From positions 1 to 39,536 of IMG/VR virus record IMGVR_UViG_3300008267_000485: a stretch of 39,536 bases of DNA, one strand, 5' to 3'. This DNA is from a virus. Position 1 is the first letter of the stretch. Each line of letters begins with the position of its first letter. A model generated the notes under the pieces. That model had not been told where the DNA came from. It saw nothing but the letters and a program-made list of their open reading frames with translations, and did no database searches. Both the position numbers and the translations under genes were made by a program. Shown piece after piece: positions 1 to 39,536 of this stretch.

Positions 1-2
1 GT

Positions 3-3000
3 AGAAGATTTACTAATTCGGTATTAGATAATACATACAATCTTAATATTGCACCTTTAAGAAATCCTGGGTCAACAAATATTATCCCCGATAATGATGT
101 TGGAAGAGGTGGTTATGCCAAAAAATACATGTTTTCTATTGAGAACTTGGCTTGGAGAACTTCGAGTAGACCAGGGTTTACTTATGATGAACTACCAACT
201 TGTGAAAAAGGTCCTAATGGAGGTAGAGTTATGTGGTTTCCACCATACGACTTAAAATTCTCTGACTCAAGTAGTGCTAGTTGGACACCAACGTCTTTTC
301 TTGGAAGACCCGAACCAATCTATACGTACAAAGATTCTTCGAGAACAGGAACTTTAAGTTGGAAAATTATTGTTGACCACCCATCAGTTTTAAATACGTT
401 AATTGAGAAACAATTAAAAGGACAAACAAAAGAAAGAATCAATTCAATTGTGGACTCTTTCTTTGCGGGTTGTGTAAAGTATGACATTTATGAGTTAGCA
501 AAAAAGTTTAATACTATACCTGTAAAAGATTTATTTACTTATCAAGAGATTCTAAATAACCCAAGGTTAACTGATGAAGAACTTGCGGGTATTAATAAAT
601 CAATACCTAAAGATAATGACCCAATTAATACTACAGGAACACAAAATACAAACAATAATACTGCGTCAAATGAAAATGTAGATGGTGCAGGATTTAAATC
701 AACCTATGAGGGATTATCATTTTATTTCCATAATGATATTCCTGACCCTAACAGTAATTCTACAACATCATCAGTTCCATATAATCAAACTTTTGATTCA
801 TATATCGGTTTGAAATCAACTTACATTGATAGAGCAAATTCAACCTTTGATGAAAACTCTGCATTTTGTAAAAAAACGGGTAATGTACCTGATGATTCAG
901 TTACTTATGCTGAATATTGTAGTAGAGCTAAAAAAGTAGGTGAATTTTTTGATTCGGTAGTTGTTTCTAATTACAATAAAATAGCCAAAGACGAAAAGAA
1001 TTTTATTGTCGAAGCGTACAATATTTTAAAACAAGGAGGGACAATAACTTTATCTATGATAGGGTCGGCATCTGCTCCCGCTTCAGTTAGTTATAACCAA
1101 AATCTATCAAAAAGAAGAAATGACTCGGTTATAAAATTCTTCAAAGAGTATAAAATTGGAGACGCTAATTTGGCGGAATATATTGATAGTCAAAAATTTA
1201 AAGTTGTTCTAACGGATGCTAAAGGGGAAGAAATTTCAATCCCTAAATCTGAAAGCGGTCAAAGTTTTTTTGATGTAAATTGTACTAAAAACATTACAGG
1301 TGGTACTGGAACAGTTAATTCTAATTCTCAGATTTACTCTGTTAATGCAATGGCATGTAGACGTGTTAGAATTAAGGATATAAAAGTTGATATTCCACCA
1401 CAACCAACTACCACCACAACTACCGTATTACCACAAACTAATCCTGAACAACAAAATGTACCAGTACCTAAACCACAACCGACAGTTGATTATATCAAAA
1501 AGATAAAAGAAGGTATAAGTAAAAAAATATTAAGAAATCTTTTCTCAGAATGTGATTACTTTGAAATAATAAAAGAGTCAAATCCGATGGTGTTAGATAC
1601 GATTAAAGAAAAAATAAAATACTTTAATCCTGCATTCCATTCTATGACACCTGAAGGTCTTAATGCTAGACTTACATTTTTAAATCAGTGTGTTAGACCT
1701 GGAGAAACAATACCTACAATAGGTACAGATGGAAAACCTAAATTTAATGATGCGGTTAATACATCATTTGGTGCTCCTCCTGTATTAGTTTTAAGAATAG
1801 GTGATTTTTATAACACAAAAATTATTCCTGATTCAGTTCAATTTTCATATGAACCACTAACTTTAGATATTAATCCTGAAGGTATTGGGATACAACCTAT
1901 GATTGTTAGTGTTAGTATGAATTTTAAAATAATTGGGGGTATGGGTCTGGCAAAACCTGTGGAACAACTACAAAACGCTTTATCATTCAACTATTACGCT
2001 AATACTGAAATATATGATGAAAGAGCGGTTTGGACTGAAGATACTTCAGCATTGGATAAACAAGTTGTTGATGCGATACTCGCTAGTCAAACACCTGCAA
2101 CTCAAAATAATGTTGACACTACCGCAACTAATGACGGAGGAACAACTATAGGGGAAATTGTTACTAATATACCAACTCCGAGTGGACAAACAGGTGAAAT
2201 AGGGTATCAAAAAATAATGGATAATTTAATCGATGGGACTAAAAGTTATTTTGAGCTTGTTACCAATAAATTAGAAAGTGTAAACTCTTCATACAACTAT
2301 GGTGTGGTTCAATTACTTAATAGTGTTAGAGATTTTAGTGGAGGAACTGTTGTAACAGGAGATACTATACCTGGACAAGGAGTTCAGATTGAAATATACG
2401 GTAAACCAAAAGAATGGGAAAAAGAAATCGATAATCAATTAGCTTTTGCTTTAGATGATATTGACGCTAACAATAATCCAATAATTAAGAAACTTGGAAG
2501 TTTCTTTAATATTGACGACGACAGTAAACCAATAAGAGATGTTAAAGTCAATATGAAGGCTTATTTAGAAAATTTAGCAACAACATTCAAGAACGGACTT
2601 GCAACAACAGTACAAGAAATTGTTGTAGAGGAACAAAAATACGTCCAAATCATAAGAAAAATTGATGTTGTTGCACAAAAAACTGATGGTAAATTATTAG
2701 AAACTAATCTTCCTAGAATTTATAATATATCAGGAACTACTGAAGTTAGTGATTCTAGTAAGCAAGGTGCAAATCCACCTACAGATACTTATGAAGAATT
2801 AATTTATGATTTTAGAACTTTAGAAAAAGTAACTGTAGGAACTGAAGGATTTAATAGTTTGATTGGTAATAACACATATCACATTGCTTTCGGAACTGAC
2901 ACGTATAATCAAGGAGACTTTATAACACTTAAAGGTGATTTCCCAGGTTTACCTGATAAAACGTTCTACTTGTTCATGGCGAGAGTATTATCAGACAAGA

Positions 3001-3359
3001 ACAAGAAAAATGAATTCATTAATTATGTTATTAAAGGTGATTTAGTTGATTGGAAAACTCCTGTTAAATTAAGTACTAAATTTGAAAAAATTGTCGACGA
3101 CTTAGGAAAGGACTATGAAAAAGAAATTAAAGAAGAGGAAAAATTATTTGAAAAATTAAAGAAAGAAAAACAATTTAAAAAACTTACTGAAGGGTTAGAC
3201 GAGTTAATGTACCCAAAAGGTAAACCAAGAAAATTTGAATATAGTACTGAACCACAACCAACTGATGATGATAAAAAGAAATTGATATCAGATTTATATA
3301 AAACGGTAAATGTTGATACTAATAAAGCCACTTTTGACGGTAAAATAAAATTTGATTAA
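3..3359 (+). CDS. Large tail/baseplate protein with OmpA-like segment, 5' partial
   Basis: The reading frame is open from base 3 and continues without a stop into the first ATG at 129, which has no ribosome-binding context, so the gene starts upstream of the window. At least 1,118 residues are present. The N-terminal part has a pattern seen in phage tail and baseplate proteins (GRPEPIYTYKDSSRTG, nt 306-351). Around nt 700-1240 lies an OmpA C-terminal-like segment, with FYFHNDIPD as first strand and YNQNLSKRR at nt 1092-1118. A Thr-rich linker (nt about 1405-1430) follows. The middle carries a tail-protein block (GGMGLAKPVEQLQNAL, nt about 1936-1983). The C-terminus is Lys/Glu-rich and helical. 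It sits 2 nt before a gp53-like gene, which supports a baseplate or hub-associated role. The exact T4 counterpart is not recognised; function is inferred from context. Confidence 0.8.
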   Translation, partial: RRFTNSVLDNTYNLNIAPLRNPGSTNIIPDNDVGRGGYAKKYMFSIENLAWRTSSRPGFTYDELPTCEKGPNGGRVMWFPPYDLKFSDSSSASWTPTSFLGRPEPIYTYKDSSRTGTLSWKIIVDHPSVLNTLIEKQLKGQTKERINSIVDSFFAGCVKYDIYELAKKFNTIPVKDLFTYQEILNNPRLTDEELAGINKSIPKDNDPINTTGTQNTNNNTASNENVDGAGFKSTYEGLSFYFHNDIPDPNSNSTTSSVPYNQTFDSYIGLKSTYIDRANSTFDENSAFCKKTGNVPDDSVTYAEYCSRAKKVGEFFDSVVVSNYNKIAKDEKNFIVEAYNILKQGGTITLSMIGSASAPASVSYNQNLSKRRNDSVIKFFKEYKIGDANLAEYIDSQKFKVVLTDAKGEEISIPKSESGQSFFDVNCTKNITGGTGTVNSNSQIYSVNAMACRRVRIKDIKVDIPPQPTTTTTTVLPQTNPEQQNVPVPKPQPTVDYIKKIKEGISKKILRNLFSECDYFEIIKESNPMVLDTIKEKIKYFNPAFHSMTPEGLNARLTFLNQCVRPGETIPTIGTDGKPKFNDAVNTSFGAPPVLVLRIGDFYNTKIIPDSVQFSYEPLTLDINPEGIGIQPMIVSVSMNFKIIGGMGLAKPVEQLQNALSFNYYANTEIYDERAVWTEDTSALDKQVVDAILASQTPATQNNVDTTATNDGGTTIGEIVTNIPTPSGQTGEIGYQKIMDNLIDGTKSYFELVTNKLESVNSSYNYGVVQLLNSVRDFSGGTVVTGDTIPGQGVQIEIYGKPKEWEKEIDNQLAFALDDIDANNNPIIKKLGSFFNIDDDSKPIRDVKVNMKAYLENLATTFKNGLATTVQEIVVEEQKYVQIIRKIDVVAQKTDGKLLETNLPRIYNISGTTEVSDSSKQGANPPTDTYEELIYDFRTLEKVTVGTEGFNSLIGNNTYHIAFGTDTYNQGDFITLKGDFPGLPDKTFYLFMARVLSDKNKKNEFINYVIKGDLVDWKTPVKLSTKFEKIVDDLGKDYEKEIKEEEKLFEKLKKEKQFKKLTEGLDELMYPKGKPRKFEYSTEPQPTDDDKKKLISDLYKTVNVDTNKATFDGKIKFD

Positions 3360-3361
3360 AT

Positions 3362-3685
3362 ATGGCAAGACAAACATATAATAGATATACTGACTTTATA
3401 ATAAACGGACAACAAACAGTTGTACCATATATTAATCTGCCATCTAAAACAACAGACAAAAGATTTATATATAAAGTCGGACAATCTAGATTAGATAAGG
3501 TTTCTCAACAGTATTATGACACTCCTGTATTTGGATGGTTAATCTTAGTTGCTAACTCAACTTATGGAGGACAAGAATGGAACATTCCTGACGGTGCAAT
3601 ATTGACAATTCCATTTCCTTTAGTAGCTTCATTACAGGACTATAAAAATGAATTAGAGAACCATTTCTTCTATTATGGCAGGTAA
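3362..3685 (+). CDS. gp53: gp53-like baseplate wedge protein (LysM-like fold)
   Basis: A 107-residue protein with a LysM-like core: YKVGQSRLDKVSQQYY followed by GWLILVANS and IPDGAILTIPFPL. This matches the pattern of phage gp53-type wedge proteins (a repeat that positions 'YGD..yWlI...N' before 'ip.G..l.IP'). T4 gp53 is about 196 residues, so this is a short form holding mainly the LysM-like part. In T4 the protein joins wedge subunits into the hexagonal baseplate; a peptidoglycan-binding role is not implied. It starts 2 nt after the previous stop, and its stop overlaps the next start by 11 nt, so it is translationally coupled to both large neighbours. Confidence 0.75.
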   Translation: MARQTYNRYTDFIINGQQTVVPYINLPSKTTDKRFIYKVGQSRLDKVSQQYYDTPVFGWLILVANSTYGGQEWNIPDGAILTIPFPLVASLQDYKNELENHFFYYGR

Positions 3686-5696
3686 CCAAGAAAATATTTT
3701 AGTCGAATTAGACTATAACAACATAATTATTGTTGACCCGAATAAAGTTATTGACGAAAACGGGGTAGCTAAAGAACGCCTTGTCAGACATGAAGAATTA
3801 GTCATGTATGCTAATTTGGAGTGTAAAGTTTTACCAAGAACTAAGTTGGCGGTTGGTGTTGATAATAGAGATGCGATACAAACAGTATCAGTTGCGTCTA
3901 TTAATTTTTTAAAACCTGGAGGTAAGACTTTCTTAGACAATAGTTATACCGACGAAATAACAGGTAAAGATACTTTAAAAGGTGAGGGGGTTAATCAACC
4001 AAAATCAACATCAGTATCAAATCCAAAAAAAGACGATGATTTTTTTATAAGACAAACAATAACTTCAGGAGGTAAACCTGGTGCAGTTGATAATGGACTT
4101 TTAGGTATAACTAATATATCAATAAGGACTAATACCGCATTTACCCCTAAAATAACTGTAAGACTTGTTGATGTTAAAGGTAGAGCATTATTTGAAGGTG
4201 CCGATAATTCACCATACGCAGCTTTCTTTAATTTACCATATCCGACTTTTTACTTAACAATAAAGGGATACTACGGGAAGGCAGTTAGATTAGCCTTAAT
4301 GTTAAACAGTTTTACCTCATCATATAATTCTTATTCAGGCAATTTTGATATTACATTAGAGTTTTACACTTACAAATATACCGTACTTAAAGAAATTAGT
4401 ATGGGTTATTTGTTGGCAACACCTCACATGTATAAATCTCGTGTTAAAATACAAACACTACAAGGTAATGCTTCACAGTTTTCACCTGTAGAAGATGCAA
4501 TAGTTGAAAGAGGTTATCAAAAAGTTAAGGAGATGTACAGTGAATATAAATCAAAAGGTTTAATTCCTGACGATTTTCCTGAGATAACAGTTATTCAAAT
4601 GAAGGACAGAATTGAAAATTTTGTCAAAAACGTATTAGATTCTTTTACTAAAGAAAACTTAGACCCTCTAACTTACTGTGAAGATTATCAAAAATCTTTA
4701 AATAATTTCAGTAAAGACGTTTATTATGCTGCAGGGTCATCTTGGTTCGACACTTATTTAGATAAGAAAAACTTTATTATTTTAAATGATAAAAATAAAA
4801 CTAAAGTGTATCCATTTAAAAAAGATTTTGAATCCAAAGAAAAACAAGTTCAGGTGGCAATTCCTAAACTAAAAGAACTAATTGAAAAATATAGAAAGAT
4901 ATTAAATGAGAATCCTACTTTAGGTAAGGAAGGTAAGTACACTATAAATGGTAAAACAAAACAAATATCAATTCCATTTGAACCAATTTCCTATGACATT
5001 TTCCCAAAAGAAATAACTAACTCGGATATTGATATAAAAGAAACTTATATTGCAACTAAAGGAAAAAAAGACCCAACACAACAAGAATTAGATAATTTTT
5101 CTGCGGAAATACAAACAAAAAGTTTATTTAGTTCCGCTAGTGTTAAAACTTCTGGTGGTGATATGACACCTAAAATTACTTATTATGTTTTCGAGGGTCC
5201 GAATACTTTTATAGATTATATCGATAAAATGGGTAAAGCATTAAAGGCTTACCGAGAAGAAATAGAGTCTGAACTAACTAAAGCATTGTCTAATTTATTA
5301 GAAAATAAAAATAGTGGTATTGGGTTTATTCCTAACATTAGAAACGTTTTAGCGGTAATATTTGCTAATGGAGAAGCTTTCTTGAGATTAATGGATGACG
5401 TTCACCGAGATGCTTGGGAACAAAGAGACAATAAAATTAGAAAAAGTGTTATTTTTGATAAACAAGTTGGTGGAGCGAGTCAAGACAATTTAAGTTCAGG
5501 AGTTGATGAAAACGTACCTGTATATCCTTGGCCTCAATTAATTGTTGAAACTACAGGTGAGAATGGTCAAGAAAAATACGAAATCAGATACCCTGGTGAT
5601 AGTAGTATAATAAACAGAACTAAAGGATATCTTTATGATGTATGGCCTGAAATCGAGTTCGTTGAAGAATTTTTTCTTAACGTCTTTTTATTCTAG
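3675..5696 (+). CDS. Large baseplate/hub protein, upstream part (probable frame break at 3' end)
   Basis: A 673-residue product starting with ATG inside the end of the gp53-like gene. It contains a conserved-looking virion block (LRTNTAF-like region followed by PYPTFYLTIKGYYGKAVR, nt about 4225-4290), which resembles baseplate proteins of large myoviruses. No enzymatic motif is seen. The end is odd: the frame closes at a TAG at 5694 just after a T6 run, while the +1 frame is open through this point and carries the next 1,500 residues. Deleting one T gives VEEFFLTSFYSRLSRTN with no break. The 673-residue protein may therefore be the N-terminal part of a roughly 2,180-residue protein made by +1 frameshifting, or the break may be a sequencing error. 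It could also be a genuine separate protein with an overlapping downstream start. Confidence 0.75.
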   Translation: MAGNQENILVELDYNNIIIVDPNKVIDENGVAKERLVRHEELVMYANLECKVLPRTKLAVGVDNRDAIQTVSVASINFLKPGGKTFLDNSYTDEITGKDTLKGEGVNQPKSTSVSNPKKDDDFFIRQTITSGGKPGAVDNGLLGITNISIRTNTAFTPKITVRLVDVKGRALFEGADNSPYAAFFNLPYPTFYLTIKGYYGKAVRLALMLNSFTSSYNSYSGNFDITLEFYTYKYTVLKEISMGYLLATPHMYKSRVKIQTLQGNASQFSPVEDAIVERGYQKVKEMYSEYKSKGLIPDDFPEITVIQMKDRIENFVKNVLDSFTKENLDPLTYCEDYQKSLNNFSKDVYYAAGSSWFDTYLDKKNFIILNDKNKTKVYPFKKDFESKEKQVQVAIPKLKELIEKYRKILNENPTLGKEGKYTINGKTKQISIPFEPISYDIFPKEITNSDIDIKETYIATKGKKDPTQQELDNFSAEIQTKSLFSSASVKTSGGDMTPKITYYVFEGPNTFIDYIDKMGKALKAYREEIESELTKALSNLLENKNSGIGFIPNIRNVLAVIFANGEAFLRLMDDVHRDAWEQRDNKIRKSVIFDKQVGGASQDNLSSGVDENVPVYPWPQLIVETTGENGQEKYEIRYPGDSSIINRTKGYLYDVWPEIEFVEEFFLNVFLF

Positions 5697-8600
5697 ACTT
5701 TCAAGAACTAATACTTTAATTTCAGATTCCGACAAAATAACTAATTTGATTGCTGAGTGCGAAAATTTAAATATTGTAAAAAGTTTATCTAATGACAATC
5801 CTTTTATTATACAAAAACTTAAAGAATACGGATTTAACGCAACAAACTTTACAATAATATTAAGACAGTTTTCAAATCAAGGGATTGGAGAAAGTTGGCA
5901 AAATTATATTAGAGGGGTATTCAACACCAAGTATATTAAAAATAGAGTTGAAAACTCTAGCTTTGAATTTTTAGATATTAGTTTATTCAATACTACCAAC
6001 ACCCAACCTTTGGTTTCGTTACCAAATGAGAATGAATTTGTAGAGTATATTGATAACTCGACAACGTCAAATAAATTTGACATGTTAGATACCTTTCCAT
6101 TTACAAATTCTAATTGGGATAAGAAATATTTGGCAAATGGTAGTACTATTCTGAAATCTGAAAATAGTTTTAATACAACTAAGACACTTACTTTTGATGT
6201 TGGTAAAAAAGTTGTATGTAGTTTTCCTTCCGATTTGTCAGTTGAAAAAGTTAGACCTATAACAAACTTTATCTATAACGAACTAAATCAACCTAATGTA
6301 AATTATACAACAGATTTAAAAGTTTTTTATGAAAGTCGAGGTTATAATTTACAGTTACCAACCGAAGGTGATGTTAAATATTTTGACTATGCGGGTTATG
6401 TAAGTAGTATTCAAACCACCTCTATTTTCAACACTCCTTATTTCATTAATTCAATTCAAAAAGGAGTTGAAAATTTTAGAGATAATCAGGAGTATCCGTT
6501 TGTTGAGTCGGCTTATTTATTCCTTAATAGTTTACCATTATCAACACTCAGAGAAAAGTTCAAAGACGATAATAAAACAACACCTCCGTCAGCAACTGAT
6601 TTAGATTACATTTATGCCGCATTGAAGAAATTCGGTGCGATACACAAAGTACCGTACGCGTGGATTTTAAAAATAGGTTCTATTTGGCATCGTTATAAGA
6701 AATATGTAAACGAAAATGTTGACATATTAGATTCTATATGGACAGGTACATCTTACACTACAAATTTCGACCCAACAACCTCCGCTAAAACAAGAAATTA
6801 CGGTTTGATTATAAATGGTGCCCCAATTGATATTGTTTTACAGAAAGACACTACTATTGGTACTGAACTTTCTACTTTAATTAACACAGGTTTTTACCCA
6901 CAATTAATAAACGATTTTAACGTGTTTTATCAAGGGTATGAAGTTTTTTCGGGATACACAGATTCGGCAATTCAAAGTGGAATTACTGATTCAGGGGTAA
7001 CTATAAATTATGTCCAAGACGCGATAATTGATTTACCTGAAGGTTTTGACACTATTAATACTAATAGAGATTTAAGAATAATTCCATGGTCAGTCACAGT
7101 AAAAACACCTGACAATCAGTTTTATTACATTATGCCTTCAAACGGGTCTTTATTAAATCAAACATTGAATGAATGTTTTATCAATGACAAATTGATGATA
7201 GAAGTCAATGACAACCAATCAGTGTATGATGGTTCAGTAAGATTATTTTGGGCGGCACCAAACTACGGATATTTTGATAATGGAAGACTAAGAAAACCAA
7301 GTCCTGATGAATATATGAAAGAGATATTTTCAGGACAATCAATACAGGAAAATTTCTCAATCAATGGTAATCTTGGTAAATACACTAAGATGAGTGAGAT
7401 GTTATCAGTTTTTGAAAAACAAATATTGGATTTATTTGAGCAAGAGTTTTTAAATTTCTCAAAATCAATCTACGATTATGAACCTGACAATTCCTTAAAT
7501 TTAACTGAGAGTGAAAAATCGTATAAAAACTTCCAAATGTTATTTAGAAGTTTAATGAAAGTTCCTGTGATTACAGGTAATACAGGTCAAGAAGTTGTTG
7601 AAAAAATACAGAAAAAACAAATTGAATTAATACAACCAATATTGAAAGGATTTTTAACTTACGATGTAATTTTTAAATACGGAAACCCTGGCAATTTTGA
7701 TAAAAAATTATTTTATACATTTTCTAATTTACCATTAACAGACCCTTATACGTGGGGTAGTTACACGTCATCAACACCTAATTCATTACCGACTAACGGA
7801 GGTTCAGTTACTTTAACAGATTCTCAAACTCAATATCCATTGGAGTGGTCGGCATTGAAAACGTATGTAGGATTTTCCGAAATTCCTGAATTAGTTTATG
7901 ATAATAACGGGTCTTATATAACTGACTTTTTTGTTGATTTGAATATAGCATTCACTGTTGATAATATAATACAATTTGCAAATATTATAAAAGTTTATGC
8001 AACACAAAAATTGAATCAGTTTCAACCTGACCCAATACCACCTGCAGAACCACCTGTAAATGTTCCGTCACAAAGCGTGGCTCTTGCAACATTAAAAGAT
8101 GGAAGAACTATTAGTGTTATAAAACTTAGTGGGAATGCAAAAAAATACACAATATTAAGAGATTCTACAGGTACAGTCCTATTTGAAGGACTTGAAATTT
8201 TCGGGCCACCAACTACTTCATTTTATCAACAAATGGTCGATGAAACTATTATTGATGTGTATGGAGCTTTAGCAACAAGTACAGGAGATTCACAATCTAT
8301 TGTAAGTTTTGTTTCATCACCAGCACCTACTTATCCACAAGTTCCAAATCCTAACTCAAAAGAGGGGTTAAATAAATTTTATGACACTATGTCAAATTAT
8401 TTGTTAGGGGTTAATGAGTTTGTGGGTAAAGTTATTAATAATTTGATGCCGAAATTACAAACCTCATTACCTAATGTTAATAGTGTTTCGGAAGGTCAAG
8501 TGGACTCTGATTTAGAAGGACCTGCAACTAAAGTCGATTTGTGGGAATCGTTTAAATCTTTAAATGATAAATGGATATCAGGAAACGATTTTAGTACCAA

Positions 8601-10203
8601 AACATTTTTTGAAGATGTCTTATTGTTAGATAGGGCAAGTAGAAATATTGGTGATAAAGTTTTGGTTGACATTTATAAACTAAAAAATAGATTAACTAAT
8701 ATAAATCCAAAATCTGATATGATGGCAATGGTTGAATCAATTTTGGTTGAGAATCATTTTGTTGTTATGAATATACCATCATATGTTAATTTTTATAATG
8801 TACAAGACGCGGTTAAAAATCCTAAACCAAGAGCTGAAGGTAGTTTAGAATTTGCGAATACTTTATTTGGAACTCATATGTCTGTTGACTACCGAGATTC
8901 AAGTGCAAAGTTGGTTTGTTTTTATGGAGGTAAACCAAGTGAAATCTTAGATATAAAAAATAATGTTGATTATAGATATCGAAATGATGTATTTGATTTA
9001 AGAAGGGCTAGCGATAATCCATTAGTTGAGGATTTAAAAAATAAAAACGATTGGGATAAATCAAATAAAGTTGTTGGATTTAATGTTGATATGGGGCCTC
9101 AAAACCAAGGAGTGTTCACCAATTTTGCGGTAAGTCAAGGTAGTGGAGTTGCAACTGCGGAGTCTTTACAGGTATTGAACCAAATGGCGAATCAGGCGGG
9201 AAATAGAGGAGGAGCGACACAAAGTCTATCATTATATAACGTATATAAAAATAGAAGTTACAATTGTAATGTTCAGATGTTAGGTAACGCCATGATTCAA
9301 CCAACCATGTACTTCAATTTAAGATATGTCCCTATGTTTAGTGGTCCTTATATGATTTTGGAGGTTACTCATAATATAGGGCCTGGGGTATTTGAAACCA
9401 ATTTCACAGGTATAAGACAACCTGTTGCGGCATTACCTAAAATAGACAGTTATCTTCAGTCTTTAAAAAATAATTTATTAAAATCTATAATTGAAAAAAA
9501 TAAAGAAAAATCTAAAGACAAAACTAAAGATGCCAATGGTAACGTTATATCTCAATCAAATAATGTAACATCTAATGCTAACGGTGGTAAAGAATTTACT
9601 CAAACAAATACTTGTAATCCATCGGTATCTCAGTATAGTACGTTTGTACCTATAACACCGACAACTCAAAAGTTGGCTTACAGTATTGTAAAAGGTACTA
9701 TACAACAATTAGTTTCAGTTGGAGGAGACGATGGTAAACTAAAATACGCGGTATTTGTTGCACTGTACCTTGAATCTGGAAACTCAACAGGGTTTGAAGC
9801 ATACGAGAATAACTTTGCGGGTATTGATTTGAATCAATATTGGGGAAATCAATCACAATACTTTAATGGAAATCAACAGTTTTTCTGTTTGAAAGGTAGT
9901 GATGGTAACACTAAACCTTATGCAGTATTTGATGATTTAACAAATAATATTAAAGTTTTAATTGATAGATGGAGAAGTAAAACAAGTCAAATAACCTCAA
10001 TAGATGGTAACAGTTTATTTAAATTTTGGTCAATTAATTTTGGTGCTAATACATCACAAGGGAATTCTGTTTATAGTCAATTACAATCCCAACCTGCAAC
10101 ACTATCACAATTAGAAGCTAAAGCACAAAAAGCAATTGATATATGGAAGTCAATGGAACAAATAACCCCTACTCCTACACCAACCCCATCACCAACTCCG
10201 TAA
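5635..10203 (+). CDS. Giant baseplate hub protein with C-terminal probable muralytic domain
   Basis: A 1,522-residue frame if read from ATG ATG at 5635, which overlaps the upstream gene by 62 nt; the first roughly 15 codons may not be used if the two are one protein joined by a +1 shift. The bulk is unrecognised virion sequence. Around nt 8720-9450 is a hub-like block (NHFVVMNIPSYVNFYN, then MLGNAMIQPTMYFNLRYVP and GPYMILEVTHNIGPG). Residues about 1340-1490 look like a glucosaminidase or lytic-transglycosylase fold: ALYLESGNSTGFEAY with candidate catalytic Glu1380, then NNFAGI and a later PYAVFDDL. A Thr-Pro/Ser-Pro tail ends the protein. By analogy to T4 gp5, this would place a cell-wall hydrolase at the tail tip. 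The enzyme call is by pattern only and could be wrong. Confidence 0.75.
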   Translation: MMYGLKSSSLKNFFLTSFYSRLSRTNTLISDSDKITNLIAECENLNIVKSLSNDNPFIIQKLKEYGFNATNFTIILRQFSNQGIGESWQNYIRGVFNTKYIKNRVENSSFEFLDISLFNTTNTQPLVSLPNENEFVEYIDNSTTSNKFDMLDTFPFTNSNWDKKYLANGSTILKSENSFNTTKTLTFDVGKKVVCSFPSDLSVEKVRPITNFIYNELNQPNVNYTTDLKVFYESRGYNLQLPTEGDVKYFDYAGYVSSIQTTSIFNTPYFINSIQKGVENFRDNQEYPFVESAYLFLNSLPLSTLREKFKDDNKTTPPSATDLDYIYAALKKFGAIHKVPYAWILKIGSIWHRYKKYVNENVDILDSIWTGTSYTTNFDPTTSAKTRNYGLIINGAPIDIVLQKDTTIGTELSTLINTGFYPQLINDFNVFYQGYEVFSGYTDSAIQSGITDSGVTINYVQDAIIDLPEGFDTINTNRDLRIIPWSVTVKTPDNQFYYIMPSNGSLLNQTLNECFINDKLMIEVNDNQSVYDGSVRLFWAAPNYGYFDNGRLRKPSPDEYMKEIFSGQSIQENFSINGNLGKYTKMSEMLSVFEKQILDLFEQEFLNFSKSIYDYEPDNSLNLTESEKSYKNFQMLFRSLMKVPVITGNTGQEVVEKIQKKQIELIQPILKGFLTYDVIFKYGNPGNFDKKLFYTFSNLPLTDPYTWGSYTSSTPNSLPTNGGSVTLTDSQTQYPLEWSALKTYVGFSEIPELVYDNNGSYITDFFVDLNIAFTVDNIIQFANIIKVYATQKLNQFQPDPIPPAEPPVNVPSQSVALATLKDGRTISVIKLSGNAKKYTILRDSTGTVLFEGLEIFGPPTTSFYQQMVDETIIDVYGALATSTGDSQSIVSFVSSPAPTYPQVPNPNSKEGLNKFYDTMSNYLLGVNEFVGKVINNLMPKLQTSLPNVNSVSEGQVDSDLEGPATKVDLWESFKSLNDKWISGNDFSTKTFFEDVLLLDRASRNIGDKVLVDIYKLKNRLTNINPKSDMMAMVESILVENHFVVMNIPSYVNFYNVQDAVKNPKPRAEGSLEFANTLFGTHMSVDYRDSSAKLVCFYGGKPSEILDIKNNVDYRYRNDVFDLRRASDNPLVEDLKNKNDWDKSNKVVGFNVDMGPQNQGVFTNFAVSQGSGVATAESLQVLNQMANQAGNRGGATQSLSLYNVYKNRSYNCNVQMLGNAMIQPTMYFNLRYVPMFSGPYMILEVTHNIGPGVFETNFTGIRQPVAALPKIDSYLQSLKNNLLKSIIEKNKEKSKDKTKDANGNVISQSNNVTSNANGGKEFTQTNTCNPSVSQYSTFVPITPTTQKLAYSIVKGTIQQLVSVGGDDGKLKYAVFVALYLESGNSTGFEAYENNFAGIDLNQYWGNQSQYFNGNQQFFCLKGSDGNTKPYAVFDDLTNNIKVLIDRWRSKTSQITSIDGNSLFKFWSINFGANTSQGNSVYSQLQSQPATLSQLEAKAQKAIDIWKSMEQITPTPTPTPSPTP
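5664..5696 (+). other. Candidate +1 frameshift site (TTT TTT C)
   Basis: The T run is 5670-5675 followed by C. In the upstream frame it reads GAA GAA TTT TTT CTT; a tRNA-Phe on TTT moving one base forward would sit on TTC, its cognate codon, and continue in the downstream frame. The upstream frame stops 18 nt later at TAG (5694-5696). A one-base homopolymer error would look identical, so mechanism is undecided. Confidence 0.45.
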
Positions 10204-10224
10204 GGTTTTTTTAACATACAACGA

Positions 10225-10232
10225 TATTTATA
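10225..10232 (+). promoter_or_regulatory. TATTTATA motif, candidate phage promoter element
   Basis: TATTTATA lies 15 nt before the ATG at 10247. The same octamer, or a one-base variant, is found before the genes at 14919, 19782 and 22157. It differs from the T4 late promoter box TATAAATA at two positions. It could be chance in AT-rich DNA. Confidence 0.25.
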
Positions 10233-10246
10233 TTAAAAATGATATT

Positions 10247-10471
10247 ATGAACACAAAATTAATTTTAGATAACTATTTGGGTAAAAATACCAAAGTTACA
10301 GAAAAAGATATGGGTGATGGAACAAAGCAAGTTTGTGACATGGAAACAGGAGACTGTTACACTATAAGAATGAAAGATGGTCTTATTGAAAGAGTTGATA
10401 ACACCTTACAAAAAAATAAAAAAATTCAAGTTGAAACTACAACTGGAGTTAAACAATTATTAAACGGATAA
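10247..10471 (+). CDS. Small protein of unknown function (74 aa)
   Basis: Unrecognised. The product is charged and short, with a central GDGTKQVCDMETGDCYTIR stretch in which two cysteines sit eight residues apart, followed by a short polar C-terminus. It follows the hub gene after a 43-nt gap holding a TATTTATA motif, and is followed 6 nt later by the Pro-rich gene, so the two are likely co-transcribed. The reading frame is believable because of its compact spacing and codon usage like its neighbours. A virion or assembly role is possible from position only. Confidence 0.65.
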   Translation: MNTKLILDNYLGKNTKVTEKDMGDGTKQVCDMETGDCYTIRMKDGLIERVDNTLQKNKKIQVETTTGVKQLLNG

Positions 10472-10477
10472 TAAAAA

Positions 10478-11158
10478 ATGAAAGTTGACATAAAAATTAT
10501 TGAAGAACTTGAAAGATATAGAAAAATAAATAACTATATCACCGAACAAGAAGCCACATTACCTCCTCCACCACCTGCGGGAGATGCGGGAGCATTACCT
10601 CCACCACCTGCAGAAGGTGCGGTTCCACCACCACCGCCAGGGGACGCGGGAGCACCACCACCAACAGGTGAAGTACCACCTGTAGGAGAACCTGTTGATA
10701 CTGCGACAGACCCTGAAGTTGAGAAGGTTGGAGAAACCGATAAAAAAGGAAAAGAAATTGAAGTTACTGACTTGGTAAAATCTCAAAAAAATGTTGAGAA
10801 AAAACAAGAAGAATATTTTGATACTTTATTTAACCATTTAAATGATTTAGAAACTAAATTATCTGCGATGGATGAAATCATGAACAAACTAAATGATTTA
10901 GAAACTAAAGTTGAAAAATACAGAGTAAAAACACCTGAAGAAAAATTGGAACTACGCAGTTTAGATTCAGGACCTTACAATCAAAAATTAAGTGATTTTT
11001 TTGTTGACAAACAAGAAGATATTGAAAAATCAGGAAAAAATGAATATGTTTTAACACAACAAGATGTTGAAAGTTATTCCCCTTCAGATATTAAAAGAAG
11101 TTTTAGAGCTTTTGGTGATGAAGAACCTGAAATAGACAACTTTAGAAGATTACAGTAA
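10478..11158 (+). CDS. Proline-rich, coiled-coil protein of unknown function
   Basis: A 226-residue product. An N-terminal helix of about 25 residues is followed by a Pro/Ala/Gly-rich stretch (about residues 28-75) of repeated PPPPPAGDAGA-type units, then an acidic linker, a predicted coiled coil (about residues 105-150, with NDLETKL and NDLETKV repeated about 19 residues apart) and a polar C-terminal region. No family is recognised. The architecture, with rigid Pro linker plus coiled coil, fits a minor structural or scaffold-type protein, but that is inference. It is the last gene before a strong terminator, so it closes the first virion transcription unit. Confidence 0.7.
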   Translation: MKVDIKIIEELERYRKINNYITEQEATLPPPPPAGDAGALPPPPAEGAVPPPPPGDAGAPPPTGEVPPVGEPVDTATDPEVEKVGETDKKGKEIEVTDLVKSQKNVEKKQEEYFDTLFNHLNDLETKLSAMDEIMNKLNDLETKVEKYRVKTPEEKLELRSLDSGPYNQKLSDFFVDKQEDIEKSGKNEYVLTQQDVESYSPSDIKRSFRAFGDEEPEIDNFRRLQ

Positions 11159-11184
11159 AATATGGCCTCAATGAGGCCATATTT
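11158..11184 (+). terminator. Intrinsic terminator after the Pro-rich gene
   Basis: A perfect 12-bp inverted repeat (11158-11169 with 11173-11184, core ATGGCCTC/GAGGCCAT) with a 3-nt AAT loop; the right arm ends in TTT and continues into TTTATTT. It separates the upstream virion genes from the gp32-like gene. Confidence 0.8.
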
Positions 11185-11186
11185 AT

Positions 11187-11215
11187 TTGACAAACACAAG
11201 GCAGACACTTATTAT
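11187..11215 (+). promoter_or_regulatory. Sigma70-like promoter upstream of the ssDNA-binding protein gene
   Basis: TTGACA (11187-11192), a 17-nt spacer and TATTAT (11210-11215): a full -35 consensus and a near-perfect -10 at the ideal spacing, directly after a terminator and 26 nt before the ATG of the gp32-like gene. The usual Bacteroidota box (TTG with TAnnTTTG) is not what is seen, so the recognising sigma factor is uncertain. Confidence 0.6.
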
Positions 11216-11241
11216 TAGTAAACAATTTAAATCTATATATT

Positions 11242-12090
11242 ATGGCGACAAACAGTTTAGACGCAGTACTAGCACAGTACGAACAAGCAACAAAAGGAGG
11301 TTCATCTTCTTCCTCAATGACACAAGATGAAAGAATGAAAAAGTACTTTGCGGCAATCCTCAAAGACAATGAAAAACAAGGTCAAAAACGACTAAGAATC
11401 CTTCCAACAAAAGACGGGTCTTCACCATTTAAAGAAGTATGGTTTCATGAAGTACAGGTAGATGGTAAATGGCAAAAATTCTACGACCCAGGAAAAAATG
11501 ACAATGAACGTTCCCCACTTACAGAAGTTTATGAGGAATTGATGGCTACAGGTAAAGAAAGTGACAAGAAATTGGCGGCTACTTATAAACCTCGTAAATT
11601 CTATATTGTTAAAGTTGTCGATAGAGATAACGAACAAGACGGTGTTAAATTTTGGAGATTCAAACACAATTACAAAAACGAGGGTATCTTGGATAAGATT
11701 ATCCCAATTTGGAGAGCGAAAGGTGACATCACAGACCCTGAAAAAGGACGTGATATCATTTTGGAACTCACTAAGGCAAAAACTCCTACAGGAGCGGTAT
11801 ACACTGTAATTCAAACAGTTATGTATGATGACCCAGCTCCAATTCATGAAGACAAAGAAACTGCGAATACTTGGGTTAATGATGAATTAACATGGGAAGA
11901 CGTTTATTCTAAAAAACCTGTAGAATATCTTGAAGCAATCGCAAGAGGTGAAACACCTAAATGGGATAGCGAAAAGGGTGGTTATGTTTATAGTAACTCT
12001 GAAGAGTCTGAAGTTAGTATAGGTGGTAAAAAAGAAACCTATGTTGACCCACAGGCTAATGATGACGCGGATGACGATATGCCATTCTAA
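11242..12090 (+). CDS. gp32: Single-stranded DNA-binding protein, gp32-like
   Basis: A 282-residue product resembling T4 gp32-type SSBs: an N-terminal arm, then KRLRILPTKDGSSPFKEVWFHEV, KPRKFYIVKVVDR and KFWRFKHNY blocks of the OB-fold core, and an acidic C-terminus. It coats ssDNA during replication and recombination and organises UvsX and helicase action. There are no cysteines at all, so the zinc site of T4 gp32 is absent. The last residues, DADDDMPF, closely match the C-terminal tip of bacterial SSB (DDDIPF), which recruits host repair and replication proteins. A serine run (residues about 21-25) separates the arm from the core. The gene has its own promoter and terminator, consistent with high expression. 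Confidence 0.85.
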   Translation: MATNSLDAVLAQYEQATKGGSSSSSMTQDERMKKYFAAILKDNEKQGQKRLRILPTKDGSSPFKEVWFHEVQVDGKWQKFYDPGKNDNERSPLTEVYEELMATGKESDKKLAATYKPRKFYIVKVVDRDNEQDGVKFWRFKHNYKNEGILDKIIPIWRAKGDITDPEKGRDIILELTKAKTPTGAVYTVIQTVMYDDPAPIHEDKETANTWVNDELTWEDVYSKKPVEYLEAIARGETPKWDSEKGGYVYSNSEESEVSIGGKKETYVDPQANDDADDDMPF

Positions 12091-12098
12091 ATTCATTT

Positions 12099-12144
12099 GA
12101 ACTTGGACACATACTTAGACAAAGTGTCCAAGTTCTATTTTTTT
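12099..12144 (+). terminator. Intrinsic terminator after the gp32-like gene
   Basis: A perfect 12-bp stem (12099-12110 with 12124-12135, GAACTTGGACAC and its complement), a 13-nt loop and a TATTTTTTT tract (12136-12144). It would give the SSB a separate transcript and partly insulate it from the uvsX operon. Confidence 0.85.
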
Positions 12145-12164
12145 AATCAAAAATTTTAATTTAT

Positions 12165-12389
12165 ATGAACAAAGAAAATAAAGTTACACAGAAAATGTAC
12201 GAAGCTTTATGTAAAAAATATGAAGCGGAAATGGCTGATGCAGAATCTTCTTTACTTGTTTATTTTACTTCACCTGTTGGAATTGGAGAGCATCCACAAC
12301 ATATTGAAGAAATGGATAAATTGGTAGATAAAATTGCGGGGGCTAAAGACAAATTAGAAACTATTAAAGAATTTTATAAATACAATTAA
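12165..12389 (+). CDS. Small helical protein of unknown function (74 aa)
   Basis: Unrecognised. The sequence is mostly helical and charged (KKYEAEMADAESSL, then EEMDKLVDKIAGAKDKLETI), likely a short coiled coil. It starts 21 nt after the end of the terminator T-tract and ends 2 nt before the UvsX start, so it is coupled to the recombinase gene. A role as a recombination accessory protein would fit position but nothing in the sequence proves it. Confidence 0.7.
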   Translation: MNKENKVTQKMYEALCKKYEAEMADAESSLLVYFTSPVGIGEHPQHIEEMDKLVDKIAGAKDKLETIKEFYKYN

Positions 12390-12391
12390 TT

Positions 12392-13399
12392 ATGGCAATC
12401 AAGAAGAACGACTTTAGTTCTATAAAGAAAAAGTTTTCATCAGACGCAAAATACAAACCACAAAGGTTTTTTGATTTAGGTCCTGATTTTTTGGATGCCG
12501 TTGGATTACCAGGACCTGCAATTGGACATTTAAATATGTTCTTAGGTCACTCTGACACAGGAAAAACTACCGCACTAATTAAAACTGCGGTTGATTCACA
12601 AAAGAAAGGAATTCTTCCTGTGTTTATCATTACAGAACAAAAATGGTCATTTGAACACTCAAAAATAATGGGGTTTGAATGTGAAGAAGTTGTTGATGAA
12701 GAAACAGGTGAATTAACTTGGGACGGGTTTTTCTTATTCAATAACAACTTTGACTATATCGAGCAGATTACTGATTATATAAATAGTTTGTTAGATGCAC
12801 AAGAAAAAGGTGAATTAGATTATTCACTTTGTATTATGTGGGACTCAGTTGGTTCTGTACCATGTAAAATGACTTACGAAGGTAAAGGAGGTAAACAACA
12901 CAACGCAAGTACTTTGGCAGATAAGATTGGTATGGGTATTAATCAACGTATTTCAGGTTCACGTAAGGCGGATTCTAAGTATGAAAATACACTTATCATA
13001 GTTAACCAACCTTGGGTTGAATTACCTGATAATCCATTTGGACAACCAAAAATTAAAGCTAAAGGTGGTGAAGCAATTTGGTTGAACTCTTCTTTGGTAT
13101 TTTTATTTGGTAATCAAAAAGGTGCGGGAACAACAAAGATTAGTGCAACAAAAGACAAGAGAACTGTTAAATTTGCTTCAAGAACTAAAATTTCGGTTCT
13201 TAAGAATCACATTAACGGACTTGGTTTTGAGGATGGTAAAATAATTGTGACCCCTCATGGGTTTTTACCAGGAAAAGATGCGGCAGAAGAAAAGTCTTCA
13301 ATTGAAAGATATAAAAGCGAATATGCTGAATATTGGAAAGAGATTATTGGTGTCGACGGAGACTTTGTTTTAAAAACAGAAAAAGAAGAAGTAGAGTAA
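12392..13399 (+). CDS. uvsX: RecA/UvsX-like recombinase
   Basis: A 335-residue RecA-family ATPase. Walker A is GHSDTGKTT (residues 52-60), a candidate catalytic Glu is E82 in ITEQKW, and Walker B is LCIMWDSVGS with Asp151. A later IIVNQPWVELPDNPFG region and KAKGGEAIW correspond to the DNA-binding L1/L2 and following strands of UvsX-type proteins. The protein would form filaments on ssDNA, catalyse strand exchange and support recombination-dependent replication together with the neighbouring gp32-like SSB. Length is close to UvsX (about 390) but shorter. It lacks the larger C-terminal domain of bacterial RecA. Upstream and downstream genes are all replication functions. Confidence 0.9.
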   Translation: MAIKKNDFSSIKKKFSSDAKYKPQRFFDLGPDFLDAVGLPGPAIGHLNMFLGHSDTGKTTALIKTAVDSQKKGILPVFIITEQKWSFEHSKIMGFECEEVVDEETGELTWDGFFLFNNNFDYIEQITDYINSLLDAQEKGELDYSLCIMWDSVGSVPCKMTYEGKGGKQHNASTLADKIGMGINQRISGSRKADSKYENTLIIVNQPWVELPDNPFGQPKIKAKGGEAIWLNSSLVFLFGNQKGAGTTKISATKDKRTVKFASRTKISVLKNHINGLGFEDGKIIVTPHGFLPGKDAAEEKSSIERYKSEYAEYWKEIIGVDGDFVLKTEKEEVE

Positions 13400-13421
13400 C
13401 AAACCGATTTAAACTAATCAA

Positions 13422-14432
13422 ATGATTAAGACGTTACTTGTTGACGGAAACAATCTTCTAAAAATTGGATTTCATGGTGTCAGGGACTTCTTTCATGAAG
13501 GAAATCATGTTGGAGGTACTTGGCACTTTTTAAATACTTTAAGACGTTTTATTGAGGAGGAAAACCTTGATAAGGTTGTTGTTTTTTGGGATGGTAACGA
13601 AAACTCATTAACACGTAAAATACTTTATCCTCAGTATAAAGAAAAAAGAGTAAGAGAGACAAACGAATTAAAAGAAGATTCCTTCAACTCACAAAAAGAA
13701 AGAGTAAAACAATACTTAGAAGAAATGTTTATTAGACAAATAAACATTGAAAATAATGAAGCGGATGATTTAATCGCTTATTACTGTCAAATTGCGGAAA
13801 ACGAACAAATAACCATTTATTCTGGTGATAGGGATTTAACCCAATTAATTTCTGATAGAGTATCTATCTATTCACCAAATACTAAAAAATTTTATAAAAA
13901 AGGTGACAACATTAAGTTGTACGAAATTGAAGTTCCTCACGATAACGTAAAAACATGTAAAATATTAATGGGTGACAAGTCAGATAATATTGACGGAATA
14001 TATTATTTGGGTGAAAAAACTTTAGTAAAATTATTTCCCGAGTTACTTGACCGACCTGTTAATATAACCGATATTTTACAAAAGGCTAACGAATTGTTTG
14101 AAGAAGATAAAAACAATACAGTCTTAAAAAATCTTTTAACAGGTAAAACAAAAACAGGAATTTATGGAGACGAGTTTTTTCAAATCAACGAAAAAATTAT
14201 AGATTTGTCTAATCCATTAATAACTGAAGAAGGTAGAGAAATAGTTGAGTTATATTATTCGGAAACGTTAGACCCTGATGGTAGAGGACATAGAAACATT
14301 ATTAGAATGATGATGGAGGACGGTTTCTTCAAATTTTTACCTAAAGGAGATAATAATTGGGTAAATTTTTTAACTCCATTTTTAAAATTAACAAGAAAAG
14401 AAAAGAAAAAATTCAAAACAAACAAAAACTAA
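13422..14432 (+). CDS. 5'-3' exonuclease / flap endonuclease (T4 RNase H-like)
   Basis: A 336-residue member of the 5' nuclease (PIN/FEN) family. The acidic metal-binding set is visible: D8 (LLVDGNN), D57 (VVFWDGNE), E113/D115/D116 (EADDLI), D136/D138 (SGDRDLT), and D185/D188 in GDKSDNIDG, which begins the helix-3-turn-helix DNA-binding motif and continues GIYYLGEKTLVKLF. It is expected to remove RNA primers and 5' flaps from lagging-strand fragments. T4 RNase H is 305 residues, similar in size. It lies between the recombinase and the helicase genes in a single-direction operon; the start ATG follows a 22-nt gap. Confidence 0.9.
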   Translation: MIKTLLVDGNNLLKIGFHGVRDFFHEGNHVGGTWHFLNTLRRFIEEENLDKVVVFWDGNENSLTRKILYPQYKEKRVRETNELKEDSFNSQKERVKQYLEEMFIRQINIENNEADDLIAYYCQIAENEQITIYSGDRDLTQLISDRVSIYSPNTKKFYKKGDNIKLYEIEVPHDNVKTCKILMGDKSDNIDGIYYLGEKTLVKLFPELLDRPVNITDILQKANELFEEDKNNTVLKNLLTGKTKTGIYGDEFFQINEKIIDLSNPLITEEGREIVELYYSETLDPDGRGHRNIIRMMMEDGFFKFLPKGDNNWVNFLTPFLKLTRKEKKKFKTNKN

Positions 14433-14436
14433 AATT

Positions 14437-14889
14437 ATGAAAGAACAAGAATCAACAAAGTTGGAATTCCTTATGATGGTTAACGATAATATCATCGTAC
14501 AAAGATTTTTCAATGTTAGAGACTTTAATCCTGATGCAAAAAACTCTTTAGAATTGTATGAATATCTAAATGAGTTTAAGGAACTATTAGAGTATGATTT
14601 GAAGATGAAATCTGTGGATTATATGTTGGCGAATTCCTATGAAATCATGTCCAATCCTGCGGTACTAGATACATCAAATACTGAAGGTCCTGAACACTTT
14701 AAAATTTTTATTAAAATAAATGATGTGACAATTTGTCATAGAATGATGGACGCCAAAATATTCCCTCCTAAAATAAGATACACCGTAGACATACGTCCGC
14801 ACATAAAAACTCTACTTTCGGATTTGACTGACATCTTTTCTTCCAAAAAATTAACATACGAGTACATGGGAATTCCTCTTAAGGCCTAA
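14437..14889 (+). CDS. Conserved-looking protein of unknown function (150 aa)
   Basis: Unrecognised. An alpha/beta-looking protein: FLMMVNDNIIVQRFFNVRDF at the N-terminus, a central helical part (LYEYLNEFKELLEYDLKM) and a strand-rich C-terminal half ending YEYMGIPLKA. No catalytic motif stands out. It starts 4 nt after the exonuclease stop and precedes the helicase, so it belongs to the replication operon. A helicase-loader or nuclease-accessory function is possible by position, but the length and sequence do not identify it as T4 gp59. Confidence 0.75.
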   Translation: MKEQESTKLEFLMMVNDNIIVQRFFNVRDFNPDAKNSLELYEYLNEFKELLEYDLKMKSVDYMLANSYEIMSNPAVLDTSNTEGPEHFKIFIKINDVTICHRMMDAKIFPPKIRYTVDIRPHIKTLLSDLTDIFSSKKLTYEYMGIPLKA

Positions 14890-14897
14890 TATTTATA
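14890..14897 (+). promoter_or_regulatory. TATTTATA motif before the helicase gene
   Basis: TATTTATA begins immediately after the stop codon of the 150-aa gene, 21 nt before the helicase ATG. An AGAGG just upstream of the start (14906-14910) is one of the few Shine-Dalgarno-like sequences in the window. Promoter role is inferred from recurrence only. Confidence 0.25.
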
Positions 14898-14918
14898 AAA
14901 ACAATAGAGGAAAAAAAT

Positions 14919-16304
14919 ATGGCGACAAACAAAAATTTTGATTATTTAGGTAACACTTTTCAGATTCAATTATTGAATCAAATCATCGTGGACAAAGACT
15001 TTTCTAGGTCAATTATCGATGTTATGGACGTGAATTATTTTGATAATAAGTACTTCAAAATAATCACTCAAATGATTAAGGAGTATTATTCAAAATACGA
15101 ACATACCCCAACGTTCGAAACTTTAGAACAAATAACAAAGTCTGAATTACAACAAGAATTAGCGTCTAAAATAGTTTTAGATACTTTAACTAAAATTAAA
15201 GACGCACCAATAGATGGTGGTTCATTTGTTCAAGACAAAGCACTTAAATTTTGTAAACAACAAGAGTTACAAAAAGCAATTACTAAAGCTCAAAAAGTGA
15301 TTGATGGCGGTGAATTTGAAAACTACGAAACCGTTGAGACTGTTATAAGAGAGGCTTTACAAGTTGGTGAAAGAGAAGACGGAATGTCAGATGTTTTCGC
15401 TAATTTAGATGACGTACTGAACGAAGACTTTAGACATCCAATTCCTATGGGAATCCCATCTATTGATAGATTATTGAAAGGTGGATTGGCTAAAGGAGAA
15501 ATTGGTGTTGTATTAGCTCCAACAGGGGTTGGTAAATCAACATTACTAACAAAAATTTCTAATCACGCGTTTAATTTGGGGTATAATGTACTTCAGATAT
15601 TTTTTGAAGATAATCCTAAAATTATTCAAAGGAAACATTTTACTCTTTGGACAAAAGTACACCCTGATGATATGTCCAATAAGAAAGAAGAAGTGATGAG
15701 AAAAGTACAAGAAGTTAGGGATAATATGGATAACAAACTTGTATTAAAAAAATTACCTTCAGACACAATGACAATGTTACAAATCAAAAATCAAATCAGA
15801 AAGATGATTGCTGATGGGATTAAAATTGATATGATACTTTTAGATTACATTGACTGTGTTGTACCTGATAAAAATTTAGGTGATGAATGGAAATCAGAGG
15901 GTTCTGTAATGAGGGCTTTTGAAGCGATGTGTCACGAACTAAACTTGGTTGGGTGGACTGCTACTCAAGGTAACAGAAGTTCAATTTCATCTGAAGTGGT
16001 AACAACAGACCAAATGGGTGGGTCAATTAAGAAAGCACAAGTTGGTCACGTAATTATATCAGTCGCTAAAACACTACAACAGAAAGAAATGAAATTAGCG
16101 ACAATTGCGATAACTAAATCAAGAATTGGTGATGATGGAATCGTATTTGAAAATTGTAAGTTTGACAACGGTATGTTGGAAATTGATACTGAATCATCAG
16201 TAACGTTCTTAGGTCTTGAAGAACAAAAAGAAGAACAAAACCGACAAAGAGTTAAAGATTTGTTGGAAAAAAGAAAACAAAGAGAACAAAAAAATAATAA
16301 TTAA
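14919..16304 (+). CDS. gp41: Replicative DNA helicase, DnaB/gp41-like
   Basis: A 461-residue hexameric helicase of the DnaB family. The N-terminal helical domain (about 1-150) precedes a RecA-like motor: Walker [10 protein letters not shown] (200-208), Walker [12 protein letters not shown] with Asp309, then [10 protein letters not shown] and a KSRIGDDG arginine-finger region. It unwinds the fork 5'-3' on the lagging-strand template and would pair with a phage primase not present in this window. The length matches T4 gp41 (475). A charged, Gln/Lys-rich tail ends the protein. The next gene starts 2 nt downstream. Confidence 0.9.
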
Positions 16305-16306
16305 TT

Positions 16307-17254
16307 ATGGAAAAAATTTTAATAGAAAATCCTGACCGATTTGTAATTTTCCCTATTCAGTATAATGATATATGGGAATATTATAAGATGCACCAGGCGG
16401 CGTTTTGGACTGCCGAAGAAGTTGACTTATCTAACGATATTAGAGATTGGGAAAACCTTTCAGATAATGAAAAGTATTTTGTAAAAAATGTACTTTCATT
16501 TTTTGCGGCTTCTGACGGTATTGTAAATGAAAATTTAGCTGAGAACTTTTATAGAGAAGTTCAATATCCTGAAGCAAAATTCTTTTATGGGTTTCAGTTG
16601 ATGATGGAAAATATTCATTCTTTAATGTATTCATTGTTAATTGATACATACGTATCTAATCCACAAGAAAAGGACGATTGTTTCCACGCTATAGACAGAT
16701 TACCTGCGGTACAGAAAAAGGCTAAATGGGCATTAGAATGGATTAGTAATGCGTCTTTCCAAGAAAGATTAGTAGCTTTTGCTGCGGTTGAGGGAATATT
16801 TTTTTCAGGGTCTTTCTGTTCAATCTTTTGGTTAAAATCAAGAGGTATCATGCAAGGTTTATGTAATGCAAATGCTCTTATTTTTAAAGATGAAAATCTT
16901 CACTGTGATTTCGCAATTCACTTGTTAAACAATCACATCGAAAACAAACCAAGTGAAAAAAGAATTAAGGAAATCTTATTATCTGCTTTAGAAATTGAAA
17001 AAGAATTCATTACTGAATCTCTACCTGTTTCTTTAATTGGTATGAATCAAAACCTTATGAAACAGTATTTGGAATTTGTAGTTGATGGACTTTTAGTTAA
17101 AATGGGATGTAAGAAACATTTTAATGTTGAACAACCTTTTAAATTCATGGAACAAATTGCGGTAGAAACTAAAGGTAATTTCTTCGAATCAAGAACCGTT
17201 GAGTATCAAAAAGCAAAACTTAACGAAACACTATCATTTACTGACGATTTTTAA
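16307..17254 (+). CDS. nrdB: Ribonucleotide reductase class Ia, beta subunit
   Basis: A 315-residue NrdB. The di-iron ligands are all present: D40 in [13 protein letters not shown]101 and H104 in ENIHS, E162 in AAVEGIFF, E196 and H199 in DENLHC, and the radical tyrosine is Y108 (E-N-I-H-S-L-M-Y). It makes the tyrosyl radical needed by NrdA to reduce ribonucleotides. [10 protein letters not shown] and [13 protein letters not shown] are nearly the same as in eukaryotic R2, rather than the E. coli type, which fits the NrdA next to it. The C-terminus (LSFTDDF) is the expected short tail that docks in the alpha subunit. It is 10 nt upstream of nrdA, so the two are co-expressed. Confidence 0.95.
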
Positions 17255-17264
17255 TTTATAAACT

Positions 17265-19697
17265 ATGATGTCACTAAGAATAAAAAAACGTAGTGGGGAT
17301 GATGCGTCATTTAACCCACAAAAAATTTATAACAGAATTAAAAGAGCTTCTAAAGGATTAAATGTAAATTCTGACGAAATCTTTATTAAGGTTATTACTT
17401 CAGTACCTACTGAAGGGATAATCACAACAAAAGAATTGGATAAATTAATCTATGAGATTGCTGCAGCATACACAGGTAGTCACCACGACTATTCTCGTTT
17501 AGCGTCTTCAGTTGCAATTTCATCTTATCACAAAGAAACTAATCCGAGTTTTAGTGAAACCATGAGTGAACTACACTCAAACGGTATCATTAATGATGAT
17601 ATGATGAATTTAATTAATTCCTATGGTAAAGATAAAATAGATGAGGTGATAAACCACGACAATGATTATAACTTTGATTATTTCGCTTGGAGGTCATTAT
17701 CTGAAATGTATTTATTGAAATTACCTAGTGGTAAAGTGATTGAGAGACCACAACACATGTATATGAGAGTCTCAATATGGGTTACAAAATCATTCGAAGA
17801 GGCGGTAGAGTACTACAAGTCACTATCATCTCAAAGGATTTCCCCTGCAACACCAATAATGATAAACGCAGGAACAAAAGTACCTCAATTAGCTTCTTGT
17901 GTATTACACTACAATGATGAAGATTCTCGAGAAGGCCTTTTAAATACTATGAATGATATATCAACTTATTCATCTGACGCTGCTGGAATTGGACTTTGTA
18001 TGTCAAATCAAAGAAGTAAAGAAAGTCGTATTAACAGTTCAGGTGGATATGCTGGAGGTCTTTTAAAATATCTAAAAATTGTAAACGAATCCCTTAGATT
18101 TTTTAATCAACAAGGACGTAGACCAGGTTCTGCAGCAATTTATTTAGAACCTTGGCACAAAGATATCTTTGATTTATTAGATATTAAGAAAAATACAGGA
18201 GCTGAAGAATTAAGAGCTCGTGATTTATTTACTGCTCTTTGGATACCTGATAACTTTATGAAGGCGGTAAAGAACAATGAAGATTGGTATCTTTTCTGTC
18301 CTAACGATATTAAAAGAGCGGGTATAAAACCACTACAAGAAAGTTACGGGACTGAGTATGAGGAAAATTATCAATTAGCGGTAAACATGGGTCTTGGTAA
18401 AAAAGTAAGAGCTCAAGAAATTTGGAATAAAATTATTGAATCACAGATTGAAACAGGTGTACCATACCTATGTTCCAAAGACAATGCAAATAATAAAACT
18501 AACCACCAAAATATTGGAGTTATTAAACAATCTAATTTGTGTAATGAGATATATCAATATACAGATGAGACAACAACTGCAATTTGTACACTATCATCAA
18601 TGGTGTTAAAGAATTATGTTAAAGATGGTGAGTTTGACCACAATCTTTTATACAAAGAAACTAGAAAAGTTGTTAGAGCTTTAAATAAAGTAGTGGATAT
18701 TAATAACTACTCAACCAAAAAAGGTAAAAAAGGTGGTTTGGAACAACGAGCAATTGCAATCGGAACTCAAGGACTTGCGGACGTTTTTTATTTAATGGAT
18801 TATGTCTTTACCTCAGATGAAGCTAAAAAACTAAACAGAGAAATTTTTGAGACAATTTATTTTGCAGCAATTACTGAAAGTAATGAATTATGTGCAATAG
18901 GTGAATATAAACCTTACTCATATTTTGAAGGGTCACCAATGTCAAAAGGGGTATTCCAATTTGATATGTGGGGTTTGACTGAGAGAGATTTATCAGGAAG
19001 ATGGAACTGGGAATTGTTGAAACTTAAAGTTCAGGAACATGGAGTTTGTAACTCATTATTTACCGCACAGATGCCTGTAGCGTCTTCGGCTAAAATTACA
19101 GGTTCATACGAAATGACTGAACCAGCACATTCGGCAATATTCAATAGACGAGTTGTTGGAGGTGAAATTATGATTGTGAACAAATACTTGATTAATGATT
19201 TTGAGAAGATTGGTATTTGGGGCGAAGACTTAAAAAATGAGATTATTTTTAACGAAGGTTCTGTACAAAACATTAATTTCAACAACTATTTAGATTTGGA
19301 GGATAAAAAATACAATTCTAAAGTTAAACGAATTGAACACTTAATCCAAAAGTATAAAACTATTTGGGAAATTTCACAGAAAGAATTAATCACAATGTCG
19401 GCTGATAGAGCACCGTTTATTGACCAATCACAGTCAATGAACATATACATGGCGAATCCTACATTATCCAAAATTTCTTCCTCACATTTTTACAGTTGGG
19501 AAAGAGGTCTTAAGACTCTGTGTTATTATGTAAGAACTAAGGCAATTTCAACAGGGGCAAAACACTTGGCGGTTGACATTTCTAAAATTGAAAAACCCAA
19601 GACAACTCCTGAACCACCTAAAGTTGATTTTAGTCAAATGAACTTACCACCAAAACCTGAAAATAGTCAGTTTGATTGTTTTGGATGTTCATCTTAA
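17265..19697 (+). CDS. nrdA: Ribonucleotide reductase class Ia, alpha subunit
   Basis: An 810-residue NrdA with an N-terminal ATP-cone (about residues 3-90) for allosteric activity control. Catalytic residues: C212 (LASCVLHY) and C441 (AICTLSS) as the redox pair, SNLCNE with N424, thiyl C426 and E428, and the Tyr pair Y754-Y755 in LCYYVRT for radical transfer. The C-terminal shuttle pair is C805/C808 in DCFGCSS. The sequence near the Tyr pair (SQSMNIYMANP, HFYSWERGLKT) is eukaryotic-type R1. Two adjacent ATGs (17265, 17268) allow either start; MSLRIKKRSG from the second is equally plausible. It supplies dNTPs for phage replication and ends the operon in front of a terminator. Confidence 0.95.
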   Translation: MMSLRIKKRSGDDASFNPQKIYNRIKRASKGLNVNSDEIFIKVITSVPTEGIITTKELDKLIYEIAAAYTGSHHDYSRLASSVAISSYHKETNPSFSETMSELHSNGIINDDMMNLINSYGKDKIDEVINHDNDYNFDYFAWRSLSEMYLLKLPSGKVIERPQHMYMRVSIWVTKSFEEAVEYYKSLSSQRISPATPIMINAGTKVPQLASCVLHYNDEDSREGLLNTMNDISTYSSDAAGIGLCMSNQRSKESRINSSGGYAGGLLKYLKIVNESLRFFNQQGRRPGSAAIYLEPWHKDIFDLLDIKKNTGAEELRARDLFTALWIPDNFMKAVKNNEDWYLFCPNDIKRAGIKPLQESYGTEYEENYQLAVNMGLGKKVRAQEIWNKIIESQIETGVPYLCSKDNANNKTNHQNIGVIKQSNLCNEIYQYTDETTTAICTLSSMVLKNYVKDGEFDHNLLYKETRKVVRALNKVVDINNYSTKKGKKGGLEQRAIAIGTQGLADVFYLMDYVFTSDEAKKLNREIFETIYFAAITESNELCAIGEYKPYSYFEGSPMSKGVFQFDMWGLTERDLSGRWNWELLKLKVQEHGVCNSLFTAQMPVASSAKITGSYEMTEPAHSAIFNRRVVGGEIMIVNKYLINDFEKIGIWGEDLKNEIIFNEGSVQNINFNNYLDLEDKKYNSKVKRIEHLIQKYKTIWEISQKELITMSADRAPFIDQSQSMNIYMANPTLSKISSSHFYSWERGLKTLCYYVRTKAISTGAKHLAVDISKIEKPKTTPEPPKVDFSQMNLPPKPENSQFDCFGCSS

Positions 19698-19708
19698 TCA
19701 CGACACTT

Positions 19709-19740
19709 ATCCCGACACTATGTCGGGATTTTTATTTTTT
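19709..19740 (+). terminator. Intrinsic terminator after nrdA
   Basis: A perfect 9-bp stem (19709-19717 with 19721-19729, ATCCCGACA and complement), a 3-nt CTA loop and a TTTTATTTTTT tract. It ends the replication/nucleotide operon before the baseplate wedge genes. Confidence 0.85.
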
Positions 19741-19743
19741 ATG

Positions 19744-19751
19744 TATTTATA
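19744..19751 (+). promoter_or_regulatory. TATTTATA motif before the gp25-like gene
   Basis: TATTTATA, 30 nt before the gp25-like ATG and just after the nrdA terminator; a second TATTTATT copy lies at 19770-19777. Position between a terminator and a new gene block makes a promoter here necessary or at least expected; this motif is the candidate. Confidence 0.35.
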
Positions 19752-19781
19752 AGAAATAATCTCGACATATATTTATTAGAT

Positions 19782-20237
19782 ATGGCAGAAGGTAAAACAT
19801 ATGGTATAAATTTCCCATTTCAAGACTCCTCGAAAGGTAATTATTTAAGTCTTTCTGAAGATAGAGATGCTGAAATTAGAAGTAATCTTGTACACTTACT
19901 TTTAACAAGGAAAGGGACTAGATATTATTTACCTGACTTTGGTACTCGTTTATATGAATTTATTTTTGAACCAATGGACGGACCAACATTTTCAGATATT
20001 GAAGCTGAAATTAGGGATTCTGTATCTGAGTACATGCCAGGGATTACAATTCAAAATATAAGTGTTAAACCCGCATCTGAAGGTGAAGAAAATAAAGGGT
20101 CTTATATTGAAGATGATAAAAGAGTTTACAAAGTTCCTGGTATTGGAGAAATGGAACATACCGCAAAAATAAAAATAGATTATATTATCACTGACTCAGC
20201 ATTTAATGAAAGTGATTTTGTGATTATCAATATTTAA
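19782..20237 (+). CDS. gp25: gp25-like baseplate wedge protein
   Basis: A 151-residue protein of the gp25/lysozyme-like baseplate family. The signature is an early INFPFQDS, then EIRSNLVHLLLTRKGTRYYLPDFGTRL and EFIFEPMDGPTFSDIEAEI, matching the usual 'R..G.r...P.fG..l' core that contacts the sheath and wedge. T4 gp25 is 132 residues; the extra length is a polar loop (EGEENKGSYIEDDKR). In contractile tails it joins the wedge core bundle and primes sheath assembly. Despite the historical name, no lysozyme active site is seen. The gp6-like gene follows 6 nt downstream, as is common for these two genes in contractile phages. Confidence 0.85.
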   Translation: MAEGKTYGINFPFQDSSKGNYLSLSEDRDAEIRSNLVHLLLTRKGTRYYLPDFGTRLYEFIFEPMDGPTFSDIEAEIRDSVSEYMPGITIQNISVKPASEGEENKGSYIEDDKRVYKVPGIGEMEHTAKIKIDYIITDSAFNESDFVIINI

Positions 20238-20243
20238 TAATAT

Positions 20244-22082
20244 ATGGCTAATAAAAAAATATCATATACCACAAGGGATTTTCAGTCTATTAGAACTGAA
20301 CTTGTTAATTTTACAAGAACTTACTATCCTGAATTAATTGATAATTTTAATGATGCTTCCGTTTTTTCCGCATTGTTGGATTTAAATGCTGCGGTTACCG
20401 ATAACTTACAATTTAATATTGATAGGAGTATTCAGGAAACTGTACTTCAGTATGCTCAACAAAGGTCATCTATTTTTAATATCGCAAGAACTTACGGATT
20501 AAAAATTCCTGGACAAAGACCATCTGTAGCTCTTGTTGATTTTTCAATAACAGTACCCGCTTTTGGAGATAAAGAAGATTTAAGATATTGTGGTATCTTA
20601 AGGAGAGGTTCTCAAGTAAACGGAGCAGGACAAGTTTTTGAAACCGTTTATGATATAGATTTTGCATCGGCAATTAACGCTGAAGGATTCCCGAATAGGT
20701 TAAAAATACCAAATTTTGATGCAAATAACAAACTATTAAATTACACCATAGTTAAACGAGAAACTGTAGTTAATGGTATCACTAAAGTATTCAAACGAGT
20801 TATTACACCAAACGATGTAAGACCTTTTTTCGAATTGTTTTTACCTGAAAAAAATGTATTAGGAGTGACAAGCGTACTCTTAAAAGACGGTACTCAATAT
20901 TCAAACGTACCATCTGCACAAGAATTCTTAGGTTTAGATAATAGATGGTATGAAGTTAAAGCATTAATTGAAGATAGAGTATTTGTTGAAGACCCAACTA
21001 AAGTATCTGACAACCCTGGAATCAAAGTTGGTAGATATGTACAAACAAATACTAAATTTATAACTGAGTTTACTCCCGAAGGATTTTTAAAGATGACTTT
21101 TGGTGGAGGTACTCAATCTGCTGACGAACAATTAAGAGAATTTGCGAGAAACGGATATCAATTAGACCTTTATAAGTACTCAAACAACTTTGCTTTGGGT
21201 AGTACTTTAAAAGGGAACTCAACATTATTTGTTCAGTATAGAATTGGAGGAGGAACTGCGAGTAATTTAGGTGTTAATGTTATCACACAAATTGGTAATA
21301 TATCCTTCTTTGTTAACGGACCTTCAGAATCTATTAATACAAGTGTTGTTAACTCATTATCATGTACCAACGTAACTGCAGCGATTGGAGGTGCTCCATC
21401 ACCAACAACAGAAGAAGTAAGAAACTTAGTAGCATTTAACTTTGCCGCACAAAACAGAGCGGTAACTATAAATGATTATGACTCAATTATAAGAACAATG
21501 CCATCCCAATTTGGGGCACCTGCAAAAGTTGCAATTACTGAAGAAAACAATAAAATCATTATTAAAATGTTGGCGTATGACGAATCAGGGAGTTTAACCG
21601 AAATCGTCTCAAACACCTTGAAAAATAATGTTGCTAACTATCTCTCAAACTATAGAATGATTAATGATTATATTTCGATTCAAAGTGCGAATGTAATTGA
21701 TTTAGGTATCAATATTGATGTGGTATTAGATAATAGTCAAAATCAAGGAACTGTTATTTCTCAAATAGTGAATGTTATCACAGAATACATGAGTCCATCT
21801 AATCGACAAATGGGGCAAAACGTTTATGTATCTGAAATAAGACGTTTAGTACAAAGTGAAAATGGTGTTATTTCTGTTGCAGATATTCAAGTATTCAACA
21901 AAATCGGAGGTCAATATTCTTCATCACAAACATCGCAAAGATATGCGAATGAGGATACAAAACAAATTGAATTAATTGACGATACAATTTTTGCAGAACC
22001 AAGTCAAACGTATCAATTAAGATTCCCAAGCAAAGATGTTATTGTTAGAGTTAAAAATCTTAAGACTGTTAATTTCTCTTGA
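20244..22082 (+). CDS. gp6: gp6/J-like baseplate wedge protein
   Basis: A 612-residue protein of the baseplate J/gp6 superfamily. It opens with KISYTTRDFQSIRTELVNF and NDASVFSALLDLNAAVTDNL, the standard N-terminal wedge signature, and its second half has the conserved turn VRNLVAFNFAAQNRAVTINDY with QFGAPAKVAI. T4 gp6 is 660 residues. The protein dimerises to build the iris-like ring of the baseplate, contacting gp25 and gp53. It stops at TGA (22080-22082). A 74-nt gap with an inverted repeat separates it from the next giant gene. Confidence 0.85.
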   Translation: MANKKISYTTRDFQSIRTELVNFTRTYYPELIDNFNDASVFSALLDLNAAVTDNLQFNIDRSIQETVLQYAQQRSSIFNIARTYGLKIPGQRPSVALVDFSITVPAFGDKEDLRYCGILRRGSQVNGAGQVFETVYDIDFASAINAEGFPNRLKIPNFDANNKLLNYTIVKRETVVNGITKVFKRVITPNDVRPFFELFLPEKNVLGVTSVLLKDGTQYSNVPSAQEFLGLDNRWYEVKALIEDRVFVEDPTKVSDNPGIKVGRYVQTNTKFITEFTPEGFLKMTFGGGTQSADEQLREFARNGYQLDLYKYSNNFALGSTLKGNSTLFVQYRIGGGTASNLGVNVITQIGNISFFVNGPSESINTSVVNSLSCTNVTAAIGGAPSPTTEEVRNLVAFNFAAQNRAVTINDYDSIIRTMPSQFGAPAKVAITEENNKIIIKMLAYDESGSLTEIVSNTLKNNVANYLSNYRMINDYISIQSANVIDLGINIDVVLDNSQNQGTVISQIVNVITEYMSPSNRQMGQNVYVSEIRRLVQSENGVISVADIQVFNKIGGQYSSSQTSQRYANEDTKQIELIDDTIFAEPSQTYQLRFPSKDVIVRVKNLKTVNFS

Positions 22083-22105
22083 TAATTTATTTTATAAAAA
22101 AGTGA

Positions 22106-22154
22106 TTTATCTTTTTGAAAATAGAGCATAAACTATTTATCAAAAAAAGATAAA
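22106..22154 (+). promoter_or_regulatory. Inverted repeat reaching the start of the 22157 gene
   Basis: TTTATCTTTTTGA (22106-22118) pairs with TCAAAAAAAGATAAA (22140-22154) apart from two extra A residues, and the right arm ends 2 nt before the ATG. A TATTTATC motif (22134-22141) lies in the loop and right arm. It could hide the start region in the mRNA, act as a weak terminator, or be AT-rich chance. Confidence 0.35.
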
Positions 22155-22156
22155 GA

Positions 22157-25100
22157 ATGTCGAATTCATATAGAATAAGAACACAAGTAGGTGTTGATAA
22201 ATCATTAAAAGTACTTTTAGACCAAGACTTTGAATTTTTAGAGATATTGTCTTTAAAAATATTACAGAGTCAAATTTATACAAGACCATGTTCTGATTAT
22301 GGTGTTGTAATTGGTAGAGTAACCGCTAATGACGGATTTGGTATTCCTAACGCCAAAGTTTCAATTTTTATACCCTTAACTTCCGAAGATGAAACAAATC
22401 CAATCATCGCGGATTTATATCCTTATAAAAACTTAACAGAATTAAATGAAGACGGGTATAGATATAACTTATTACCTTATGTAAAACAACATAGTGGACA
22501 CAACCCAACAGGAACATTTTTTGACAGAGAAGATGTTTTAACTAACCCAACACTAATAGAAGTTTTTGACAAATATTATCGTTACACCGCAAGAACAAAT
22601 GATAGTGGTGACTATATGATATTTGGAGTACCAATTGGTGCTCAAACAATACACGTTGATGTTGACTTGTCCGACATCGGTGAATTTTCTCTATCACCAC
22701 AAGATTTAGTTAGAATGGGTGTTGCGACACCAGCTCAAGTTGCGGGTACTAACTTTAAAAGTTCAAACAATCTTAATGAGTTACCTCAAATTGTAACAAT
22801 TAATAGGACTATTGAAGTTGAACCTTTATGGGGTCAACCTGAAATTTGTAATATAGGTATCACAAGAACTGATTTTGATTTAACTGCAGAAGCCAATATT
22901 ACTATAACACCTACCGCCATTTTTATGGGGTCATTAATTTCATCAAATGATGACCAATACCAAAAAAGAAGTTGTAAACCAAAGTTAAAACAAGGTAATC
23001 TATGTAATTTAGTTGCAGGACCTGGTGAAATTTTGGCGATAAGACAAACAATACAACAGGATATAAATGGTAGACCTGTACTTGAAGTATATGATTTAGA
23101 ACAAGGTGGTCAAGTTATTGATGAAAATGGTGCTTGGATGATTGATGTACCAATGAACTTAGATTACGTAGTAACTAATGAATTTGGAGAAAGAGTCATA
23201 TCTAATGACCCATCAAAAGGAATTCCAACTAAAGGTAAATATCGATTTAAAGTTAAGTGGAATCAAGAACCGACCTTAAATGAGGCAATAAAAAGAGGTT
23301 ATTTTTTAGTTCCAAATATTAAAGAGTATGGGTGGACTCAAGGTAGTGGAACTGACCCATTACAAAATACAATACCCGATACAATTTATGCTATTAAATC
23401 TTACACTTTTAGTTTAGATTGGGACGACTATGGGGATACCACCCCTTTAGGGTTACAAATGATTCAAGAAGCGATTGACTGTGAGGATAGATTTTATCCT
23501 ATGGTTTATAATAAAGTTTATACCGTTTCACAGTTGATTGACCAATATAGGAAAGGATATCTTCCTAACAGAATGGTGTCATTAAAAAATAATCTTGACG
23601 ATGCTTGTGAAAGTGAAAATGTTAAGTTTCCTAACAATGATGCTATACTAAGGTTTGATTTGATATATCTACTTTTTGTCATAATGATATTCCTATTCAA
23701 ACCGATTTTATATGTTTTACTAATCGTTGTTCACATATTAGCCTTCTTATTGAAGTATATTTTAGGTCCTATATTAGCAGTTGTTGTTGCTATTATAGTT
23801 ACGGTAATTTTGATAATTTGTTATATCGTACAAGGGTTATGTTTTGGTTGTTTGGGTAGTAAGTGTGAAGAATTAATTGATATGTACGATTACGTACAAA
23901 CTATGTTAGATTTGTATAAGTATTTTACTAATTTGGCAATTCCAAACTTATCATATTCTGACTGTGAACTTTGTGATTGTAAACAAGGTGGAAGTCCTGA
24001 CCCTGGGGTTTCAGACCCATCAGGTAGTGGTTTAGATTCCGAAACTTTAATCCAAGATAGTGGTTTATACGCGGTATTATCTAAGTATGGATTCAATGGA
24101 GAGTATATTCAGAGTCTTAATACTACTACTTTTTCATATCCATTGGTCATCTCAAATTTATTTGCAGGACAACCAATTGATACTGGAAGCCCAAGTTCTA
24201 CTAATTCAGTTCCTCAACTTTTAGAATATGATACAGGTTCAGGAAATTATATATTCACTAACAGTTTAACAATTCCTGAAAGATTAAATTTGTTTAATAA
24301 TAAAGCGAAGTATTTTGATGCGAATTCAAATAATCCTGGTGGAGGGGTAAATAAAATACGAGTTACATTTGAGTCTAACGTTAACATTGCTCCAACGTCA
24401 CCTACTCCATTACCATCAGATAAATGGCATTTAGATAACGTAATTGCACTTTCAGTAGTCCCATCCCAGCTTCCTAAGTTTACACAGGGTAAAATTATAA
24501 CTTTTCAGAATCCTGAATTAAGTCAAGATTTAAACTTAACAGGTTTTACAAGTTGGAATCAATTTGGTACATCGTCCATGACAGGTACCTCAATAAACAT
24601 AGGACCTACCCCAATACAAATTAGTTATGCGGACCCAACAGGTGTCGGAACAATAAGTCCTTCACATTCTAATTACATAATTACTCAAGACGTTGATGAT
24701 GCTACGTACCATAAATTTGGTATGGACATGGAATATTTCCAAGTTATAACTGCAATGACATATAGTTCATTTTCGTCAGATTCTAACCTCTCAAATGCAA
24801 ACTCACTTTTGAATAGAATCCTCAATAACACCATGTTATATAATGTTGTTGATAGTAGTGGATGTTGGTTACAAGCACCAAGTACAACAAATCCTATGTC
24901 CTACTTCAATGACTCTGGAAACCAAGGAATTGTATTTTTAGTTAGAGGGGTTGACCCTAATACGTCAAGAAGACAACATACATATGACTTAAGTATTTTA
25001 TTTGGATATAATTTTTATCACAACTCAGGACAATTTGTTGTAACAGGGGATTATAAAATGAATTATCCGATTCAAGGGAGTTATAAATCAGTGTCTCATA

Positions 25101-26671
25101 CAAACATGGTTGCCGACACTACAGTTACAGATACGTCAAACTCTACAGGTTTAAATCTATATTATGATTCATTTCATTTCCAACCATCAGTTGGAGGTAC
25201 GGGAGCAACCTTTACCGCTTTCACATCTACTTTACCAAGTTATTATTCAAGTTTAGATGGAACAACTTCAACATTCAATCCTGGAGGAGCGCCAGGAAAC
25301 TTAGGGTTACCATGTAATTTTAGTGGTACTTATGGAGCTAGAGTGAAAAATTTCTTGTCACCTTATAACGGTTTTACAATTCAGTACACTAATTTGGTAA
25401 CGACAATACCATGTAATTTCTACTCACCCGTTCAAAACACGTCTACAGATACTAGAGGTTATTTTGTTAATGAGATTGTTGAAGGTGGTTCTGTGTTCTT
25501 ACAAAACAGTTCGATTCCATTTGGAGGACCTATTACACAAACAGGTTATTTATACGCACCTAGTTACACTGTAACACCATTTACATTTAACAATAACGTA
25601 ACAGTGACTAACAATCAAATTGTTATGAGGTCTGATAGATTACCTACCTCAACGACCACAACTAATCTACTAAACAATAGTCTTGCTTTACATGGTAATC
25701 CTAATTTTAGTGTATATTATTTAGAAGATGACGGAACATCTCAAAACGAACCACAATCTTCTAATACCCCTACTGCAGGAGACCCTCAAGAAGGATTGGA
25801 GAACAATCAAGATTTACCTGACCCTAATAACGTGTTAAACACATTCAACTGTGGTAACATGATTCCTTTAGAATGTTATTACTCACTACCTAATGGTGAA
25901 GTATCATACTTTTCAAGACCAGCTTCATGTTACGAAAATGGTGTTGAAGGAAGGTCTATTTTTGAAAATGGATGTTATATTTTGGTATCATCTATTTTGG
26001 GTACTTTGGTTAATGGAAAAGACTTTAAGTTGTTAACCGAGTGGTCATCAAGGATACAAATAACGTTTGCGGCATGTAGAAATGTATGGTCTCACGTCTT
26101 TACTAATAGTTGGATAAATGGAACGTTATACGCATTTTCATTTAAAAATGATAGATTTTTCACAAGTCCAACCTCACCAAATCCTAATCAACCATATTCT
26201 GTTTATTGTAGAGACACGGTATACCTACATCCAACAAATAATTTCTACTATAGAAGTAGTCCTTATGATGGTACTAATTTTATTGGTTCAGACCCGCCTT
26301 CAGGAGTGTTTGGTAATTACGGTGGAAACAATAGGAATTTAAAATATCCGACAACTATAATGGATTTAGGGCCTAGGTCTTTCTATTTACAAGAACTAAT
26401 TATGTCTGATGATTATGATGGATACGTAGTTAACAGATTAAATGAAACTTCTTTTACTGACGTTGAAGACATTTTGAATCTTTTCATTTTGAATCGACTT
26501 ACAAATACTAAATTTTTGGAATCACTTTTCGGAGGTGGTGGTGCTAATGTTCTAACCTACTTTGACCAAAGAAGTAAAAACTTTGTTGATGGTGATTATG
26601 CGCAGATGATATCTATAAGTTCACTATCCTTCAGTACCTACCCAAGACCCAATTTATTTCGGAAACGCTAA
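22157..26671 (+). CDS. Giant virion protein with carboxypeptidase-regulatory-like domains, hydrophobic stretch and Cys cluster
   Basis: A 1,504-residue frame, probably continuing to 27215 after a +1 shift. The N-terminal third has transthyretin-like/CarboxypepD_reg features (YGVVIGRVTANDG..IPNAKVSIF, later NDSGDYMIFGVPIG, and a second block with VIDENGAWMIDVP). Residues 503-558 form an almost unbroken hydrophobic stretch, enough for two or three membrane helices, ending at C555 and followed by C562, C565, C570 and C603, C606, C608. The rest is Ser/Thr/Asn-rich beta-type sequence as in tail fibres. It lies between the wedge genes and the adhesin. No family is recognised for the whole. A tail-tip or fibre protein able to enter a membrane is the working idea; it is inference. 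Confidence 0.75.
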   Translation: MSNSYRIRTQVGVDKSLKVLLDQDFEFLEILSLKILQSQIYTRPCSDYGVVIGRVTANDGFGIPNAKVSIFIPLTSEDETNPIIADLYPYKNLTELNEDGYRYNLLPYVKQHSGHNPTGTFFDREDVLTNPTLIEVFDKYYRYTARTNDSGDYMIFGVPIGAQTIHVDVDLSDIGEFSLSPQDLVRMGVATPAQVAGTNFKSSNNLNELPQIVTINRTIEVEPLWGQPEICNIGITRTDFDLTAEANITITPTAIFMGSLISSNDDQYQKRSCKPKLKQGNLCNLVAGPGEILAIRQTIQQDINGRPVLEVYDLEQGGQVIDENGAWMIDVPMNLDYVVTNEFGERVISNDPSKGIPTKGKYRFKVKWNQEPTLNEAIKRGYFLVPNIKEYGWTQGSGTDPLQNTIPDTIYAIKSYTFSLDWDDYGDTTPLGLQMIQEAIDCEDRFYPMVYNKVYTVSQLIDQYRKGYLPNRMVSLKNNLDDACESENVKFPNNDAILRFDLIYLLFVIMIFLFKPILYVLLIVVHILAFLLKYILGPILAVVVAIIVTVILIICYIVQGLCFGCLGSKCEELIDMYDYVQTMLDLYKYFTNLAIPNLSYSDCELCDCKQGGSPDPGVSDPSGSGLDSETLIQDSGLYAVLSKYGFNGEYIQSLNTTTFSYPLVISNLFAGQPIDTGSPSSTNSVPQLLEYDTGSGNYIFTNSLTIPERLNLFNNKAKYFDANSNNPGGGVNKIRVTFESNVNIAPTSPTPLPSDKWHLDNVIALSVVPSQLPKFTQGKIITFQNPELSQDLNLTGFTSWNQFGTSSMTGTSINIGPTPIQISYADPTGVGTISPSHSNYIITQDVDDATYHKFGMDMEYFQVITAMTYSSFSSDSNLSNANSLLNRILNNTMLYNVVDSSGCWLQAPSTTNPMSYFNDSGNQGIVFLVRGVDPNTSRRQHTYDLSILFGYNFYHNSGQFVVTGDYKMNYPIQGSYKSVSHTNMVADTTVTDTSNSTGLNLYYDSFHFQPSVGGTGATFTAFTSTLPSYYSSLDGTTSTFNPGGAPGNLGLPCNFSGTYGARVKNFLSPYNGFTIQYTNLVTTIPCNFYSPVQNTSTDTRGYFVNEIVEGGSVFLQNSSIPFGGPITQTGYLYAPSYTVTPFTFNNNVTVTNNQIVMRSDRLPTSTTTTNLLNNSLALHGNPNFSVYYLEDDGTSQNEPQSSNTPTAGDPQEGLENNQDLPDPNNVLNTFNCGNMIPLECYYSLPNGEVSYFSRPASCYENGVEGRSIFENGCYILVSSILGTLVNGKDFKLLTEWSSRIQITFAACRNVWSHVFTNSWINGTLYAFSFKNDRFFTSPTSPNPNQPYSVYCRDTVYLHPTNNFYYRSSPYDGTNFIGSDPPSGVFGNYGGNNRNLKYPTTIMDLGPRSFYLQELIMSDDYDGYVVNRLNETSFTDVEDILNLFILNRLTNTKFLESLFGGGGANVLTYFDQRSKNFVDGDYAQMISISSLSFSTYPRPNLFRKR

Positions 26672-27215
26672 TGATGAGGATGTTGTTTTTGGTATATTTT
26701 ACTCTTCTGATACTCAGTTAAGAGATTTTATAACCCCAAAAAGAACTATTATTTCACCAACCGCAACTGTAACAGACCCATGTGCGTTTAATTATTTCAG
26801 AGTATTTTCGCAAACAGTTCCGTTTTATCAGTGGGATATTAAACAAAATCCTGGCCAAAACAGTATTTTTGGGTCTCAATCAAATGATTGGTATACGTCT
26901 CCGTTAGGGTCGTCGTTTTTACAAAACAGATATCAGTCAATGGATAGGTTACAACCAACATCAAGATATTTTAGAACGAATGGTAGTACTCAGACACAAT
27001 ACTTTAAAGGATACATATACTCAGTAGACCCAATAACTAATGATTTGTCATGGTCTCCTTCTACTCAAGACCCAAATGCCGCTCCATTTAGTCCATCTGA
27101 TAGAATAATTACCGTTGGAGCACCTTTCCATTTCTATTTTGGACTTAAAAAAGGTAAAACTGCATTTGATAGGTTTGCTAAACAATGGATAAAATTTGAT
27201 ACAATAACTGACTAA
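26619..27215 (+). CDS. C-terminal continuation of the 22157 gene in the +1 frame
   Basis: After the upstream frame stops at 26671, the +1 frame is open from 26619 to 27215 with natural codon use and no good start codon before an ATG at 26940. It reads YPSVPTQDPIYFGNANDED and on to a Tyr/Phe-rich end (FHFYFGLKKGKTAFDRFAK). An independent gene starting at 26940 would leave about 270 nt of evidently coding sequence unused. The frame change lies between 26619 and 26671; the upstream frame's last codons include rare CGG and CGC. The next gene starts 1 nt after the stop. It could be programmed frameshifting, a real mutation or a sequencing error. Confidence 0.65.
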   Translation, partial: VHYPSVPTQDPIYFGNANDEDVVFGIFYSSDTQLRDFITPKRTIISPTATVTDPCAFNYFRVFSQTVPFYQWDIKQNPGQNSIFGSQSNDWYTSPLGSSFLQNRYQSMDRLQPTSRYFRTNGSTQTQYFKGYIYSVDPITNDLSWSPSTQDPNAAPFSPSDRIITVGAPFHFYFGLKKGKTAFDRFAKQWIKFDTITD

Positions 27216-27216
27216 G

Positions 27217-29010
27217 ATGGGTAATAGAATTGATACAAGAGTTGTTTTAGGTTCGTTAAGATATAAATCCGCTCCAGACACTAATTTATTTTTTCAAGTT
27301 CCTTTAATTCAAAATACTAAAGAAATAACTGAATTTGATAGAAGTATAGATGTTGGCTTAGAGCAAGTTTACGATAACGAAAGACAAAACTCTGACATTT
27401 TTAGACCAATAGGTAAATTTGCAATGTTATTTAATAATTCTTACAGTGGACAAACTAATTACCCACCATTTGAAAATAATTTATATTATTTGAATTCTGA
27501 CGCTGCGGCAAACGCCCAATGTCTAAACGGAGCAACGGCAGTGTCATGGACAGGTTTACCACAGTACAACGAATTCGATTTTATAAGAAATGACTTTAAC
27601 GTTCCTGGATATACACAACCACCAAATAATCATTTGACGTTTATTCCAAAAAGTGCATCAAGTTACAATTGGAATTTCTATGCAAGTTACGCATTTGAAA
27701 ATGACTTTACTAAAGAAATGTATTATTTGGATAAAAAAACTAACATAACCTTAAATTGGATTGCTGGCGATGGCATACCTTTTATAATCGAACAAAGTAA
27801 TCCTAATGGTTTAGGTATTATTTCCTTTAGATGTCCAGTTAAACATGGATTGTCTATTGGTGAATATGTTAAATTAAGTTTTTCATATAATGGAACTGAT
27901 ATCTTTATTGTCGATTCTTTAGGAACTGAGGTTGCGGGAAGTGATGAGTACACGTTCAACATAATAAATGTTGGTTATGTTGGCTCAACATTCAATGTTA
28001 ACACCACAGGAACTTTCAAGAGAGTTATTTTGGCCGATAACGAATCTGATACAACTTCAAAATATTATGTTAGAAGACATAAAATACTAACAAATCCTGA
28101 AGAAGCGGTTATGGTTAAAGCGGGTTTTGAAGAGAATATTTTTGGTATTAGTAAAAAATATGAAAGTAGTGGATTTACCCCTAATCAAACTGCGAGAGTT
28201 TCAATTAAAGAGGGTGCTCAATCTTACACACTTTCTTTTAGTAGAGATATTTTAATCAATCCTTTACTCGATAATCAACAAAGACCAATAAGTGAATTAT
28301 TTTTTACTGTAATTTGGAGAGGTTATTTTGGTTGGACTTTTGGATTGCAAAATGGTAGTGGAGGATATGAGGGATTGAAACAAGGGTGGGAGTTTAATTT
28401 AACACCTAATCCTATAACAAACCAACCAACAGTATGGTGGTCAAATACTAACTCAAATGCTGACGTTGGAATACCTATGAGTACTTACACCACTTCACAA
28501 GGTGCTGGTTTAGGGCCTGGTGGAACAAGTTTAGTATTCACCTATGTGGATTCTTTAGTAATTGACGACACATTGGATGGTGATTATTGTGAGTGGAATG
28601 ATTATGAACAGAAAGAAAGAGTAATTTCAGAGATATATCACAAATTTACTTTTAACCCATTTGCTTTCAATATAGGGTCTTCAAATAACGCAAATCAAAA
28701 AGGATATTATTATAAACCACATCATTTAGTTACAACTAGAGTTTATTCTGATTATATTGAAGACGGAGATGTGAAAAATGTAGTTGGAATTCCTAATTAT
28801 TCATATTTCTCAACAACTAAAAATTTATTTGTTTGGAGAGATTTGTATCCTTATGGATTTATTGATACTAATGGATTGGGCGTAAACTATCCATTTTTAA
28901 ACGGTGCTCATTATCCTTATGGAGATTATATTTTTAGAATAATTTCAGAAGGAACTAATTATAATGATAACAACATAATCGCAGAACCAACAATTGACCC
29001 TTGTGAGTAA
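27217..29010 (+). CDS. Large virion protein of unknown function (597 aa)
   Basis: Unrecognised. The product is rich in Asn, Tyr, Phe and Ser with few charged clusters, as in beta-structured tail proteins. A central strand-rich section (SFRCPVKHGLSIGEYVKLSF, residues about 205-225) resembles a small beta-sandwich of phage fibres, and a later VIWRGYFGWTFGLQNG segment has aromatic repeats. It begins 1 nt after the stop of the upstream frame and overlaps the next gene, so it is part of the coupled structural operon. A baseplate or fibre-attachment role is inferred only from context. Confidence 0.75.
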   Translation: MGNRIDTRVVLGSLRYKSAPDTNLFFQVPLIQNTKEITEFDRSIDVGLEQVYDNERQNSDIFRPIGKFAMLFNNSYSGQTNYPPFENNLYYLNSDAAANAQCLNGATAVSWTGLPQYNEFDFIRNDFNVPGYTQPPNNHLTFIPKSASSYNWNFYASYAFENDFTKEMYYLDKKTNITLNWIAGDGIPFIIEQSNPNGLGIISFRCPVKHGLSIGEYVKLSFSYNGTDIFIVDSLGTEVAGSDEYTFNIINVGYVGSTFNVNTTGTFKRVILADNESDTTSKYYVRRHKILTNPEEAVMVKAGFEENIFGISKKYESSGFTPNQTARVSIKEGAQSYTLSFSRDILINPLLDNQQRPISELFFTVIWRGYFGWTFGLQNGSGGYEGLKQGWEFNLTPNPITNQPTVWWSNTNSNADVGIPMSTYTTSQGAGLGPGGTSLVFTYVDSLVIDDTLDGDYCEWNDYEQKERVISEIYHKFTFNPFAFNIGSSNNANQKGYYYKPHHLVTTRVYSDYIEDGDVKNVVGIPNYSYFSTTKNLFVWRDLYPYGFIDTNGLGVNYPFLNGAHYPYGDYIFRIISEGTNYNDNNIIAEPTIDPCE

Positions 29011-29815
29011 TAAGTATTTAATAGTAAGACCGACAGAGAATCAGACTATAACAATTCCTATTGAAATGAATTGGGATTTTTATGGTAGAACTGATAGTAT
29101 TGAACTTTATGAAGATGAAGTTTTGAAAGATATTATTGGTGTTGCGGAGGATTTTGAAGTATTGAGATTTGCTCACAAAGATTACGGTGTAAATGAAAAA
29201 ACAGTTATTAATTATGATTTTTATTTTTATAACTCTTCATTACCTGTAACTGCATCAACCTCATCAAGTGACTGGGTTAATAGTTATTTATTCCCTAACG
29301 CCACACCATCAGGGTTTAGTGCGACTCAAGTTTATTATTATGAAAAACCTTTCACTAAATCATTTTTTAAGTTAGACTTTTATGACACACCTGATAGCCA
29401 AAGTCAGATAAATTATTTTACAATAATAATTCCCGTACAACAAGGAGGTACCGAACCAGCAACTGTTTCACCTTTATTACCTATCGTACAAATAAGGAAA
29501 CCTTCTTATTTTTTGGATTATGTAGGGGACAAAGAAGGATTTTTTATTTATTGGTTAAAGAATTTTGATTACTTGAAACTTTCGACCTTTTATATGACCG
29601 CCAAATTTTTTGATGGAAGATTAGGTGTCTTTGTTAAAATGATGAATGAACCACAATCAAGTTTACCAAACAAATTTCTATTTGATGGTACTAGATATTT
29701 TTATTACAAAGTCGAGTTGGATTATACAACAAAAACGTATCAAATTTTTGATTATTTGAATAATAGAACAGGGAATGGAAATCCCATAAAATGGTATGAA
29801 TATATTAATCCATAA
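29003..29815 (+). CDS. Virion protein of unknown function (about 270 aa)
   Basis: Unrecognised. Read from GTG at 29003 the N-terminus is MSNKYLIVRPTENQ, which overlaps the previous stop by 8 nt; a TTG at 28994 in the same frame would add three residues and is also possible. No ATG lies near the start of the frame. The protein looks mainly beta (TIPIEMNWDFYGRTDSIELY) and its C-terminal half has many aromatic residues (YFLDYVGDKEGFFIYWLKNF). It is followed by an ATG overlapping its stop by one base (TAATG), which shows translational coupling with the next gene. Confidence 0.7.
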   Translation: MSNKYLIVRPTENQTITIPIEMNWDFYGRTDSIELYEDEVLKDIIGVAEDFEVLRFAHKDYGVNEKTVINYDFYFYNSSLPVTASTSSSDWVNSYLFPNATPSGFSATQVYYYEKPFTKSFFKLDFYDTPDSQSQINYFTIIIPVQQGGTEPATVSPLLPIVQIRKPSYFLDYVGDKEGFFIYWLKNFDYLKLSTFYMTAKFFDGRLGVFVKMMNEPQSSLPNKFLFDGTRYFYYKVELDYTTKTYQIFDYLNNRTGNGNPIKWYEYINP

Positions 29816-30999
29816 TGGATAGTAGATGGTATTACATAAAAATATCTCCTGAAGTAATCCGCAACGATTTATTTGTTGTTGATTATAATCAAGGAAATCA
29901 ATCATTGTTTCCCGATGAATTCTGTTGTAATGAAACTACAACAACTACAACTGTGCCTGTAACAGGGTATACGTATGTTTACTCCTCAATGACTGATATA
30001 CTTTCAGGAGGAACAAACGGAAACTCATTATTAACAGGACTAACAGTTCCAATTTTTTTAACCGAAACTACTGTAGATATTGGTTATTATTCTGTTTTTG
30101 ATGGATTTGTTTTACAAAAAGACACTATGACGAATTTCCTATTTTCAGGAGACCCGTTTAATAGTTACATAGTTCATTTTTACAATACTTCTGAGTTAGA
30201 ATTAAAAAAATACTTAGCCTTTTCAACCTACAGTATTGATTGGGGAGACGGGACAATTGAGTCTGTCCCAAACACCGCGCCAACGTCCTATTCACATACA
30301 TATATTCAAGATGGGACTTACACTATTACAATGTCAGGAGCAAGTCCATGGGGATTAAATGTAATACAAAAAGAAATCCAAATACCTGTAACATTATTAC
30401 CAATACCAAACCCAAATGGAACTGCTTATTTTATTCCTTTAGGGGGAAGTTGGTCAGGTACACCTTTAATGTATGATTATTTGTTTACAGGAGATTCTTT
30501 TTGTGATGTAAACTTACAATCAAGTTTCAATTACACAACCGTACCTTTCTTAGTCACAGGTTATACAAATTCTTATGTGACTGACTTAGAACAATGGGGT
30601 AGTAAGTTTGACCCAACAAGGTTTGCGGGAAAATATAAAGTAGGGGTTCAAGTGACAGGAACGTCACAATCTGTGGGAACTTTTTGGGGACCGTCAATAG
30701 ATGGTTTATATACCGCTTACACAATAAACGATATAGATTATTACGACTATAATGACGGAACTACTTTATTTATGGTTCAGTCATCAGGTTTTACCCCTGA
30801 TTGGTTGGTATGTTCTGCAATAACAAAAAATGAGGTATTACTTAACGTAATTGATGAGGCAGAAATACAATCTAATGTATTTATAGAAAGAGGAAAGAAT
30901 TCGGCATTTGAGAGAGTTCAGAGACTAGGAGAAGTCGATAATGTTGGAGACCTTGAAAAGTATGGATACAAATTTTTTAACATAATTAATATTATATAA
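29815..30999 (+). CDS. Tail protein with Thr-rich linker and PKD-like domain
   Basis: A 394-residue product. The first about 37 residues form a small module (MDSRWYYIKISPEVIRND) ending in CCN, followed by a TTTTTT linker. A PKD-like beta-sandwich follows: YSIDWGDGTIES and SYSHTYIQDGTYTITMSG, the standard 'W-G-D-G ... H-x-Y ... G-x-Y-x-V/I' signature, shared with the head of the adhesin's BspA region. The C-terminal part, with IERGKNSAFERVQRLGEVDN and KYGYKFFN, looks like a conserved docking helix. Such Ig-like domains are common in phage fibre and baseplate-attachment proteins. It overlaps its upstream neighbour by one base and the next start is one base after its stop. Confidence 0.75.
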   Translation: MDSRWYYIKISPEVIRNDLFVVDYNQGNQSLFPDEFCCNETTTTTTVPVTGYTYVYSSMTDILSGGTNGNSLLTGLTVPIFLTETTVDIGYYSVFDGFVLQKDTMTNFLFSGDPFNSYIVHFYNTSELELKKYLAFSTYSIDWGDGTIESVPNTAPTSYSHTYIQDGTYTITMSGASPWGLNVIQKEIQIPVTLLPIPNPNGTAYFIPLGGSWSGTPLMYDYLFTGDSFCDVNLQSSFNYTTVPFLVTGYTNSYVTDLEQWGSKFDPTRFAGKYKVGVQVTGTSQSVGTFWGPSIDGLYTAYTINDIDYYDYNDGTTLFMVQSSGFTPDWLVCSAITKNEVLLNVIDEAEIQSNVFIERGKNSAFERVQRLGEVDNVGDLEKYGYKFFNIINII

Positions 31000-31000
31000 T

Positions 31001-31909
31001 ATGGCAACAGGAACATATGGAACAATAAGACCCGCTGATGTATCTCCAGAAGATGTGGAGATAATTTTGAATTATACACCAACTAGAGATGAAACAGAAA
31101 ATTTTGTATTAACAAAGTTAGATGCTAAATCTATTTTAAGACCTTATTTTAATAATGGTGAAACAGGTGGTAATCCTAATATAGAAATATTGGGTGGGTT
31201 ATATAACCTCACATTACCATCAGACCAATTTAATCGTTTAGGAATTTATACATTATATATTAGACCAGCTCAAATCAGAACTAAAATTTTGGATTGTGGA
31301 GTTTTGTCTGCATTACCTAACGTTAGAGGAATTGTTGTTGATATATCGCAAGTTCCTTCTGAATATAGAAACAAATTTGTCAATCAAGGATTGGTTGGAT
31401 TTAGAATAGAATATTTGAATTCTGACGGTACAAAAATACCTAACTTTTTCAGAATCATAACTTCTTCTTTTTTCTGTGAACCTGTAGTACAAAATCTTAC
31501 AAATACTTCTCAGAAAGCGATTAGATATAGGTATACTGATAATAATACTAATATTGTATTTTGCACTTTAACACCTTCATCAGCACCAACAAACAAACCA
31601 AATGCAATTCCATATATTGGACAACCCGACCAGGACATAATAATTTCTAATACTTTTTTCAACCCAATAACTTTAGACATTGAAGTTGCGGAACACGACT
31701 TCTCTACATTGGCGATTGCATTGTTTGGTAATCAAACTAAATCTATGGATGACGGAATCTACACATTATATGATTCTGATAACAATATCTATAGACAATA
31801 CAATCTATACGAAATTAGAGACCAATTTAATGAGCTTCTATATGAGGTTAGAGAAGATAGAGGTGATAATATTGATTTTAGTAAAAACTTTACAAACATA
31901 ACACAATAA
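31001..31909 (+). CDS. Virion protein of unknown function (302 aa)
   Basis: Unrecognised. The N-terminal region (ADVSPEDVEIILNYTPTRD) and the strand-rich section with GLYNLTLPSDQFNRLGIYTL and LPNVRGIVVDIS suggest a beta-sandwich adaptor. The C-terminus is polar and helical (YNLYEIRDQFNELLYEVRED). It starts one base after the preceding stop and its TAA overlaps the next ATG by one base. The position, directly before a gp7/P2-I-like baseplate protein, suggests a baseplate-to-fibre linker, but the sequence itself gives no name. Confidence 0.75.
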   Translation: MATGTYGTIRPADVSPEDVEIILNYTPTRDETENFVLTKLDAKSILRPYFNNGETGGNPNIEILGGLYNLTLPSDQFNRLGIYTLYIRPAQIRTKILDCGVLSALPNVRGIVVDISQVPSEYRNKFVNQGLVGFRIEYLNSDGTKIPNFFRIITSSFFCEPVVQNLTNTSQKAIRYRYTDNNTNIVFCTLTPSSAPTNKPNAIPYIGQPDQDIIISNTFFNPITLDIEVAEHDFSTLAIALFGNQTKSMDDGIYTLYDSDNNIYRQYNLYEIRDQFNELLYEVREDRGDNIDFSKNFTNITQ

Positions 31910-34900
31910 TGGCGGTAGTTAAATATACATGTCCACCACAAACCGCTTCAGGTGAAGGGACTTTTTCAGATAACTTAGTTGGTTTACAATTAGTTGCTGG
32001 AGGAGGACTTACGCAAGGTAATTTTGAGTTCATTAGTTCTGCTAATGAAAAGGTGAACAGAACATTTACCACAGGAACTTTTTCAAACCCTATTAGTTTA
32101 GAATCAATGGGGATTGATAGTATTAATCAATCTAAAGCGATAGTTGAAAATAATTTTAAAGTTTATCCAAATTATGATTTAAGTCAAATTACTAATTTTA
32201 CTCAGTACGGTTCTTTAGTTAAAAGATTATCAGAATCTATCACTACAATTATTAGTTATTTCCCTGGCGGTTTAGAATCTACTTATTTAGGTTTAGATTA
32301 TACAACAGGACCTACCGCTGAAAATATTATTTATAACCAACAAAATAATGAAACATCATTTGAGTTAAATATTAGTAGATTAAGAAACCCATTTGATGTT
32401 GATTTCACAGTAAATTCAACCAGAAATTTATCTCTAAAAGAAATCCAAGTTTCTCCATTAAGGGATATGACGGTTAATTTTGCCAAGTACTCTTTATATC
32501 TATTTGGTACAGGATACACCGTTACAGGTTTAATACCAACAAGTAGTAACTCAAGTGGAACTCTAAAGATATATGTCCAAGGAAATCCATTCTCAGGACA
32601 AAGTCTTTTTAACGAGTCGTTTGTCATTCGACCAAATGATTTTGAGGTTAACAAAGTCTTTAATGAAGAATTTGACCAAGTTGAGAATTTTCTTTTAAAT
32701 AGAAATGTAATTCCTGTTTATACTTGTACTTTTAAAGTTCCTCGAGAAGCTGAAGACGGTTCATATTATGTTGAAAATTTACAAATTACATGGCCAAAGA
32801 GCGGTGAATGGAATATTGATATTATTACCCAATCATTCGCAAATTACATCACAACATTAAATAATGTTGCAGAATCTTACGATGAATATAAAACAAACTT
32901 AGTTTCTAGATTTTTAACAACAGGTGCATTTAAAGAGTTTGATACCGTTGGTCAAAAAACTGAAAAGGTTTTACAACTTTATGGTAGAAGTTTTGATGAA
33001 ACTTTGAAATTTATAACCGCACTTTCTTTTATGAATTCGGTTAATTACAATGTCGGTAATGATATACCATCACAATTATTAAAAAATTTAGCCCAAACTT
33101 TAGGATGGGCAACTAATGTATCACCAATCTCTAACGAACAATTTTTAACTTCTGTTTTTGGTGAAAAAAATTATAGTAAATCTGTTTATCCTGGTGTATC
33201 TAAACAAACCACACCTGATGAATTAAATTATCAGTTCTATAGAAACTTAATTCTTAATTCCGCATTTTTATTTAAGTCTAAAGGTACAAGAAAATCAATT
33301 GAGGTTTTATTAAGATTGATAGGGGCTCCAGAAGCTTTAGTTGAATTTAATGAATATGTTTATGTTGCTGACCAAGCAATAAACCTATCTCAATTTAATT
33401 CACAGTTTGTACAAATATCAGGAGGAACATATGTTGAACAAATACCAATTTTAGAAACGACAAATTTGTTTTCAATATTTGGACAACAATACACAGGATT
33501 CACAACAACAAGTGATTTCCAAGATGTTAATATAACTATTGACGAATATCCTATGGATAATTTAGGATATCCTAGTGCACCACCTGATAGTGAGGATTTC
33601 TTTTTCCAAAAAGGTAGTGGATGGTTTGAACAAACACCACAACATAGAGCCCCTGAAGAGGTAGATATAACCAATAGTGTGTTTGTGGGAAATAACCCCA
33701 ACTTCCAAACAACTTTGATACCATACACCTACGGACAAATATATTTAAATAGATTTAGAAAATTCCCATTCATGAGTTTGGGATATCATCTAACTCCTAC
33801 TATAGATAATAATAAAAGTTGGGTTGATAATGAAGTAGGTCTAAGAAGTAATTTAGACAGTTCATTTACCGCAAGATACATTGTAGAGAATGATAAATTA
33901 GTTCTTAATGTTAAAAACGTTGATTTGTTTATGAATCCTGCTCAAGGTTTAGTCTATGATGTTTGGTTCATGTCAAGACAATTCAATTACCCAATACCAA
34001 ATGAAGGTTTGAATTACGTACCCCCAACATATTGTAATCCTGACCCATATTCACCATATCCAAGAAGAGGAGGGGTGGATTGGACTGAAATTAACCCACA
34101 ACCAAAAAGAAAAACATTCTTTGAGTTCGCCCAAAGTTTTTGGAAGAACATGATTAATGTTAGAAACAGACAGTTTTCATCTAATGGTAAAACAGGTGGA
34201 TACCCTACCTTAGAGTCAATATATTGGAAATATTTGGAATCAGGTCAAGCAATAAATGTACCTAACAACAATTTCACATATCGAACAATGATGGATTATG
34301 TGAATGGTATAGGAGATTATTGGATAAGATTAGTTGAACAAATGATTCCTGCAACTACAATTTGGAACACAGGGACAAAATTGGAAAACTCGGCTTTCCA
34401 CAGACAAAAGTTTGTGTGGAGAAGACAAGAAGGATGTAAATTAATACCTATACCATGTAAACCATGTTCATTAGTAACCAATTTATTTACTTATGATTGT
34501 CCTATTGAGGCGGTAGAATGCCCTATTTATCCTTGGGCAACTAATCCGCAAATTCAAGGAATGACAGGAGTTTTAGGTGTATTGTTAACTCAATATTTAA
34601 CCTCTAACGGTTATGCACTAAATGATTGTCTATTAGATGGATTACAGACAGAATGGTTCGTTGATTTATCTGTTGATGGAATTAGCGTTGTTAAAAATTC
34701 TTTTTATGATGGTATTGGATACTCTACGCCAGGATTCAGTACTCCGAGTATTGACGATTATTACGATGCTTTAATTATTTCATTAGATGATTTAAAAAAT
34801 TATGGATATAACTATTATTTAACTGATAGTGAAACCGTAGTTATTTATAATGAGGTATGTTCTGTTTCAGAATCAGGGATTAACTTCAAATTGAATATAG

Positions 34901-34932
34901 GGATAAACTTTGAAATTTTATGTAATCAATAA
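31909..34932 (+). CDS. Large baseplate protein, P2 gpI / T4 gp7-like
   Basis: A 1,007-residue product. The middle part (nt about 32880-33370) has the features of the P2 gpI-type tail protein family: a helical lead-in ([19 protein letters not shown]), then [20 protein letters not shown] followed by [11 protein letters not shown], matching the usual 'K.KGT..ai..ll..lG' motif. T4 gp7 (1,032 residues) is the wedge protein with this domain, so length and content agree. The N-terminal third is a beta-rich region with [21 protein letters not shown] and the C-terminal part has two short Cys-rich turns ([21 protein letters not shown]). It would link the wedge ring to peripheral fibres and is coupled to the adhesin gene by TAATG. 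Confidence 0.7.
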
Positions 34933-37900
34933 TGTCTTGTATCTTTTCATATAACTTAAGTGTTACAGGCGATTGTACCAATTCAGGATTAGGTTCTGTT
35001 TCTATAACAATACCACCTGGTGGTGCCCCTCCTTACACAATTGTTTCCCCTGTATCGGGAACAACTTCAGGGATTATTTCCGCATACACTGAAACCGATT
35101 TAGCACCTGGGGCATACACTTATATTTTAACTGACTCATGTTTACCGTTCAATAATTCCTCACCCATTAACGTTTTTATTTCAAGTGGTACGTGTGTATC
35201 AATTGATGATGAACAACATACTACTTGTGGACTTGATAATGGTTCATTAACCGCCTCAACATCTACTGACTATGGAACACTTACTTTCCAACTCTATGAG
35301 GAAACTATTGGTTTTATAAATTCAGGAACAACCGTAACAAATCCTTACATTTTTGATAATTTACCTGCAGGGTTTTATTATGTTATTGCTGATGATGGAG
35401 GAGGTTGTACAGAAAGGTCAGAAACATGTATTGTTAAAGCCTCAACTACGTTCAGTTTTGGTCTATACACAATCAATAATTCACCTTGTTTAGCGTCCAC
35501 AGGTTCAGTTTATGTTACAGGGCAAACTGGGACACCACCTTTTAATTATCTTTGGAGTAACGGAAGTACTAACAGTTATATAACAGGTCTAACCGCAGGT
35601 TCATACAATGTTATTGTCACTGATTCATTAGGTTGTACAAATAGTTTAGGTACTGTAGTTTCAACTGTACCCGCTTTAAATATTGCATCAATAATTACTG
35701 AAAGTCCATCATGTTTTAGCAATGATGGCTCAGCAACTGTAACAGTTGTTGGAGGAACTGCGCCTTTTTATTATTCGGGGTCGAACGGATTTTCAATTAT
35801 TACATATTCAAACACATTTACTTTCACAGGTTTATCTGCGGGATTCTTTTCTGTTTATGTACAAGATGCTGGTTTGTGTAACGATACGGAATCTACGGTT
35901 TTATTAACCCCATCATCATTTGTTGTAGTTTCAGTAGATGTCTCGGGGTCAACTTGTAATAATTCAGGTGGGATGATTAATGTAACAATATTTGGAGGCT
36001 CTCCACCGTATACATACACTTTGACTAACAACTCAACATCATTACAAAATGTTGTAACGGGTAGTTTTACAAATTGGCCTTTTAATGGTTTATCGTCAGG
36101 TTCATATACCTTAGAGATAAGTGATTTAGGACCTTGTGTATTTACACATACCTATACTGTTAATAATACTGAAAAGTTTACATTATCTGTTAACACCACA
36201 GGAACAACTTGTAATCAAAATAATGGAAGTGTTGAACTTTTAATTTCAAGTGGAGGTACTGCACCATATACTTATGAAATTGACGGACAACTTGTAATTA
36301 CAGGCGCAAGTTCATACACGTTTACAAATATAACTGCGGGTAATTATACTGCGACAGTTACCGATTCAACATTCTGTGAACAATTATTACCATTTACAAT
36401 AGCTTCATCATCCATTGTTGATTTTATTTTAGTTGGAACTGATTCGACAAATGGAACTAATGGTACGGTTCAAGGTTTGATAACAAGTGGAACTCCTCCA
36501 TTTAGTTGGAGTTGGAGTCCAAATGTGAATGGACAGACAGGTCTTACTGTGACAAGTTTGTCTGCAGGGACATATACTCTTACTGTTACCGATGGTGACG
36601 GTTGTATAAAAGTTAGAAATATTACAATTGAAGGATTTAATAAATTAAATTCATATCAAGTATTAACAATTTGTAATGATGATTTTACTCAGACAGGAGA
36701 TTTAGGTAGAAAAGGGCCTCAACAACTTTTACTTGAAGGTTTCCATGATTTAACGACTGGTGATACAAATTGTATTTTAAATCAATCTATTTTTGAATTA
36801 ATAACAGTTGTTGATGGAGTGACCAAAAGTCAATCTTTTTACACAGGAACTTCTTTAAATGACTTTCCTTTAGATAACGTATATTATGATGTTTTAGAAG
36901 AATTATTATTAACTTATCCTATAGTTGGTCAAGTTATTATAGACGCAATTAATAATAAAGTTTCTATTATTACAGATTGTGAGGTAGCTGAAAATTTACA
37001 GGGAGTTACTTTGAATGTTTATTTAAATATAAAATATGACATTTCTTGTGTTAGTTGTGATATACCTGTTACACCAACACCAACACCATCACCATGTGTT
37101 TATAATGAATGGGAAATAAATCTTTCATCACCTTGTACTTTTGAACTATATGATTGTTTTAATAACGTTTATGATACTGTAACATTTGGTAGTCCAGGAA
37201 CTTATTATGTTTGTTCTGTATCTCAACCAACAAATAGTGGTATTTGCGCTTTACCACCTATTATTCCTATTGTTGGGTCTTGTACCCCGTTTGTAACTTT
37301 AACTCCAACACCAACTCCTACCTTAACTCCGACTCCTACACCTCAAGTAATTGTACCATTATGTAGTGTGTTATATAATACCCCTGATTATGAAGTTTAT
37401 TCATATGATGTATTATCTAATACATCGACACTATTACCAGTTTCTTCTGTAACATATATTGCAGACATTGCTCACACTAATACCAAATTGTGGGTAAGTT
37501 CAGGAATAGGTATTAGAGAATGGGACATTACATTATCACCGTTTACATCTACGGTCAATAGGGATATTACAATACCTAATCTAATTGGACCTGGATTAGG
37601 AGCAATTGATGACACAACATTAATCGCTTTAAGAACTGATGTTACACCTAGAGAGATTGTGACTTTAGATATAACAACAAGCACCGCAGTATTAACAACT
37701 CAATTCCCAATATTATCAGGAAGAACAATATCTGGAGATATTATGTTAACAACAACTAATAAAGTTATTATCACGAATAACCCAATCGTGGGACCTCTTA
37801 CTAGATATATTAGTCAATACGATTTTAGTACAGGAACATTAGAGGTGGACATCCAAATAAGTCCTACAATCGCAGAACCTTACGGTATTTTTGTTGACAG

Positions 37901-39428
37901 TGGAAACATATATATTGTGGATGGAGGAACAAGTAATGTGTATAATATACTATCAAGTCCACCATACACAATAACTCCTGTAGGTTTTGTTTTTGGTGTT
38001 CCTTTTGGAGCTTCTCAAGTACCAAGTTGTATTGATACTAATTTTGAGGTTGCCTTTGTAAGTACGTGGAGAACAACAAACACATCTTCAGGGTCGACAC
38101 CATCAAATCAAATCCAACTTCCATTAATAAGCGCGGGAACGTACAGTTTTGTTGTGGATTGGGGTGACGGAGGACCTACAGACACTATAACAACTTGGAA
38201 TCAATCTGAAACCACTCATACTTACCTGACACCTGGCGATTATATAGTTAGAATTACAGGTACTATTGAAGGATGGGTATTTGACCCACTTATTACCCCT
38301 AATGGTGGAGATAATGAAAAAATATTGAATGTACTACAATGGGGTCCTTTTAGTTTGGGGGCAGGTAATATAAGTGTAGCAGGTTTTGCAGGATGTTCTA
38401 ACTTAGAATTGGATACTGTAAACGATATTTTAAATCTTTCAGGGACAACTAGTCTCGGTAGAGTTTTTATTAATTGTTCATCTTTAACCACGATAAATAA
38501 TGTTAGTTCTTGGGATGTCTCATCAATTACAAGTATGGTTAATTTATTTGCTTTTTGTTCTTCATTTGATGACAATTTAAGTAGCTGGGATGTTTCAAAT
38601 GTAAATATAATGAGCGGCATGTTCCGAGGGTGTAGTGTATTCAATAATGGAGGTACTGCAGGAATTGACACATGGGATGTTTCTTCGGTTACTAATATGA
38701 ATCTGATGTTCTCGCAAGCAACAATATTTAATCAACCAATTGGAAGTTGGAATGTTTCAGGTGTTACTAATATGGCGGGTATGTTCCAAGTGGCTTCAAA
38801 CTTTAATCAACCAATTGGAAGTTGGGATGTTTCCTCAGTAACTACAATGTCTAGTATGTTTAATGGAGCGACAAACTTTAATCAACCAATTGGAAGTTGG
38901 GATGTTTCCTCAGTAACTACAATGTTTAGTATGTTTAACGGAGCGACAAATTTTAACCAAAATATTGGAGGTTGGGATGTTTCCTCAGTAACTACAATGC
39001 TCGGTATGTTTAACGGAGCGACAAATTTTAACCAAAATATTGGCGGTTGGAATGTTTCAGGTGTTACCAATATGTCTAATATGTTCGGCTCGGCTTCAAA
39101 CTTTAATCAAAATTTAGGAAGTTGGAATGTTTCAGGTGTTACTAATATGTCTGATATGTTTAATGGGGCGACAAACTTTAATCAAAATTTAGGAAATTGG
39201 GACGTTTCAAACGTAAATAACATGACTAATATGTTAAATTCTACATCATTATCAACAACTAACTATAATTCATTATTAAATGGATGGGCTTCTTTAGGAG
39301 GTTCATTACAATCAGGAGTTACATTCGGAGCTGGTACTACGGTATACACTGTTTCAACCGCAGGTGCTTCACATACATATTTAACAGGAACAAAATTATG
39401 GGTGATAAGTGATGGAGGGGGTATATAA
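34932..39428 (+). CDS. Giant modular tail adhesin: SprB-type repeats, beta-propeller-like part and BspA/DUF285 repeats
   Basis: A 1,498-residue probable receptor-binding protein. About seven SprB-like repeats of about 80 residues (nt about 34944-36630) have the pattern C..xxGS....GG..PY.Y......T.L.AG.Y...V.D..GC. An unrecognised domain (36640-37060), two Thr-Pro linkers (about 37069-37095 and 37297-37344), and a beta-propeller-like section (37345-38035, with [27 protein letters not shown]) follow. Next is a PKD-like segment (VVDWGDGG) and then BspA/DUF285-type repeats (38400-39230). SprB repeats are typical of gliding adhesins of Flavobacteriia; here there is no signal peptide or type IX sorting domain, so the protein is expected on the virion. 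Start overlaps the previous stop by one base. It ends the operon. Confidence 0.8.
38730..39230 (+). repeat. 75-bp tandem repeats coding 25-residue BspA/DUF285 units
   Basis: Units start at 38730, 38805, 38880, 38955, 39030, 39105 and 39180 (last one diverged). The protein consensus is [17 protein letters not shown] plus SSMFNGAT. Units 38805-38879 and 38880-38954 differ at 3 of 75 bases, two of them silent. More diverged units lie upstream to about 38400. Such repeats form a leucine-rich-repeat-like solenoid in bacterial surface proteins. Confidence 0.9.
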
Positions 39429-39433
39429 AAAAA

Positions 39434-39457
39434 AATATCGGTTAATTAACCGATATT
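39434..39457. terminator. Palindromic terminator between convergent genes
   Basis: A 24-bp perfect palindrome (39434-39457, centre TTAATTAA, GC core TCGG/CCGA). A run of nine A residues (39427-39435) gives a U-tract for transcription from the minus strand, while the plus side lacks a T run. It probably ends the minus-strand gene and may weakly stop the plus operon. Confidence 0.65.
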
Positions 39458-39483
39458 CAAAATTATCACCGTTTTAAACGATA

Positions 39484-39536
39484 TTACCAAATACCTTCTT
39501 GCTTCATGTAACCTAACACACAACAATAGGCATCTG
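39484..39536 (-). CDS. 3' end of a convergent minus-strand gene (partial)
   Basis: The last 53 bases read on the minus strand as DAYCCVLGYMKQEGIW followed by TAA (39484-39486). The palindrome with a U-tract in the right orientation lies 27 nt downstream of this stop, which supports a real gene. The fragment is too short for a functional call. It is the only minus-strand gene seen and marks a change of gene direction at the right edge. Confidence 0.5.
   Translation of the reverse strand, partial: DAYCCVLGYMKQEGIW

Follow-up and report, generated by a model that had tools for sequence, protein, structure and literature searches.

Once the spike of a contractile-tailed phage has gone through the outer membrane, the DNA still has to cross the inner one, and how it does so is an open question. 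The window analysed here, 39,536 nucleotides of the IMG/VR virus record IMGVR_UViG_3300008267_000485, holds a giant gene at 22157..27215 (+ strand), and its product carries a long hydrophobic stretch between two modules. The sequence-only reading had put the stretch and the cysteines behind it forward as a candidate device that could be hidden in the virion and inserted into the outer or inner membrane on infection, with the cysteines as a disulfide or metal trigger. It is asked below which gene cluster the protein belongs to, how far the hydrophobic stretch and the cysteines are conserved, and whether insertion is the best account of them.

A giant gene in a T4-type baseplate cluster

The frame of the gene is real, and it is broken between 26622 and 26623, near the 3' end. 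Compared with contig L002, to which the window is 100% identical over 14466 bases before this point and 99.96% identical over 9969 bases after it, the gene has a 32-bp deletion after base 26622, and the window copy is frame-shifted because of the 32 bases additional in L002. The 1504-aa ORF at 22157-26671 is thus not full length, and what looks like a separate gene at 26940-27215 (+), a 91-aa ORF, is the 3' end left over from the giant gene. In L002 the frame is intact and runs to about 1696 aa, a usual size for the family, whose proteins measure 1,500-1,850 aa. The exact deletion junction matched no other viral contig searched and the intact junction matched one, L002 itself; since each junction was met in a single contig, the deletion may be either an assembly error or a private mutation. 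The presence of the hydrophobic helix is independent of it.

Directly upstream of the giant gene lies a gp6-like baseplate wedge gene (20244..22082, +; phrog_219, 2.9e-22; Baseplate_J, 1.1e-6), preceded by a gp25-like baseplate wedge gene (19782..20237, +; phrog_261, 1.5e-16). A gp6-like gene stands directly upstream, at about 1.9 kb, in all 228 family loci, the gp25-like gene was found in the same place in 199 of these, and the downstream genes are likewise shared, the counts being limited by contig ends. Because of this gp6/gp25 synteny the giant protein belongs to a T4-type baseplate cluster. In T4, gp6 is followed by the next large wedge gene, gp7, and the giant gene resembles gp7 in its position directly behind gp6; it was not classed as a gp7, as there was no profile match to PDB chains and no fold match among the matches listed for the modelled monomer halves.

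The giant protein had no match in PHROGs, no match above cut-off in Pfam, and no match at E <= 1 in a profile search of PDB chains. This lack of a family match would suit an accessory membrane protein that is merely located in the cluster and forms no part of the virion. Such a role is highly improbable, given the constancy of the position behind gp6 in every locus, the length of the protein, its strand-rich multidomain body and the extreme conservation of its N-terminal module.

Relatives were abundant in IMG/VR, where three overlapping scans confirmed at least 345, at least 539 and at least 596 loci; the longest of the contigs measures 326 kb. Sequence searches of 50,697 phage records and of a bacterial and archaeal genome collection found none. 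One predicted structure belongs to the family, that of the protein A0A8S5LA66 from the metagenomic Myoviridae sp. ctPuP5, with 35% identity and, against the N-terminal model, a TM-score of 0.55 and a Foldseek E of 2.1e-47; being uncharacterized, it adds no function.

Judged by gp6, the nearest cultured phages are Flavobacterium phage immuto (26%) and Microcystis phage Mel-JY01 (24.5%). The giant proteins downstream of gp6 in these two phages were rejected as homologues, having neither membrane segments nor detectable homology. The gp6 of LR756508, used as a query, retrieved only 3 near-identical loci, and no member of the giant-protein family was present at sister gp6 loci. At many of these sister loci, which belong to myoviruses, a different, helical protein encoded just upstream of gp6 bears hydrophobic helices, and an LPIP/LPLP motif comes after one such helix. 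The search found 27 members, among them L306:6626-9127, L311:2495-5614, L320:7083-9110 and L296:7197-9047. Against the window it gave weak matches only (E 0.01, to a 226-aa proline-rich ORF at 10478), and a relocated function is no more than a lead.

The hydrophobic segment and its conservation

The hydrophobic stretch, which had been placed at residues 503-558, lies where it was described and covers residues 502-561 (23660..23839, +). Its Kyte-Doolittle (KD) peak over 19 residues is 3.38, whereas 2000 shuffles of the giant protein gave 1.83 on average and 3.04 at most; the hydropathy mean over 56 residues is 2.70, and the shuffles reached no more than 1.65. Of 15 window proteins scanned, encoded by the tail and baseplate genes and their neighbours, the giant protein alone has a KD peak above 1.65. 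In a 309-kb relative the hydropathy peaks of all remaining ORFs longer than 354 aa stay at or below 2.0, those of the virion gene region included.

An AlphaFold model (monomer, 118 sequences, mean pLDDT 83) predicts residues 502-561 as a single continuous helix of 60 residues (block pLDDT 80-94), behind a low-confidence hinge at residues 460-500. A second, more polar helix is predicted at residues 569-584 (23861..23908, +); it is variable, and is shortened or absent in minimal relatives. Residues 600-641 were modelled at low confidence and include a variable linker (609-640; 23981..24076, +) with pLDDT below 50 and identity of about 30%. Two or three membrane helices had been expected from the sequence; the model gives one long helix, and the minimal relatives keep about 36 hydrophobic residues.

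Conservation was assessed in 199 relatives, all from uncultured phages. The hydrophobic segment was retained in 199/199, with a lowest peak over 19 residues of 2.16, while in the family alignment identity within the segment drops to about 30-50%. Chance hydrophobicity and a frameshift artefact were ruled out by this conservation and by the open frames of the relatives. The excursion as a whole varies in length, the distance from C484 to C603 ranging from 71 to 149 residues, and the shortest excursions (L118, L093) still hold some 36 hydrophobic residues.

A universal helix core, residues 502-532 (23660..23752, +), was present in 199/199 relatives. Acidic residues are absent from it bar one exceptional alignment cell among the 199 members, position 515 is polar (Q/K/R/T) in most members, and a proline follows position 515 in 130/199. 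A near-invariant histidine, H526 (23732..23734, +; 196/199), lies on the polar face of the predicted helix, where positions 504, 508, 512, 515, 519 and 526 share one side, the stripe in the universal core being 508/512/515/519/526. Over 90 members below 80% identity, mean hydropathy in the core repeats with a helical period of 100 degrees (permutation p=0.0003). Such a polar stripe would be expected of a membrane helix that lines a pore or is bundled with others.

The stripe would also fit helices packed through their polar side into a buried coiled bundle that never contacts a membrane and serves an oligomeric baseplate hub or needle as its static hydrophobic core or as a plug. In T5, hydrophobic residues of TMPpb2C are hidden within a coil at the tip of the tail (PMC10038345), and a monomer model does not discriminate between the two arrangements. 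A bundle buried in water, however, would turn its hydrophobic face inward and a broader polar face outward. The polar stripe seen here is narrow and the rest is strongly hydrophobic over 31-60 residues, and so it suits lipid on the outside and argues against the static core, which is regarded as unlikely.

Flanking cysteines and terminal modules

The seven cysteines that had been grouped as one cluster (C555, C562, C565, C570, C603, C606 and C608) are all present in the window protein, and they divide on comparison with the relatives. C603-x2-C606-x-C608 (23963..23980, +; consensus LPxLxYPDCExCxC), which closes the hydrophobic excursion, is conserved in 198, 198 and 195 of the 199, respectively; C555 and C570 occur in roughly one third of the members, and C562 and C565 in few. 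A single site made of all seven was ruled out, since four of them vary across the family. The earlier inventory had overlooked C484 (23606..23608, +), on the opposite flank, which is invariant (199/199) and lies at the hinge before the helix. The four near-invariant cysteines C484, C603, C606 and C608 might bind an iron-sulfur cluster, as in tail-tip proteins of the lambda gpL / RcGTA hub type, and they stay fixed while the excursion outside residues 502-532 varies freely. Such conservation shows that these flanking cysteines are important without revealing their task, and a disulfide or metal trigger is a putative role.

The fixed flanks bear on the possibility that the segment anchors the protein in the inner membrane during baseplate assembly in the infected cell, or keeps it out of solution until assembly. 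A membrane-spanning segment of a protein made in the cytoplasm would enter the inner membrane unless it is shielded, which speaks for such an anchor. Neither fixed cysteines on both flanks nor an invariant polar stripe would be needed for that purpose, however, the giant protein is without a signal-like N terminus, and the T4 counterparts of its neighbours, gp25 and gp6, are made as soluble proteins. An assembly anchor is therefore considered improbable.

The helix stands between two modules. The N-terminal module (residues 1-459; 22157..23533, +) consists of strand-rich domains with about 75% identity across the family and contains the further family-conserved cysteines C45, C231, C273, C283 and C442. 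Among the Foldseek matches listed for it there were generic Ig/transthyretin-like sandwiches only, and Pfam gave a weak carboxypeptidase-regulatory-like match, below cut-off, at residues 141-168. The C-terminal module runs to the deletion as residues 691-1489 (24227..26622, +); beyond it, the shifted frame carries the module on to 27215. Modelled from the intact copy it is strand-rich, with a mean pLDDT of 80, and had no PDB match at E <= 0.001 among the Foldseek matches listed.

A link between the modules is suggested by C273 (22973..22975, +), which across the family is lost only together with C1351 (26207..26209, +), its likely partner. In 120 non-redundant members, all 10 that lack C273 also lack C1351, and C1351 alone is absent in 3. 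Parsimony gave 5 changes for C273 and 6 for C1351, of which only two independent pairs fall on well-supported branches; the pattern is suggestive of a contact, as in a disulfide. This co-loss makes it probable that the two modules are in contact and that the helix is an excursion from one body.

Proposed insertion and known penetration devices

On balance it appears probable that the giant protein is part of a contractile-tail baseplate and that its hydrophobic helix, mounted on hinges, enters the host envelope during infection. The giant gene would encode a structural baseplate protein of uncultured large contractile-tailed phages, with the conserved N-terminal and C-terminal modules as the baseplate-bound body. 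The long helix between them, with one polar face formed by H526 and the polar residue at 515, would be mounted on two hinges marked by C484 and by C603/C606/C608. The assembled baseplate may keep the helix packed, probably as an oligomeric bundle, until opening of the baseplate on the host releases it. The released helix could then insert into a host membrane, outer or inner, where it would anchor the tail tip and line or support DNA passage, and the cysteines may tie both ends of the excursion together, by metal or by disulfides.

The dimensions of the segment speak against insertion in two respects. The 60-residue helix of the model would measure about 90 A if straight, which far exceeds one bilayer crossing, and the universal core of 31-36 residues is no clean fit for a single crossing or for two complete ones. 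A more far-reaching reading, held to be speculative and rather unlikely, is that of a new kind of penetration part for contractile tails in a large uncultivated phage lineage. The helix would then belong to an internal hydrophobic bundle that is clamped at its base by a metal or disulfide site of the cysteines and replaces or complements the rigid spike, its switch being a redox change or the loss of metal within the host envelope.

The rarity of membrane helices in tail proteins had been put forward as a sign of an undescribed device. As proof of such a device it is not supported, in view of published precedents, namely T5 pb2, the megatron and tape measure protein of R4C/RcGTA, and phi29 gp9. 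The stretch is, as in this class of penetration proteins, long enough for at least one membrane helix (KD peak 3.38; 199/199), and none of the proven penetration proteins is homologous to the giant protein by the searches made. On the best reading the giant protein would, by analogy, work like T5 pb2, phi29 gp9 and the RcGTA/R4C megatron, and it is no detectable member of those families.

In T5, a siphophage, pb2 is a coiled-coil tape measure inside the tube, and insertion of 46 hydrophobic residues into the outer membrane has been proposed (PMC10038345). The giant protein, in contrast, is strand-rich, is encoded behind gp6 of a contractile tail and has hinges marked by cysteines, and there is no sequence match. 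A tape measure protein, long and mostly helical or coiled-coil, was also rejected as its identity, as the N-terminal 460 and C-terminal 1000 residues are strand-rich and multidomain; in the 309-kb relative PHROGs named no tape measure candidate.

Hydrophobic helices have been described in the tape measure and megatron of R4C (PMC10276861), and the RcGTA megatron has an iris/penetration domain with a hydrophobic, putative pore-lining helix, the RcGTA hub having an iron-sulfur site of four cysteines (PMC7296036). The giant protein would be like the megatrons as a baseplate protein with a hydrophobic, putatively pore-lining helix. The RcGTA penetration segment, however, is N-terminal and short (residues 1-46), whereas the helix here is internal, and the Fe-S site of RcGTA resides in a separate protein, the hub, whereas the cysteines here flank the helix. 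Homology to the megatrons was rejected, as no PDB chain was matched by profile at E <= 1 and Foldseek gave only generic sandwiches among the matches listed. In phi29 gp9, internal hydrophobic loops leave the tail knob as a helix barrel that is hydrophobic on the outside (PMC6542822); phi29 differs in its short non-contractile tail, with no cysteine hinges reported, and gp9 has no sequence match to the giant protein. The giant protein is real, conserved and unnamed; as a device it would apply a familiar logic, though in a family not described so far and at a new site.

The phages concerned may be related to the moraphages, which are reported to be uncultivated aquatic phages of 200-307 kb, mostly freshwater, with predicted Bacteroidota hosts, no tape measure protein identified, and a Lys-tRNA ligase-type domain in 24/28 (PMC12619734). 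The family contigs resemble moraphages in size, in T4-type gp6/gp25 and in DnaK (2 of 4 long contigs), whereas the Lys-tRNA ligase-type domain was found in only 1 of the 4. In 12 of the 16 passages of that paper on membranes or baseplates no such giant protein is described (PMC12619734). The family places a conserved hydrophobic helix in a probable baseplate protein of abundant uncultured aquatic phages, with hundreds of IMG/VR loci. It offers exact residues for mutation (H526, position 515, C484, C603/606/608), and liposome assays on a short segment would need no culture of the phage.

Two further features of the window were recorded. Baseplate wedge matches occur twice within this one 39-kb stretch, at 3362-3685 (phrog_7145) and at 19782-20237 (phrog_261/43), with a replication and ribonucleotide reductase block between them. 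At 34932-39428 lies a gene for a 1498-aa Thr/Ser-rich protein with 33 cysteines and with Hoc-like and repeat-family matches (phrog_17273, 22899, 35701).
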